Source: Nitrososphaeraceae archaeon
Lineage (GTDB): Archaea > Thermoproteota > Nitrososphaeria > Nitrososphaerales > Nitrososphaeraceae
Direction of reading: 5' to 3'
Assembly (NCBI GenBank): GCA_009377575.1
Contig: WHTU01000016.1
Span: 1-58,413 of the forward strand
DNA: 58,413 nucleotides
Made by a program: the position numbers and the translations under genes. Below, one piece after another: positions 1 to 58,413 of this stretch. The number at the start of each line of letters is the position of its first letter. The first letter of the stretch is position 1. A model generated the notes under the pieces. It was not told where the DNA came from. It did no database searches and saw only the letters and a list, made by a program, of their open reading frames with translations.

Positions 1-890
1 ATCAAACCAGGAGAGTATTTTGAGTTAACAAAACTTGCAAACTTATCGCCGATAAGAAAGACCTTTTCCAGAAGAGATTCCCTGATGCTGGCTGGCATAT
101 GGCCAACCTCAATATTTTGTAAATCTATGTCTATTTCCAGCTGTTCCTTTGCAGGGATTGATGTGGTAAAGTCATGAAGGTTTGTTTGTAGCCTTCTTTC
201 TATCCCGAGAAATTCCATCTCCTTCTTTAGAGGGGAGTAGAAGAAGTTGAAATTGAAATAGGTGCCAATCACATATTCTTCTATGACTGCATTCTTAAGA
301 TCGCCTCTATTAATAATTCCTTTTTCAATCCTCATTTCTGATTTCCGAATAAAGTCATCATACGACATAACAACAAAAAAGGCTCTTTCTAATTTTCGTG
401 TTGCTTCAGGAATTTTTACTATCGCAAGACCTTTGATCTCAGAGGGATCATCAAAAACAGTCGGATGTTTGATGTTAGCCTGCTCTAGTAAATTATATTG
501 GTTGTATTCTTCTCCCCGTTCTTCCGCACGAAGAAGAGACCTATTACCAAATAGTGGTACCAAAAACTTTTTCTCTATATTATCATAGCCAAGGTACGCT
601 GTGAACGCCCTATTAGTGACAAAGATTGTATTTAGGTCGATCAGTTTTCGGATATTTTCTGAGAAAAGAATGTCTGAAAATTTGTCAAGTAAAAGAATCT
701 CATCTGCAAGCCGTCTAAATCTCAAATAAGGAGTCTCTCGTCCTTTTTGACATACGCATACGGTTTTTAGTCCTTCATCTTTGCATCCATCCATTATCTC
801 CAAGGCTGAATGACTTCCAATTGTTCCAACACTTACGTTTTTACTGTCGTAACCGTTGACTATATCAATAACCTGACTCAGTGAAATCAT
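1..890 (-). CDS. purP: 5-formaminoimidazole-4-carboxamide ribonucleotide synthetase PurP (3' end cut by window)
   Basis: The minus strand reads as an uninterrupted protein running off the left edge. It begins MISLSQVIDIVNGYD and continues with VGTIGSHSALEIMDG, the family N-terminal signature. PurP is the archaeal ATP-grasp enzyme that formylates AICAR with formate and ATP to give FAICAR in purine synthesis; this role is family knowledge. About 296 codons are present and the C-terminal part lies outside the window. I chose the ATG at 890 because the conserved family start falls there. In-frame ATGs at 959 and 977 and a further upstream GTG would add 23 or more residues without known homology. 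No neighbouring purine gene is visible. Confidence 0.88.
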   Translation of the reverse strand, partial: MISLSQVIDIVNGYDSKNVSVGTIGSHSALEIMDGCKDEGLKTVCVCQKGRETPYLRFRRLADEILLLDKFSDILFSENIRKLIDLNTIFVTNRAFTAYLGYDNIEKKFLVPLFGNRSLLRAEERGEEYNQYNLLEQANIKHPTVFDDPSEIKGLAIVKIPEATRKLERAFFVVMSYDDFIRKSEMRIEKGIINRGDLKNAVIEEYVIGTYFNFNFFYSPLKKEMEFLGIERRLQTNLHDFTTSIPAKEQLEIDIDLQNIEVGHMPASIRESLLEKVFLIGDKFASFVNSKYSPGL

Positions 891-1311
891 AAATGTACCT
901 TCAGAAGTTCTTTTATCAACAATAATATATTTTGTTTCATTCTCCCGGGCTATTTGCATATAGATTATTTCAAGCATAGCTTCGCGCACTCATAATGTGT
1001 ACCCCATTCTAGTAAGCGGTTTTGATACATCTCAGATCAACAAAAAAAGGGATTTGTCATCATTTATTGAATAGTTCCTAATATGTTCATTTCAAGATAT
1101 TGAATGATTCTAGATTGGCGGAGAAGGACTAATCTGAATTAAAGTGTACTCATACTCGATGATAATGGATAAGCACTTTACTTTGCTTACTGTTTTCAAT
1201 TGTTAGTTACAATCTACTGTGACAAGAACTATACGATTGGGGGGGGTACGATCAGGGTATGCTAGTTCGCATTTTACAGACTCTAAATGTATATTCAGAC
1301 TATTGCTCAAC
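891..1311. other. intergenic region without a recognised gene
   Basis: No convincing coding frame or RNA was seen. The stretch holds the purP upstream region and an eight-base G run at about 1239-1246. Confidence 0.5.
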
Positions 1312-1521
1312 CTAGTTTCTTTCAGCAGTATAAATCTCGAGAGTGTTCTGAAACCCCCTTTTTTCATGAAATAACCATCTTTTACTACAGATCGAGCAGC
1401 TTATAGAATTATCACTAGTAGAGTATTGCAATTCGAAATGACTACAACGTACTTGATACTCGTGTTTTAGTGCTTCCATTTCCCTAATTGCGTTAATATG
1501 TCTGACAGAATTTTCTGTCAA
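1312..1521 (-). CDS. small putative zinc-binding protein, unknown
   Basis: This is a 69-residue frame starting TTG. Its middle carries a Cys/His set: C26-S-H28, then C42-S-I-C45 followed by a basic residue, which could bind one zinc. I do not recognise the family. The start codon sits inside a near-perfect 18-bp palindrome (1503-1520), which looks like an operator. A second tiny minus-strand zinc-ribbon ORF (1689-1841) lies upstream and shares a similar SSSIC/SCSIC stretch, so the two may be related. It could also be a chance frame in a gene-poor region. Confidence 0.4.
   Translation of the reverse strand: MTENSVRHINAIREMEALKHEYQVRCSHFELQYSTSDNSISCSICSKRWLFHEKRGFQNTLEIYTAERN
1503..1520. promoter_or_regulatory. 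18-bp palindrome over the start of a small ORF
   Basis: TGACAGAA, two bases, then TTCTGTCA: perfect 8-bp arms. It covers the first codons of the minus-strand ORF that starts at 1521, the place where a dimeric repressor would block a leaderless transcript. Function is inferred. Confidence 0.4.
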
Positions 1522-1688
1522 TATACATTATCAATTGGGAACTCCACTTTATCAACGTTGTCGATCCGGCTACAAATGTGGGCAGACCAAATATCCAATA
1601 CCAATTGACAATGCTCAAATCCTTTGCTTTTGCAGACAAACACGGTCTTTGATAATCCTTTCAGTAGATGTTTGTTGACTAGTGCACC

Positions 1689-1841
1689 TTAGTATGTATC
1701 ATGAGGAACAGGATCAGGAAGCTCTCGATTGCAATTCGTAATTTCACTTGCTATTAAATAACACTCATTACAGATCGAGCTAGAAAACAAGAAGTTGATC
1801 CTATGAAACTTTGCTTTCTTGCATAGGGGACATTCCTTCAT
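1689..1841 (-). CDS. 50-residue zinc-ribbon protein
   Basis: An ATG at 1841 opens a 50-codon frame ending TAA at 1689. It encodes CPLCKK near the N-terminus and SSICNECYL about 20 residues later, two CxxC knuckles that would form a single treble-clef or zinc-ribbon fold. Such tiny zinc proteins are common in Nitrososphaeria and usually unassigned. The two correctly spaced CxxC motifs are the main argument that it is real. No operon partner is visible, and no function can be given. Confidence 0.55.
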   Translation of the reverse strand: MKECPLCKKAKFHRINFLFSSSICNECYLIASEITNCNRELPDPVPHDTY

Positions 1842-2153
1842 TATTCAAAAAGATTGCATAGTCATATAATAATAATCTTATCGGTATACAATGAACGATT
1901 TCCATATTCGTTGATTCTTGGGTTCGTATTAGCTACCTATTAAATCAGCACCTTATTCCAGTTCCTATGGATTGTCATAAATGAAGAGGAGTAACATAGT
2001 CATCTAATTTTTCACAACAACTAAATTTTGAAAACATATGTTGATCATGCTGGCAGGTCTTCTATGATCAAAGGAAAGTTCGTAGTTGGTAGGCTAGTTA
2101 ACGTTGACAAAGATGCCTCCTTGGCTAAATCACAAACCGGATTGCTTTACTAG
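1842..2153. other. region upstream of hel308 with a 29-codon ORF flush against it
   Basis: A plus-strand ATG at 2064 opens 29 codons ending in TAG at 2151-2153, immediately before and in the same frame as the GTG start of hel308 at 2154. It may be a leader ORF, a remnant, or an N-terminal extension cut by a stop codon. Nothing else was recognised. Confidence 0.4.
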
Positions 2154-4385
2154 GTGTGTAAGGATACACTATTCTTATTAGGCGATATGATGCTAGAGAT
2201 TGATTCAGATCGTATGAGACTACTTGATGGTTCTAAACGAGATTCTAGCAGGGGCAGAAGCAGAAGCTTACCTGAACTATTAAAGATCATGGGATATTCC
2301 GAGTTATACCCTCCGCAAGAATTAGCTATGTCAAAAGGTGTTACAGAAGGCAAGAATTTACTAATAGTAACTCCAACTGCAAGCGGAAAGACACTGACAG
2401 CGATGATGGCTGCAATCTCTGTCCTTGAAAGGGACTTAAAAGTAGTATATCTCACTCCGTTACGAGCGCTGGCATCAGAGAAATACCATGATTTTAAGTT
2501 ATTTGAAAAGTATCATCTGATCGGCAAGCAGATCAAAGTTAGGATCGCAAGTGGAGATTACAGTTCTTCGGGGAGGAGATTGTCTGATGCTGATATTATT
2601 ATTTCAACAAATGAGAAGATGGATTCATTGCTTCGTCAGCGAGTTGACTGGCTGCAGAACGTAGGTCTTTTTATAACAGATGAATTCCATTTACTGTCGG
2701 ATCCGGAGAGAGGCCCAACCCTCGAGATGCTACTCACTAAAATCCGTAAAAGGTATTCGGAAGCTCAAATCCTAGCACTGAGTGCCACCGTTGCCAATTC
2801 TAGTGAACTAGCAGAATGGCTAGATTGTGACCTAGTTGTAAGTTCTTGGAGACCTACAAAATTGGTTGAGGGAATATTTGAAGATGGTATTTCCACTATG
2901 AATGACGGAACTCGATTTACAGTCAAGGTTTCCACCAAAGCCGCGGCGTCGATTGACGTTGCCGTTGATTGTGTTGCGAAAGGTGGTCAATCATTAATTT
3001 TCGCAGAAACAAGAAGGCGATGTGTTTCCCTTGCTGTAAGCGCCTCTGATACAGTTCGTCAAACGCTAACAAAAAAAGATGCTATAATGGCAGGCGAGGT
3101 ATCTTCCAAGCTATTGAAGAAGGGAGATGATACGGACTTGACGATGGAGTTAGCAAAGGTACTTAACAAAGGTGTAGCGTTTCATCATGCAGGTCTGTCC
3201 CATCAGTGTAGAGAAGTAGTGGAAACAGCTTACACTAAGGGGATCATCAAACTTATTGTGGCCACTCCCACTTTGGCATCCGGTGTAAATCTTCCTGCTA
3301 GAAGAGTTATACTTTCAAGTGTAATGAGGTATGATCTAAAACATGGGGGATACGTTCCTATTTCAATTATGGAGTACAAGCAATTATGTGGCCGCGCAGG
3401 GCGACCCCAATATGACGAAAAAGGCGAAGGAATAATCATCGCGAACGACAATATCTCTGGAGAAGATCTATATGATCATTATATCAATGGAACACCAGAA
3501 AAAATTAGATCTAATCTAATGAATGCGAAGTCCATGAGATCGCACGTTCTGAGCACGGTGGCAGAGGTTCCCGGCATCAGAAGATCAGAAATTCATGGAT
3601 TATTTGCAAATACCCTATGCGCATATCATCGTGATAAGGCATTCCTATTGGATAAGGTTGACGACACGTTATACTATCTTGAGGAACAACGACTAATTAA
3701 ATCTAAGAATGATAGATACATACCCACTTCATTTGGCAGAACTATTTCATTGTTATATATGGATCCGTTGACTGGAGTTCAGTTTAGAGACTTCATTGGA
3801 ATGGTAGATAGGAATGGTAGCGAATCTCAAGAAAATCATACACTGACCTATCTTCACATAGTTACGTCTTGTGAGGATTTCTACCCAAAGCTTCAATCGA
3901 GGAGAAAAGATCTAGAATCCATATTAGATCTCTTGAGTAAGAATGAGAGCCAGCTGGTAATCCCGCTGGACGAACACGTGTTCACTAGGAGCCTTTTGGT
4001 ATTACACAATTGGATACAAGAAGCAGGTGTCAGACAAATATCTTTAGAATTGGGGGTAGAACCCGGAGATCTGTACAGAATCGCTGAGGCTGGTGAGCGA
4101 CTGGTTTCCTGCCTTTATGAGATCGCTAAACTATGTGGAAGGGATGATCTTTTGTTAGAACTTGATACACTCAGAAAACGCATTAAATATGGAGCTAAGC
4201 CTGAGTTGCTGTCGCTGTTAAGACTAACAGGCATAGGTAGAGCTAGAGCAAGATCTCTATTTGATGCAGGTGTCACTTCGACGAAGGATCTAATAGAGGT
4301 GGACGAACAATACATAGCAAGAATTCCAAAGATAGGCACAACAATGGCAAGAAGAATAAAGAAGGAAACTATCAAATTTATGTAG
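2154..4385 (+). CDS. hel308: Hel308-type ATP-dependent DNA helicase
   Basis: This is a superfamily 2 Ski2-like helicase that unwinds DNA 3' to 5' at stalled forks. Motifs appear in order: LYPPQ at 51-55 (Q-motif region), TPTASGKT at 73-80 (Walker A), TPLRALASEK at 101-110 (Ia), DEFH at 176-179 (II), SAT at 210-212 (III), and QLCGRAGRPQ at 410-419 (VI). The C-terminus has two helix-hairpin-helix turns (LTGIGRARA, IPKIGTTMA) used for DNA binding. Its 743 residues match the family's usual 700-750. The GTG at 2154 gives an N-terminal stretch of about 38 residues before the family core; an in-frame ATG at 2187 is an equally good start. Confidence 0.92.
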   Translation: MCKDTLFLLGDMMLEIDSDRMRLLDGSKRDSSRGRSRSLPELLKIMGYSELYPPQELAMSKGVTEGKNLLIVTPTASGKTLTAMMAAISVLERDLKVVYLTPLRALASEKYHDFKLFEKYHLIGKQIKVRIASGDYSSSGRRLSDADIIISTNEKMDSLLRQRVDWLQNVGLFITDEFHLLSDPERGPTLEMLLTKIRKRYSEAQILALSATVANSSELAEWLDCDLVVSSWRPTKLVEGIFEDGISTMNDGTRFTVKVSTKAAASIDVAVDCVAKGGQSLIFAETRRRCVSLAVSASDTVRQTLTKKDAIMAGEVSSKLLKKGDDTDLTMELAKVLNKGVAFHHAGLSHQCREVVETAYTKGIIKLIVATPTLASGVNLPARRVILSSVMRYDLKHGGYVPISIMEYKQLCGRAGRPQYDEKGEGIIIANDNISGEDLYDHYINGTPEKIRSNLMNAKSMRSHVLSTVAEVPGIRRSEIHGLFANTLCAYHRDKAFLLDKVDDTLYYLEEQRLIKSKNDRYIPTSFGRTISLLYMDPLTGVQFRDFIGMVDRNGSESQENHTLTYLHIVTSCEDFYPKLQSRRKDLESILDLLSKNESQLVIPLDEHVFTRSLLVLHNWIQEAGVRQISLELGVEPGDLYRIAEAGERLVSCLYEIAKLCGRDDLLLELDTLRKRIKYGAKPELLSLLRLTGIGRARARSLFDAGVTSTKDLIEVDEQYIARIPKIGTTMARRIKKETIKFM

Positions 4386-4637
4386 GGTAGCCAAGCTATA
4401 CTACTAACATACCAAACGCAGATACTACCATTGTAAATATTTGAGCTTTAAGAATAAAATTATCGATATGACTGAATTTCATGATACATAGGTCCCTGAT
4501 AACATCCAATCTACTCCCTACGTCCTTAAATAGAAATATTATGGTGACTAGCTCGCCCCCATAATTAGGACTGTTGTATTCCCCAATTCATTACTGATTA
4601 AATTTATAATAGGCCAACACATCTTGCAGAACCAATC

Positions 4638-5651
4638 TTGATCGCCGCCGATTCGGTATCTGACACGTTCTTCCTTATTTATGCAATAGTTGTATCGTTG
4701 ATTTCTTTCTTAGTTATCTTTCTACTTATGCCAAAATCTATCAGATCATTGAAATCAAAGGGACAAGTGGTAAAAGACTTTCATAAACCTGGAAAACCTG
4801 ATGTACCCAGGCCCGCCGGACCAATCTTGCTATTGGGGATAGCGTCAGCCGAAATAATTCTGTATATTTTGACACTCAACAACGCAGTGCTTGCTATCCT
4901 TCTAACCACTGTGATAGGTTTTATAGTAGGTATAGTTGATGATAGAAAAATTATGCCGGGTTGGTTTAAACCTTTGGCATTAGTGGCCGCTGCTATCCCA
5001 ATAATCTTGTTGGGTGCTCATGGTAACTATCTTAACTTGATATTTGGTAGCGCATTTATTCCGATTCTTTACATACCGTTAATACTTGTTATAATACCTA
5101 TCGTAGGGAACACTATAAATTCAATTGACGTGCTGAATGGCGTAGCAAGTAGTTCAGTGATCATTGCGTTAATCCCTATATTGGCAAGTGTTCTGTTATT
5201 CGGTAATGCCTATGTGTTTTTGGCCGGATTGCCTCTGCTAGCAGGAACCCTAGCTTTTTACAAGTACCATGGATACCCAAGTAGGATATTTCCTGGAGAC
5301 TCCGGCACATTATTAATGGGGACAATGCTCGGGGCGATATCCATTGCCGGCAATTCAGAGATTATTGCCGTGATAGCGTTATTGCCAGCTGTCATGAATT
5401 CGTTTCTTTTTCTTTCAAGTATGAAAAAAATAGTAGAGCACAGAGATGTGAAAGCCCGTCCCACTATACTAACTGATGACTTCAAATTAATGGCATCAAA
5501 GGATAGGAGAGCCCCAGTGACACTTCTAAGACTAATATTGTCAGACGGCCCCTTGACAGAAGAAGAGATTATTAAACAAATCACAAAGCTCGCAATCTTT
5601 TGCTCAGCCTTAGCGTTCATATCCATCTACATTCAATCCTTGTTCATATAG
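4638..5651 (+). CDS. family 4 glycosyltransferase, polyprenyl-phosphate sugar-1-phosphate transferase
   Basis: A membrane enzyme of the MraY/WecA/DPAGT1 superfamily that moves a sugar-1-phosphate from a UDP-sugar onto a polyprenyl (dolichyl) phosphate, the first step of archaeal N-glycan assembly. It has about ten hydrophobic segments and the conserved acidic loops IVGIVDDRK (97-104), NSIDVLNG (161-168) and PSRIFPGDSGT (214-224). The KARPT loop near residue 275 fits the sugar-nucleotide site. The TTG start at 4638 lies just before the first membrane helix; a TATA-like run at about 4600-4609 precedes it. The sugar used cannot be read from the sequence. Confidence 0.88.
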   Translation: MIAADSVSDTFFLIYAIVVSLISFLVIFLLMPKSIRSLKSKGQVVKDFHKPGKPDVPRPAGPILLLGIASAEIILYILTLNNAVLAILLTTVIGFIVGIVDDRKIMPGWFKPLALVAAAIPIILLGAHGNYLNLIFGSAFIPILYIPLILVIIPIVGNTINSIDVLNGVASSSVIIALIPILASVLLFGNAYVFLAGLPLLAGTLAFYKYHGYPSRIFPGDSGTLLMGTMLGAISIAGNSEIIAVIALLPAVMNSFLFLSSMKKIVEHRDVKARPTILTDDFKLMASKDRRAPVTLLRLILSDGPLTEEEIIKQITKLAIFCSALAFISIYIQSLFI

Positions 5652-5667
5652 GGGGGAAGGTTTAGGA

Positions 5668-5898
5668 TTGGCAATTTTGGGGTTAATGGGATTCATTGTA
5701 GTAATGTGGACAATAGTCTTATCGGCCTGTGGTTTTTTGATTGCATTTGTTGCACCACTTGATAGCTTGCTTAACATCAATAATAGAATCACAACCTCTT
5801 TGATTCAAGCTTTGACAGCAATCATATTGGTCGTTGGCCTTGTTATGGTATTAGATCGTATCAAGAAGTTGTATACCATGAGAAAACTCAAGATATGA
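5668..5898 (+). CDS. small two-helix membrane protein
   Basis: The 76-residue protein has two hydrophobic segments (about 2-26 and 42-62) joined by a short polar loop, and ends in a basic tail (RIKKLYTMRKLKI). It starts TTG at 5668, 16 bases after the glycosyltransferase, with a purine-rich GGGGGGAAGG just upstream that could act as a ribosome binding site. The close spacing suggests co-transcription with the glycosyltransferase and perhaps a role at the same membrane. No family was recognised. An ATG at 5686 is an alternative start. Confidence 0.6.
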   Translation: MAILGLMGFIVVMWTIVLSACGFLIAFVAPLDSLLNINNRITTSLIQALTAIILVVGLVMVLDRIKKLYTMRKLKI

Positions 5899-6280
5899 GT
5901 ATTACAAAACCCAGGTAGTTTGAAGTTTGGCCATGTAGAGTCTTTCAATATGTCTCCTCAGCCAATCTTAGGATAATAAAACAACTATTTTATATATAGA
6001 TAGGACAACATGGGGCGGTTAATACAATCCTAGCCATAAAATGTACAAGAAAAAAACATGAAAATACCTTTGGTTTGACATCGTATCTCTATCCAAGAGG
6101 AAGAGCTATAGATCTGTATTAATTGATTACACGACGCCTCAACCATGCGTGCGATCAACGCCTCTTATAACCCCTATTGATAGGCGGCAGTTTGGAAACA
6201 TAAAACTTCAATTAGCAAGCGTCCCACCAAATAATGGACTCAGGCATTGCCCAATTTCTAGTTACAACGATTTCCTTAGC
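5899..6280. other. intergenic region without a recognised gene
   Basis: AT-rich, with a strong TATA-like run (TTTTATATATAG) at about 5989-6000. No coding frame with family resemblance was seen, and I could not tell what the TATA-like run drives. Confidence 0.4.
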
Positions 6281-6676
6281 TTACACTTGTTTCGAACCGC
6301 ATGCTTTACAGAATTTCGAATTTATATTTAGAGTAGCACCACAGTTAATACAATTTTTTCCCACTTCAACTTGTCTAACGTGGGGTTGCTTCTCTTCTAC
6401 TATTCCTGCTGTCTCTCTCCCGTACATCTCAGTTACAGCTCCAGAGGGTCTAAAAGTGTCATCAATATCCGGTTCCGTAATCTGACTTGATGGATCAGAC
6501 TTCTTCTCTTGGAGAAAGAGGGTCAATCTAGGCACAGGTTCTTGACTATCCGGTGAGGTAACTTGTTCCCCTAGCCAAAGTGCAAATTTCTTTAGAGTCA
6601 TCTCGGGAGTGGAAAAAGTTAACGAGTGAGTTGACATGTATTCCTCAGTAGCCGCTCGGCCATTGAATAGCTTCAT
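6281..6676 (-). CDS. protein with C-terminal zinc ribbon
   Basis: The 131-residue protein ends in a double-CxxC zinc ribbon (NCINCGATLNINSKFCKACG, about 108-127). The first 40 residues may be helical and the middle is charged and low in complexity, probably a linker. A second gene of the same build stands at 10261-10680 with a very similar ribbon (NCYSCGAEI then FCRSCG), so the two are probably paralogues now separated by the integrated element. The ribbon type is widespread in archaeal regulators and membrane-associated proteins. Function is unknown. Confidence 0.7.
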   Translation of the reverse strand: MKLFNGRAATEEYMSTHSLTFSTPEMTLKKFALWLGEQVTSPDSQEPVPRLTLFLQEKKSDPSSQITEPDIDDTFRPSGAVTEMYGRETAGIVEEKQPHVRQVEVGKNCINCGATLNINSKFCKACGSKQV

Positions 6677-6880
6677 TGCTATGAACTTTTACGAGTAGCG
6701 CTTTTAATTATTGCGTCCAGCAGCTGCTGGGAATAGTTGAACAAGCTCATGGTATTAAAGACTTGATTGCTTAAAACCTAGTAGGAGGCCATGAGTAAAC
6801 CAATCTTACTGATGTTTATTTCCCTTCCAGGAAGGCGAATTAAGTATATTAATAAGACATCATAGACTTTCCTAGTATTC

Positions 6881-6891
6881 AGGAGCTGATC
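6881..6891 (+). promoter_or_regulatory. strong Shine-Dalgarno sequence
   Basis: AGGAGCTGATC, three bases before the ATG at 6895. It matches the archaeal 16S 3' end complement at ten of eleven positions, so this gene is translated from a leadered transcript, unlike many of its neighbours. Confidence 0.6.
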
Positions 6892-6894
6892 ATT

Positions 6895-7383
6895 ATGAAA
6901 TGGACCAAGAATGAAAGATTTCCCAGCGATAAAGTTGGAACAATAAAGGATGAGATTTCCGACAAGGTGAAGGGAGTAGGGGCACGTCTTGAAGGATTCG
7001 TCTCAGATGGATCCGAAGGCGGCAAGAGCGAGGATTTGAGACGCAAAGGTAAAGACGATATCATAGAAGGTCCACTTTCGCCTAAAAAAGTCGTGACAGG
7101 TGCTGATAGAGAAAATCATGGTATGGTACAAGGGGAATCAGCGATGCTTGATAAAGACATTGTTTCAACCCCCAAATCTATTGCTGAAAATATCGTAGAC
7201 CGTGCCATGACGAACACGAGTACTTCTGAATATACCCCCTTAGAAATAGGGTCCCTGAAAGTAGAGAAGGGTTCTTACTATAGTCACTTTTTCTCCCTGA
7301 CTCCTGTACTAGTAACGAATCGAGGATGTATTCAGGTTAGCGGCAAGAACTTTGACTATATCCAAATAATCCAACGGAATTGA
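6895..7383 (+). CDS. hypothetical protein, hydrophilic
   Basis: The 162-residue protein is rich in Lys, Glu, Asp and Gly over its first 100 residues and probably disordered there. It has no signal peptide or membrane helix. The ATG at 6895 is well supported because AGGAGCTGATC stands just before it, one mismatch from the expected archaeal anti-16S sequence AGGAGGTGATC. The C-terminal 50 residues look more ordered (VLVTNRGCIQVSGKNFDYIQII). I do not recognise it and nothing in the neighbourhood suggests a role. Confidence 0.6.
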   Translation: MKWTKNERFPSDKVGTIKDEISDKVKGVGARLEGFVSDGSEGGKSEDLRRKGKDDIIEGPLSPKKVVTGADRENHGMVQGESAMLDKDIVSTPKSIAENIVDRAMTNTSTSEYTPLEIGSLKVEKGSYYSHFFSLTPVLVTNRGCIQVSGKNFDYIQIIQRN

Positions 7384-7658
7384 AATATTCCATTTGTACT
7401 TGGTGAGATTGTTCGATGTTTGATTAAATACTCCTATGCAGTATCGAAGCTTGAAGCGATATTCTATCAAACTACAAAACTAAGTTTGACTCATTTATAT
7501 TATAATCGAAACAACCTAGTCACTCTGTCAGAGACGTGTGTCATATTTTGCCAATCTGGTAGAATGCCCTTCACTCCATTATGTCTTGTTCAAAATAGGG
7601 ACAGTGCTACCCTTTGGACTGATTTCATAGCGGGTGGTCATTCGAACCGAAGAGTAAT

Positions 7659-7681
7659 ATGGAGGGGATGGGATTCGAACC
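7659..7681 (-). repeat. distal attachment site (displaced tRNA-Val 3' end)
   Basis: Identical over 23 bases to 10011-10033, covering the tRNA T-loop, 3' half of the T-stem, acceptor 3' strand and discriminator base. The sequence beyond does not pair into a T-stem, so this is not a tRNA gene. Confidence 0.85.
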
Positions 7682-7829
7682 TTGGAGCACTAGTCAAGGA
7701 TAGTCCCGGCTATGATTTTCGATTTAGGTCCAAATGCTAAAAGCGTACATCGTTTGTGCGGGTTCGGTGGGATTTGGTTGAAAATTCATTTGTGTCCAAT
7801 CCGTGGACCCATACAGCTTGACGACTCGT

Positions 7830-8143
7830 TTATTCATACTTGGTGAGGCCGGATTTTTTCTTACTAATTTTTAATTTCCGCGCGTACATCTGTATTTTAT
7901 GTATTGATGTCTGTAAACTACGGAAGGAGATATCTGCGTATCCGAAAAAAATCTTCCAAATTTACCCATCCCGCATTTCTAGGGATCTGATGGAATTCTA
8001 AAAATCGACAAGACTGGTTTCTGAATAAGGCACAAACACTTTAAAAAATGAGATCCTAAGAAATGATGTAGTCGCATTTTGTCCAACTAAAATCTTAATT
8101 CTTGTGCGTACATCTGTATTTTATGTATAGATGTCTCTAAAAT
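7830..8143 (-). repeat. diverged direct repeat inside the element
   Basis: About 36 bases at 7882-7917 recur at 8106-8141 with few mismatches; the core GCGTACATCTGTATTTTATG is identical. On the minus strand both copies can be read in the same frame as TSIHKIQMYA followed by a basic tail, so this is probably a duplicated C-terminal coding segment and not an iteron. The first copy belongs to an open frame ending at 7830 with no start. Confidence 0.55.
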
Positions 8144-8284
8144 ATGAAAATCGTGTAAGATCTTGGCCTCATACATTGTAGCAGATAGTTGTGCAAGTCT
8201 AATTATGGATTTTTCGCGCGCAAAGAAATGATCAAAAGTTCTCACAGTCTCTTGATTTAATGTCTCTCTTATTGCGCCAAGCAA
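8087..8284 (-). CDS. short ORF within the integrated element
   Basis: This 65-residue frame is predicted mostly helical (LNQETVRTFDHFF, RLAQLSATMYEAK). Its last 15 residues fall in the repeated segment. It has no recognised family. Being inside the decayed element, it may be the surviving 3' part of a larger element gene and not a functional protein. Confidence 0.3.
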   Translation of the reverse strand: MLGAIRETLNQETVRTFDHFFAREKSIIRLAQLSATMYEAKILHDFHILETSIHKIQMYAQELRF

Positions 8285-8446
8285 TTAGAACTGGATGTCG
8301 TGAAGGAAAATGGAAAACGAGAGATTTTTAAAGGTAATTGAAAAAGAAACATTAATTGAAGACGAGTATTGTCCCATCACGATCCAGTTGTCTCGTTAGT
8401 ACTCTAACCTTTTTACGTCGGAGGACATGTTTGCAGGAAGATCGAA

Positions 8447-9060
8447 CTAATAAATTATTGGACTAATAATTACATGGACGGCAAATTCTTCAGAATTGTT
8501 TACTTCTAAGTCACGAAGACCTTGCGGATTAACCAGTCTTGCGTCAGGATCGTAGATAAAACAGAATAAGTCCTTACATACAGGAACTTGTTTGTAATGC
8601 CCTATATCTATTCTCCTATTTCTTTGTCCCCCCGGTTGCTTCTGGTCATTTTACTTTCAACGACTATCTTTTCATCCTTCACAACGAAATCCATTCTCTT
8701 TGAAGAACCTGCAAAACTAGAAGTCCACCCTTCGCGCACAATTAGAAAATCGAATTCTTCAGAGTGCAATTAACAAATATTGGACGTCATATTCATCTTG
8801 CATTTTTAGTGGTTCTTTCCCACGGTCCCTACTTTCAAGAGTTTTCACAATAGAATGGAATCTTGAAAGTAATGATTCTACCCACGATTGGGCACTATCC
8901 GTTCTCGAAAGTTCATCCTTCCTCAACGTCTTGGTCAATTCTTTGACCCGGGGAAATTTTGATCCACAACTGTCACAGTACGATGGAGGATGAATCCCTA
9001 TCGACTGAAAATATGGTTTGTACTTGTCTCCAGGTACATTATATTGACAATTCTGACATT
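8447..9060 (-). pseudogene. broken zinc-ribbon plus PD-(D/E)XK nuclease
   Basis: The minus strand encodes one protein spread over three frames. First comes a segment with ECQNCQYNVPG and YCDSCGSKFP (two zinc knuckles) and a helical part, ending in DEYDVQYLLIAL and a stop. Shifting frame gives EGWTSSFAGSSKRMDF and then VVKDEKIVVESK, the D...ExK core of a PD-(D/E)XK nuclease, ending at a stop near DKEIGE. A third frame continues HYKQVPVCKDLFCFIYDPD to a stop at 8447-8449. The order zinc knuckles, helical region, nuclease core, then CFIYDPD resembles REase_AHJR-like restriction-type nucleases. Two frameshifts make it inactive. It was probably an element-borne restriction or defence nuclease. Confidence 0.72.
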
Positions 9061-9063
9061 CAG

Positions 9064-9864
9064 TTATAGTTGAATTCCAGCACTATAAAACACACCAGAA
9101 GTGGCGTATGCGTCCTTCACGACTTTATTTAAACCTCCTAAACCCAGAGCTTGGTTCCTGTAGTTTGTGGCCTCAGACACCCATAACGGGAAAATATCCT
9201 GTGCCTTCAATGGATGCATTTCTAACCACCGTTCTAGATACTTTACAAATGACACTATTCTAACTCTTCTTTCTTCCGTCTTCCCACGCAAAATAAAGAC
9301 GGCACCTTTGGAATCAATACTAATGTCAGTATTTTGCAGGTTCAAAAATTCTTCTGGCCTCGCGCCGCTCTCATACATGCATGCGATAATGGCTTTTCTC
9401 TGGATAGACGATGTGGAAATTATTAACTTTTTAATCTCCTCTTCTAAAAATTCGCCCAAATCCAATGTGAAAGAGTCACGATACTTGTCCTTTGAAACCT
9501 TAATCGAGTACCAATTCACCTGTTCTGGATAGAATTTATTATTGCCGTAGACGACTTTGTAGAATAACCTTAGAATTATCTTGTATTTCTCTATCGTTGA
9601 GGGTTTGTAGTGTTTTTGTTTGAAAGTGTATCGGTTTTCAATGAAATCGATGAGGACACGAATATCGTCTTTGTCCGAATCTCTGAAAGAATTGCGCATA
9701 AATTTCCTCATCGAGATCAATGCAGTTATGCAACGAGTAATCCAGAGTATCGCGTCCTCGTTGTCGGTCATGTATTCTACTAATCTCAACACATAGGTCC
9801 TGTTAGATTGATCAAGTTCTGTATCAATCCTTTCGATCCAGTCCGATAGTTTCTTATTCCGATT
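9064..9864 (-). pseudogene. tyrosine recombinase (integrase), truncated at both ends
   Basis: The longest start-to-stop frame is 242 codons from a GTG at 9792. Integrase-like sequence continues upstream to a TAG at 9865-9867 (KKLSDWIERIDTEL, SNRTYVLRLVEYM) with no usable start codon. The catalytic half shows the first Arg box (ESGARPEEFLNLQ) and the beta-strand Lys (ILRGKTEERR). The protein then ends after LNKVVKDAYATSG, before the HxxR box and the catalytic tyrosine. It therefore cannot catalyse recombination. Its place next to the tRNA attachment site shows that it was the element's own integrase. Confidence 0.8.
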
Positions 9865-10010
9865 CTAGATGTCTCTCATGCGATTCCTTGACTCTAAATT
9901 AGGGACTACAGTGCCGGGTCTCTAATAATATCTTCGCTCCTTGGCGTGGATGACCTTCTTCGCGTTCTATTTGAGTTCTCCTTTCGTTGGGGATTCTAAC
10001 CGAGGTTATA

Positions 10011-10033
10011 ATGGAGGGGATGGGATTCGAACC
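10011..10033 (-). repeat. proximal attachment site within tRNA-Val
   Basis: The second copy of the 23-bp repeat. It forms the 3' end of the intact tRNA-Val gene. Confidence 0.85.
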
Positions 10034-10086
10034 CATGACCACCTGCGTGTAAGGCAGGTATCCTAACCAGTCTAGACAACCCCTCC
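10012..10086 (-). tRNA. tRNA-Val (anticodon UAC)
   Basis: A 75-base cloverleaf: acceptor GGAGGGG pairs with CCCCTCC, discriminator A. The anticodon stem CCTGC/GCAGG holds loop CTTACAC, giving anticodon UAC. The T-arm is ATGGG-TTCGAAT-CCCAT. No intron and no encoded CCA. Its 3' end served as the integration site of the adjacent element, and the gene was rebuilt intact. Confidence 0.95.
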
Positions 10087-10260
10087 CCTTATTGCTTCAG
10101 ATGGACTTCAAATCCGTTATTCGATATTAATGTGTTTTATCGAGGCTTTCAAGGCTTGCTATGTCTGACATAAATTGAAACTGACTTCAACTATCATATT
10201 AAAAATGCAACGACGGCATCAATAGGGTATATTAGTCATAGAAAATAGGAGTATACTATA

Positions 10261-10680
10261 ATGTCGGAAGGTTCTTCTAAAGGCAATTTAGCCGAACTAG
10301 GAGAGCAGCTGAAGCAGGTGTTAGAGGGTGTGCAGGATAAGTATGAATCATTCATCGATGATGCGCAGCTTTACAAGAAAGGAAAGATTGATGATGTTAA
10401 TTTTTTTTACAAATTAAGCGATTACCTACTCGATCTCACCAAAGTAAATTTCTTGGAAGTACGGTTTGTCCTAGAGCTAAAGAGTATACTGGAGAATAGA
10501 GGGGGTAAGGGGCAAGTAGAACCACCTCAGTTGAATGTTTCAAACAAAGTCAGCGTCCCGAGTATACCTAGCGGAGGCAAACATGTAGGCACGCCCAAAC
10601 GGAACTGCTACTCCTGCGGTGCAGAGATTAACTCTAAGGCCAAATTTTGCAGATCATGTGGAAAATCGCAAGAATCATGA
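10261..10680 (+). CDS. helical protein with C-terminal zinc ribbon
   Basis: The first 85 of the 139 residues look helical (LAELGEQLKQVLEGVQDKYE, then FFYKLSDYLLDLTKV). A short linker leads to a zinc ribbon, NCYSCGAEINSKAKFCRSCG, at about 116-135. Start ATG at 10261 follows the purine-rich GGAGTATACTATA. Domain build and ribbon resemble the 131-residue protein at 6281-6676, so the pair are probably paralogues flanking the mobile element. Function is unknown; such ribbons often mediate protein or nucleic-acid contacts. Confidence 0.75.
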   Translation: MSEGSSKGNLAELGEQLKQVLEGVQDKYESFIDDAQLYKKGKIDDVNFFYKLSDYLLDLTKVNFLEVRFVLELKSILENRGGKGQVEPPQLNVSNKVSVPSIPSGGKHVGTPKRNCYSCGAEINSKAKFCRSCGKSQES

Positions 10681-10782
10681 GCTCCTAACCTCACAACGGA
10701 TAAGCCATCTCGATTTCTCTTTAGTACCTTTCTGTAGGTATCTTGTACCTCTATGATTGGGGATTCAATTTGGTAAATCCTA

Positions 10783-11073
10783 TCATTTTTTCCTTCGGGC
10801 CCCGAATTTCAACTCTACACCCCTTCGTTCAGTAAGATCGAAGGTAAATGATTCGTTATCAAGAATTGGGAAACTCGAGACAAGAGATTCATCGCATACT
10901 ATACATCCCTTTTCTATGATATCCAACCTCGATTTGTCAATAAATGTCGCTGCCCAGAAACAATTGTCACAAAGGACAAAAATGGCTTCTTTTGCCCTTC
11001 GATTTGTTTCATTGTTTGCCGAAGCTAGAACATTTGGCGTAGAAGGAATTGTGCTTTCAGTTGAACCACTCAT
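10783..11073 (-). CDS. small zinc-binding protein
   Basis: The 96-residue protein has CDNC at about 35-38 and CIVC about 20 residues later, a four-cysteine zinc site. It is followed by LVSSFPI and NESFTFDLTERRGVELKFG, which looks like a small beta domain. The composition is protein-like and the two CxxC motifs are correctly spaced. The opposite-strand frame at this place lacks any such features. Start is ATG at 11073. It converges with the zinc-ribbon gene at 10261. No function can be assigned. Confidence 0.68.
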   Translation of the reverse strand: MSGSTESTIPSTPNVLASANNETNRRAKEAIFVLCDNCFWAATFIDKSRLDIIEKGCIVCDESLVSSFPILDNESFTFDLTERRGVELKFGARRKK

Positions 11074-11645
11074 ACTAATCCAAATTCACGCATTCTAAGC
11101 CATGGGAACAATATAAATTCTGCCATAAAAGATTTATCGAAAAATCTATTCTATATATGAATTATATATGTATCCGTATCCACTGTTCTTTGGAATATAG
11201 GATATACATACTGATATTTCTGCTAATCCTCTTGAACTTCAATTCAAACTCGTGTAAGGACGAAATTGGTTGGATTTGCTGATTCTATAACTAGTGCTTT
11301 TTTTGTATCATTGTCAGTCTTACGTTTTTCTATAAAGGGCCCAACGACATGGGCAACGAGAAGAAGATTTGTGTTGTCTCGATCCAGCATCTCTAGGGGA
11401 AATAGCCGTTATATAAAAAGGTCATCAGGTCTCTAGAATACAGATATTAACATTAGCATTCCATTACACGTAGTATGAGGCGAGCGGAACAGTCACTAGC
11501 TAATAGGTAGATCATCTAAGCATAGTTGATTTCGAGCCAAACGGTAGTCCTCCCCAATATAGTAGATGATATTCGCATATACAAGATTAAGTCTGCTCTT
11601 TATTTGCATAGAAAACCAAGACACGAATTGACAAATTACCTAACT
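11074..11645. other. intergenic region without a recognised gene
   Basis: About 570 bases of AT-rich sequence between the ends of neighbouring genes. No protein-like frame, tRNA or clear hairpin was seen on either strand. Confidence 0.5.
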
Positions 11646-13619
11646 CTAGGATAGTCCCTGTTCTAATTTACTCTTAAGAATAGAACTTACCTTTTTTCCA
11701 TCTATCCTGCCTCTAAGTAACGACATACTTCGACCCATCAGCGTTCCCAATGAATCTCTACCCTTTTCCTTAATTAAGGCCATGTTGTCGGTGATTATCT
11801 TGTCTATGATTTCATTTACCTCAATCTCGCTGATTTGCTCAAGACCAAGAATTTGAATGGCCTGTTTTACATCATCGAGGTCCTTCATTAGCATGGTTTC
11901 AAGTATTATTGGAATTGATTCTTTCGCTAAGTCTCCTTTATCAAGCAGTTGAAATACTATTTTGATGGTTTGATCGGAGAGTCTATCTGTATTCAAGCCC
12001 TTCCTCCTAAGGCTAGTGAGATCTTCAGTAATTTTCGAGGCGACAAAAGTTGGCTGTACCTTTGTGTTCTTGATTATGTCCTCGAAGAGTTTCAGGCGAT
12101 CAGAGTCAAAAATCTCAAGGGCTAATTTTTGGTTCAGCTCATATCTTTGCATCAGATCCTGTATGTAACTGTCAAATGATTTAGGTACTGAGCCTTTCAA
12201 TGATTCCAAAATCAAATCATCTATTTTTATAGGAAGAACATCCGTCTCAGGATACATTCGGCTGGATCCTGGCCTTGGTCTTATGAAAATAGTTTTCCCA
12301 TCCAGCGTCGCCGCTCTTGTTTCAGGCACAACACCACGTGTTGCCTGGTTCATCCTCTGAATAATTGCATCCGCGGCGAATTGAACCCTATCTCTGTCTC
12401 CGCCAATCAGAATAAACGCATCACGGCCATTTATCAGGTTCAATCTTTCTTTGATCGCTGCTACTTCGGACTCTGTTATCCCATAGTTGGGCAGTTCATC
12501 AGAATGAAATATTCCGCCTAGTCCATAGAACCTCACTATTTCTGCTAGTTGTCTGCCAAGTCTCACCCCGACATAAGGTTCGTATCCTAAAATTCCATCG
12601 AAGCCCTCTGCCTTTATAGCTACAAATTGCGTATCTTCTCTGTCCAAAATCCGAGTTACTGCTTTGGAGGAAGAGCGCCTTAGAATGTCAGTCATATTTT
12701 CTACAATGAACTCGTGAATTTCATCCTCGTTGTGTTCCGAGGGGTGAGAAATACGCCTTTGACTTAGCTCAGCTGCGATCTGTATCAAGCCACGTTGTCT
12801 GGCTGTTTCAAATTCTATAACTTTGATGAGCTGATCCAGTTGTTGTATTCCTTTAATTTCTACCACTGATCCTTCATTGACCGAGATATTGATGTCTTGC
12901 CTTATAGTACCTATACCTCTTTCTACTCTCTTACTAGCTCTAAGCAGCCTCCCTAATGTTACTGCAACTTGTAATACTTCTTGAGGAGTTCCACTCACAG
13001 GTTCCAGTGCTATCTCAACCAACGGAGTGCCTAATCTGTCTAAGGCGTACTCTCTAGTGATATTGTCATCAGAAAGGAGACGAGCTGCGTCTTCTTCCAG
13101 GCACACACCTTGTACTCCCACTTTCCTGTTTCCTTCTAATTCTAAGTACCCCCCTGTGGCAATCAGCATAGTCCGTTGAAATCCTGTCGTATTAGATCCA
13201 TCAATAACAATCTTTCTCATAACGTGAATCTCATCAACAACCTTAGAATGGAGTGCCATTGCAAGTATAAGGGCTGTTTGCAGAGATTCTCTATCAACGG
13301 AATGGGGTGGCTCTTCATCTGCCTCAACCAAACAGCTCGTTGAGGGGTGACTATGATATCGTATAGATTTCATCTTAGTAGCTTCGAAGAGGGCTGCAGG
13401 ATCGTACACACCTAGCTCACTAAGGGCTGGTCTAAGTCTACGCATAAACGTCAAAGTTGGGTGTTCAGCGCCTTTGTTATTACATTCACAGAAGAGCTTA
13501 CTCTGAGAAGCCAGTTGTTGATGGATCTCCAAACCTACCATTACATCGACCCCTGAATTTTTCGGGTCCAAATCCGGAAGGGAATACTTTGAACCAACTC
13601 TAGGCGTTCTGGTTACCAA
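11646..13619 (-). CDS. gatE: Glu-tRNA(Gln) amidotransferase subunit E
   Basis: GatE is the archaeal GatB-type subunit that activates the glutamate of Glu-tRNA(Gln) as a phosphoester and exchanges it for an amide. The protein starts VMVGLEIHQQLASQSKLFCEC and has the cradle-domain sequences SCLVEADEEPPHS and LGTPLVEIALEP. An inserted AspRS-type GAD domain (about 280-410) distinguishes GatE from GatB, followed by RPGSSRMYPETDVLP and a C-terminal YqeY-like tail. Its 657 residues fit the family. It lies six bases downstream of gatD in the same direction, so the two heterodimer partners form an operon. Confidence 0.96.
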   Translation of the reverse strand: MVTRTPRVGSKYSLPDLDPKNSGVDVMVGLEIHQQLASQSKLFCECNNKGAEHPTLTFMRRLRPALSELGVYDPAALFEATKMKSIRYHSHPSTSCLVEADEEPPHSVDRESLQTALILAMALHSKVVDEIHVMRKIVIDGSNTTGFQRTMLIATGGYLELEGNRKVGVQGVCLEEDAARLLSDDNITREYALDRLGTPLVEIALEPVSGTPQEVLQVAVTLGRLLRASKRVERGIGTIRQDINISVNEGSVVEIKGIQQLDQLIKVIEFETARQRGLIQIAAELSQRRISHPSEHNEDEIHEFIVENMTDILRRSSSKAVTRILDREDTQFVAIKAEGFDGILGYEPYVGVRLGRQLAEIVRFYGLGGIFHSDELPNYGITESEVAAIKERLNLINGRDAFILIGGDRDRVQFAADAIIQRMNQATRGVVPETRAATLDGKTIFIRPRPGSSRMYPETDVLPIKIDDLILESLKGSVPKSFDSYIQDLMQRYELNQKLALEIFDSDRLKLFEDIIKNTKVQPTFVASKITEDLTSLRRKGLNTDRLSDQTIKIVFQLLDKGDLAKESIPIILETMLMKDLDDVKQAIQILGLEQISEIEVNEIIDKIITDNMALIKEKGRDSLGTLMGRSMSLLRGRIDGKKVSSILKSKLEQGLS

Positions 13620-13625
13620 ACTTCA

Positions 13626-15059
13626 TTAATCCTCTTCATAATTTAACATTCGCCTATTTACCGGGGAAGTTGAGGATATTTCATTGGCTATGTTCCTTTC
13701 CATCATGCTTACTGCCTCCACACTGTCATGCGAGTTTGCTATCACCCACATTGCCTTTGCCACAGCCGTCTCCGGAGTCATATCTTCGAGGGGTACAACC
13801 CCCAATTCGATTAAGTCTCTTCCTGTGTCATAAACTTTCATATTTGTTCTTCCCCAAATGCACTGAGATGTCATGAATATCAACACACCAGACTTGATAG
13901 CTTTTGCGATCTGAGGGAAGAATTTTCGTCCTACATGCCCTAATCCAGTTCCTTCCAGAACTATAGCTCTACAACCAGTCTTGACTGCGTATGCAATTAG
14001 GTTTGGATCCAGTCCAGGATAATATTTTAAGAGAGTAACCCTTGGATCAAATTTCGACTCGACTTCGAAATTATTCTCTAGTCCTTCAGAGCCGCTTGCA
14101 TCGTAATTATTGGGACGTTTAGGAATATCCATTTTGACAAATTGTGACTGAATTTTCACCACCCCATTATTCACGGTTGCGATAGGCAATCTGTCTATTG
14201 ATTCAAATGCGTCTCGTCGGCTTGTATGATTCTTCCTAACCCTAGTTCCCAAATGACAAGAGATAAAGTCATCAGACGTGCTACCATGCATGGCAATAAA
14301 TACTCCATTATAAGGAGATTCTATGGAGAAAATCGTGGCACCTATTAGGTTGAGGGCTCCGTCGGAAGAGGGTCTATCAGATGATCTTTGAGATCCAACT
14401 AGGACGACCGGGATAGGGAGATTGTGAAGAGCAAAACTCAGTGCAGCAGCTGTATAGTGCATCGTATCAGTACCATGTGAGACCACTATACCCCTATAGA
14501 CTCTACTCCTTACTTTCTCAGCGATCCTGTTGGAGATCTGAGTCCAATGATGAGGTTCAAGATTTTCGCTATATTCGTTGAACATGAAATCAGCGTCTAT
14601 AGATGCGTATTTTCTGAGCTCAGGTACAGCATTATAGATCTCTGATGCAGACAACGCAGCGCTTACTCCGCCTGTCCGATAATCCACCTTACTTGCGATA
14701 GTGCCCCCAGTGCCAATTAGTGCAATTTTGGGAGCCGACTGTATGTTTTCTTTTCTTTTTTGCAACCTTGGCTTGGCGCTTTCTGCAGAATTTGCAGCAC
14801 TTTCTAAATTGTAGTCAGATTTACAGACAGACATTACCTTGGAAGATGCTATTCCTAAATTATATCCGCTCTTTAATTTTAGAACAACATGTTTCTTGTC
14901 CATTGATGCGTATCTAGGCATAAGAGTACCTTGAAATGTATCCCCGCTGTGTGTAGTTAAGACTACCCAGTCTCCGGGTGAAACATTTTTTTTGTCATTC
15001 ATTTCATGCTTAGAATCGGGTAGATTATTCTTTAGGTCCCTCATCCTTTTTACCCACAA
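13626..15059 (-). CDS. gatD: Glu-tRNA(Gln) amidotransferase subunit D
   Basis: GatD is the L-asparaginase-like subunit that frees ammonia from amide donors and passes it to GatE. After a variable leader there is an SH3-like domain (PGDWVVLTTHSGDTFQGTL, about 28-46), then the asparaginase domain with IALIGTGGTIAS (112-123, nucleophile Thr) and SHGTDTM (194-200, second catalytic Thr and Asp). GLGHVGRKF follows. At 477 residues it is slightly longer than usual, because of a low-complexity linker at about 85-110. The TTG at 15059 begins the longest frame; ATG codons at residues 6 and 20 are possible starts. It is the first gene of the gatD-gatE operon. Confidence 0.95.
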   Translation of the reverse strand: MWVKRMRDLKNNLPDSKHEMNDKKNVSPGDWVVLTTHSGDTFQGTLMPRYASMDKKHVVLKLKSGYNLGIASSKVMSVCKSDYNLESAANSAESAKPRLQKRKENIQSAPKIALIGTGGTIASKVDYRTGGVSAALSASEIYNAVPELRKYASIDADFMFNEYSENLEPHHWTQISNRIAEKVRSRVYRGIVVSHGTDTMHYTAAALSFALHNLPIPVVLVGSQRSSDRPSSDGALNLIGATIFSIESPYNGVFIAMHGSTSDDFISCHLGTRVRKNHTSRRDAFESIDRLPIATVNNGVVKIQSQFVKMDIPKRPNNYDASGSEGLENNFEVESKFDPRVTLLKYYPGLDPNLIAYAVKTGCRAIVLEGTGLGHVGRKFFPQIAKAIKSGVLIFMTSQCIWGRTNMKVYDTGRDLIELGVVPLEDMTPETAVAKAMWVIANSHDSVEAVSMMERNIANEISSTSPVNRRMLNYEED

Positions 15060-15405
15060 CGATTTGAAGTAATTCCTGCATGCTTAAGGGTATTAATTGT
15101 TTGGGGGAAGGCTCGAAGGATTTATGATGCAGGGTACATTCCATATTCTTGTTTTATCTTTTAGGATCGGAATTGGGATGTGCAAATAATAAAACTTGAT
15201 CCACGTCAAACGGCCTAGATTTTAGATTGTGAATCTGAGTCCTAATACTGTCAGAAATTGGACGTTCGTTAGATCATACAACGATTCATTCTGCGGTAAC
15301 AGGTAAAATTGAATGATTGAATTGCATTGTGTTCGACCCAATAGATAAGTAAACCAAGTTGCTATTCATTTGATATACATCTGGTATACAGAGGCTACTT
15401 CCAAT
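15060..15405. other. intergenic region without a recognised gene
   Basis: It contains the gatD promoter region (minus-strand AATTAATAC about 30 bases before the start). Nothing else was recognised. Confidence 0.5.
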
Positions 15406-15804
15406 TTAATCTTGAATAATCTTGATACTCCTGACTTCAAACAATTCAAGTATTGCGTTCTCAATATCCCTTGTAGTAATTTTTCCGTAGTCCCATGCAT
15501 CGACGAATTCCTTGAATTGCTTCTCGAGGCCGAGAGCTATATCTTGGAAATCTATCATCTCATTAGATGTAATTGGAAGCTTATAGCCTTTAGCAATCAT
15601 TATCGGACATCTCTGGTCACCTCCTATTGGAAAATACCACGCATTCTTTGCAAACTCATATGATCCTGTCGAAATCACATTGTACATGCGCATAAGCTCT
15701 TCATTTGTCAGCTTGTTTAAATCGTCGTACCATGGACCAATTGGAGTCCCTGGCTGCCTATCCTCCGCTAATACTCCTTTTTCCTTGTTACGAACAAGAA
15801 ACAA
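15406..15804 (-). CDS. conserved-looking hypothetical protein
   Basis: This soluble acidic protein of 132 residues has no signal or membrane segment. Ordered-looking parts are GPWYDDLNKLTNEELMRMYN (24-43), WYFPIGGDQRCPIMIAKGYK and a helical C-terminal third (IALGLEKQFKEFVDAWDYG, TTRDIENAILELFE). I do not recognise a family. Codon pattern and composition match real neighbours. No operon partner is close. The adjoining gaps are large, so it is a monocistronic gene of unknown function. Confidence 0.65.
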   Translation of the reverse strand: MFLVRNKEKGVLAEDRQPGTPIGPWYDDLNKLTNEELMRMYNVISTGSYEFAKNAWYFPIGGDQRCPIMIAKGYKLPITSNEMIDFQDIALGLEKQFKEFVDAWDYGKITTRDIENAILELFEVRSIKIIQD

Positions 15805-16290
15805 TAGTTATATTAAGATCATTGACATATTAAAGCAAACTGTTTTACTTGGGACATTTTTATCTGCAATTGATAGTAACGATTGACCTCTAGGATTTTC
15901 TTGAGGTCGTGGGACGCGCAGATCCTATTCTGTGAAGCAAAAGCGGTGCACAACTTTCTCTCTTCCACCCAACTTGAATCATAGATATTTGTTCCAATGG
16001 CGGGACAACCGGAGCTAGTCTAAAGTTAATCCAATACCAGATTAGTTCATAATAAGAATAAATAGTCATATCAGAGCGATCCTTTTTAATTGAAATGTTA
16101 AAGTGCTGGTAATCAGGACAATTCTCCTTTGAGACCCCCCATCAAGCACCGTTGGATCTTATTGTTGAAAACCGGCAAAGCAGAACATTGGTACGCTGTC
16201 CTCAGACACGAATTTGTTAGCTAAGTGATCGGTAACCTGATACAAACTATGTTCCTTTAAATTGGACCTTCATCTACGGGGTAATAATCT
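15805..16290. other. intergenic region with a weak hairpin
   Basis: No coding frame was accepted. A 6-bp hairpin (GACCTC 15885-15890, GAGGTC 15903-15908) is visible, too weak to name. The end of the region holds the nadM upstream sequence. Confidence 0.4.
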
Positions 16291-16854
16291 ATGGCGATAG
16301 CAAGAGGAATTCTTGTAGGAAGGTTCCAACCATTCCACTTGGGCCATTTGTCAGCTGTGAGACATGCATCTAGGGAGGTAGACGAATTGATCTTAGTGGT
16401 CGGAAGTTCTCAAAGGAGCCATGAATTTAGAAATCCATTTACAGCTGGTGAACGTATAGAGATGATCCGGGACACTCTAATAGCCGAGCAAGAAATTGAT
16501 GAACACAGGATTATGTTGATCCCAGTTCCAGATCTCGATATTCATCATCTCTGGACATATCAGATTGATTTACTTGTACCACGATATGACAGGGTTTATA
16601 CAAATGATCCCTTTACCAAATACCTCTTCACCGAAAGAGGGGTAAACGTTATACAACCGCGATTACGAAAGAGAAGAGAATTGTCTGCGACACAGGTTAG
16701 ACGTCGTATGGTAATGGACAAGGATTGGCAGAGCCTTGTTTCTCACACAACCGCTGAATTCATAGTAATGATTAACGGTGTAGGTCGAGTCAAATCTTTA
16801 TTTCAGCAAAATAATTTGAATTCTCAGATTAACAGGCATCAGCATCTTTACTAA
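16291..16854 (+). CDS. nadM: nicotinamide-nucleotide adenylyltransferase
   Basis: This archaeal enzyme makes NAD from NMN and ATP. Diagnostic are GRFQPFHLGH (10-19, with the HxGH nucleotidyltransferase signature) and LSATQVRRRM (131-140, the ISxTxxR-type phosphate site). Between them stand SSQRSHEFRNPFTAGERIEM and the NDPFTKYLF stretch typical of the family. It has 187 residues, slightly longer than the usual 165-180 because of a C-terminal tail. The ATG at 16291 begins directly before the conserved first strand. It stands alone, with gaps of over 300 bases on both sides. Confidence 0.95.
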   Translation: MAIARGILVGRFQPFHLGHLSAVRHASREVDELILVVGSSQRSHEFRNPFTAGERIEMIRDTLIAEQEIDEHRIMLIPVPDLDIHHLWTYQIDLLVPRYDRVYTNDPFTKYLFTERGVNVIQPRLRKRRELSATQVRRRMVMDKDWQSLVSHTTAEFIVMINGVGRVKSLFQQNNLNSQINRHQHLY

Positions 16855-17210
16855 AATATCACAGAAACCACATCCTAAACCGCGCTTCACTGTAACAGAG
16901 CGGAGGAATAGGAGGAATGAATAGGAAGATGCTTTTTGTTATTTGCTTATACTTCCCAGCACAATGCATAAGATGGTTATATTCCTGAAGATTTCATACT
17001 TTTCTGTTCTTGAAGTGTATGACAATGAGTAGATTTTATTCGCCTTAGCATATCGAATTCATCGAATTGAATCGATAGTTTCTAGCGTGGAACAAAAATA
17101 TTATTTGTTTTTGTATAATATGATCAACGTTGCCTCTCAAAAATTCATCATACTTGTGGTTATTCGCCTCATTTTTGAGAGCGCGCCATAGCAAATTTCT
17201 CAGCAATGAT
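16855..17210. other. intergenic region without a recognised gene
   Basis: Downstream regions of two convergent genes. A T-rich stretch at about 17099-17113 could end transcription. Nothing coding was seen. Confidence 0.45.
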
Positions 17211-18329
17211 TTAGAAAGAATTTATCACTACACGCAGGCCCAAAAATTCTTCAGTAATTTCAAGTGCTTTGTATATTTCGTCGAGCTTACACCGATGAGT
17301 GATTATTGACGAAAGGTTTATCCCGCGCTTTTCAGCGACGAGCTCAATTGATTCATGAATCAATTTGGGCGTAGCACTGAAGCTCCCGATAAGTGCAATT
17401 TGATTATAATGAACCCAGTTGGGATCTAGTCGAAAGCTTCTATGTCTTGGCATACCTGCGAAGACGTTGATAACAGAATTCTTTGAGGCAATTCCAGCAG
17501 CCATCTCGTACGCGTCTAGATTTGGAGTAGCAATAATCGATACATCGGCCCCTTTTCCGTCGGTCAGCTCTAACACCTCTTTAATAATAGAAGTTGGTGA
17601 GCCTTTATTCTCTCCGAGCTCAATCACAGCATCGGCCCCCATGTTTTTTGCAGCTTGTAATCGATGCTTTACTCGTCCGACAACCATCACCTTAGCACCA
17701 TATAGAGATTTTGCCAACTGTAAGTGGATGAGCCCTATTGGTCCGTCTCCAAGTATCACGAAGGTTTTTTCCTCCATTACATCACTAACGAAAGAATTAA
17801 TGCGCTTAAAGCCGTTAAGGCAGCATGCGAGAGGCTCAATCAATGTCGATTCCTCATTAGTAAGAGTATTGGGGAGTGGAATGAGTCCCCCAATCTTCAG
17901 AGTATTGTTTGGAATACGTACGAATTCGGCAAATCCTCCATCAAGAGAAGAACCAATTTCTCCAAGGTTAGTGCATAGGTTGTACTGTCCGCCATCACAA
18001 TAAATGCAATTCAAACAAGGCACAACAGGTGAAAGTACCACTCGTGCGCCTTCAACTAGACCAAGGTTGTAAGCATCTATATTCAGATCAGAACGTGATG
18101 ATGCGATGTTGGGAGACTCTAATAGTTCCCCACAAATCTCATGCCCTAAGACAACTGGGGCCCTGACTTTAATATGTCCATTTCTATAAACGTTTACATC
18201 ATATCCGCAAACTGCGCACGCATTCATTCTCACCAAAACCCCTCTCTGTTGACTATGACCAGAGAGATGCCCCTGATCTCTTTCTTCTAATGAAATATTA
18301 TTTGGAGAGTAGAAAACCGCGGCACGCAT
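17211..18329 (-). CDS. zinc-dependent medium-chain dehydrogenase
   Basis: A 372-residue MDR-family alcohol/polyol dehydrogenase. The catalytic zinc region has C41-G-Y-D and GHE at 62-64. The structural zinc lobe is complete, with Cys at 105, 108, 111 and 119 (PCLNCIYCDGGQYNLC). A Rossmann domain follows (VILGDGPIGLIHLQLAK, about 191-207). The pattern is closest to sorbitol/threonine dehydrogenases and related NAD(P)-linked enzymes; the true substrate cannot be read. The ATG at 18329 lies directly before the first strand (RAAVFYSPN). It sits next to, but is probably not co-transcribed with, the DNA methyltransferase upstream. Confidence 0.88.
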   Translation of the reverse strand: MRAAVFYSPNNISLEERDQGHLSGHSQQRGVLVRMNACAVCGYDVNVYRNGHIKVRAPVVLGHEICGELLESPNIASSRSDLNIDAYNLGLVEGARVVLSPVVPCLNCIYCDGGQYNLCTNLGEIGSSLDGGFAEFVRIPNNTLKIGGLIPLPNTLTNEESTLIEPLACCLNGFKRINSFVSDVMEEKTFVILGDGPIGLIHLQLAKSLYGAKVMVVGRVKHRLQAAKNMGADAVIELGENKGSPTSIIKEVLELTDGKGADVSIIATPNLDAYEMAAGIASKNSVINVFAGMPRHRSFRLDPNWVHYNQIALIGSFSATPKLIHESIELVAEKRGINLSSIITHRCKLDEIYKALEITEEFLGLRVVINSF

Positions 18330-18515
18330 GTTGTGGCTTTTGATGATGAACCAGATCTGGTAATATAAAAGTTCGCGGTAAATATAGAAATTAGGTAAGG
18401 AAGTTCCTGATGAGTCAAATATTGCTTACTGTAGCCCAATCACATAAGATTACATTAAGACAACGAATATGGATTTATGACAAGTTCCAGACCGTCCGTG
18501 GGTAGTTTCATGGCA

Positions 18516-19553
18516 CTAGTCTGAGTCATAAGCTGGCGCATTCTGAACATTCTTCTTTGAGAGTGAGACATTATGAGGGTAGAGGTCAATCCCTACAAAC
18601 CGTCTTTTCAATTTCTTACAAATAATGCCTGTGGTCCCTCTGCCAGAGAAAGGATCCAGCACCCAATCTCCTTTTTGCGTTGCGAATTTGACTATCCTCT
18701 CTACAAGTTCTTCAGGAAAGATCGCAAAGTGTTCATTCCCGTGATGAGCCTTGGTTGCGATGTCCCATACATTTCCTGGATTCTTGCCTCTCGAATTACA
18801 CACTGCAAATATTGGATAGTGTTTGTGCTCTCCAATTCTATTCCTCGTGACATGACGCTTGAACTTTCGATAACATGTTGGACAAAACTTTTCGGGATCG
18901 TAACCATATGCACTTGCTATATCACTTGTAGAGGGCAAGGATTCTGCAGTCGGAGTAGCATTCCAATTGGCAATCTTTTTTGTTACACTAGCAATCTTTT
19001 TTTTGTCAGGATGAATTGGGCCAAATTGTAACATATTTAGGGGCTGCTCTTTATTTCGTCCCTCCTTTACTTCGTTGCCTTTGGTTCTTATCAAATCCAT
19101 ATTAGTGAAACAACTACTACATTTGGAGAAGAAAAGAACATATTCATAGGCCTGTGAAAAGTTGATTTGAGAACCTGAAGCTATGTAGTTTCTCTTGTAC
19201 CAAATGATGTCTTCCCGAAGTATGTAACCCTCTCTGACCAAACCCGCAGTTAGACGATGAGGGATCAAAAGCTTGCCATAATTTCGCCTACTATCACCGA
19301 TTACAACCCACAAACTCCCATCATCTCGTAAAAGCCTTCTACATTTTGCAAAGAGTGCAATGAGCCGTTCAACAAATGTGCTATCGGAGGACTCTCTTCC
19401 CATCTCTCTGACATCGTCGCCGTATTTTCGGTGCTTATAGTAGGGAGGTGAGGTGACTATAAGGCTATACTTCTTTCTGTGTCCCGGTACCTGTGACAAC
19501 TGATCAATGACGGTGCCTGCGTCACCCTCAATGAATAATGGATACCTCGCCAT
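18516..19553 (-). CDS. solitary beta-class DNA methyltransferase with zinc knuckles
   Basis: An AdoMet-dependent DNA methyltransferase of the beta class: the catalytic motif TSPPY is near the N-terminus (34-38) and the AdoMet-binding DPFSGRGTTG near the C-terminus (300-309), followed by FVGIDLYP. TSPPY is typical of N4-cytosine enzymes but some N6-adenine enzymes share it. The central target-recognition part contains CSSC and CPTC pairs that could hold a zinc. Its 345 residues are complete. No restriction nuclease or specificity subunit is adjacent, so it acts alone, as an epigenetic or anti-restriction enzyme, or is left over from an element. Confidence 0.9.
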   Translation of the reverse strand: MARYPLFIEGDAGTVIDQLSQVPGHRKKYSLIVTSPPYYKHRKYGDDVREMGRESSDSTFVERLIALFAKCRRLLRDDGSLWVVIGDSRRNYGKLLIPHRLTAGLVREGYILREDIIWYKRNYIASGSQINFSQAYEYVLFFSKCSSCFTNMDLIRTKGNEVKEGRNKEQPLNMLQFGPIHPDKKKIASVTKKIANWNATPTAESLPSTSDIASAYGYDPEKFCPTCYRKFKRHVTRNRIGEHKHYPIFAVCNSRGKNPGNVWDIATKAHHGNEHFAIFPEELVERIVKFATQKGDWVLDPFSGRGTTGIICKKLKRRFVGIDLYPHNVSLSKKNVQNAPAYDSD

Positions 19554-19632
19554 CAGAGTTTCTATTGGTTTGCCTAGAAATTCAAGTTATCTTTTCTTAT
19601 AAAATTAAGTTATCAATAAAATGAGGGGGTTG

Positions 19633-19727
19633 TGTTATCATATTCTGGGAGGGGAGTTTGTGGCTTGTCGCGTACCTGAAGACGGCTCAAAGAGTGGTCG
19701 CGGAGAAGCGTACCTCGTAGAATAACA
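19633..19727 (+). ncRNA. candidate structured RNA (long nested hairpin)
   Basis: Pairs nest around one centre: TGTT 19633-19636/AACA 19724-19727, ATTCT 19642-19646/AGAAT 19719-19723, AGG 19650-19652/CCT 19713-19715, GCTT 19663-19666/AAGC 19706-19709, CGCG 19669-19672/CGCG 19699-19702, ACC 19674-19676/GGT 19696-19698, and CTC/GAG around AAA at 19686-19694. The stretch is richer in G+C than its surroundings, a usual mark of RNA genes in AT-rich archaea. A TATA-like ATAAAATT near 19600 would start a plus-strand transcript at about 19626. Strand and function are inferred; no known RNA family was recognised. Confidence 0.45.
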
Positions 19728-19816
19728 TAATGGATATATTTATCAAATCGCCTTTCACGACATGTCTTGTGGAAGCAGGGAACGCCAACCTCAACCAATT
19801 GTTGTGAATGCCTCAA

Positions 19817-20132
19817 ATTCCAGGAAATTTGGCACCAGACAAAATCTTATGATCGGAATAAGTTGCCCCCAGAGATAGAGAACATTGTTTGCGTTCTACT
19901 CCTGAATTAGACACAGATCCCCGTCACTTAAAGAGCGCCTAAGTTGAACTGAAATGTGTGTATCGCTAGTCTCGATGCTTTATAACACTTGTTCATTGTA
20001 ACTTCGCTCAATTACAACCAGATGTAGATATGGTTCTCCTTTCTATGTTGTGCTGAGCTGACGCGCAATCGCTACAAGCAGTCATTCATCTCGAATCAAT
20101 TTGTATGATGTTGGCTTTTGAGACAAATAAAG
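19817..20132. other. intergenic region without a recognised gene
   Basis: No convincing coding frame or RNA was found between the hairpin candidate and the tRNA promoter. Confidence 0.45.
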
Positions 20133-20140
20133 ATATATTA
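20133..20140 (+). promoter_or_regulatory. TATA box of the initiator tRNA gene
   Basis: ATATATTA centred about 26 bases before the tRNA 5' end at 20162, the spacing expected for an archaeal TATA box when the transcript begins at or next to the mature 5' end. Confidence 0.6.
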
Positions 20141-20161
20141 TCTCATCCCTGATGCATTTTT

Positions 20162-20287
20162 AGCGGGGTGGGGAAGCCAGATTCTCTGAGGAGAAGGTTA
20201 GGTTATCCCGGCGGGCTCATAACCCGCAGAGCGGTTACTTGTTACGTATGCGCGTACATGCCGTAAGTTCAAATCAACCCCCCGCTA
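20162..20287 (+). tRNA. initiator tRNA-Met (CAU) with two non-canonical inserts
   Basis: Acceptor AGCGGGG/CCCCGCT has the initiator-type A1-U72 pair; discriminator A at 20287. The anticodon stem GCGGG/CCCGC carries the three G-C pairs of initiators, and loop CTCATAA gives CAU. The gene is 126 bases where about 75 is normal. A 30-base insert (20237-20266) splits the T-stem between GGTT and G and folds as TTAC-GTATG/CATGC-GTAA. A second insert of about 20 bases lies in the D-loop near 20181-20201 with hairpin TTCTC-TGAG-GAGAA. Both look like bulge-helix-bulge introns at unusual positions, as known for thaumarchaeal tRNAs. Exact splice points are uncertain by a few bases. Confidence 0.9.
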
Positions 20288-20360
20288 TCAAGATGATGAC
20301 AATATTGGCATTGACCCAATTTGGGCACGATTTGTCTATCCTTATCAAGGTGCGCCTGTG

Positions 20361-21728
20361 CTAAGTTTTAGAGAACCACGCAGGACACAAAGTTATGGCC
20401 GAGGTACTTCTCAAACTCTTCTCCATTCCATAGCGATGAACGGGTTTGGTTAAATGCCTATGAGCTCTAGGAGTAGGTACAAATAGCCTAGTCTCTATCA
20501 TTCGAGGTTTTAAAATCAATATCTTTTTTGCATCTTTGTTGCGAGAACCACACTTATGACAACGAAATCCTTTGTTCATCCCCTCAGATTTCATTCGTTT
20601 ATTGCAGGTTAAACATATGGGGTTAACAGTTTCAAAGATTTCCTTAGTTTCTAAGACTTGTAGATATTCTACATTTAGTATTCTTAGATGCTTTGAACTG
20701 GGCTTCCTGACGCCGAACCCTATCTTTATGACGTCTCCCACTTCTAGTTTAGCTGCAATGTTGACCAAATCTGTTGGTTCGTAGACAGCAGCGTTGACAA
20801 CGGCTCCAACGGGATCTCTGACGCTGAAAATTGCGTGGCCACCTTCAATCACCGTAGGCCTTGAATCAACTCTGCATTGGCTAAAGCCCGCAGTGTAACA
20901 TTTAATGTCTGCGAATCCCATCTCATTTTGAAGATGCTGATTCGTACCCTGATTTGTTCTAAATACCATGTGCCCTTCCAGTTTCTCACTAATCTGTAAT
21001 TTTCTAAGTGCCGAGACTACAATCTCTGCACTCTCACCTCTTATCCCACAGAAAACAGGATCTGGGCCATGTGGAAGTATTAGAACTCTATGGTGTGACC
21101 TATCGTAGTTATTGAAGGTGTAAGGGAACGTCTCTGTGTCATACTGAACGACTTGTGCACTATCTAGTTTTCTTAAAGTTCCACATTTTTCCTGTTTTCT
21201 GTAAGCCACAGCTTCGAAGGTGTGGTCTTCTTGGAGAAGCGTACCAATAGCCGCTATAGATCCAACCAGCCCTTGGCCATTTCCGTCTATGAAAAAACGA
21301 ATTTGATGACGTTTAGCTAATTCTTCTGCCATCTTCCTGCTCACTACATCATATAACGCCTTGCGTGCAAAACTTTGAATACTAGGTGGTATTGATTCCC
21401 CACAATAAACGGCTATTCCTGGGTTAGCACCAGATGCTACTAATCTCTCGTGGTCAACCAAATCCATTAGTCTGTCCAAAACATCTTCATGGTATGCAGT
21501 TCTGAATCTCAGGCATACAGCCCCATTGCCTCTAGTCTTCCATGGAATGTTTGGATTCAACCTGATAAGCAGAGGATAATCAACAAATTCACTAAACTTG
21601 TGATTCAAGAGGTAGTCAGTTATTCTGTAAGCAGCATGAGTAGTGCATTTGCCTCGTGTCGAATCTGTGTCGTCTAAACCGATATGAACTACCGATGACT
21701 TTGCCGAAGTTTTAGTGTAAACCTGCAT
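20361..21728 (-). CDS. tiaS: tRNA(Ile2) 2-agmatinylcytidine synthetase TiaS
   Basis: TiaS uses ATP and agmatine to modify C34 of the CAU-anticodon tRNA-Ile so that it reads AUA. Diagnostic is GLDDTDSTRGKCTTHAAY (17-34), followed by the long kinase-like TiaS core (WKTRGNGAVCLRF, FFIDGNGQGLVGSIAAIG) and an OB-fold region (LEVGDVIKIGFGVRKPS). A zinc ribbon (CLTC ... CHKCG, about 372-393) completes it. The 455 residues match archaeal TiaS. Start ATG is at 21728. It lies next to the initiator tRNA gene, which also has a CAU anticodon but is not its substrate. Confidence 0.95.
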   Translation of the reverse strand: MQVYTKTSAKSSVVHIGLDDTDSTRGKCTTHAAYRITDYLLNHKFSEFVDYPLLIRLNPNIPWKTRGNGAVCLRFRTAYHEDVLDRLMDLVDHERLVASGANPGIAVYCGESIPPSIQSFARKALYDVVSRKMAEELAKRHQIRFFIDGNGQGLVGSIAAIGTLLQEDHTFEAVAYRKQEKCGTLRKLDSAQVVQYDTETFPYTFNNYDRSHHRVLILPHGPDPVFCGIRGESAEIVVSALRKLQISEKLEGHMVFRTNQGTNQHLQNEMGFADIKCYTAGFSQCRVDSRPTVIEGGHAIFSVRDPVGAVVNAAVYEPTDLVNIAAKLEVGDVIKIGFGVRKPSSKHLRILNVEYLQVLETKEIFETVNPICLTCNKRMKSEGMNKGFRCHKCGSRNKDAKKILILKPRMIETRLFVPTPRAHRHLTKPVHRYGMEKSLRSTSAITLCPAWFSKT

Positions 21729-22053
21729 TTTTTATATCCCCATGGAAGTATTTTTGATGCATTATATTGCGATTTATATCTACTTCCAATTATTATCTAC
21801 TTCTGGTTATTAATGAAGAGGTCAACAGCAGGACTGAATTTATACGCGAAATTGCTCCGATAAATTTTGTAATAAAAACAAAATATATTGCTAATTGTCA
21901 GAAGACTAGCATTCAATAACAATATCGCGATAATTTTCACAAGAAAATTAGTATTTGGACTAATATTTTCTATAAGCGGCAAAGTTCAGTATTACTAAAC
22001 TTATTGTTAGAGATCCTTATTTACACCGCTAATCGATAGATAGCTCGATTCTG
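21729..22053. other. divergent promoter region of tiaS and thrC
   Basis: Very AT-rich. A 61-codon minus-strand frame here has composition typical of chance translation of AT-rich DNA. No RNA was seen. Confidence 0.5.
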
Positions 22054-23280
22054 ATGGGTACTGTAAGATGTCTTAAATGCAGGGAATGTAACAGGGAATA
22101 TGAGCCAGAATTTAGATATATCTGTGAGGATTGTTTTGGCCCTATAGATGTTGAATATGAAACCCCTTCTGCACTGACAAGGGAGTTGTTCTCAACTAGG
22201 CAGGAGAAGTCATATTGGCGATATTTCGAACTCTTGCCAATTGCAAACAAAGATAACATTATTAGTCTAAGTGCGGGATTTACTCCACTCCAGCTAGCGG
22301 ATAGACTAGGCGAACAGATTGGGGAGTTGAAGAATTTATTCATAAAGAATGACTCTGTCAATCCTACATTTTCATTTAAAGATAGACCGGCTGGGGTGGC
22401 AGTATCTAAAGCAAAAGAACTTCGGTTAAGAGCGGTCGGTTGTGCATCTACTGGGAATCTTGCTTCTGCAACAGCCGCACATGCTGCCAAGGCTAGGTTG
22501 CCTTGCTTTATTTTTGCACCCTCTGATATTGAGAGAGTAAAAATCTCTCAAGCATTGTCCTATGGTGCAGAATTTGTCGCAGTAGACGGTACTTATGATG
22601 ACGCCAACAGAGTTGCATCAGTGATTGGTGATTCTAAAGGTATTGGGGTAGTCAATATCAATATGCGACCATATTACGTAGAAGGTTCAAAAACACTCGC
22701 CTTCGAGGTTGCAGAACAATTAGGTTGGCAAGTTCCAGACACTCTTATAATCCCAGTAGGTAGTGGGGCTATGCTCAACGCAGTTTGTAAGGGATTTGAG
22801 GAACTAGAAAACTTAGGGTTGATAGGTGATGTATCGAAAATGAAAATAATCGCAGCTCAACCACATGGTTGCGCACCAATAGTCGACGCTTTTAAAAACA
22901 ATAGCAATGAAGTCAGGCCAATAGAAAAGCCTGAAACAATAGCAAAAAGTCTGGCTATCGGCGATCCTGGCGATGGAATGTATGTACTTAGACGTCTCGC
23001 TCAGTATAATGGTATAGCCGAGGAGGTCACAGACGAAGAGATTGTGGATGGTATCCTGTCTCTTGCAAAGACAGAGGGAATCTTTACAGAGCCTGCAGGA
23101 GGTGTATCTGTAGCAGTACTTAAAAAGTTGGTTCAGGATGGTAGGATTGATAAGGACGAAAATATTGTGTGTTATGTTACAGGTAACGGACTTAAAGCGA
23201 CCGAAGCCATTGTGGACGTACTTCCAAAATTAAATGCTGTAAAACCAGATATACAGATAGTATCGGCACTGATTAGATGA
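22054..23280 (+). CDS. thrC: threonine synthase (fold-type II PLP enzyme)
   Basis: It converts O-phosphohomoserine to threonine. The PLP lysine lies in NPTFSFKDRPAG (103-114, Lys109). The phosphate loop is ASTGNLASATAAHA, and GSGAML and GDPGDGM follow. The N-terminus carries a zinc knuckle (CLKC at 6-9, CEDC at 24-27) seen in many archaeal members. Its 408 residues fit the short archaeal class. A fused ubiquitin-like/E1 gene starts 22 bases downstream, so the two are probably co-transcribed. Because fold-type II enzymes also include cysteine synthases that accept sulfur from ubiquitin-like carriers, a sulfur-related activity is possible but unproven. Confidence 0.88.
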   Translation: MGTVRCLKCRECNREYEPEFRYICEDCFGPIDVEYETPSALTRELFSTRQEKSYWRYFELLPIANKDNIISLSAGFTPLQLADRLGEQIGELKNLFIKNDSVNPTFSFKDRPAGVAVSKAKELRLRAVGCASTGNLASATAAHAAKARLPCFIFAPSDIERVKISQALSYGAEFVAVDGTYDDANRVASVIGDSKGIGVVNINMRPYYVEGSKTLAFEVAEQLGWQVPDTLIIPVGSGAMLNAVCKGFEELENLGLIGDVSKMKIIAAQPHGCAPIVDAFKNNSNEVRPIEKPETIAKSLAIGDPGDGMYVLRRLAQYNGIAEEVTDEEIVDGILSLAKTEGIFTEPAGGVSVAVLKKLVQDGRIDKDENIVCYVTGNGLKATEAIVDVLPKLNAVKPDIQIVSALIR

Positions 23281-23302
23281 TCTAGAGATTGGAGCTGACA
23301 AA

Positions 23303-24694
23303 GTGAGTATGGTTGAGATAGAATTTGTAATTCCGTCAGTCTTAAACAAAGGCGGAGGAGAACGAAAATTACCCATTGAGGCTGAAAACTTGAGTGACGC
23401 CTTTCAAAAGGTGTCAGAGAAGATGGGCGAAGATTTTAAGAGAAAAGTATTTGATCTTAACGGTAAACCGAGGTCATTGATCAATGTATACCTAAATGGA
23501 AAAAACATAAGATTCAGTAGCGACGGTATGGCCACGGCATTGAACAAGGACGACACTATTTACATACTTCCGGCAGTAGCCGGAGGAGAAGGAGGAGAAG
23601 ATGAGCAGCTTTCCGCGGAGGAGATGCAGCGATATTCAAGGCAGATCATGCTTGAAGAAATCGGTTTCACTGGGATGGAAAAACTACGGAAGGCTACTGT
23701 GTGCGTAGTTGGAGTCGGTGGAATAGGCAATCCTGTCGCAACTATGCTCAGTGCTATGGGTGTGGGTAGACTAAGAATAATAGACAGGGATGTTATCGAA
23801 ATTTCCAATCTTCACAGGCAGCATTTGTATAATGAAGACGATATCGGTAAAGTCAAAGTGGAAGTAGCTGCTGAGCGCTTACAGAAAATAAACCCGACCT
23901 CCAAAATTGAGGCAATACCGATATCTGTCACTGGATATAATGCAGAAAGCCTAGTGGATGGGGCAGACATAGTTATTGATGCGCTTGACAGCGTAGAAGC
24001 AAGATATGCATTGAATGATGCTTGTATAAAGCATAAGCTGCCGTTCATATACGCTGGAGCTTTGGGGATGCTTGGTTCGGTATGTACAATTCTTCCTGGG
24101 GAATCAGCATGTCTGCGGTGTATCTTCCCTAAATTAGAGGAGGAAGATATGCCTACTTGTAGTACAGAAGGTGTTCATCCATCGATACTTTACTTAGTTG
24201 CAGGAACGCAAGTGTCAGAAGCCGTTAAACTAATCACTGGTCAAAGGCCATCGCTGGTCAATAAGCTGCTCTATATAGATCTGAACGATCTGACGATGGA
24301 GAAGGTTCAAATGTTAAGACAAGAAGCTTGTCCCTCTTGTGGTTCCGCTGCTAGTATCTCAAAATCTCTGCAGCGGGCCAAGGTAGTTGCAGGAGATCAG
24401 TTATTTGTAGAGGAACTTTGTGGACGAGATAGGGGTAAGAGAACTTATACAGTGGCGCCATTTGGACTCTCTTCCTTAAGCCTCTCCATGATAATAAAAA
24501 ATGCTGAGCATCTTGGATATGATGTGACGTCTCGAGGAAATTTAGGCATAACCGCCTCAGGCAGTGGGGATGAGGGAAAGGTATCAATAAGTATCCTTAC
24601 AAGTGGAGCAGCTACCATTGTGGGAGCATCTAGTGAAACTGACGCACTCAAGATTTACAGGACCTTTGTGGATGGAACAATAGCGAAGAATTGA
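23303..24694 (+). CDS. MoaD/ThiS-like ubiquitin-fold domain fused to E1-like activating enzyme
   Basis: Residues 1-95 form a MoaD/ThiS/SAMP-like beta-grasp domain (INVYLNGKNIRF, DDTIYILPAVAGG) whose diglycine is internal (94-95, with a second GG at 97-98). The E1/MoeB/ThiF domain follows: SRQIMLEEIG, GVGGIG at 137-142, DRDVIEISNLHRQHLY at 161-176, DALDS, and zinc cysteines at 270, 273, 343 and 346. C286 in PTCSTEGV is the candidate catalytic cysteine. About 90 further residues form an unrecognised C-terminal domain. The enzyme should adenylate a carrier's C-terminal glycine for sulfur transfer or protein tagging. GTG 23303 has GGAGCTGA upstream; ATG 23309 is also possible. Confidence 0.88.
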   Translation: MSMVEIEFVIPSVLNKGGGERKLPIEAENLSDAFQKVSEKMGEDFKRKVFDLNGKPRSLINVYLNGKNIRFSSDGMATALNKDDTIYILPAVAGGEGGEDEQLSAEEMQRYSRQIMLEEIGFTGMEKLRKATVCVVGVGGIGNPVATMLSAMGVGRLRIIDRDVIEISNLHRQHLYNEDDIGKVKVEVAAERLQKINPTSKIEAIPISVTGYNAESLVDGADIVIDALDSVEARYALNDACIKHKLPFIYAGALGMLGSVCTILPGESACLRCIFPKLEEEDMPTCSTEGVHPSILYLVAGTQVSEAVKLITGQRPSLVNKLLYIDLNDLTMEKVQMLRQEACPSCGSAASISKSLQRAKVVAGDQLFVEELCGRDRGKRTYTVAPFGLSSLSLSMIIKNAEHLGYDVTSRGNLGITASGSGDEGKVSISILTSGAATIVGASSETDALKIYRTFVDGTIAKN

Positions 24695-24833
24695 CGCCTG
24701 ACGTATCCTATTTTTGAAATAATTGTTCACATTTAGTTCATAAATTATCAACAACACTCTCGACATAAGCTCACAATTATACATCGGCCTTGCCCACACA
24801 ACAGGTATCTCACTTTAAGTTGTACGTCATAAA

Positions 24834-26453
24834 CTACAGTTTGAGTCTTTCTAACACCCTTCTACCTTTTTCATCTGACAAAGGTGCACTTAGCTCTTCA
24901 GTTCGTATTACGTACTCCTTTCTTTCTTTTTCATCAGTTTCGTACCTCAAAATTAATTCTCCCTCCACTGGGCTCTTGTCAGAAATACGCTGGATCAATG
25001 GTGAGAATCCCACTGCAACAAGTTCCAGAAAAGACATTACAACCTCTTCGTAATAAAGGAGTGTATTATTTGCATCGTTTGAGATCATTATAGCTTCCTT
25101 ATCGCCCACCCTGATCGAGTCCAGCTTCATGTGAGGTGATACCGCAGATGTGTTCGATATGTCACTTATTCTATTTGCTAACATTCTTCCCATCATTATG
25201 AGTTTGAGGGTGTCTGTTCCTTCTTGGAATTCTTTCTGAGTAAGATCTATTTTCCTTCGTTCATCTTTGTCAAGGTAATCAATTCTAGGCAATCTACCTT
25301 CTGATACGAGTTCCTTGTAATATTCTATTGTAGTAGTAGTAGTAGTAGTAGTAGTAGTGCTATTGGCATCTTTTTCTTCTGGTATCAAATCAGGTAAATT
25401 GTATTCAATCTCGATTGATTTTTCGTCACTTTTTGAAGGGTCCCCTGAGAGCTTCACAGCTAACGTCTTGCCATTGTTTATTTTGATGTATGTTATGTAT
25501 AGACTACTTGCGTGGACAAACTCGAGTTCTCTCTCAGACGAGTCTTGGGAGTCTTCCTGGCTTGATCCAAGCCCAAAAGATCGTCGCAGTTTTTCTGATA
25601 TTGATTTCTTGAACCCGATTGGGATCAACAGATCGTCTACTCCAAGATCAGATACTTTTCTTCGATGTTTCCAAAACTCAGAAAACTTGGAGTCAATAGT
25701 GAAATGATATGAAAATGTAGATGAGGGCAAACTCTCGAGACTATCGTTAGCGCCGGGAGAATTAGATGTGCTTGCGTTGGTTACAACGATGATCTCATTT
25801 GCAGAAGTAATAGTATACGAATAAGGATCCCTGTCTATTTTCGCTGTCAGAACCTTATTTCTCCTTTCAAGGAGAGTATCAGGCAAGTCATATTCGTCCT
25901 TAGATAGCCAGAGCTGAAGTAAAGTAATCGCATTATTGTACGAATGAATGATCCTCTCCTGTATCTCTTCTCTGTATTCATTGGCGTACTTTGTAAACTG
26001 CCTTTCAATATCCCCTATTGAGTTTATTAGAGGAGCTCTCATGCGAAAGAAGGACGATTCAGCATCTTTCTTAACGTCAGAGGAGCTTACGATGCGCTCG
26101 TGATACTTGGTATGAAATACGTCTAAAGACGATTCTACCGAATTTTGCAAATTCCCGATCTTTCTTATAATCTCATCTTGAAAAACATCAACATTCTCCA
26201 AAACGAATCGAAGGGTGCCTACATTTTTATGAATTTCAATTATATTTGCAGAAGTAGATACAAAATCCTTCAGGACATGGATGATATTCTTATTCTCTTC
26301 CAATGGCGTATAATCCCCGTACAAATACCGTCCTTTGTTCTCTTCTTTGGTATAGTCACCAAGCGAGTTTGAATGGGATTCGTTTTTCGTATCCATGTGG
26401 TTATACTCTTCTACCATCTTGTATATGAAACACAATATAAAGGATTGAGGCAT
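24834..26453 (-). CDS. large hypothetical protein with poly-threonine run
   Basis: A 539-residue soluble acidic protein of no family I recognise. The first 200 residues look helical, possibly coiled coil (EIIRKIGNLQNSVESSLDVF, RYANEYREEIQER-like stretches). The middle and C-terminal parts appear mixed alpha/beta, ending in EGELILRYETDEKERKEYVI. A run of ten threonines near residue 375 is coded by nine ACT codons plus ACA, a trinucleotide repeat. Start choice is open: ATG codons at residues 12 and 19 would drop a hydrophobic leader-like stretch (FILCFIYKM). It converges with the Ubl-E1 gene. Function unknown. Confidence 0.8.
   Translation of the reverse strand: MPQSFILCFIYKMVEEYNHMDTKNESHSNSLGDYTKEENKGRYLYGDYTPLEENKNIIHVLKDFVSTSANIIEIHKNVGTLRFVLENVDVFQDEIIRKIGNLQNSVESSLDVFHTKYHERIVSSSDVKKDAESSFFRMRAPLINSIGDIERQFTKYANEYREEIQERIIHSYNNAITLLQLWLSKDEYDLPDTLLERRNKVLTAKIDRDPYSYTITSANEIIVVTNASTSNSPGANDSLESLPSSTFSYHFTIDSKFSEFWKHRRKVSDLGVDDLLIPIGFKKSISEKLRRSFGLGSSQEDSQDSSERELEFVHASSLYITYIKINNGKTLAVKLSGDPSKSDEKSIEIEYNLPDLIPEEKDANSTTTTTTTTTTIEYYKELVSEGRLPRIDYLDKDERRKIDLTQKEFQEGTDTLKLIMMGRMLANRISDISNTSAVSPHMKLDSIRVGDKEAIMISNDANNTLLYYEEVVMSFLELVAVGFSPLIQRISDKSPVEGELILRYETDEKERKEYVIRTEELSAPLSDEKGRRVLERLKL
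25330..25359. repeat. trinucleotide microsatellite in a coding region
   Basis: About ten tandem GTA units on the plus strand (ACT on the coding strand). It encodes the poly-Thr run of the 539-residue protein; length changes would stay in frame. Confidence 0.9.
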
Positions 26454-26609
26454 CTTTTGATAATCGCATAAGGTTGCAGCGCGCCGCTTCGCATTTCTAA
26501 GGACTTGCTTAATCTATTGTAGGGAAAGGCCAATTATCGCCAAGTCTATGCCGCCTCATCGCTCATTGAGAAATCCAGCACAATATGATAATTTCGCTAG
26601 GCCTGATCC

Positions 26610-27512
26610 TTACCATTTTCTTCCTGCGATATGTCTACTATAGTAGTATAGATATTGTTGGGCATAGCCTGCGTATGCACCGAAGTGCATCCTCATGCGA
26701 CTAGACAGAAATCGATACTGCTGATGACTAAGATGATGCCTTAGGCTGCTAGTTCCCATATTGTTCTTACCAAGGAGAATTTCGTATTTGTTAGATATTA
26801 TTCTCGCTATCCATGTGTCTATAGGAAATGCTTCCAATTTCTCGAGAGAAAATAGGAGGATACAATCTGCAGTCTTGTCTCCTATTCCGTAGATGTCTAG
26901 TAGAGAACGTTTAGCGTCTTCATAGCTCATTCGGATAAGCTCCTGAGGAACAATTTCTCTATTGTGTATTTTTGATGCAAGCATCTTGATAGATTTGGCT
27001 CTGTAGCCTGTGCCGCAGTTAACTATCTCTGCTATGTTCGCTGCATGGAGATCTCTTGGTCGTGGAAACATAAAAAATTGGTCTCCATCAACGGTCATTT
27101 TTTTTCCAAATCGATTACATAAATTAAAAAGTATTTTGCGAATTCGCTGAATATTAATATTACTAGCACATAGGAACGAAAACATACATTGGATAGGATC
27201 CTGTCTCATAACTCGAAGGCCTGGATATCTCATCACAGAACTACGAACAAGTGGGTCAAATGAAATGATATTGAGTATTTTGTCAATGTCATCATCCATT
27301 CTAAACAACCTCTTTTCCCATCCGCGATCTTCAGGAAACGAATCATATTTTATACGACCCTCCTTCTTGTCGGCGTGTTGATCATCAATCGAAAGTTTCA
27401 ACACGTGGTCGGCGTGAATCCCATACCATGCATCTTTTTTCTTTTGCCATAAGAACATCTGTCCGCTATTGATCGTTAGCTCAGGGTTAAAACATTCAGC
27501 TTTCATGGACAT
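26610..27512 (-). CDS. 8-oxoguanine DNA glycosylase, OGG1 type
   Basis: A base-excision repair glycosylase/AP lyase that removes oxidised guanine. An OGG N-terminal domain (CFNPELTINSGQMFLWQ, 7-23) precedes the helix-hairpin-helix GPD core: LLDIYGIGDKTADCILLFS at 204-222, with catalytic Lys213, and FPIDTW with Asp232. C-terminal sequence HFGAYAGYAQQYLYYY agrees with eukaryote-type OGG1. Length 300 is normal. ATG at 27512 starts two residues before a second Met. It is followed upstream on the same strand by a small zinc-ribbon gene only about 50 bases away, which may share the transcript. Confidence 0.93.
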   Translation of the reverse strand: MSMKAECFNPELTINSGQMFLWQKKKDAWYGIHADHVLKLSIDDQHADKKEGRIKYDSFPEDRGWEKRLFRMDDDIDKILNIISFDPLVRSSVMRYPGLRVMRQDPIQCMFSFLCASNINIQRIRKILFNLCNRFGKKMTVDGDQFFMFPRPRDLHAANIAEIVNCGTGYRAKSIKMLASKIHNREIVPQELIRMSYEDAKRSLLDIYGIGDKTADCILLFSLEKLEAFPIDTWIARIISNKYEILLGKNNMGTSSLRHHLSHQQYRFLSSRMRMHFGAYAGYAQQYLYYYSRHIAGRKW

Positions 27513-27564
27513 TTGATTCCCTTCAACCTAAATACAGATAAACCTGAACATTGTATGTCTGATC

Positions 27565-27768
27565 CTAATTATTTTTCAATTCTTCTTTTATTCTTCGGAG
27601 ATCCTGTTGGAGATTCTGAATTAGTTTAGGAATTTCTCTTTCGGCACAGCCAAGACAGACATGTTGAAGCGATAGTGACATAGTAAAATATTTGGTATTT
27701 AGTGGGATTAGGTTTTTGCAAGACACGCATTTCTTTAGCTTGTATGGATCAGTGTTCCTTGTGATCAT
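27565..27768 (-). CDS. small zinc-ribbon protein with coiled-coil tail
   Basis: The 67-residue protein has CVSC at 14-17 and CLGC at 38-41, which make one zinc site. The last 25 residues form a charged amphipathic helix (IPKLIQNLQQDLRRIKEELK), probably a coiled coil for self- or partner binding. It precedes the OGG glycosylase gene on the same strand by about 50 bases, so co-transcription is plausible. No family was recognised. Confidence 0.68.
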   Translation of the reverse strand: MITRNTDPYKLKKCVSCKNLIPLNTKYFTMSLSLQHVCLGCAEREIPKLIQNLQQDLRRIKEELKNN

Positions 27769-27945
27769 TACAAAAGCTCATCATAAATGGAAATATATTC
27801 ATATTCTTTCGACGTAAATATCAGTCACAAATGGCAAGGGATTAATCCAAACTCGTCGGTGGACAGAAGCAATTTTTCATAATTGTATCAGACAGTTTTT
27901 ACAGCAACAGATAAAGCTAACCTGAGGATCATATCCATCTTGCGG

Positions 27946-28356
27946 ATGAAATCATATTCGATCGGAACCTTTGGTAGAGAAGCGGAGTACATTGTCGCTT
28001 TATACCTAAGGTTCGTTGGCTGGCAAGTTCGTCTGTCAAAGAATAGCAGAGGACCTGCTGACATAACCGCTGTATTCAATTCTAAGAATAATCAAAAAAA
28101 ATGGCTTATACAGGTGAAGTCCTCAAGAAAGATACCGAGGATCAAAGGATATGAAATAGTTCGACTCACCGCTGCTGCAACTATCGCAGGCGGGGACCCA
28201 ATAGTTGCTACGCTACATCCGATGATTGGAAATGACGCTAATAAGTTAATAAATTTCTCCGAAAATATTGATCATGATTCAAGTTTAGCAATTAGTAATA
28301 GACGGTTTGCGATAACCTTCTTTTGTTTACCTTATTGGAGCATAATTAGACCCTAA
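27946..28356 (+). CDS. Hjc-like PD-(D/E)XK nuclease
   Basis: From the ATG at 27946 the 136-residue protein starts MKSYSIGTFGREAEYIVALY. It continues with GWQVRLSKNSRGPADITAV and KKWLIQVKSS, the layout of archaeal Holliday-junction resolvases: E12, D39 and K58 of the E...D...(E)xK core. The position before xK is Gln56 where Glu is usual, so activity may differ. A longer frame opens with TTG at 27883, but its extra 21 residues do not resemble the family. A canonical Hjc is encoded at 39163, so this is a paralogue with a related, perhaps repair-linked role. Confidence 0.75.
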   Translation: MKSYSIGTFGREAEYIVALYLRFVGWQVRLSKNSRGPADITAVFNSKNNQKKWLIQVKSSRKIPRIKGYEIVRLTAAATIAGGDPIVATLHPMIGNDANKLINFSENIDHDSSLAISNRRFAITFFCLPYWSIIRP

Positions 28357-28470
28357 ATGATCATACCTCTTTGATTAGTCGATTGTAAAGCCTAATTCCT
28401 TGAAAGATGGCCGTCTGAATTGACCCCACTTATTCTGGTTCATTTTACTAAAGATCGATGATTCAATACT

Positions 28471-28490
28471 CAATTCCCGGGGGAAATTGC
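28471..28490. promoter_or_regulatory. imperfect inverted repeat upstream of the YyaL gene
   Basis: CAATTCCC facing GGGAAATTG, one base short of perfect, about 60 bases before the start codon and just upstream of the TATA region. A candidate regulator site; inferred. Confidence 0.3.
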
Positions 28491-28548
28491 AGACTAATTT
28501 TTCTCATTTTTCATCTGTCCGGAAAATAAGTCTGCTACTATTTATATA

Positions 28549-30720
28549 ATGTCAAAGCCATCTTGCTCTCATTCCATGCATGATCAGCACATTGAAAACA
28601 GCAAAAAAAAGGCCAATAGGTTAATCAACGAAACCAGCCCATACCTTTTGCAGCATGCTTACAACCCAGTAGATTGGTATCCTTGGGGTAAAAACGCCCT
28701 TGAAAAGGCACGATCCGAGGATAAACCAATTTTCCTGAGCATAGGTTACAGTTCCTGCCATTGGTGCCATGTTATGGCGCACGAATCTTTTGAAGACGAA
28801 GAGATTGCAAAGATTATGAATGAAAATTTCGTAAACATTAAGGTTGATAGAGAAGAAAGAGCCGACCTTGACGATATCTACCAACGTGTATGTCAACTTG
28901 CGGCAGGTAGTGGCGGATGGCCACTATCAGTCTTCTTGACTCCTGATCAGAAGCCATTTTATATCGGGACATATTTCCCGAAGATTTCGAGGTATGGAAT
29001 GCCTGGATTTTTGTCTATCGTTAAGCAACTTGCTAATACATATTCTAGCAATAAGAAGGAGGTTCTTAGCGCTACCTCCGAATTCATGCGTGCATTATCA
29101 GGTGCTGCTGAAGATGTTTCTCCTAGTCGGCCTCTTGGTGTAGAACCTGAGCGCTCTCTGTTAGACGAGGCTGCTGTTAGCCTGTTGCATTTTGGTGATT
29201 CTACTTATGGCGGATTTGGACAAGCTCCCAAATTCCCAAATCCATCCAATCTCCTGTTTATGTTGCGATATTATGAATTGTCGAGGATTTCTAAATTCAA
29301 GGACTTCGTTGTACTCACGGCTGATAGAATGGCATCGGGAGGTATCCACGATCATCTTGGGGGAGGGTTTGCTAGGTATTCAACAGATCAAAAATGGCTA
29401 GTCCCTCACTTTGAAAAAATGCTTTATGACAACGCTTTACTCATCCAACTTTTCTCGGAAATTTATCAGGTCACTGGAGACGAAAAGTACCTCGAAGTGT
29501 TACATAAGAGCATTAGATACGTTCTCGAGGAGATGACTTCACCGGAGGGATGCTTTTATTCTGCCGAGGATGCAGATTCGGAAGGAGAGGAGGGTAAATA
29601 TTATTTATGGACAAAAAGGGAAATCTTGGAAATTTTGAATGACAAGACCGATGCTGACGTATTTTGTTTATATTATGGTGTTACTGAAGGAGGGAATTTT
29701 GAGGGAAAAAATATTCTAAATCGCCAGAACAATCGAACATTTCTTTCACAAAAATTCGACAGACCTGTGCATGTTATCGATGGTATTCTTAGAAGTTCCG
29801 AGGAAAAATTGCTAGAAGCAAGAAAGCAACGTGTACGTCCGGGTAAAGACGACAAAGCGATTACCTCATGGAATTCTCTTATGATCTCTGCACTAGTAAA
29901 AGCATATCGAGTTACGTCAGAAGAGACCTATCTCAAGGCTGCAGTAAGGGCGGCAGATTTCATAGAGGCCAGAATGTCGTCCCCAGATGGAAGGCTTTAC
30001 AGGATTTTCAAAAACGGTAAGCCTAAATTGAACAGTTATCTAGATGACTATGCTTTCTATGTGAATTCATTGATTGATCTGTTCGAAGTTCTTCCGATAC
30101 CTCGTTATGTGAACTCCGCCCTCACGCACACAGATTTTATGTTGGATCATTTCTGGGATACACAGCGGAATGATGGATTTTTCTTTACATCGGACGACCA
30201 TGAGGAACTGATAATAAGGACAAAAAATTACTACGACCTTGCCATCCCTAGTGGCAACTCCGTCGCAGCATTGAATCTGTTGAGGTTATACCATTTTTCC
30301 CAAAGAAATGAATTCCTGAAGAAATCGGAAGATATCTTTAAGTCTGTATCATCTATTGCCAGAGATAATCCATTCGGTTTCGGACATTTGCTTATCTCGT
30401 TATATACGTATGTGAAAAAGCCGGTTGAGTTCACAGTGGTCAAAGGAAGAGAACCAAACGAGGACACCTTCTACAAGATGCTAACCCTACTAAATAAGGC
30501 ATATATCCCCAATGGTATATTTGCATTCGTAAAGTCAGGTACAGACCTTGACCAACTAGACCTACTCCCGTTCTTCAAAGGGAAATTGAAACCTACAAGT
30601 CCCCAAGCAAATCCTTCAACCCGTGCATATGTTTGTAAGAATTTCGTCTGTTCCCCTCCTATGCATACATTTCACGAATTGGAAAATTATATGAAGACAA
30701 ACAGTTTGGTTAGGGATTAA
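28549..30720 (+). CDS. YyaL/SPATA20-type protein with thioredoxin-like domain (DUF255)
   Basis: This large conserved protein starts with the DUF255 domain, [20 protein letters not shown] and [18 protein letters not shown], in which C70-HW-C73 is a thioredoxin-type pair. Then come [25 protein letters not shown], and a (alpha/alpha)6 glycosidase-like domain ([33 protein letters not shown]). At 723 residues it is full length; the biochemical role of the family is not settled. ATG at 28549 is the longest start. A TATA-like TTTATATA lies only about ten bases before it, so the in-frame ATG at 28576 may be the real leaderless start. Confidence 0.92.
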
Positions 30721-30741
30721 CAACTAGATCGGCATGACCAG

Positions 30742-31002
30742 ATGAATAAATCAAATTTTAGGTCAAATCCTACTGTATTGGCGGAGATCTTGTATAAAAT
30801 GGCCAAGCATGGATGCGAAGTCGAATTCAAGCCGGATCGATTTCATATGGATTTGATCTTAGGGCACCCACGACCTCTTCCCCCAGGGATAATTGTTACT
30901 CTCAGGAAAAATGGCTTTGATTACTGTTTCTTTGATAATGTAACATATACTGACGCAGACGGTAAGAGTAGATGTCGTTCACATTTTAGATGCATACTCT
31001 AG
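30742..31002 (+). CDS. small hypothetical protein
   Basis: The 86-residue protein starts ATG, 21 bases after the YyaL-type gene and in the same direction, so it probably shares its transcript. It contains a basic helical N-terminus (TVLAEILYKMAKHGCEVEF) and PRPLPPGIIVTLRKNGFDYCFFDNVTYTD, followed by a Cys-rich end (CRSHFRCIL). It has no membrane helix. I do not recognise the family. Confidence 0.6.
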   Translation: MNKSNFRSNPTVLAEILYKMAKHGCEVEFKPDRFHMDLILGHPRPLPPGIIVTLRKNGFDYCFFDNVTYTDADGKSRCRSHFRCIL

Positions 31003-31211
31003 ACGTCCTGCACGCTCGCACTATCGATCTCCATAATATTGGCAATTTTATTTACTATCCCATTATACAAGGTAGCCGCTCCCATAACAATAGATGATTA
31101 AGGGCAACTTCGAAGTCATTTTTGAACTCAACAATTTGCTCCTTCAAAATTCAAAATCAATTAAGGGGGCGAATTTTATAGAGACAAGGTTATGTTACAA
31201 ACTATCAGACT

Positions 31212-31219
31212 CTATATAG
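31212..31219 (+). promoter_or_regulatory. TATA box of the FUN14 gene
   Basis: CTATATAG about 36 bases before the ATG at 31252, predicting a transcript start near 31241 and a very short leader. Confidence 0.4.
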
Positions 31220-31251
31220 ATATTTAGACAATTTAATAAAGAGCAGATAAT

Positions 31252-31590
31252 ATGAGTATGGATTTCAGTTCTTTAGCGTCGAGTGCTACCCCCATAGCCG
31301 TAGGAGGGATAGCAGGATTTCTGGTGGGATATGCTATAAAAAAGGTGATCAAAATTGTCCTAATTATCGCAGGATTAATGATAGTTGCCATTGTAGCCCT
31401 TGGGTATCAGCAATATGTTTCGGTTGATTGGAACATGGTACAAGAAGCAGGATCAGGGATGATGGGTAATGTAAGCAATACGAATATCCCGGGAACCGAA
31501 CAAAGTATTTCTTCAGTTATGGCAGCTTTTGGAATTCCCCTAGTGGGTAGCCTGGCGGCTGGCTTTATACTGGGATTCATCAAAGGTTAG
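31252..31590 (+). CDS. FUN14 family membrane protein
   Basis: The 112-residue protein has the FUN14 layout: glycine-rich helix PIAVGGIAGFLVGYAIKKVIK, a second helix IVLIIAGLMIVAIVALGYQQY, a polar loop with VDW, and a final glycine-rich helix (FGIPLVGSLAAGFILGFIKG). FUN14 proteins occur in archaea and in mitochondria (FUNDC1); their archaeal role is unknown. Start ATG 31252. It is monocistronic by spacing. Confidence 0.82.
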   Translation: MSMDFSSLASSATPIAVGGIAGFLVGYAIKKVIKIVLIIAGLMIVAIVALGYQQYVSVDWNMVQEAGSGMMGNVSNTNIPGTEQSISSVMAAFGIPLVGSLAAGFILGFIKG

Positions 31591-31887
31591 CAAAGACCAC
31601 AATTAAACATCAACAATAGTACGATCGTATGTTTTCATTATTGTTATGAGTGCGATGAAACATAGCTCTCACACGTTGTCACCTATCGATTCTTGGCATC
31701 CAAAATGAGCTTCGTAAAGGCTAAATCCATAAACAGCCGTCTGTATGTCGGCCAGAGTATTAATTGAGGCATAAGAAGGATTCGCTATAGCAATATCTTC
31801 ATTTGAAGATAGACAGGGTCTTGAAGATGCTCAATTCTGATGATAGATGAAAAACATCTATCACATATAGAGGTAAGTTCTTGTCAG

Positions 31888-32337
31888 TTATCTAGATTTA
31901 GAAGCCTTTACTAAATCTCGCAAATGCGCCAATGTCCTAACTTGACCACCGTTGGCCTTCTTGTACAATGACCAATAAGTTTTCCTATCTATGTCATTCC
32001 GATCTTTCAGGACCTTCAAGTGATGTCGCATGCCTCTGATTTTTGTAATGTAAAGCTTCTTCTTGCCTACCCTCGCGGTTTTTTTGCCCTTCTTCGATCC
32101 TATTCCCATTCCACGCTTTTTTCTTGTCGTGTGTTTCAGCTTAGCTCTATATCTAGAAGTTCCCTGTTGCCTTGCAGTCCAGATTGCCCCGTTTTTGATG
32201 AGCGCTCTAAGATTTTCCCTTGTAATAGAGTCGGCCACATCTTCAAGCTTATCTGGTTCAAACCTGACTCTATTTGCTCCTACTCCCAATATTCTTGCGA
32301 CGAGTTCTCGCTTCTTCCGTATATTAATTACCATCAC
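31888..32337 (-). CDS. rpl19e: 50S ribosomal protein L19e
   Basis: A component of the large ribosomal subunit. Typical are INIRKKRELVARILGVGANRV, the basic loop KHTTRKKRGMGIGSKKGKKTA, and a helical tail (RNDIDRKTYWSLYKKANGG). It has 149 residues, as expected. Its start (GTG at 32337, or ATG at 32334) overlaps the stop codon of L32e, indicating translational coupling. In many archaea L32e-L19e sit inside the long spc operon between L6 and L18; here the pair stands alone. Confidence 0.97.
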   Translation of the reverse strand: MMVINIRKKRELVARILGVGANRVRFEPDKLEDVADSITRENLRALIKNGAIWTARQQGTSRYRAKLKHTTRKKRGMGIGSKKGKKTARVGKKKLYITKIRGMRHHLKVLKDRNDIDRKTYWSLYKKANGGQVRTLAHLRDLVKASKSR

Positions 32338-32774
32338 TCTTGCTCCTTATTCTGATCCTTCTGATTACTTACCTGTGCTGCATTACCCCTATTAAGAACT
32401 TTAACGCCCAATGCATTGGCTCTACTCACAATAACTATTCGTTTTCGCCGACCGACTGAGTGACCTATTCTTGCAGCATCAATCTTGGGATCTAGTTTTT
32501 CCAGGTCTCTGATATTATGAATTAATCTATCTCTATACCCCGAAGGATGTAGACCTCTGGCTATCTTAGGGCCCCTATATCCCACTTTGACAAGCGGCGG
32601 GACTCCAGACACTTGTTTTCTCATCTTGTTATCAACGCCTTTTGGCTTCCTCCAATTTTCGGCGAGCCTGATGTATCTCCAACTCTCTTGCCTTACAAAC
32701 TTAGGCCGTGTTGCTGATACCTTCTTCCTGGCACGTAACAAATCATCATTTATTGGCAAACGCGATTCAAACAT
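32334..32774 (-). CDS. rpl32e: 50S ribosomal protein L32e
   Basis: Large-subunit protein with the L32e core FVRQESWRYIRLAENWRKPK and GVDNKMRKQVSGVPPLVKVG, then YRGPKIARGLHPSG and IGHSVGRRKR. Its 146 residues include a short N-terminal lead and an acidic, Gln-rich end (NQKDQNKEQE). The ATG at 32774 lies about 20 bases after a TATA-like TTTATTAAAA on the minus strand, consistent with a leaderless transcript. It overlaps L19e by a few bases and faces sod across a 333-bp divergent region. Confidence 0.97.
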   Translation of the reverse strand: MFESRLPINDDLLRARKKVSATRPKFVRQESWRYIRLAENWRKPKGVDNKMRKQVSGVPPLVKVGYRGPKIARGLHPSGYRDRLIHNIRDLEKLDPKIDAARIGHSVGRRKRIVIVSRANALGVKVLNRGNAAQVSNQKDQNKEQE

Positions 32775-33107
32775 CAGATGCTATAGATTTTAATAAATAC
32801 GTTTCCCAGAAAAACTGAAGAGGCACAATGAGTTTAGGAGGACCAAATGTGCTAGTAGCAATGCAACATGCTTTATATGGATTGAAACACATTGCTACTT
32901 CAAAGTTCTAGACTTTTCTTGTTTCCGAATACACCTGTACTTAATTATTATTATCTAATTTGGTGTAGTTTCGCTCTTATTACCTAGCATCTGCTTTGGG
33001 TAATAAAAAGGGCGTGCAGTTCGGTCGGCATTTCATATTTTTTCACGAATGAGCATTTAGGAAATGCTAACAGAACAGTTAATAGTAAAAGAGTTACTTT
33101 AAAATGT
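32775..33107. other. divergent promoter region of L32e and superoxide dismutase
   Basis: It contains the TATA-like sequence for L32e at its left end and, near the right end, a perfect inverted repeat upstream of sod. No coding frame was seen. Confidence 0.5.
33052..33068. promoter_or_regulatory. perfect inverted repeat upstream of sod
   Basis: AGCATTT-AGG-AAATGCT, 40 bases before the sod start codon. The position just upstream of the expected TATA region fits a regulator site for oxidative-stress or metal control. Inferred from position and symmetry only. Confidence 0.4.
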
Positions 33108-33731
33108 ATGACAAAATATGAACTGCCTCCAGTTCCGTATGCTTACGATGCACTTGAACCGCATATCGACGCAAGAACTATGGAGATACATCATACAAAA
33201 CATCATCAAACTTATACAGACAAACTAAATGCAGCTCTCGAAAAATGTCCTCCTGAAATTCAAGAAAAGGACATCGTAGAAGTCTTATCACATTTGGATC
33301 AAGTTCCAGCAGCTCAAAAAGGTGCAATCAACTTCAACGGAGGCGGATTTGACAATCATAGAATATTTTGGAATAACATGAAACCAAGTGGTGGCGGAGA
33401 ACCTGGGGGTGCCGTTGCTGATGCAATAAATTCTTCGTTCGGAAGCTTTTCAGCATTTAAGGAGAAACTCTCTTCAGACACTGCATTGATTCAAGGTAGT
33501 GGTTGGGGATGGCTAGTTTATGAACCTTCCACAAAAAAAGTAGACTACAAGGCAATGCCAAATCAAACCAGCCCAAGAACTGAAGGGTTAAATCCTCTCT
33601 TAGGCTGCGATGTCTGGGAACATGCTTATTATCTCAAATATCAAAATAGGAGGCCTGACTATATTTCGGCTTGGTGGAACGTTGTAAATTGGGACGATGT
33701 GGATAAAAGGTTACAGCAAGTAAAATCCTAG
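33108..33731 (+). CDS. sodA: Fe/Mn superoxide dismutase
   Basis: Converts superoxide to peroxide and oxygen. All four metal ligands are visible: H28 (MEIHHTKHHQTY), H84 (GGGFDNHRIFW), D168 and H172 (CDVWEHAYY). The N-terminus is strikingly like bacterial MnSOD (YAYDALEPHID). SGWGWLVYEP is the usual central motif. It has 207 residues and no signal peptide, so it is cytosolic. The choice between iron and manganese cannot be decided from the sequence. ATG 33108 begins directly before the conserved start. Confidence 0.96.
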   Translation: MTKYELPPVPYAYDALEPHIDARTMEIHHTKHHQTYTDKLNAALEKCPPEIQEKDIVEVLSHLDQVPAAQKGAINFNGGGFDNHRIFWNNMKPSGGGEPGGAVADAINSSFGSFSAFKEKLSSDTALIQGSGWGWLVYEPSTKKVDYKAMPNQTSPRTEGLNPLLGCDVWEHAYYLKYQNRRPDYISAWWNVVNWDDVDKRLQQVKS

Positions 33732-33929
33732 GACCGATGTCCCGACTCTTCCTTATTTTTATTGGGCAAATATTCTGAGGGCCGGAAAGCACTAGAGAAG
33801 GACATGAATCGTTATCCTTTATTCATAGACATTCGTGACATGCTACAAACAATTTGGATGAAAATTCCACATGCTGCTTAAGGGTTCACCCCTAAACTTG
33901 TACGTGTTATAGGTATCTAAATAGTAAAA

Positions 33930-34232
33930 CTATCCCCACATAGGGCTAACGTCAGACAGGGTAAACTTACTATCTTGCTTCACTATTAGCTGACCTAGTT
34001 GAGCATACATCTGAAGATACCTCATCCCCTTGCCAGTGGTCTTGAATGTGCGTTCTCCTGCGGTGTATTCAATTAGTTCATTTTCTAGCAAAAGGACCAG
34101 GTACTCTTTCAGAAGGTTATGTGATAAATACGTGCGATAAAGTATCTCCGTTTGCCTAAGACTATTCCCATTAACTGCCTGAAGGATAGATGCAATAATC
34201 TCTCCCCTACTTCGATGGCGATTCTTCATCAC
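33930..34232 (-). CDS. winged-helix DNA-binding protein
   Basis: A 100-residue archaeal winged-helix protein. SRGEIIASILQAVNGNSLRQ forms the first helices, TEILYRTYLSHNLLKEYLVLLLENELI the recognition region, and YTAGERTFKTTGKGMRYLQMY the wing with its TxKG turn. This is the pattern of the HTH_45-type transcription factors that are abundant in Thaumarchaeota. The target gene is unknown; sod is the nearest upstream gene and has its own palindrome, so a link is possible but unproven. Confidence 0.8.
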   Translation of the reverse strand: MMKNRHRSRGEIIASILQAVNGNSLRQTEILYRTYLSHNLLKEYLVLLLENELIEYTAGERTFKTTGKGMRYLQMYAQLGQLIVKQDSKFTLSDVSPMWG

Positions 34233-34518
34233 GTTAAGTGTGTGATATGCCTTTCTAGTATAAAATTCTTAGGTCAAGTGGAACTAGACAATTCGACTCA
34301 TCAATCTATCATTTAATCTAGAAAATAGTTATGTTCATTCAACGTACATACAAATGACTAAAAGTCAGTCGACCAAACCTAAAATCACGGTTCAAGAAGA
34401 GAATGCCTATATACGGGAGCATGAAGTCTATGGTCTCTTAGAAGGTTCGGGAATTTTATGTGACTCAGAGGTTCTTCGATTATATATCTGGACTCTTATT
34501 GTGTAGCTTGAGCAAATA

Positions 34519-35535
34519 TTGATAGCTTCTCCTTTTGATAACTTGGTCAAATTGGATGATGATGTTACTAATGAGAAATATGGATATTATCCAGATAGTA
34601 GACCAATTAGCTCATTACTAGATTATGGCCTGATTTTGCTCGATAAACCTCCTGGGCCTACTAGCCATGAAGTCGTCGCATGGGTGAAAAGAATCATCGG
34701 AATCAGTAAGGCAGGGCATAGTGGGACTTTGGATCCTGGCGCAACTGGACTACTCCCAATTGGACTGGGCGAGGGCACAAAGGCCCTTTCCATATTACTC
34801 TTCGGACCGAAAGAGTATTATGCATTGGCAAGGCTGCACAGTCATATCAAAGATGATAAATTAGATACTGTGATCAGCCAATTTCTTGGAGATATTTATC
34901 AAAGGCCACCACAAAGATCTTCCGTTAAGAGAGCAACTCGAGTTCGAACGATATTCGAAATCGAAAAACTAGAAAGATATGAACGGCTTATCTTGATGCG
35001 TATTCTATCTCAGGCAGGTACATACATAAGAAAAATAGTATATGATATAGGGGAAATTGTTGGGACAGGAGCCACCTTAGTGGAGCTCCGCCGGACACAG
35101 GTGAGCAATCTGTCAGAGAGGAAAGATGGCTTAGTTAGAATGCACGATCTAGCTGACGCGCTAGAATTGTACAGGCATGAAGAAGATGATACAAAATTAA
35201 GGAGATTGATCAGGCCTATTGAATATTGTATGGATGGTGTTGACACTGTGGTCGTCAGAGATACAGCGATTGACGCCTTATGTCATGGTGCCCAGCTCGC
35301 AATCCCAGGTATTTTATCTATCTCCAAGGCCCTTAAAGTAGGGAACTTTGTTGGAATTTATTCTATGAAAGGAGAAATTGTAGGCTTCGGAGAAGCCGCA
35401 ATGACAAGAGAGGAAATCGAATCCAATGTAAAAGGCATTGCTGTCACTATCAAGAGGATAATTATGAAACCAGGGTCGTATCCCAAATCGTGGCATACCA
35501 CAAATTTAGCAGCAAGAGAACAAAAGTTACCCTAG
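34519..35535 (+). CDS. cbf5: tRNA/rRNA pseudouridine synthase Cbf5
   Basis: The catalytic subunit of archaeal H/ACA RNPs, which also makes tRNA pseudouridine-55. The TruB-type core has LLDKPPGPTSHEVVAWVK (40-57) and HSGTLDPGATGLLP (67-80) with catalytic Asp72, then RPPQRSSVKR and GTYIRKIVYDIG. A PUA domain follows at about 240-325. Its 338 residues match archaeal Cbf5. An in-frame TAG stands shortly before, so the TTG at 34519 is the only reasonable start. The tRNA-Ser gene follows about 180 bases downstream. Confidence 0.96.
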   Translation: MIASPFDNLVKLDDDVTNEKYGYYPDSRPISSLLDYGLILLDKPPGPTSHEVVAWVKRIIGISKAGHSGTLDPGATGLLPIGLGEGTKALSILLFGPKEYYALARLHSHIKDDKLDTVISQFLGDIYQRPPQRSSVKRATRVRTIFEIEKLERYERLILMRILSQAGTYIRKIVYDIGEIVGTGATLVELRRTQVSNLSERKDGLVRMHDLADALELYRHEEDDTKLRRLIRPIEYCMDGVDTVVVRDTAIDALCHGAQLAIPGILSISKALKVGNFVGIYSMKGEIVGFGEAAMTREEIESNVKGIAVTIKRIIMKPGSYPKSWHTTNLAAREQKLP

Positions 35536-35714
35536 ATATAGGGTGCCATACTCACTTAAACAAAAATTTTGACTATGCCTAGGGTGATTGGGCAGAGCCG
35601 ATAATTGAATCGATAGGCTTCAACTCGTTTCAGAATTCATCCCTAGGATAAACACATAAGTTGGTGAGAGTATGTAATCCGTAGTCGAACGGTAACTTTG
35701 GTTACCCAAATCAG

Positions 35715-35818
35715 GCCGGGGTCGCCTAGCCTGGTAGGGCGCAAGCCTGGAAATTGCAAAATATCCAGTCAGCTTGTGATCTCTTGGGGTCACGAGGGTT
35801 CGAATCCCTCTCCCGGCG
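35715..35818 (+). tRNA. tRNA-Ser (anticodon GGA) with intron
   Basis: Acceptor GCCGGGG/TCCCGGC (one G-U pair), discriminator G. The anticodon stem CAAGC/GCTTG has loop C-T-GGA-A then, after the intron, A. A long variable arm (GTGATC/GGTCAC around TCTTGG) identifies the serine class. T-arm GAGGG-TTCGAAT-CCCTC. The 18-base intron (35753-35770) is at the canonical place after position 37; its TCCAG pairs with CTGGA of the anticodon loop to form the central helix of a bulge-helix-bulge motif. Confidence 0.95.
35753..35770 (+). other. canonical tRNA intron
   Basis: 18-base intron at position 37/38 of tRNA-Ser(GGA), to be removed by the archaeal splicing endonuclease. Confidence 0.8.
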
Positions 35819-35870
35819 CTCATCTGATGACGAGAAATCCTAAATGGTGACAATTGTACCAAACTACACT

Positions 35871-36089
35871 TCACAGTTCCTCGTCTAATTCTTCGAATGC
35901 CCTAGCTTTAGAAATTTCGTGCAGACGCATCGCTACCAATCTATTGAACTCTTTTTTATCAATAGCGCCCCTTCGTTGTAATTCTTCGATAAGAACATCC
36001 AGCATTACAGTTATCTCCTCTATCTCTGTGAGCTCTTTTCCTGTGACGTGAGCAGATGAACCGTCACGTTTTGTGGTTTTTCCAGACAT
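35871..36089 (-). CDS. small helical protein, hypothetical
   Basis: This acidic protein of 72 residues is almost entirely predicted helix after residue 18 (TEIEEITVMLDVLIEELQRR, KKEFNRLVAMRLHEISKARA), probably a helical hairpin. No cysteines, no membrane segment. Start ATG 36089. It runs opposite to the tRNA-Ser gene. The regular heptad-like pattern supports a real protein; function unknown. Confidence 0.62.
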   Translation of the reverse strand: MSGKTTKRDGSSAHVTGKELTEIEEITVMLDVLIEELQRRGAIDKKEFNRLVAMRLHEISKARAFEELDEEL

Positions 36090-36193
36090 GTCTATATTAG
36101 ACTTTTAGAATTCAATATATAATGCCCGATCCCAACTTAAATTAGAGTTGGAAGGGTAAGAGTTCTTTTATCAAACCACTTATTTTGTTTCTC

Positions 36194-37312
36194 TCACACA
36201 AGCTTATCGTATTCTTTTTCGATGGATTTTAAAATCGAAATACCTGTTAGCGATCCTCTACTCTTTAGAATTGCAAGAATAGATACTCCCCCGGCTCCTG
36301 CCCCATCCTTCACGAAACCGTTCGCAAATGCTTTAAGGCCTGGCCGATCGGAATCTTCAAGATGAAGATCTACAGTATAAATCGGAAAATCAGAGCATAT
36401 TTCATTAGCAATGCTCTGAATGTCTGAAGAGGTATCATTTGCAACATAGCATGTAGTCCCAATGCAAAGATTTCTTAACGATCTGTTCATTGCTCTTGTT
36501 ACAGCTAGAATAGCTGTCATCTGCGTCCCTCCAGCTAGCATAACATTACCTCCTGAACTACTTATGCCACAAGTAAGCCCAGTCACAACTGGAATCATCG
36601 GATCCCCAACGGCAGCTATTGCTCTCACAGGATCATTTTCGAAACGCCCAAAGGGTATACCTGCTTTAGCCATCCCTTCCTTTACTACCATATTCTTTAA
36701 CGTGTGAGGATTCTTCGGAAGACTACTGCTTACCTTAGACCAGGCATCGATCCCGAGTGCAACAAGTACGCCCAGAGCAGTAGTAGTTCCTCCTGGAATA
36801 CTTTCACCGATAATAACCGTTTTACTAAGTTTGGCAAGTTCGCGGCCAAAAGCTTCCCCATACTCTAAGCCCTTCTTGACGTAACTTTCATCTACAGCAT
36901 TTCCTGTTCGTATGTCGTTCCCTGGTTTCATGTCAAATGAGACATATGGAACCTGAGGTTTAACTACCGACCCAGCGTCGACTACTAGAAATGGCGTATC
37001 CGACAAATCCAAAGCTGTCTTTGTTATAATCGCGGGCGTAGGCATTCCATCTGGAGTAACAGGGACTGAATCCAAACATTTGCAGCGACCATAATTTAAG
37101 AATTCTGCGTCAGCTGGAGATGTATATTTAATTAGATCCTCGTTCTGGCCAGCTGCCGTAATTCCAGGTATGAGACTAGTGTTTGTGTATGATACTACCA
37201 GAGCAAACAAAGGATTGCTCGCTGACAAAGGCACTTTAGAGGACTGATCTTGGTTGAGAGACCTGAGGTCTGGATAATCTACCCCATCATAAATCAAATT
37301 GGCTTCAACCAA
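36194..37312 (-). CDS. cobT: archaeal CobT-type nicotinate-nucleotide phosphoribosyltransferase
   Basis: This family activates the lower-ligand base for cobamide assembly by transferring ribose phosphate from nicotinate mononucleotide. Conserved blocks are VVSYTNTSLIPGITAAGQNE, GESIPGGTTTALGVLVALG and TGLTCGISSSGGNVMLAGGT, then FVKDGAGAGG. Its 372 residues are those of the archaeal class. It overlaps the preceding metallo-beta-lactamase gene by eight bases and is the last gene of an nnrE-MBL-cobT operon. Cobalamin synthesis is usual in Thaumarchaeota. Confidence 0.9.
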   Translation of the reverse strand: MVEANLIYDGVDYPDLRSLNQDQSSKVPLSASNPLFALVVSYTNTSLIPGITAAGQNEDLIKYTSPADAEFLNYGRCKCLDSVPVTPDGMPTPAIITKTALDLSDTPFLVVDAGSVVKPQVPYVSFDMKPGNDIRTGNAVDESYVKKGLEYGEAFGRELAKLSKTVIIGESIPGGTTTALGVLVALGIDAWSKVSSSLPKNPHTLKNMVVKEGMAKAGIPFGRFENDPVRAIAAVGDPMIPVVTGLTCGISSSGGNVMLAGGTQMTAILAVTRAMNRSLRNLCIGTTCYVANDTSSDIQSIANEICSDFPIYTVDLHLEDSDRPGLKAFANGFVKDGAGAGGVSILAILKSRGSLTGISILKSIEKEYDKLV

Positions 37313-37928
37313 CGCCCATGAAAGCTAGAAATTCACTTTCTGATTTTGCCTGTAACACCGGATTCGACTGTTTTTCTTTTCCGATCGTTGAAACTGGAAA
37401 GGAACCATAGTCATGACCAGGATAAACGGTGAGTTGGTCCTCCAAAGCCGAAACTTTGCTATACAGACTAAGGTACATGTCATTTGGATCCCCTCCTGGA
37501 AGATCTATTCTCCCTACACCACTGACAAAGAGAGTGTCTCCTGTGAATACTGCCTTCTCCTCGATTATGAGGCAGATGCTGTCTTTTGAATGACCAGGCG
37601 TGTGTAGAACGCGAACATTAACAGATCCGATCGATATTACATCGTTTTCTACTACAGCCTTATCTTTATGTAGCGGAGAATTGGAGTGTTGAACGATAGT
37701 TGCCCCGGTCACTTTTGCGACTTCATCATTTCCAAATACATGATCAAAATGTGAATGAGTATTTATAATGTGCTTTGCCTTCAGCTTTTCTTTGGCAAGG
37801 AGTTGGAAGATCTCTTGGAGGTCCCATGACGGATCTACAATAGCTGCAAGGTGAGTCTGGAGATCGGCGATAACATAAGTGAAATTAGCCATATTCCCTA
37901 CTCTGAATTGAAATATCCCATCAGTCAT
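37305..37928 (-). CDS. metallo-beta-lactamase fold hydrolase (glyoxalase II / persulfide dioxygenase type)
   Basis: The 207-residue protein has the zinc/iron-binding THSHFDHVFGN at 57-67, TPGHSKDSICL, TGDTLFVSGVGRIDLPGG and VYPGHDYG, the set of metal-binding motifs of glyoxalase II-like enzymes. GVGRIDLPGGD is characteristic of the ETHE1 persulfide-dioxygenase branch. No rhodanese domain is fused. It overlaps nnrE by four bases and cobT by eight, so its expression is tied to them. Substrate remains uncertain: a thioester such as a glutathione replacement, or a persulfide. Confidence 0.88.
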   Translation of the reverse strand: MTDGIFQFRVGNMANFTYVIADLQTHLAAIVDPSWDLQEIFQLLAKEKLKAKHIINTHSHFDHVFGNDEVAKVTGATIVQHSNSPLHKDKAVVENDVISIGSVNVRVLHTPGHSKDSICLIIEEKAVFTGDTLFVSGVGRIDLPGGDPNDMYLSLYSKVSALEDQLTVYPGHDYGSFPVSTIGKEKQSNPVLQAKSESEFLAFMGVG

Positions 37929-38623
37929 GTTTCGTTCTCTATTATTCCCGTTTCAGCCTCCCTTGGAATCCCGATGTGTTCGAGGTGGATCTGACCCGAA
38001 TAGCTCTCATTATTCACCAATCCCTTCTTAATTCTATGAAACGCGACAGTTGCATTCGCTATTACACACTTATCATGGACTTGTCCGGTATTAGGATCAA
38101 GTCCTGAAGGGATATCTACAGAGACAACGTACGCTCCGGATTTATTGATAAATTCTATCGCAGAGGAATGAGGCTCTCTAATGCTGCCGCTAACTCCGGT
38201 TCCTAGAATGCCATCTATCAGTATGTCAGAATCAAGTATCCTATCTTTGACTTGGTCTATGTGATTGCTCCAAAGCGATTCTACAGATTTTAACCTCTTG
38301 AGAATAGTCCAATTAGCTCTTGCTTCCTCAGTTCGAAGATCATGTGGGTCAACCAGTAGCAATACTGTATATTTTGCTTCAGGGTAGCAGGAAAGATGTC
38401 TCATACAAACCATGGCATCACCGCCATTGTTACCCCCACCACATATCGCAACGATTCTCTTGTCTACCATCCTCGTATCCATGTTGTCCATCTTGAATTT
38501 AATAAAGTCAGCAAGACCATGCCCCGCATTTTCCATCATATACATTTTACGGACACCAAAATTTGCTTCCGCGTTTTCCTCGATCTTGTACATATCGTCA
38601 GAAGTGATGGCTTTAAACTCCAA
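37925..38623 (-). CDS. nnrE: NAD(P)H-hydrate epimerase
   Basis: The YjeF N-terminal domain enzyme that interconverts R- and S-hydrates of damaged NAD(P)H for repair. MYMMENAGHGLADF, CGGGNNGGDAMVCMRHL (61-77), LIDGILGTGVSGSIREP and VDIPSGLDPNTGQV are typical. At 232 residues it is the epimerase domain only; the dehydratase (YjeF C-terminal) domain, fused in many archaea, is absent here. TTG at 38623 is the best start. First gene of the overlapping operon with the MBL-fold hydrolase and cobT. Confidence 0.92.
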   Translation of the reverse strand: MEFKAITSDDMYKIEENAEANFGVRKMYMMENAGHGLADFIKFKMDNMDTRMVDKRIVAICGGGNNGGDAMVCMRHLSCYPEAKYTVLLLVDPHDLRTEEARANWTILKRLKSVESLWSNHIDQVKDRILDSDILIDGILGTGVSGSIREPHSSAIEFINKSGAYVVSVDIPSGLDPNTGQVHDKCVIANATVAFHRIKKGLVNNESYSGQIHLEHIGIPREAETGIIENET

Positions 38624-39162
38624 CTCCGTAATGGTCGTCGAGTTACCCGGGATTACTTATAAGTGTTAAATGAACTCCAGCGTCTGACCTCATCTCCCAG
38701 CATTTCTGACCATGTCGCTGGAAGTATTTACTTACCCTTGAGGGAGAGCCATGAACTTGCAAAATTCTATCAGCCAGAGACGATTGGATTCCTAAAGAGT
38801 ATATTCTAACGACGGCCTATACATTTGGCATCCTTGCATGTTAGTAATTGTCTCACTAGAATCAAAGTAATTGAGTACTTTCGGAGTATATTGGGAAAAT
38901 CCAGTGCCAAGACGTGTAGTTTCAAAATTCGGGATGAAATTCAGAATCTTATAGGCAGAAGAAAAAAATATCTTGATAACTCAAGTAGCCTATAGCGTCT
39001 GACCTAATTACCTTCTAATGCTAACATATCGGTATAAACTCAAGAATATATCCACACATGATGATGATAAAGTATATTACAGACAATCTGGTTTCTTCCG
39101 TTTTGATACTGACAAGATTATGCTTGGCACGATTTTACACAGGAATGGGTTATTGATTCAAA
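38624..39162. other. intergenic region with a short repeat
   Basis: No gene was seen. AGCGTCTGACCT occurs twice (about 38682 and 38994), with partial similarity after it. It includes the divergent upstream regions of nnrE and hjc. Confidence 0.45.
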
Positions 39163-39717
39163 TTGAGCAACTTTCGCAGAAGTAGAGGCTACAGTTACGA
39201 GCATTCCTTAGTGCAGCGTCTCAATATTGGAGACTGGTGTGCCAGGAGGCTCGGAGGATCTAGCGCTGGTCTTCCTGATATAGTCGCGGTGAATAACAAG
39301 AAGTCTGTTTTGCTGTCTATAGAAGCGAAATCAGGAACAGGTGATGCCCTCTATATACCTCACGATCAGATTCAAAGGTGCATCCTGATCCAGAACATGT
39401 TTGGCTATTACAAGCGTAGATACACGATATTTGCGTTTAAATTTATGAAGAAAAAGCGTTTTGTAAGGAAAGGACAGACTGTGTATGAGCCTCGAAAACT
39501 TGAGGAGTATTACAAATCAATTGAAAAAGTTGGAAATATCGAGGCCATCTCCATGATCAAGTGCACCTATGATGGAAAAACTTACGAGTTTAGAAATGAA
39601 AGATTCGTTGAATCAAATCTTATTGAATTTCCTATGCCCTTCACTAGTGCTTCCAGTAGTCAGAGTCGTTCTTCAATCACGGTACCGCTCATGAAGAGGA
39701 CTTCAATAGGTGATTGA
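39163..39717 (+). CDS. hjc: Holliday junction resolvase Hjc
   Basis: An archaeal resolvase of the PD-(D/E)XK fold that cleaves four-way junctions. SRGYSYEHSLVQRL (7-20, with Glu13), WCARRLGGSSAGLPDIVAV (Asp39) and SVLLSIEAKSGTGDALYIP (Glu54, Lys56) form the complete active site. The middle is the usual QIQRCILIQNMFG helix. At 184 residues it is longer than the compact crenarchaeal enzymes because of a Ser-rich C-terminal tail. TTG at 39163 lies directly before the conserved part. It appears monocistronic. Confidence 0.92.
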   Translation: MSNFRRSRGYSYEHSLVQRLNIGDWCARRLGGSSAGLPDIVAVNNKKSVLLSIEAKSGTGDALYIPHDQIQRCILIQNMFGYYKRRYTIFAFKFMKKKRFVRKGQTVYEPRKLEEYYKSIEKVGNIEAISMIKCTYDGKTYEFRNERFVESNLIEFPMPFTSASSSQSRSSITVPLMKRTSIGD

Positions 39718-39877
39718 CTATTGGAAGAAGTTTGTCCAATTTGTTTCAGGTTTCTTTCCACCTTCTATGACAAAAAAAGAATCAAGAACGTTAGGGTGTT
39801 TTCGCCCGAGTCTACCAAAAGGGCTTGTAATTCAATCTACCACAAAAAGCTCACGGATGGTTTTAGATCATAAATAT

Positions 39878-40063
39878 TTATCGTGGTATGCATAGTTTGC
39901 AATCAACATAGGTCTCACCATCAAGATGGTTGAAATGAGTTCCGCATGATAAACATGTGTGATGGATATCATCACAGCCGTCTGAGGCCATATAAGAAAA
40001 ACTCATCAAGTTTGTGTCTTTACATCTGATGCACCTACAGCTGCATGTAATGCTATCATCCAA
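39878..40063 (-). CDS. small zinc-ribbon protein
   Basis: The 61-residue protein is rich in cysteine: CSCRCIRC at 7-14, CLSCGTHF in the middle, and CKLC near the end, enough for one or two zinc sites. GCDDIHHTCLSCGTHFNH resembles the second half of a transcription-factor-like ribbon. An in-frame stop lies nine codons upstream and TTG at 40063 is the only usable start. No neighbour suggests a role. Confidence 0.62.
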   Translation of the reverse strand: MDDSITCSCRCIRCKDTNLMSFSYMASDGCDDIHHTCLSCGTHFNHLDGETYVDCKLCIPR

Positions 40064-40267
40064 TTCAATATGCTGCCTGTTCGGTATTTATATGTCAATA
40101 AGGTCACAATTGCATACATCATCATAAATACAAGAAATATGAGGAATTGTCATCATGTCGTTCTTTCGGAAAGGAATCGGCTGCGCTATTATCATTGAGC
40201 ACAGACGATTATCTGGATAGTAATCGAGCTTGGTTTGTGATCTATTTCATCAAAATTCTATCGAAAT

Positions 40268-40789
40268 TCACCTTGCCTTGTCTTTACCTTTCTTAAACAG
40301 AAAGAAAAGGATCACAAGTATTATAGCTATTATGATATAGTTAACTGGTGGACTTATGGCTTTGGTGACCAAACCTAGTTTTGGAATATCCAAAACTACC
40401 TTTCCTACGTAATTTGATTCGTAAATGGGAAAGTCTATGCCGGGGATAGATCCCGAATTAGCATCGCCCTTCGTAACGATTACGAGGTTGTCTTCAGGAT
40501 CAGTCAAGATCTCGTTGACTCGGTGAACGATAGCGTCAGCTTCTTCGCCATCTGGTACTGGCTCTTTAAAGACTATAATATCACCTTTATTCAAATCGTC
40601 AAACGGGATATTGTGACTTACTACTACAAAGTCTCCTACATTCAGTCTCGGTACCATGCTTTCGCTAGCTACAACATAAAAAGGATTTATCACGCCAAAG
40701 GATAGCCTTATTGCTATCCAAACAATAGCCACTATCACCACGGCTATTATGATATACCTTAATTCTTTTGGAAAATTTAGCTTCCGCAT
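40268..40789 (-). CDS. signal peptidase I, archaeal (Sec11) type
   Basis: Membrane protease that removes signal peptides outside the cell membrane. It has an N-terminal helix (YIIIAVVIVAIVWIAIRL), then ASESMVPRLNVGDFVVV with catalytic Ser44, AIVHRVNEI with His89 replacing the bacterial lysine, and TKGDANSG with Asp109. A second membrane helix is at the C-terminus (YIIIAIILVILFFLF) followed by a basic tail. Length 173 is normal. ATG at 40789. It is monocistronic by spacing. Confidence 0.95.
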   Translation of the reverse strand: MRKLNFPKELRYIIIAVVIVAIVWIAIRLSFGVINPFYVVASESMVPRLNVGDFVVVSHNIPFDDLNKGDIIVFKEPVPDGEEADAIVHRVNEILTDPEDNLVIVTKGDANSGSIPGIDFPIYESNYVGKVVLDIPKLGLVTKAISPPVNYIIIAIILVILFFLFKKGKDKAR

Positions 40790-41008
40790 AACCTCTTCCT
40801 CATATCAGAATATGTTTGAAATATAAGTGTAAGAGTATTAACCTGAAAGATTTGTAAGCCTTTTGCGTGGGTTTGAACTACGCGATAATCAATTGAGTGA
40901 GGCTTCAAAACGAATCTTACACATCAGAGATCGGTTGCATTCAGATTTGAGGTCAATTCTTGCCGCATAACAGTCAATTCTGTTCATTCTCACTTCCCTT
41001 CCACAAAC

Positions 41009-41018
41009 AATATATGGT
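41009..41018 (+). promoter_or_regulatory. TATA box of the sulfite/nitrite reductase operon
   Basis: AATATATGG about 26-28 bases before the TTG start at 41041, placing transcription at the start codon: a leaderless mRNA. Confidence 0.5.
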
Positions 41019-41040
41019 TTTTGCGTGGATGTAAGATAAA

Positions 41041-42873
41041 TTGAAAACGAGAAAAGATGCTAATATTCAAAAACATATTCCGAAACCCCGGCGCAACCCT
41101 CGCTGGGGAAAGGAGGAGGAAACTAATATTTTTGCTGAGAGAGTTAAGTTATTCAGGACAGGCAAACTGTCCGAAGATGATTTCCGCAGATTTCGATTAC
41201 AACACGGCGCATATGGTTCACGTCTCCAAATGGATTACAGTATGGTGAGGATTAAGGTTCCTGGAGGTGAAATTCTCCCAGTACAACTAGAAAAACTAGC
41301 GTCATTGTCAGAGGCATTTTCGATCGGGTCAGCACACGTATCTACAAGACAAAATATTCAGCTGCATTGGGTTCAGCTTGAAGATGTTAGTGAGGTGATG
41401 AGAGGATTAGTTGAGGTTGGCCTGACGAGTCGCGAGGCTTGTGGTAACACCATTAGAAACGTTATGTGTAGCCCGCTCGCAGGGGTCTGTCCTGATGAGC
41501 AATTTGATTCTACACCATATTCTAAGGCTATAGCGCGCTTCTTCCTACGAAATCCCATGTGCCAAAATCTACCTAGAAAGTTCAAGATCAACTTCGCCTG
41601 CTGTGAAAAGCATGGGCTGGTTAGGATTGCTGATATAGGCCTTGTTCCAATGACAAAAGATGGCTCACAAGGTTTTAGGATCTATCTTGGAGGTGGTTTG
41701 GGCGCTGCTTCCTTTATAGGTTATCTGCTAGAAGAGTTTACATCGGAAGAAAAGCTGCTACCCACGTGTATGGCAGTAGTTAGACTTTTTGACAGAAATG
41801 GGAATAGAGAAAATATGGCAAGGAATAGAATGCGGTATCTCGTGAATGAGATGGGATGGGAAAAATTCCAAAAGATGGTACTCAAAGAAAGATCCATAGT
41901 CATGATGACAACTGCTCAAAGCACAGAAAGCATGTTCAATCTATCTGCAGAAGAAGAAGATCAATACTTGCCCAAAGAAAATCGTTATGGGACTAAACTA
42001 CGTATGTTCAGCGAGCGAAATTCGTCTAACACCAATGCCTATGACAGATGGGTGCATTCCAACGTGATCGCTCAAAAGCAAGCTGGATATTACACAGTAT
42101 TTGTCACACTCGGTGCTGGTGATGTGACTGCCAACCAGCTGCGTGTGTTGGCTGGGACTATCCGCGAACTATCGATGGAAGGGGCAGCCAGAAATACACC
42201 ACAGCAGAATTTCGCGATCAGATTCGTTAACGGTAATGACCTACCTGAATTTTTCAACCGGTTGGCATCGGTAGGATTGTCAAACCCGGGGGCATTGACC
42301 ATTACATCTGCAGTCGGCTGTTCTGGGACTACATCATGTAATTTGGCCATCACGAACTCGCATCGTTTGGCTAAAGAGATTCAATACAAGTTCCTGGAAT
42401 TAGGGCTAGATACTGATGATATGCTCTTTGATAGCACGATCAAAATTAGTGGATGTCCAAACTCATGTGGACAACATGAAATAGCAACTATCGGCTTCTT
42501 TGGGGGAGCCTCGAGGATAGGTAGCGTAATGGCGCCCACATATACGATGTTGTTTGGAGGCTCATCAGGTGAAAGAGGTGAATTAGGACGCGTTGTAATG
42601 CGCGTTCCAGCAAAGCGGGTGATTGACACAGTTCTCAATATAATTGAAATCTATAGGAAGGAGCGTGGAGAAGGTGAAACGCTTCGCCAATGGATAGACC
42701 AGGTATTGAGAGGTGAAGCGATCGGCTCTATCCGTGACGTCGAAGATATCAAGAGAGCCTTGGCTGCTGTTGTACAGCTTCCACCAGTAGATCAGCAACC
42801 TGAATCATATCAGGATTACGGAAGCGATGTAAGATTTACCGCTAAAACGGCTAAAGGTGAATGTGCCGCTTAG
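41041..42873 (+). CDS. siroheme-[4Fe-4S] sulfite/nitrite reductase
   Basis: A ferredoxin-type assimilatory reductase with two ferredoxin-like and two siroheme-binding halves. Substrate-side residues are in STRQNIQLHWV and GNTIRNVMCSPLAG. The cluster and siroheme cysteines are C427, C433, C472 and C476 (GCSGTTSCNLA and GCPNSCGQHE). It is 610 residues, full length. The family reduces sulfite to sulfide or nitrite to ammonia; sequence motifs alone do not decide. A tandem rhodanese gene starts six bases after its stop, which favours sulfur metabolism. TTG at 41041 agrees with the TATA box just upstream. Confidence 0.92.
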   Translation: MKTRKDANIQKHIPKPRRNPRWGKEEETNIFAERVKLFRTGKLSEDDFRRFRLQHGAYGSRLQMDYSMVRIKVPGGEILPVQLEKLASLSEAFSIGSAHVSTRQNIQLHWVQLEDVSEVMRGLVEVGLTSREACGNTIRNVMCSPLAGVCPDEQFDSTPYSKAIARFFLRNPMCQNLPRKFKINFACCEKHGLVRIADIGLVPMTKDGSQGFRIYLGGGLGAASFIGYLLEEFTSEEKLLPTCMAVVRLFDRNGNRENMARNRMRYLVNEMGWEKFQKMVLKERSIVMMTTAQSTESMFNLSAEEEDQYLPKENRYGTKLRMFSERNSSNTNAYDRWVHSNVIAQKQAGYYTVFVTLGAGDVTANQLRVLAGTIRELSMEGAARNTPQQNFAIRFVNGNDLPEFFNRLASVGLSNPGALTITSAVGCSGTTSCNLAITNSHRLAKEIQYKFLELGLDTDDMLFDSTIKISGCPNSCGQHEIATIGFFGGASRIGSVMAPTYTMLFGGSSGERGELGRVVMRVPAKRVIDTVLNIIEIYRKERGEGETLRQWIDQVLRGEAIGSIRDVEDIKRALAAVVQLPPVDQQPESYQDYGSDVRFTAKTAKGECAA

Positions 42874-42879
42874 GTTGAT

Positions 42880-43752
42880 ATGAAGTTGAAAAGATCTTTG
42901 TCCATGGATAGCCAAAAGAAGGAAACACTATCAGGCAGAGGTAGTGGTTTAGAATCTGAATATCATTCAACTCCTGACACTGTCTGTGATGTTAACACGC
43001 TATCTGTCTTGATAAGAAAGAAGAACGTGAGAGTAGTCGATGTGCGAAAGGAAGAGGAATATGCTAAGGAACACATACCAGGGGCAGTTTCACTGCCACT
43101 AGCGAGAATCTTGGAAAAAGAGAGCCCCACGCATTGCATCGAATTGTTACAAGATATTGGAGTAAATGAGGATCTCCCCGTCGTCACCTATGACGATACG
43201 TTCGGTGCATTGGCAGCACGAGTGGCATGGACATTTCAATATATAGGTCACCAACACTCCTCTATCCTAGAAGTGACGTTCTCACAGTGGAAAAATATGG
43301 GATTTCGCACTGAGAAAAAGTCAAACAGTTACAAATGGCAACCACATCCATTGAAAATTAATCAATCGATATACGCTGACCTCGCTTACGTTGAAAAAGT
43401 GTCCTCAAACAAGGTGCTGGTTGATTCTAGAGAGAGACTTAATTTCCTCTCAGAACATATTCCAGAAGCAGTGAATCTTCCATATACTATGCTTAGAGCG
43501 GACGGGAGGGTTCTAAGCAAAGGCGATGATATTAGACGTTTTCTGCAAAATAGAGGTATACATGAAAATTCTGAACTAGTAACCTACTGTGGCAGCGTAG
43601 GTACATTGTCAGGTTTGGTATACTATGGACTTAAACTCGCTGGCTTGAAAAATGTAAGGTTGTACGCAAGATCATTTAAGGAATGGAAAGCATTGGGCAA
43701 GCCAAAGACAGAATTTAAGGATGCCAACTATTGGGATCTATCCGCAGAGTAA
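42880..43752 (+). CDS. tandem-rhodanese sulfurtransferase
   Basis: Two rhodanese domains. The first (about 30-140) has VVDVRKEEEYAKEHIPGAVS but TYDDTFG where the active cysteine should be, so it is structural. The second has LVDSRERLNFLSEHIPEAVN and YCGSVGTL with active Cys237. It moves sulfane sulfur from thiosulfate or mercaptopyruvate to cyanide or thiol acceptors. It follows the siroheme reductase by six bases and is surely co-transcribed. ATG 42880 is the first start; the in-frame ATG at 42904 is possible. Confidence 0.92.
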   Translation: MKLKRSLSMDSQKKETLSGRGSGLESEYHSTPDTVCDVNTLSVLIRKKNVRVVDVRKEEEYAKEHIPGAVSLPLARILEKESPTHCIELLQDIGVNEDLPVVTYDDTFGALAARVAWTFQYIGHQHSSILEVTFSQWKNMGFRTEKKSNSYKWQPHPLKINQSIYADLAYVEKVSSNKVLVDSRERLNFLSEHIPEAVNLPYTMLRADGRVLSKGDDIRRFLQNRGIHENSELVTYCGSVGTLSGLVYYGLKLAGLKNVRLYARSFKEWKALGKPKTEFKDANYWDLSAE

Positions 43753-43867
43753 TCCCGAGTGAATAGGATCGTCGCTTAAAAAGCAAATAGGCGACATTAG
43801 GACGGGTAACAATTGCATTGCATTCACCCCAGTTATCGCGCTTATCCGACTCGCGATATTCTTGTTA

Positions 43868-44284
43868 TTAATCCCCATGTAACGTGTAAGTCAACCAGTC
43901 GATCACTTGTTGTATTGGATAACATTGAAGCTGTATTCTAAGCCCACCTAAGGGTGACTCGCCCTCTCTGTCAATCAAGGCTACCACCCCTGTGGCCGCT
44001 GCCTGCTTGTTCAACAGAAAATAGGTAGTATTTCCTTCTAGGTTGTTCATCAGCATTCTTCTTAGTACAGAGACTGATCTTCGCGCCCTGACTTGTTCAT
44101 ATATCATGGCGAGAGATTCAACTTGATTCGATATTCCCACCAAAATGCTTTGTCTTTCCACATAGGTTTCAGAAAGCTGAATCATGTTTTTAAATGCCGC
44201 TTCCAGCTTATCTGCAGATTCAGTCCGATGAATCTGTGTTTGAATGGTTAGGCGAAAAAAAGAACATTGTGGAGGTTTTTTCAA
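43868..44284 (-). CDS. RNA-binding protein of the archaeal COG1325 type
   Basis: A 138-residue soluble protein. FFRLTIQTQIHRTESADKLEAAFKNMI (in two parts: strand then helix), ARRSVSVLRRMLMNNLEGN, and TYFLLNKQAAATGVVALI then SPLGGLRIQLQ match my memory of the archaeal RNA-binding family related to exosome-associated proteins. The first strand-helix and the LNKQAA motif are the main evidence. TTG at 44284 is the start. Transcribed divergently from ino1. Function in vivo is not established. Confidence 0.68.
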   Translation of the reverse strand: MKKPPQCSFFRLTIQTQIHRTESADKLEAAFKNMIQLSETYVERQSILVGISNQVESLAMIYEQVRARRSVSVLRRMLMNNLEGNTTYFLLNKQAAATGVVALIDREGESPLGGLRIQLQCYPIQQVIDWLTYTLHGD

Positions 44285-44432
44285 TCTTGCAATCTAGATC
44301 CTATCTCGGCGAATATATTTGATCCTAGAATCTTTCGTTGGATGGTAGCTTATAAGCTAGAGTATGGTCCTCGTAGCATTGGTTTTCTTCCTTTTATTTG
44401 CAAGAAGCAAGAAAACTATCGACAGGCTGTTC

Positions 44433-44445
44433 ATATATTATATAT
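44433..44445 (+). promoter_or_regulatory. TATA box of ino1
   Basis: ATATATTATATAT centred about 38 bases before the ATG at 44478, predicting a transcript start near 44466. It lies inside the longer open frame, which argues for the downstream ATG as the real start. Confidence 0.5.
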
Positions 44446-44477
44446 GTGAGCCGATACTTTCAGATCCGATATATTCT

Positions 44478-45551
44478 ATGTCAAGAAAAGTCCGTGTTGC
44501 TATTGCCGGGATTGGAAATTGTGCTTCCGCCCTTATTCAGGGAATTCACTACTATTCTGCGCATAACTCCGACGCTGTTGGCCTAACCGCATACTCTCTT
44601 GGCGGAATTGTTCCTGGGGATATCGAATTTGTTGCAGCATTTGACGTGACCGAGGGTAAGGTAGGTAAGGATCTTTCAGAGGCGATATTCGCAGAGCCCA
44701 ACAATACACCTACTATAATTGATGGACTAGACAAGTTAGATGTTAGAGTCGAGAAGGGTTCTGTCCTAGATGGACTTGGTAGGCATTACCTTGAAAAAGT
44801 CAAGGTGTCAGATGCGCCCGATGCCGATGTTGCAGGCATATTGAAGGATAGTGGCGCTGAAATACTCTTGAACTATCTTCCAGTTGGGAGCAGACTCGCT
44901 ACACAATTCTACGCTGAGCAATGTTTAGGAACGCGACAGGTATCATTCATAAATGCTATCCCTGTTTTTATCGCCTCAGCTGCGAAATGGCAGCAGTCTT
45001 TTGAAGGTAGGGGGCTGGTTTGTGCAGGGGATGATGTAATGAGCCAACTTGGTGCAACTGTCGTACACAAAAGCTTGGTAAAGTTGTTTGTTGATAGAGG
45101 CGTCAAAATTGATGACACCTATCAACTTAATGTAGGCGGAGACATGGACTTTTATAACATGCTTGATGAAGATAGATTAGAAGATAAGAGAATTAGCAAG
45201 ACTTCTGCTGTTCAAGCAATGTCACCCTATCCTATTCCAACGCGAATCGGCCCTTCAGATTATGTTGGATTTCTCAACAATGACAAAATCTGTTATTTGT
45301 CGATTAGAGGCAAATACTTTGGCAGAATCCCAGTTGAACTCGATTTAAAGCTAAAAGTTGTAGATGCGTATAATAGTGCAGGAGTAATGATAGATGCAAT
45401 TAGAGGTGCAAAGATAGCGATGGATAGGAATGTCAGTGGTCCGTTGGAGAGTGTTTCCGCATATTGTTTTAAACACCCACCGGTTCAGATGCACTACCTC
45501 GACGCCAAAGAGAAGTTTTTAGAATTCGTCGAAGGGAAAAGGGAACGGTAG
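44478..45551 (+). CDS. ino1: myo-inositol-1-phosphate synthase
   Basis: Converts glucose 6-phosphate to inositol 1-phosphate with NAD, giving the head group of archaeal phosphoinositol lipids. VRVAIAGIGNCASALIQG is the NAD-binding start; PGDIEFVAAFDV, FINAIPVF, GDDVMSQLGATVVHK and NVGGDMDFYNML are family blocks. I start at ATG 44478 (358 residues) and not at 44364, because the family begins with this strand and a TATA box falls between the two. Length and motifs suit the short archaeal class. Confidence 0.94.
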   Translation: MSRKVRVAIAGIGNCASALIQGIHYYSAHNSDAVGLTAYSLGGIVPGDIEFVAAFDVTEGKVGKDLSEAIFAEPNNTPTIIDGLDKLDVRVEKGSVLDGLGRHYLEKVKVSDAPDADVAGILKDSGAEILLNYLPVGSRLATQFYAEQCLGTRQVSFINAIPVFIASAAKWQQSFEGRGLVCAGDDVMSQLGATVVHKSLVKLFVDRGVKIDDTYQLNVGGDMDFYNMLDEDRLEDKRISKTSAVQAMSPYPIPTRIGPSDYVGFLNNDKICYLSIRGKYFGRIPVELDLKLKVVDAYNSAGVMIDAIRGAKIAMDRNVSGPLESVSAYCFKHPPVQMHYLDAKEKFLEFVEGKRER

Positions 45552-45616
45552 TAGAAATGTCTAACTTACGTCTAATTTAGATGACGTTGCAGGAAAGTTT
45601 GAAACTTCCCTATTTC

Positions 45617-46336
45617 TCATTTATTTGATGCACTATTTTCGGTATCCTGTCTTTTCATTCTATCCATCTCTTTGTCGATGGCTTCTCCCATCACATCTAA
45701 TTCGTCAATTCCATCAAATTTATGATATGTCAGCTTTTCTAGCACGTGAATTATACTCTTAGCTGATCTGTACTGTGGAATCTGGGGTTCTTGTATTTCT
45801 GCATAAAGCCCAATTGCCTTGATATCGTTGACTTTCGAAAACCCTAGGATCGATCCATTAAAGCCCGTGATATACGAGGGCTTTCCGGTCTTAGAAATCC
45901 CTAGTCGTGTAATCTGCTCCGTTAGGGCTTGTGAATTAGTAGTAGCAAAGGTCCTGGGATTTTTTCCAAAATTCTTGTCAGAATGAAAGGCTCCGCATGT
46001 ATAGATTATCTGAGCGGAATATCTCTTGGCGACATTAATGACATCATTGCACAAATAGACCAATTCTTCGTTACTTTGAGGTTGTCCATACCCCCCGCCA
46101 AAGAGGATCATATTTTTGCCATAACAGTAATCCCATCTTTCCGGGCTAAATTCAATGTAACCTCCTCTGTCCATGACATAATTCGGATAATTAGAACACA
46201 CGAAGCGGAAAGGGATCGCTTTAAGACTCTTTTTTAAGAAATCTATCGCAATACTTCCTACATTCCCCATGTCCTGCATAGCTGCTATAATAATGGGTCT
46301 GTTCACCTCAGGCTCTCTGATCTGGTTTATTTCCAT
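45617..46336 (-). CDS. PAC2 family protein (ATP-grasp/proteasome assembly chaperone-like)
   Basis: The 239-residue protein belongs to the PAC2/COG2047 family. PIIIAAMQDMGNVGSIAIDFL is its N-terminal signature; MILFGGGYGQPQS, IYTCGAFHSD and TGFNGSILGFSKVNDI follow in the family order. A charged C-terminal helix ends it. In eukaryotes PAC2 helps assemble proteasomes; the archaeal proteins' role is not shown. ATG 46336. Isolated gene. Confidence 0.85.
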   Translation of the reverse strand: MEINQIREPEVNRPIIIAAMQDMGNVGSIAIDFLKKSLKAIPFRFVCSNYPNYVMDRGGYIEFSPERWDYCYGKNMILFGGGYGQPQSNEELVYLCNDVINVAKRYSAQIIYTCGAFHSDKNFGKNPRTFATTNSQALTEQITRLGISKTGKPSYITGFNGSILGFSKVNDIKAIGLYAEIQEPQIPQYRSAKSIIHVLEKLTYHKFDGIDELDVMGEAIDKEMDRMKRQDTENSASNK

Positions 46337-46458
46337 TGCTCGTTAAGCTTAGTCCCTCTTGGATTAAAAAGCATTATTCTATACCACAAACTGTCTCGCC
46401 TTAATTAAGTGGTTTGGTCCCATCTATTCATTCGAGTCTTAATCCTATTCAGTATGTG

Positions 46459-46641
46459 TCAATTGAAGAATTTTGCGATGTGAATATTTTGCACATCGTC
46501 CCTCCTGTGGGCTCCACCAAGCTCTATTGATTTATTTGAAAAGTCGGCCGAGTTCAGGAGGCGTCGTATAACGTTTTCATTTACAATATAGGAAATAATC
46601 CTTTCGAACTCCTTATCGGTCATAATCTGATATGAGACCAC
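46459..46641 (-). CDS. small hypothetical protein
   Basis: The 60-residue frame has a helical first half (MTDKEFERIISYIVNENVIR) and a polar second half. Composition is protein-like, but there is no motif. ATG codons at residues 1 and 7. Low certainty. Confidence 0.42.
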   Translation of the reverse strand: MVSYQIMTDKEFERIISYIVNENVIRRLLNSADFSNKSIELGGAHRRDDVQNIHIAKFFN

Positions 46642-46833
46642 CGTTAATACTTATATTGGCTATTTACATCTAATTAGCTTATTTCTTATGGGAGATTCGA
46701 ATATTGAATTTTTTTGAGGTTTGTTCTACCCTATTCCATTTAAATGTCTGTTCTTTATGCCGTTCGCACCCATTTCCTAAGACGCTTTGGCAGGGAACCC
46801 GCAAGGGAGAGAATCAAAATCAGGTAAAAAAAT

Positions 46834-47259
46834 ATGGATTCTAGACCAAATGATGTAGATAGCGAACGAAAATCCAATATGAAAGATGCTGCCTCATTTC
46901 TCCTAAGAGGCGGATCTCTATTGAGCACACCTTGTGGGATCTGTAATGGGGTTCAGATCAGGTACAAAGGAGAGATAACCTGTATAAATTGCGGTAAACA
47001 ACAGCCGGTTGATGAAACGTCTGCGCGACTTGCGTCCGAGCTTCAGGTCAGCAATGTTATAGATCAATCCCCCGATCACCACTCATTTTCGTTGCGTGCT
47101 TTTGAAGGGGAGATCGAAGAAAGAATAGCCGAACAATTCAAGATCTTGAAGAGTAAGCCCAATGATCTTAATAATGAAAAGCAGCGAATCGAACTAATCG
47201 GAATGTACCTTGATCTGTTACATAGACTCAGGAATTATTCTCAAGGGATGCAGAAATAA
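46834..47259 (+). CDS. Sjogren/scleroderma autoantigen 1-type zinc-ribbon protein
   Basis: Residues 18-60 show the family signature: DAASFLLRGGSLLSTPCGIC, a short beta stretch (VQIRYKGE) and ITCINCGKQQ, a two-knuckle zinc ribbon. The second half is helical (EEIEERIAEQFKILKSKP-like). Length 141. Archaeal members are widely conserved with unproven roles. The gene ends in a remarkable series of eight in-frame stop codons (47257-47280). Confidence 0.82.
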   Translation: MDSRPNDVDSERKSNMKDAASFLLRGGSLLSTPCGICNGVQIRYKGEITCINCGKQQPVDETSARLASELQVSNVIDQSPDHHSFSLRAFEGEIEERIAEQFKILKSKPNDLNNEKQRIELIGMYLDLLHRLRNYSQGMQK

Positions 47260-47280
47260 TAATAATAATAATAGTAATAA
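47257..47280 (+). repeat. run of eight in-frame stop codons
   Basis: TAA five times, TAG, then TAA twice directly after the last sense codon of the zinc-ribbon gene; also a short TAA microsatellite. Confidence 0.9.
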
Positions 47281-47282
47281 GA

Positions 47283-47298
47283 CTAAGCTTAGGCTTAG
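47283..47298 (+). terminator. 6-bp hairpin between convergent genes
   Basis: CTAAGC-TTAG-GCTTAG just after the stop-codon run. It may mark the 3' end of the transcript, although archaeal termination depends mainly on U tracts and none follows. Confidence 0.3.
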
Positions 47299-47392
47299 CT
47301 GGTTAAGAGGACAGAATATTCAAACCTTCTAAGCTTGAGTCAGAGCATCGGTAAGAAATTCGCGCAATGTCTCTGTATGCCGTGGTGTTGTT

Positions 47393-47677
47393 CTAAGCTG
47401 TACTGTTATTCTCACCGTCGACACCACGTAATGAAGGAGGAGTCTGAAGGACTTCAGGATCAGTTATGACCTCTTCAGGAGGAAGATTAAATTGCTCTCT
47501 CAACTCAGCCTGTTGTTTTATTAGTACATCTTCAGAAAACGAAGGTCCAATGTATCCAAACCAGACATAAAGCACAATAACTATTGCTAATGATATACCC
47601 ATTACCAAAATAGACCATGCTACTGTTGTGAGGTTTCCATACCCTGTCGATGATTTCTCATCCGGGTGAGCTGACAT
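47393..47677 (-). CDS. small single-helix membrane protein
   Basis: The 94-residue protein has one membrane helix at about 17-42 (VAWSILVMGISLAIVIVLYV) after a short hydrophilic N-terminus and an acidic, Pro-rich exposed C-terminus (LPPEEVITDPEVLQTPPSL). The build resembles small subunits of membrane complexes, but no family was recognised. It is divergent from the GINS gene, about 147 bases away. Confidence 0.65.
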   Translation of the reverse strand: MSAHPDEKSSTGYGNLTTVAWSILVMGISLAIVIVLYVWFGYIGPSFSEDVLIKQQAELREQFNLPPEEVITDPEVLQTPPSLRGVDGENNSTA

Positions 47678-47824
47678 GATAACCTGAGTAGTATCATTGT
47701 GGATTTAAAAGCATTTGCCCTCATTGGTTAAAGACAATGACAACCATTATGCTTTGATATTGTAATTCGGTCATATTCCAATAAACAATAAGTAAAGGAA
47801 GCTCCAGCAAAGACATAGGTAAAG

Positions 47825-48448
47825 ATGGAACCAGATGGCCGTTCGGCCCATAAAGATGAAGCACCGATCACACTAAAGTATCTGTGTACCCTGTTGATAA
47901 AGGAAATTAATACCGATTCGCTACAAAATCTCCCCGTAGACATTTACCATGAGGTTACTGCCCGTATCGAAATGCTAAGAGGGTCTTCAAAAGAATTTGC
48001 GGTAGAAGAACAATTAGCACAAGCGCAGATAGAACTTTTATTTAGTGCAATAAGGTTGCTCTTTGAAGCCAGGTACGCCAAGATGGAGGCGAACAGAAAG
48101 GCAGATCTTCTTGGTAAGAAAAAAAATGAATTAGAGATAGATTATTCCAACATGACCAGGGAAGAGAAATTTGTACTGGATGGGAGCTTGGAAACAGAGA
48201 AGAGGATCGATATGATCTTGTCGGCTATTGTAACAGGGAGGCCTGTAGTGTTGGATAAAATATCTAATATCCTAAGCCATAAGCGCATTCCTGTCAGGTT
48301 TATCAAGCCCATCGACCGATTCATGGGAATAGACATGGTGACGTATGGACCTTATATCGAAGAGGATATTGCATTACTCCCATCAGAGAATGCGAGAGCC
48401 CTAACACAGAATGGCTTTGTTGAGGAAATTCAAATACTCGCACCGTAA
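47825..48448 (+). CDS. GINS complex subunit (Gins51/Gins15 type)
   Basis: GINS joins MCM and a Cdc45/RecJ homologue in the replicative helicase. The 207-residue protein has a helical N-terminal A-domain (AQAQIELLFSAIRLLFEARY, REEKFVLDGSLETEKRIDMI) and a small C-terminal beta B-domain ending in YGPYIEEDIALLPSENARAL. The A-then-B order and the DIALLP sequence point to the Gins51 class. The match is moderate and based on recalled motifs. ATG 47825. A 5+5-bp hairpin follows the stop codon at once. Confidence 0.75.
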   Translation: MEPDGRSAHKDEAPITLKYLCTLLIKEINTDSLQNLPVDIYHEVTARIEMLRGSSKEFAVEEQLAQAQIELLFSAIRLLFEARYAKMEANRKADLLGKKKNELEIDYSNMTREEKFVLDGSLETEKRIDMILSAIVTGRPVVLDKISNILSHKRIPVRFIKPIDRFMGIDMVTYGPYIEEDIALLPSENARALTQNGFVEEIQILAP

Positions 48449-48487
48449 TTGCGTTGGCGGCCAATGAGCTGGCCTTGAGTAACGCAA
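48449..48487 (+). terminator. long hairpin directly after the GINS gene
   Basis: TTGCGTT facing AACGCAA, with inner GGCCA/TGGCC around a short loop. It begins the base after the stop codon. It may protect or terminate the mRNA 3' end; alternatively it is a protein-binding element. Confidence 0.45.
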
Positions 48488-48524
48488 ATATTCTTCATAA
48501 GGCCTCTAATTAAGACATACAAGA

Positions 48525-48812
48525 ATGACGCATAATGGGGTTGATATCGATCAGTTTTTACTTCTGGCGATTTATCCGACTGTGGCATTCTTTGCCGTGG
48601 GCTACTTGGGAAAGAAGCTCTCCTTGTCAGATTTCTTCAAGTACGGCCTCCAATCTTTAACAAGCTTTGCATTTTCCATTGCATACTTCATTCTGGTTCC
48701 GAATGGAAATGCTCAGGGTATCGCAATAGTTCTTATGCTATTTGGCATACTTCTTCTCGTAATCGCTAGAAAACACAAATTGGATTCAGAGATTTACAAA
48801 CCTCGTATGTAA
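48525..48812 (+). CDS. small membrane protein
   Basis: The 95-residue protein has three hydrophobic segments (about 9-28, 42-60, 66-83), ending in a basic tail. It starts ATG, 76 bases after the GINS gene and beyond the hairpin. No family recognised. Helices and polar loops are well separated, which supports a real protein. Confidence 0.6.
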   Translation: MTHNGVDIDQFLLLAIYPTVAFFAVGYLGKKLSLSDFFKYGLQSLTSFAFSIAYFILVPNGNAQGIAIVLMLFGILLLVIARKHKLDSEIYKPRM

Positions 48813-48902
48813 TGGTTATCGTTATTGAATAGACCTTGGAATATACAGATATCGTCGTGACGAAACCTAAAAGGATTAATACGCGGAATATGACTTAAAC
48901 TA

Positions 48903-49166
48903 TTGATGCCAACAGCTTATGTGCTTATCAATTGTGACCTCGGTTCTGAGGAAGAAATTCTAAAGGAGCTGAGGAGATTAAATGAAGTTGTTGAATTAAG
49001 CGGTGTATACGGCGTTTATGATATAATTGTAAAGATAAGAGGCGATTCTATGGACAAATTAAGAGAAACAATAACTTGGCATGTGAGAAGAATTGATAAG
49101 GTAAGATCTACCCTTACCATGATAGTCATTGAAGGACAAGGAGATAGGTCAAAGGTCAAATCATAG
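48903..49166 (+). CDS. stand-alone RAM (Lrp/AsnC ligand-binding) domain protein
   Basis: The 87-residue protein is one alpha/beta RAM domain, like the effector part of Lrp/AsnC regulators, without the DNA-binding helix-turn-helix. AYVLINCDLGSEEEILKELR, YGVYDIIVKIRGDSMDKLRE and MIVIEGQG are typical. Such proteins form rings and bind amino acids, and may modulate full-length Lrp proteins. A close paralogue is at 53641-53886. ATG 48903 has no visible ribosome binding site, suggesting a leaderless transcript. Confidence 0.88.
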   Translation: MMPTAYVLINCDLGSEEEILKELRRLNEVVELSGVYGVYDIIVKIRGDSMDKLRETITWHVRRIDKVRSTLTMIVIEGQGDRSKVKS

Positions 49167-49707
49167 TCGCGGTACAGGAGATTTGAAAAGGAAGGAAAGA
49201 GCCGGAATTCCAGTAGACCCTGTGTTTCGAATGACTGATCAATCGTACGATTTTGAAATCACCTGTTTGGATTTTTGAAAAGGCCGTTTCGCTTTTACTG
49301 ACTTTCAGTGGATGCATGTGCTAGGGTCAGTCGCGCTGATTTTAACCTTAAGAATGTTCAGGATTGCCTCACGTAAGTCAAAAATATCAATAAATACCAA
49401 ATGGTTCCATCATTTCCATTATTTTTATAATCACATGCCTGGCAGTGCTCATCGTCTAATTTGAATTAGATCTAGAATTTGCTTTTAAAATACTGTTTAT
49501 CATTGCTCTTAGGCATCTTGAACCAGTACCTGAAGTCTGAGAACAATTGGCCGATTAGTCTGCACGAATTCATCTAATTGTTGCCTTTCAAATCCCTTAT
49601 CTAAGTCAAAAGATCGATTGGGGAAGATACCTTCCCTACTTTAGCGCATTCCAGGTACCACCTTATCAAAATGATATCTCATACCTGGAATTTTGACTAT
49701 CGTTTCT
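49167..49707. other. intergenic region without a recognised gene
   Basis: About 540 bases between convergent genes. Only short frames with poor composition; no tRNA or strong hairpin was found. Confidence 0.5.
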
Positions 49708-50043
49708 TCAAAGCTTGATATCAATGATCCTAAACCCTAGGACCAATGCAATTCCAATTATAACAAATCCAGCTGCCATAAATGCACCTTGATTCTTAAT
49801 TGGCGCTTGGGAGATTCCACCCTTATAGAGTAGGTAAACTCCGCTTGTACCAAGAAGAAAAATGATGATCATAACCACTGTTTCAGCAACTGTTTGAATC
49901 GACCTTGATGGGATTATGAACGAGCCTGATAATCTCCCAGATCCTTCAAGGATAGAATTAAACAGACCTGATCCTAGCGCAAAAAAAAACACAAGATAAA
50001 TAGATGATGCAATTAAAATGGCTTTATTTGAACTCATTGGCAT
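49708..50043 (-). CDS. small membrane protein, three helices
   Basis: The 111-residue protein has hydrophobic segments at about 8-30, 50-73 and 86-106, joined by short polar loops. No motif suggests a transporter or enzyme. ATG 50043. It stands 78 bases downstream of the cyclase gene in the same direction. Function unknown. Confidence 0.65.
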   Translation of the reverse strand: MPMSSNKAILIASSIYLVFFFALGSGLFNSILEGSGRLSGSFIIPSRSIQTVAETVVMIIIFLLGTSGVYLLYKGGISQAPIKNQGAFMAAGFVIIGIALVLGFRIIDIKL

Positions 50044-50121
50044 TTTATTGTCAACTAAAGAATGACTATTTATAAATGTCTTTTTAGACCAGCTCGACTG
50101 ACAAAAAGCCGTAGGAGCAGA

Positions 50122-50781
50122 TCAGGTGCTTGGAGAACTTTCATTGACTGTTATTGCCAGTGCTCGAATAGGGGAACCTGAAGCTCCCTTTAACTTTAGC
50201 GGACTTATTAACAAGGTGAACCTGGCTTTGTGTTTTAGACTATCGAGATTACACAAATTCTCTACGATCAAAATCCCGTTCTCTAGAAGGGTTTTGTGAC
50301 AAGAAAAATGCTTATCTGAACCAATATCAATACTTGGACCGTCTATTCCTACGGCATTTATTTTCTTCTCTGCCAAGAACTCAGCAGCCGCCGCTGACAA
50401 TCCAGGATTGCTTCTCATGTAATCTTTGTGCCTTATCATAGTATGCCAGCCAGTTCTAAACACAATCGAGATCCCGCGATTTATTTCGTTGATATCCCGT
50501 AAATCATCAAGGGTGATCAATTCGTTTGCGCTTCTTGGCAGGTGCAATAGTAGGGCCGGACATACCAGCCGCTCTACCTCTATCATATCAATACTCTGAG
50601 AATGCGCTACGAAATGGGAAGGTGCATCCAAATGAGTTCCCGTATGAGTACTCATCATCATAATTTCTGAATCGTAAGAATGCATATCATACTTTGTCCA
50701 CTTTACAAATAGGGGTTGAGGAGAACCTGGAAACACTTGCAATTTTGAATCTATTTCGAGCGACAAATCTATCACCTGCAT
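50122..50781 (-). CDS. cyclase family (kynurenine formamidase-like) metal hydrolase
   Basis: The 219-residue protein carries the family metal signature STHTGTHLDAPSHFV (HxGTHxDAPxHF, about 44-58) after DLSLEIDSKLQVFPGSP. VGIDGPSIDIGSDKHFSCHK supplies further ligands. Members hydrolyse amides or cyclic substrates such as N-formylkynurenine or isatin; the substrate here cannot be inferred and no tryptophan-catabolism gene is adjacent. ATG 50781. pyrB lies upstream on the same strand about 170 bases away. Confidence 0.88.
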   Translation of the reverse strand: MQVIDLSLEIDSKLQVFPGSPQPLFVKWTKYDMHSYDSEIMMMSTHTGTHLDAPSHFVAHSQSIDMIEVERLVCPALLLHLPRSANELITLDDLRDINEINRGISIVFRTGWHTMIRHKDYMRSNPGLSAAAAEFLAEKKINAVGIDGPSIDIGSDKHFSCHKTLLENGILIVENLCNLDSLKHKARFTLLISPLKLKGASGSPIRALAITVNESSPST

Positions 50782-50953
50782 CTAGTTTATCTGTCCCTTT
50801 ATTTCCGCTACTGGTTCATAAATCGTATTAGAGCAATTCGATAGGGGACACGCATATTTTCCTTATAGCCAACACGTTCTGAGAGATGTAGTAGCTTCAT
50901 GGTTTGCCAACCATCCACTTTAATACCTACTAAATCGCCACATTGTGATTCGC

Positions 50954-51892
50954 TTAGACAAGGTCTTCGTTGGTGATCAATGCCAGAAGTGCTGCTCTAA
51001 TTTCCTTCCCATTTGCTGCTTGTCTGAAGTACGTGGCATTGTTAGTGCTATCTATTGAATGCGAGATCTCATCTAACCTGGGCAAAGGGTGCATGATTGA
51101 AACATCAGTTTTTGACTTATCGAGAGTCGTTTGATCGATAGTATACGTACCCTTTACTTTTTCATATTCTTGTATGTCTGGGAATCGTTCTCTCTGGATT
51201 CTCGTTACATATATGACATCTAGCGTTGACAAGATATCCTCAGGGAGCTCACTATACTCATGGATCTTTAACTTACGCTCCATGCCATAGATTGACTCCT
51301 TTCGTATGCTGAGCGTTGGAGGTGATATAAGTCGAATATCTACATTATAGTTAGCAAGTCCATAAACCAAAGAATAAATGGTTCTTCCATATTTTAGGTC
51401 ACCAATAATTCCTATTCGAAGGCCGTCAATTTTTCCTTTCTCTTTATAAATTGTGTATAAATCAAGCATGGCCTGAGTCGGATGTTCCTCGCTTCCGCTT
51501 CCTGCGTTGATAACGGGGTTCGTTGATAATTCGCTTGCAAACCTTCCAGAACCATCTAGAGGATGCCTTAATACAAGTACATCAGAGTACAAATCCATAA
51601 TTCTAACAGTATCTGACAAACTTTCACCCTTTTCAATGGACGAAGATTTGGGATCAGTTATACCAATTGAGCTACCACCTATGGATGAGATTGCGGCTTC
51701 AAAGCTCATTCTTGTTCTAGTGCTTGGTTCATAGTAAATTGAACCAAGGGTTCGCCCCTTACCCAATTCGCTCCTTTCAGTCCTTGAGAAGTTAGATATC
51801 TTGTCGGTGAAGTTGAAGAGAAATTCTAATTCATCTCTAGTAAAGTCCCTTATTGAAACAACATCCCTATCATAGTAATGATTTGTGGTCAA
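50954..51892 (-). CDS. pyrB: aspartate carbamoyltransferase catalytic chain
   Basis: Joins carbamoyl phosphate and aspartate in pyrimidine synthesis. YYEPSTRTRMSFEAAISS holds the carbamoyl-phosphate site, LRHPLDGSG and EEHPTQAMLDLY follow, and MHPLPRLDEIS is the C-terminal signature. It has 312 residues. In most archaea pyrI, the regulatory chain, follows pyrB; here the next gene downstream is a cyclase and no pyrI is in the window. ATG 51892. Confidence 0.96.
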   Translation of the reverse strand: MTTNHYYDRDVVSIRDFTRDELEFLFNFTDKISNFSRTERSELGKGRTLGSIYYEPSTRTRMSFEAAISSIGGSSIGITDPKSSSIEKGESLSDTVRIMDLYSDVLVLRHPLDGSGRFASELSTNPVINAGSGSEEHPTQAMLDLYTIYKEKGKIDGLRIGIIGDLKYGRTIYSLVYGLANYNVDIRLISPPTLSIRKESIYGMERKLKIHEYSELPEDILSTLDVIYVTRIQRERFPDIQEYEKVKGTYTIDQTTLDKSKTDVSIMHPLPRLDEISHSIDSTNNATYFRQAANGKEIRAALLALITNEDLV

Positions 51893-52069
51893 ATTCGTAA
51901 ATCTTGATCAAATATTCTAATACTGCGTATTTATTATTTTGAGTGGTTCCTTTCAAGAGTATGCGTCTATTTGGCATGTGGGTTTTTCAGAAATCTACTT
52001 TACAACGCGAATTTGATATCACTACCCAATAGGTTCATATGAAGAAATGGCTCACCGGATTCCTATTAG

Positions 52070-52738
52070 TTGGGAATTTACAAATACGATATTTATAAGA
52101 GTCCGAATCTAGGATTATTCGTACGAGCGAACAATAGCACTCTCATTCTGCCTTTTGGTTTCGCGGAAACTAAGATGACTAAGATGAGGAGTTATCTAGA
52201 GGTCGAAAATGTGATATTTACTTCGATCGGTGGAACCCGGCTCATTGGAGCTATGGCCGTTATGAACAACAAAGGCATATTGTTGTCGTCTTTTTCGTCC
52301 GACGAGGAGATCGAAGTTCTAAGGCGATCGACCGGGCTTAACGTAGAGAGATTATCTAGTAGGTTTACAGCCGTAGGAAATCTTGTTTCAGCCAATGATA
52401 AAGGAGCACTAGTTTCACCCATTTTCAAAGGTGAAGTTGATAAGCAAATCCAGGATGTTCTTGGCGTACCCGTTATCACTTGTACTGTTGCAGGATACTA
52501 CCAGATCGGTTCAATGATTGTTGCAACCGATACGGGTGCAGCGGTACATCCCAAAGCATCGGAAGAAGAATTGGCGATAATCGCAGAGATCCTGAAGGTC
52601 GAGACTGAGCCAGTCACGGTTAACGGTGGTATGCCATACCTGTCATCGGGATTACTTGCTAATAGTAAATCCGTAATTGCAGGCAGTTTGACAAGTGGAC
52701 CAGAGTTGATCATGATTAGTAGAGCTTTCAAAGTTTAA
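52070..52738 (+). CDS. eif6: translation initiation factor aIF6
   Basis: A pentein-fold protein that binds the large ribosomal subunit and keeps it from joining the small one. YKYDIYKSPNLGLFVRANNS, TSIGGTRLIGAMAVMNNKGI, ANDKGALVSP and TDTGAAVHPKASEEEL show the repeated beta-alpha units. It has 222 residues, full length. The TTG at 52070 precedes the conserved start GIYKYDI. Divergent from pyrB. Confidence 0.96.
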   Translation: MGIYKYDIYKSPNLGLFVRANNSTLILPFGFAETKMTKMRSYLEVENVIFTSIGGTRLIGAMAVMNNKGILLSSFSSDEEIEVLRRSTGLNVERLSSRFTAVGNLVSANDKGALVSPIFKGEVDKQIQDVLGVPVITCTVAGYYQIGSMIVATDTGAAVHPKASEEELAIIAEILKVETEPVTVNGGMPYLSSGLLANSKSVIAGSLTSGPELIMISRAFKV

Positions 52739-53008
52739 GTGATGTGCATTCAATCGGTATTCAGGTACGTAAGTACCCTTGGGTGTATGTTTATTTCTGA
52801 ATCTTGGTAGTAGGGGTTGGGTGGATACAGGTTGAGGACGTTAGACTCCCGCTACGAATGGGAAATTACATAACCAGAGATTCTTGGCGTTCTGTATAAA
52901 CTTGAATAAGCTGCGCTCTTTAGCACAAAATTTTAATGATATCTACAGATATGAAATGTTTCTGACAACAATAACGTATATAACAACAAAATACAGATAA
53001 TACTGACG

Positions 53009-53506
53009 ATGTCTGACAACGGAGTAGAGCCTAAAGAGGAACGGTCTCCATTTACATCTACTTGGACCGTTGAATGGAAGGACGAAACGAGCCATGTTGT
53101 CAACACACTAGGAGAAAATGACTACTCTCAGGCCTTAAGCTTGTTTAACGAACTATCTAGTTCAGGAAAAGAGGTAGTACTTTATGAAATACGGACGCCG
53201 ATGGCCGATCCGTCTGCTCAACCAAAAAAAATCCCAATTCTAAATAGCGCAAAGACAAAGAAAAGAGTAACCCGCGGAGAAACAAAACCGCGAACAGCTG
53301 GGGTGTCCGAGAGAAGTGCTAAGGTTAGCAAACCTGCACAAACATCTAGTCTCAAGGATCTCAGGATAAGAATACTTATTTTGATCGCAGTTATAGCAGT
53401 TTTTGTCATTATTCTTTTTCTTATTTCTATTCTGTTTACAGGCAATGATTTTGCACATAATTTTTTGATTTATTCTTCTGCGGCTAAATTATCTGGACTG
53501 GACTGA
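53009..53506 (+). CDS. tail-anchored hypothetical protein
   Basis: The 165-residue protein has an N-terminal soluble domain (about 13-65: STWTVEWKDETSHVVNTLGE, QALSLFNELSSSGKEVVLYE) that looks like a small alpha/beta unit. A basic disordered linker (KKRVTRGETKPRTAG) leads to one strong membrane helix near the C-terminus (ILILIAVIAVFVIILFLISI). The topology suggests a cytosolic domain held at the membrane. Function unknown. Confidence 0.65.
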   Translation: MSDNGVEPKEERSPFTSTWTVEWKDETSHVVNTLGENDYSQALSLFNELSSSGKEVVLYEIRTPMADPSAQPKKIPILNSAKTKKRVTRGETKPRTAGVSERSAKVSKPAQTSSLKDLRIRILILIAVIAVFVIILFLISILFTGNDFAHNFLIYSSAAKLSGLD

Positions 53507-53640
53507 ACCCTAAGTCAGTTCTAGGATAGAATTTGTATTATTTAGAGCTAGATCTATTAGCAGCTTGAGCCTATCTTGTATCATGAGGACATTTTTTTCA
53601 TAGACACAAGTTTAATACTATTGGTTATAATTATAGGCCT

Positions 53641-53886
53641 ATGCCAATAGCATACGTGTTACTAAACTGTGAACTCGGCCATGAAGCAGATATTATTAAC
53701 GACCTGAAAAAACTACCAGGAGTCAACGATGTAGAAGGATGTTATGGGGTTTATGATATGATCGTGAAAATTAGCTCGGATTCGATGGACAAGTTAAAAG
53801 AAACAATAACATGGCACATTCGAAAAATAGACAAGATAAAGTCGACATTAACACTAATAGTTATAGAAGGGCAAGGGAGTCATTAG
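53641..53886 (+). CDS. stand-alone RAM domain protein, paralogue
   Basis: The 81-residue protein is nearly collinear with the one at 48903: AYVLLNCELGHEADIINDLK, YGVYDMIVKISSDSMDKLKE and IVIEGQG. It has no DNA-binding domain. Like its partner it should form a ligand-binding ring or partner with full-length Lrp regulators. ATG 53641 lies close to a TATA-like run, suggesting a leaderless transcript. Confidence 0.88.
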   Translation: MPIAYVLLNCELGHEADIINDLKKLPGVNDVEGCYGVYDMIVKISSDSMDKLKETITWHIRKIDKIKSTLTLIVIEGQGSH

Positions 53887-54184
53887 GATTGAAGTGAATT
53901 GAAAAGTTTCGAACTTACGCATCATCTACCAGCCCACAGGATTACTTTACATTCGATCGAATTATAGGAACTATCGGAGGCATCAAGACCAAGCTGAGTA
54001 GGGTCATGCATTTTCTATTGATCATTGACATATTGCCTACATTTTTCCTTATGTTTCTTGTCTAGATGACTGAACCTTAATTGAGAATATCAAAGTCTCT
54101 AATTTATTAACTAATTGTTTACATTCATCGCTGTCCGCAGGACAATGCTTTAGCTCCGAGATTTCGTAGTACGATGGGGCCTTT

Positions 54185-54547
54185 TTACTTAATGTCTTGG
54201 AATGCCTGAGAAATTTGTGATTTTGCCATTTCTAGATCTTTATCGCTACAGATAAGAAATGCATTTTCGGATTTACCCCTGCCATACTTTACGACTATCA
54301 TAAGGCCGTCGCCTTTTGGCTGAACATCTAGGAAAGCCCTGAAATTTAGAGTCTTTGCGTAGACTATTCGATGTGGACGCACTTCCTCTATAACCATATC
54401 GCCTAACGACTTTACGAACCCTCTAAGCTCTAGTAAGAGCTTCCTAACATCGCCTCTTAAACTGGTTAAATGATCTTCAAATTGCAAACTAGTTTTATCC
54501 TTAACTAAACCAAATTCACTCATGAGACTTGTTACGAATACACCCAA
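54185..54547 (-). CDS. hypothetical protein, possible DUF5655 domain
   Basis: The 120-residue protein has SLRGDVRKLLLELRGFVKSLG (helices) then VIEEVRPHRIVYAKTLNFRAF and GLMIVVKYGRG (strands), an arrangement recalling the DUF5655 family of small alpha/beta proteins found with nucleases or alone. The match is from memory and moderate. The start may be the ATG at residue 10 (SEFGLVKDKT follows). Confidence 0.6.
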   Translation of the reverse strand: MGVFVTSLMSEFGLVKDKTSLQFEDHLTSLRGDVRKLLLELRGFVKSLGDMVIEEVRPHRIVYAKTLNFRAFLDVQPKGDGLMIVVKYGRGKSENAFLICSDKDLEMAKSQISQAFQDIK

Positions 54548-54861
54548 TATTAATTAACAAGAGGACCGAAATCCGTTTTTTTCTGGTTATTGAAAGCTTT
54601 ATACATTGTGCTAATCGAAAAAGTCCTGTGTGTTCACACGAAACTCAAGATATTGGTTCTTTAACCAGGTGAACCCTCGATAGCACTCCTAGAATGTTCC
54701 ATTATATTGAAAGAACTGAACTCACACAACATTTCAATTAGATATCAGTATGCGATAAATGCCTACTAAAGAACTCGCACCCGAACCGCCAAACGAATAT
54801 TTTGATATTTATCTTCTTACTTTCATGCAGTCGCAACAAAACTAGATTGATTAATCTACAT
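54548..54861. other. intergenic region without a recognised gene
   Basis: AT-rich; no coding frame, tRNA or clear hairpin was seen. Confidence 0.5.
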
Positions 54862-55203
54862 CTAATTCCAAAGGGAGAGTCGTTCCTTTAGGGGAGCAAA
54901 GTGTCTTTCAATCTCATCAAAGCGTTCATAAAAGCTATCGGTACGACGAAGGTTTTCAAAAGAAGAATCTGTCTTAATCTTTTTCAAAACTATACTTACT
55001 TCATCAATCGTAACTCCGTGCTTAATATCATATTCTATCTGCTTTATGCAATTTGCTATAGTCCCATATTTACGATGTTGTCTTTTCTCCCAGGTAGACG
55101 CTGTTTCAGATATTCCCGTTAAATACTTAACAATTGTCTTTTCCATATGCTCAATATGCCAATCCTTCATAGGAAAGCTATTCTGAGTCAAAAGATCCAT
55201 CAT
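54862..55203 (-). CDS. hypothetical helical protein
   Basis: The 113-residue protein is predicted mostly helix (WHIEHMEKTIVKYLTGISET, CIKQIEYDIKHGVTIDEVSI, RTDSFYERFDEIERHFAPLK) and charged, without cysteine pairs or membrane segment. ATG codons at residues 1, 2 and 12 are all possible starts. No family recognised. Confidence 0.55.
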   Translation of the reverse strand: MMDLLTQNSFPMKDWHIEHMEKTIVKYLTGISETASTWEKRQHRKYGTIANCIKQIEYDIKHGVTIDEVSIVLKKIKTDSSFENLRRTDSFYERFDEIERHFAPLKERLSLWN

Positions 55204-55489
55204 ATATCCCTCTGTCTAACATATAAGCTAAGCCCCACTCGAATTGCTAGCTTGCTCTGCTACATGCTTCAATGTTTCTGGACAGCATTTAAAATCTCGC
55301 TCACAAATTTATTCGCTTAGTCCCACTCTCAACTATCCAGATCGCCAGCGGATATGAGCTTAGAATTGATCTTTAAACTTTTGGTTTGAAATACACGGAA
55401 TATCAATATTTCATTCAGATCGTTACAGAGCTTCAGCCTACGACAAAAGAATCCTGAATCTAAATTCTTGCAGTTTACAATAAGGATAT

Positions 55490-56050
55490 TTAGACTATTC
55501 CAGTTGTCTTTTTTAGATGCTTCTCAAAATTTAGTAAGGCTGCTATCTGCTCCTCAGATTGAACTGAACCTGGCCTCAAATCTCTGATCTTTTTGATAGC
55601 TTCTGTAGACGAAAGAGTAGGGTCTTGTTTCATAATATATGCTGCAAGAATGGTTCCTGTCCTTCCTTTTCCGGCTGCACAATGCACTAGCACTGGTTTT
55701 TCTTCGTTAATGTGTTGGCCTATATATCGGACTGTTGATTCTAAGATATCAAGGGATGGGGCACAAAAGTCCTCAACCTTCAGGTGCAAGTATTCCAGTT
55801 GTTGACTCGTATTGGCTAGCCATGAAGTTGGAAGTGGGCTTTCCCTAACAGTGATAACACTCCTAATTCCGTTCTTTGCAACCCACAATAGTTGCGGTAG
55901 ATTGACTGGCATGCCGCTACCCGCTAATTTTTTCTCTATCACCCAGCTAAAATTTGTAGGTCGATTTGCAAATCGTCCATGAAACCAACGATATGTATTG
56001 CCAATCCTAGTCATGTAGTTGTTTTGAATATTTACTAACCAGAAGAGCAT
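55490..56050 (-). CDS. dual-specificity protein phosphatase
   Basis: A small phosphatase of the cysteine-based DSP class. VHCAAGKGRTGTI holds nucleophile Cys124 and Arg130; VEDFCAP at about 92-98 supplies the general acid Asp94. GRFANRPTNFSWVIEKKLAGSG and LLWVAKNGIRSVITVRE are typical of archaeal members. It has 186 residues from ATG 56050; ATG at residue 13 would remove a variable start. It may act on phosphotyrosine/serine proteins or on phosphoinositides, which is of interest since ino1 is present, but this is inference. Confidence 0.9.
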   Translation of the reverse strand: MLFWLVNIQNNYMTRIGNTYRWFHGRFANRPTNFSWVIEKKLAGSGMPVNLPQLLWVAKNGIRSVITVRESPLPTSWLANTSQQLEYLHLKVEDFCAPSLDILESTVRYIGQHINEEKPVLVHCAAGKGRTGTILAAYIMKQDPTLSSTEAIKKIRDLRPGSVQSEEQIAALLNFEKHLKKTTGIV

Positions 56051-56189
56051 ATATGTCTTTTAAATCGACCTATATGGCCATCGTCGTGACAGTAGGTGGA
56101 TTAAGGAGGTACTACGAGTCACTATCTCGCATAGCGTATATAGTTCCGAAAGATATGCAAAGGCTATATATTACAGTGGGGGGCTTCAG

Positions 56190-56927
56190 GTGGGCTTTGT
56201 CAAATGGTGGTGTAATTTGATTAAATATGATTTTTCCGATAAGGTGGTTCTTATTACTGGGAGCACAGGCGCAGTTGGGAGTCAGTTATTAGACTTTTTT
56301 ACGTCCCATGGTGCCACGACAATCGGAACTTACCTAGATGAAAAAAAGAGGAATATCACTCCTTCAGGATCTGAAGGGGTTGATCTCATTCGATGTAACA
56401 CTACGATAGATTCCGATGTATCCTCTCTTGTTAGTGCAATTTCTAGAAAACACGGTCGAATAGATATACTAGTGAATACTGTTGGTGGATATCTCGGTGG
56501 CAAGAGTGTAGTCCTGCTTGAAGAGGAGGAATGGAACAAGATGTTTAGCTTAAATTTAGTATCGGCCTTTCTAATCACAAAGTATGTTGTACCATTGATG
56601 CTCCAATCTGGCTATGGTAGGATAGTTCATATTTCATCCTACACGGGGATTTCCGCTCAAGGTTTTGATTCAGCCTACGCTTCTTCGAAAGCCGGCCTGA
56701 TAAGGTTTGTGGAATCTATTTCAAAGGAAGTAAAGGATCATAATCTAACCGTCAATTGCGTATTACCTTCGATTATTGATACACAGTCAAATAGGAAAAT
56801 GATGCCTGACGCCAATTTCAAACAATGGGTTAAGATAGACGCACTAGTGACCGTTATTGCATTCCTGTGTTCTGATGGTTCTCGCGCAATAACTGGTTCA
56901 GCAGTACCGGTGCTCAAACCAACTTGA
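56190..56927 (+). CDS. short-chain dehydrogenase/reductase
   Basis: NAD(P)-dependent oxidoreductase with ITGSTGAVGS (about 22-31, the TGxxxGxG cofactor loop), NTVGGYLGGKS, a catalytic Ser in HISSYTG and the YASSKAG active-site Tyr/Lys. Its 245 residues are normal. GTG at 56190 opens the frame; a TTG at 56217 directly before IKYDFSDKVVLITG, preceded by GGTGGTG, may be the real start. Substrate unknown. Confidence 0.9.
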   Translation: MGFVKWWCNLIKYDFSDKVVLITGSTGAVGSQLLDFFTSHGATTIGTYLDEKKRNITPSGSEGVDLIRCNTTIDSDVSSLVSAISRKHGRIDILVNTVGGYLGGKSVVLLEEEEWNKMFSLNLVSAFLITKYVVPLMLQSGYGRIVHISSYTGISAQGFDSAYASSKAGLIRFVESISKEVKDHNLTVNCVLPSIIDTQSNRKMMPDANFKQWVKIDALVTVIAFLCSDGSRAITGSAVPVLKPT

Positions 56928-57009
56928 CAGCAACATACTTTTTGCAGTACAATTTTTTTCGAACCCACATTGGTTAGCAGTGCAATTAGAAATTAGAAAT
57001 GTGTTCGGA

Positions 57010-57321
57010 TTAGCTTAGAAAGGAAATTATTCTGCCCACCAAATCATTTTCGCGGGTCCTAGCTGTCTCCAATATCGCAATGCCATCCAAGGTGGCAGAA
57101 AAATATTCTCTGTAGTACATATGCATTTTCCGCTTTAATGTTCTTTCTACCAGCCCATACTCCATAAGGTCGGTTACTAATTGAGAAACAATCAATGGAT
57201 TAAGTTCGGTTTGACTTGAAATTTTGCCCTCTGGTTTGGATCTACCCTTTACGCATCTAAGTATTTGGATATGCCACTTTGTCAAGCGAGAGTCATTGCT
57301 GCCAAAGTTTCTAGCATTCAA
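57010..57321 (-). CDS. winged-helix DNA-binding protein
   Basis: The 103-residue protein reads as a winged helix: TKWHIQILRCVKGRS (first helix), SSQTELNPLIVSQLVTDLME (turn and recognition helix), YGLVERTLKRKMHMYYREYF (wing). The C-terminal helix may mediate dimers. It is convergent with the SDR gene and a likely transcription regulator of unknown target. Confidence 0.72.
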   Translation of the reverse strand: MNARNFGSNDSRLTKWHIQILRCVKGRSKPEGKISSQTELNPLIVSQLVTDLMEYGLVERTLKRKMHMYYREYFSATLDGIAILETARTRENDLVGRIISFLS

Positions 57322-57549
57322 GGCTATTCCTTTAGATCAACTAAAGTCGATTATTAATGTAACTATCAGTTTGGCAACAAAATATCATACTATCTTTTCT
57401 GTCAGAACGGCTTTAGAGTAGAGGTGTCAGCATTAATTTTACAACCAAATAATTGTCTTTGTTTTTAGAAGAGATTTCATCATGCCATCTAGTTGCATGA
57501 TATTCTCAAATAAAATAACATTAATTGGGAATTGTTTGGATAGAAAGGA

Positions 57550-58362
57550 GTGAATAACTCTTCGGACCCTGGAGAATACTGGCAGAATAGACTCGCAGCA
57601 AACTATAGTTTAGACGGAACAGGATTTCAAACCCTTGGCAAGCAGTACAACAGATGGATGTATCGAATAAGGAATGTTATCGTGAAAAGGGTTATCCAAA
57701 GGATGGAATCCGATCTGAATGGTAAGGAAGTGTTTGATATTGGGTCAGGCACTGGATTTTACATTGATATGTGGATAGAATTGGGCGCCAGCGGAGTTAG
57801 AGGAAGTGACATTACAGACGTGGCCGTAATGAATCTGCGGCAGAAATATCCTTCCAATCAATTCTTCAAGCTTGATATTGGGCAGGACGAACTGCCAGAT
57901 CAGCTTACCGCAAGAAAGTTTGACATCATATCTGCCTTCGATGTATTATTCCATATAACCGACGATGTTCGATATCAAAATGCAATATCGAATGTTAATC
58001 ACCTCTTAAGAAAAGACGGGATCTTTGTGTTTTCTGAAAACTTTCTACATCATGATGCCCTTAGATCCCCGCATCAGGTGAGTCGTCAGCTTGTTTTAAT
58101 TGAAAGGATTCTTCAAGAGAACGGGTTTAAAATATTAGAGAGGATTCCAATGTTTGTTATTATGAATGCACCTGTGGATACGAACAATAGGATTCTTCAG
58201 TCAACCTGGAAATTGATTAAATCTACTGCTAAGAAAGGGAAATTTGCATCGAATGTAACTGGATGTATACTTTATCCCCTCGAATTAATTCTTACTAGTA
58301 TAGCTAAGGAAGGACCGTCTACCGAATTGATGATCTGCAAAAAACTTCAAGAGTGTTCGTGA
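57550..58362 (+). CDS. SAM-dependent methyltransferase (class I)
   Basis: The 270-residue protein has motif I at VFDIGSGTGFYIDMW, an acidic loop (GSDITDVAV), motif II at LDIGQDELPD and FDIISAFDVLFHITDD, then LLRKDGIFVFSENFLHHD, a Rossmann-fold methyltransferase of the type that acts on small molecules. GTG at 57550 overlaps a purine-rich AAAGGAG. The substrate is not evident. It ends 51 bases before the window edge. Confidence 0.88.
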   Translation: MNNSSDPGEYWQNRLAANYSLDGTGFQTLGKQYNRWMYRIRNVIVKRVIQRMESDLNGKEVFDIGSGTGFYIDMWIELGASGVRGSDITDVAVMNLRQKYPSNQFFKLDIGQDELPDQLTARKFDIISAFDVLFHITDDVRYQNAISNVNHLLRKDGIFVFSENFLHHDALRSPHQVSRQLVLIERILQENGFKILERIPMFVIMNAPVDTNNRILQSTWKLIKSTAKKGKFASNVTGCILYPLELILTSIAKEGPSTELMICKKLQECS

Positions 58363-58413
58363 ACTTAGGGACGGATATAAATCAGTTACAATTAGAAGAG
58401 AAATTATTTCTTA

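Follow-up and report, generated by a model that had tools for sequence, protein, structure and literature searches.

Next to its tRNA-Val gene, a soil archaeon of the ammonia-oxidising type (Nitrososphaeraceae) carries a decayed small mobile element, and at the far side of that element lies a second, orphan copy of the tRNA tail. The locus raises the question of what this orphan tail records, the other end of the element beside it or an earlier integration at the same tRNA. The window analysed here is a stretch of 58,413 nucleotides, contig C77 of the source genome (G000; 3.89 Mb in 380 contigs). We consider it probable that positions 7659–10033 hold the remnant of a small cryptic element inserted by a non-splitting type II tyrosine integrase at tRNA-Val, and that this tRNA was used more than once.

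An Exact Repeat of the tRNA-Val 3′ End Encloses a Broken Integrase and a Broken Nuclease

The tRNA-Val gene (anticodon TAC; 10012–10086, minus strand; ARAGORN and RF00005), the putative integration target with its 3′ end restored, ends in the 23-mer ATGGAGGGGATGGGATTCGAACC. This sequence occurs exactly twice in the 58-kb window, both times on the minus strand, as the core at the tRNA (10011–10033, from the T-loop to one base past the discriminator base) and as the orphan tail that forms the distal core (7659–7681). No further site was found in the window with 3 mismatches allowed, shuffled sequence gave 0, and the two copies extended to 32 nt are 88% identical. Between them, an integrase fragment, immediately 3′ of tRNA-Val, and nuclease fragments are encoded on the minus strand. 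The locus thus has the direct repeat of a tRNA 3′ end at both ends (23 of 23 bp) and the tyrosine integrase gene beside a restored tRNA that characterise a tRNA-targeting element, and in these points it bears out the initial annotation, which had described a perfect repeat around two broken genes. The element also contains a 60-nt direct repeat (7866–7925 and 8090–8149; 82% identical in a repeat comparison), with related sequence in the remnant of genome G003. One small protein is encoded on either side of the locus (6281–6676, minus strand; 10261–10680, plus strand), with C-terminal zinc-ribbon-like motifs below the Pfam cut-offs. Taken in itself, 7659–10033 is a decayed cryptic tRNA-integrated element, an ordinary and already known kind of thing.

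The integrase pseudogene (9064–9942, minus strand) matches Pfam Phage_integrase (PF00589; 7.3e-6). It has a frame shift at its N terminus and an in-frame stop, TAG, inside the conserved MRD-(L/I)-Y-NR motif (MRDLYNR), and it lacks the entire catalytic C-terminal part (LRHSRATH...RRYIHL) seen in intact relatives. From the active-site series R..K..HxxR..Y, complete in the intact relatives, the R and K region is kept and HxxR and Y are deleted; the remnant is dead and not an active element. Homology to the integrase breaks off at roughly 9097, and the nuclease begins at roughly 9064; as each gene is missing the end that faces the other, a single deletion could explain both losses. Point mutations, frame shifts and this deletion, which would have joined the first part of the integrase gene to the nuclease, would together have inactivated the element.

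Searches of named collections with the integrase found relatives in MAGs of Nitrososphaeraceae and Nitrososphaerales. Phage records contain only distant archaeal virus integrases (23–32% identity), and no related elements were found among viral contigs. A Prim-Pol replication protein (L126) or, by a weak match, a DUF5906 protein (L090) accompanies intact relatives, which suggests that this integrase family travels on integrated plasmid-like elements.

Read through its frame shifts and five in-frame stops, the nuclease pseudogene (8450–9064, minus strand) combines an N-terminal, DUF2321-like zinc ribbon with a DpnII-MboI REase domain (PF18742; 9.2e-35 and 119.8 bits against a cut-off of 27 for the read-through of about 8450–9064), in agreement with the zinc-ribbon PD-(D/E)XK-type cargo first proposed. 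Its closest relatives, DpnII-MboI and DUF2321-like proteins of enterobacterial plasmids, share about 38% identity over the full length and the same order of zinc ribbon and REase, matching the whole read-through, whereas the window gene is broken and other elements of this archaeal family are without such a gene. Indeed, across 300 genomes of the order no homologous element was seen to carry the nuclease, and a search for elements carrying the same integrase and nuclease returned none, so the idea that the remnant documents an element type with nuclease cargo finds no support there. The sole other nuclease match in these 300 genomes (G067, 41% identity) has no integrase or tRNA nearby. This G067 gene (L258:870-1652, G067:C45) encodes an intact nuclease of the DpnII-MboI type and is divergently oriented to a 964-aa reading frame that we ourselves read as a large SNF2-like helicase, and the two may form a defence pair. 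In PADLOC, the window nuclease is matched solely by the REase part of Argonaute-associated proteins, and a defence role for it is possible.

A T-Arm-like Arm Lies at a Fixed Distance behind Integrase-Linked tRNAs

A profile of the integrase was run against 400 genomes of the order, and 96 loci were examined. In 66 of the 96 a tRNA on the same strand lies within 310 nt upstream of the integrase gene, with no other feature in between; this is the polarity of the window element and, as initially proposed, that of tRNA-targeting elements. These 66 loci carry 29 anticodon labels (ARAGORN), some perhaps mislabelled owing to introns. When the T-arm 12-mer of each tRNA was compared with the DNA downstream of it, the mean number of matches was highest, at 7.2 of 12, when the two lay 32 bp apart; most other spacings gave about 2–3. 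Of the 42 loci that reached 8 or more of 12 matches, 35 had a spacing of 32, versus 2 of 35 integrase-less control tRNAs, most of them taken from a single genome. An arm resembles its own tRNA a little more closely than it does other tRNAs (7.07 versus 6.61 matches; 0 of 20000 permutations, with similar loci thinned), a preference that may reflect shared ancestry.

In homologues, the arm is a 19-nt sequence around CCTCGGTTCGAATCCC directly after the tRNA 3′ end. The integrase-side arm of the window, AACCTCGGTTAGAATCCCC (9989–10007, minus strand), is T-arm-like, lies 32 bp from the tRNA T-loop and has the best position weight matrix (PWM) score in the window, 28.8. With at most 1 mismatch, CTCGGTTNGAATCCC occurs at two sites only in the whole G000 genome, one following tRNA-Val and the other following tRNA-Ala(CGC) of contig C222, and no arm was found behind the other, integrase-less tRNAs examined in that genome. 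The tRNA-Ala(CGC) is followed, near the contig end, by a second decayed integrase start with the same arm (L272/L295; G000:C222:151732-153107). Elsewhere in the window, an intron-containing tRNA-Ser(GGA) at 35715–35819, missed by an intron-less ARAGORN run, has no integrase-side arm behind it. In another genus, a tRNA-Val is followed by an arm and a decayed homologous integrase (L124:9025-9477, G014:C18), which indicates that tRNA-Val is targeted in at least two genera. A further tRNA-Val is followed by an arm-like motif with no recognisable integrase (L137:7919-7945, G072:C97), possibly an older fossil.

The Orphan Tail Probably Marks an Older Element

An arm, CTCTTCGGTTCGAATGACC (7636–7654, minus strand), also follows the orphan tail on its chromosomal side. 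Scored with a matrix built without that site and ranked over the 58-kb window, it reaches 18.9, second only to the true arm, against a background of about 3e-6 per position. It lies at the expected offset, and a decayed counterpart is found at the same boundary in G001, a genome of the same genus (L081:3803-3821). The less decayed two-ended elements have no such arm on the chromosome side of their distal copies; these elements are found at tRNA-Ser (L244, 13.2 kb), tRNA-Phe (L246, 19.3 kb), tRNA-Glu (L256, 12.0 kb; L128, 4.2 kb) and tRNA-Thr (L127, 4.7 kb). Since the distal ends of relatives are without the arm, it belongs to the integrase side of an element. The orphan tail would then most likely be what is left of the integrase-side end of an older element that used tRNA-Val. 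The complete attachment footprint of one element, as the initial annotation had it, does not fit an orphan tail with an integrase-side arm outside the repeat, unlike the true distal ends of relatives.

The orphan tail could also be the ordinary distal attachment site of a single insertion, with the motif outside it a product of chance or native chromosome. That would be the simplest reading of the 23-bp repeat, and it is helped by the arm lying one base farther from the core than usual and by the older integrase body not being recognisable: beyond the 7636–7654 arm nothing rises above chance, and the evidence for the older element consists of the arm of about 19 bp and the core. However, the rank and position of the motif, its rarity in the background, its absence from the distal ends of relatives and its counterpart in G001 all speak against a single insertion, which we regard as unlikely.

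We favour instead a succession of two elements. The older one would have come first, its core and integrase-side arm surviving as the orphan tail and little else, and the newer one would sit between that tail and tRNA-Val. The integrase would have recombined the tRNA-tail core of the element with the 3′ end of tRNA-Val, and this insertion would have restored the tRNA and placed the integrase gene directly behind it. A parallel to the window is found behind one tRNA-Glu (L128, G080:C97), where two distal ends have identical 40-nt approach sequences. About 1 kb between these two distal att copies (G080:C97:2656-3690) contains a pair of small reading frames but lacks an integrase, and is possibly an integrase-less tandem unit.

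Copies at the tRNA-Val Locus Appear to Have Turned Over

The tRNA-Val locus is occupied in G000, G001, G002 and G003, and the contigs of G002, G003 and G004 break there. A decayed integrase start is present at this tRNA-Val in three further genomes of the genus (G001, G002 and G003). G001 has the same neighbours, tRNA-Val and then the start of a homologous integrase, with different cargo; G002 retains 137 bp of the element start; the G003 contig, after the same flank, holds a shortened element and stops in the tRNA core; and the G004 contig breaks before the tRNA. Integrase-less tRNA-Val genes of other genera sit at different loci, and neither an intact element at tRNA-Val nor a clean empty site was found in the genus.

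G000 and G003 are the closest pair, with protein identities of 97.6% for GT4 and 95.9% for GatE, a fourfold-site divergence of 8.5–10.5%, and flanking intergenic DNA that is 92% identical (8% divergence). Their elements are only 74% identical in the integrase, 77% in the distal part and 65% in the arm-proximal part (divergence 23–35%). An element divergence of 23–35% against about 9% at fourfold sites argues that the two copies did not separate with their hosts. The copies appear to have been replaced or sorted rather than simply inherited, by separate acquisition or by differential keeping of tandem copies. A tree of the short tRNA-Val remnants is poorly supported (54–62), and this argument for turnover therefore rests on the distances.

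Vertical descent of one ancient element within the genus, its high divergence coming only from fast neutral decay, would account for the presence of the same integrase start in all tRNA-adjacent remnants of the genus and for the comparison of G000 with G001, where divergence in the element (about 27%) is close to that at fourfold sites of GT4 and GatE (about 32%). It is contradicted for G003, where the element is far more diverged than both the fourfold sites and the adjacent intergenic DNA, and we hold it to be improbable. A chance repeat or local duplication of the tRNA tail with no tie to the integrase is very improbable, because only the shortness of the repeat speaks for chance, whereas shuffling expects zero copies and the interval holds an integrase with tRNA-linked homologues.

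A Palindromic attP and the Possible Role of the Arms

The attP of two-ended cryptic archaeal elements was rebuilt by joining the distal end, the core and the integrase side. In L128 and L256 the rebuilt site forms a palindrome whose dyad falls 7.5 nt ahead of the tRNA end, with 24 and 19 of 30 positions complementary, respectively (0 of 500 shuffles); L246 is palindromic too (18 of 30, reached in 0.4% of shuffles). No palindromy was found in attB, attL or attR. Judged from sequence, the attP of relatives with both ends therefore appears to be an imperfect palindrome. At the predicted mirror position, complementarity out of 15 is 13 in L128 (two copies), 12 in L256, 11 in L246, 9 in L244 and 9 in L248, one further distal end, against about 4 by chance. 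At the window's own distal end a left inverted arm is not recognisable (5 of 15), which would be consistent with decay and does not support the model.

A symmetric attP of arm, core and arm would explain both the arm and its likeness to the T-arm, the integrase presumably binding T-arm and arm alike. Direct mimicry of the T-arm, as the sole reading of the arm, is weakened by the inverted left arms at distal ends. We lean, by a small measure, towards a single attP design in this order-wide thaumarchaeal integrase family, with a tRNA-tail core, two inverted T-arm-like arms and a dyad at the junction of T-stem and acceptor. The integrase-side arm would persist downstream of the tRNA, three helical turns (32 bp) away from the T-arm, and would have two roles, as an integrase binding site serving many tRNAs and as a lasting trace of earlier integrations, for example the one outside the orphan tail. 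If this is true, one integrase protein family could use many different tRNAs via the arm, and the arm gives a testable model for how a single family serves nearly 30 anticodon labels. The value of the remnant lies in leading to this simple mark at a fixed distance behind a tRNA, which would separate integrase-side from distal ends and date repeated integrations at one tRNA.

Comparison with Known Elements

Thaumarchaeal cryptic integrated elements (CIE), as described in PMC6563490, integrate at tRNA 3′ ends, have att repeats mostly below 26 bp (median 17 bp), start at sizes of 2.6 kb and carry diverse cargo. The window element resembles them in its tyrosine integrase, its target, its short att repeats and its small size, and differs from those covered there in its decay, in the probable successive integrations at one tRNA and in a nuclease cargo unseen in the related elements here. 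The same source reports element arrays at one site in thaumarchaea, other archaea and bacteria. Like such arrays, and like the "tandem accretion" of bacterial ICE and IME, the locus would have one attachment site re-used and several ends behind one tRNA; unlike them, it presents fossil ends only, from which mobilisation cannot be shown. The point added to this known kind is the orphan tail as a probable record of an older integration, and the regularity of the arm is the more interesting outcome. According to PMC8371274, archaeal att sites need bases beyond the identity block. In the text consulted of this paper and of PMC6563490, and in the openly accessible literature searched, we found no earlier account of a T-arm-like arm at a fixed distance or of an attP with palindromic symmetry.

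The SSV-type (suicidal, type I) archaeal integrases, as presented in PMC8371274, share the tRNA target, and their open reading frame can extend into the tRNA gene. The window family differs from them in not belonging to Phage_integr_3 (PF16795) and in having its gene whole beside the tRNA in intact relatives. An SSV-type assignment was rejected, since the window and its intact relatives give PF00589-type matches only and PF16795 appears only for a second integrase in L127. Splitting of the integrase by integration was likewise rejected, since in relatives such as L125 the catalytic part lies undivided beside the tRNA, and in L128 this part is unbroken up to the HxxR and Y motifs. L127 was also set aside as a clean intact relative, its 45-bp distal repeat lying in a reading frame that leads into the second, SSV-type integrase. 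In this locus (L127:1171-2467, G078:C44), the reading frame that overlaps the SSV-type integrase (PF16795) upstream spans the 45-bp orphan tRNA-Thr tail, which indicates that two integrase types share one tRNA.
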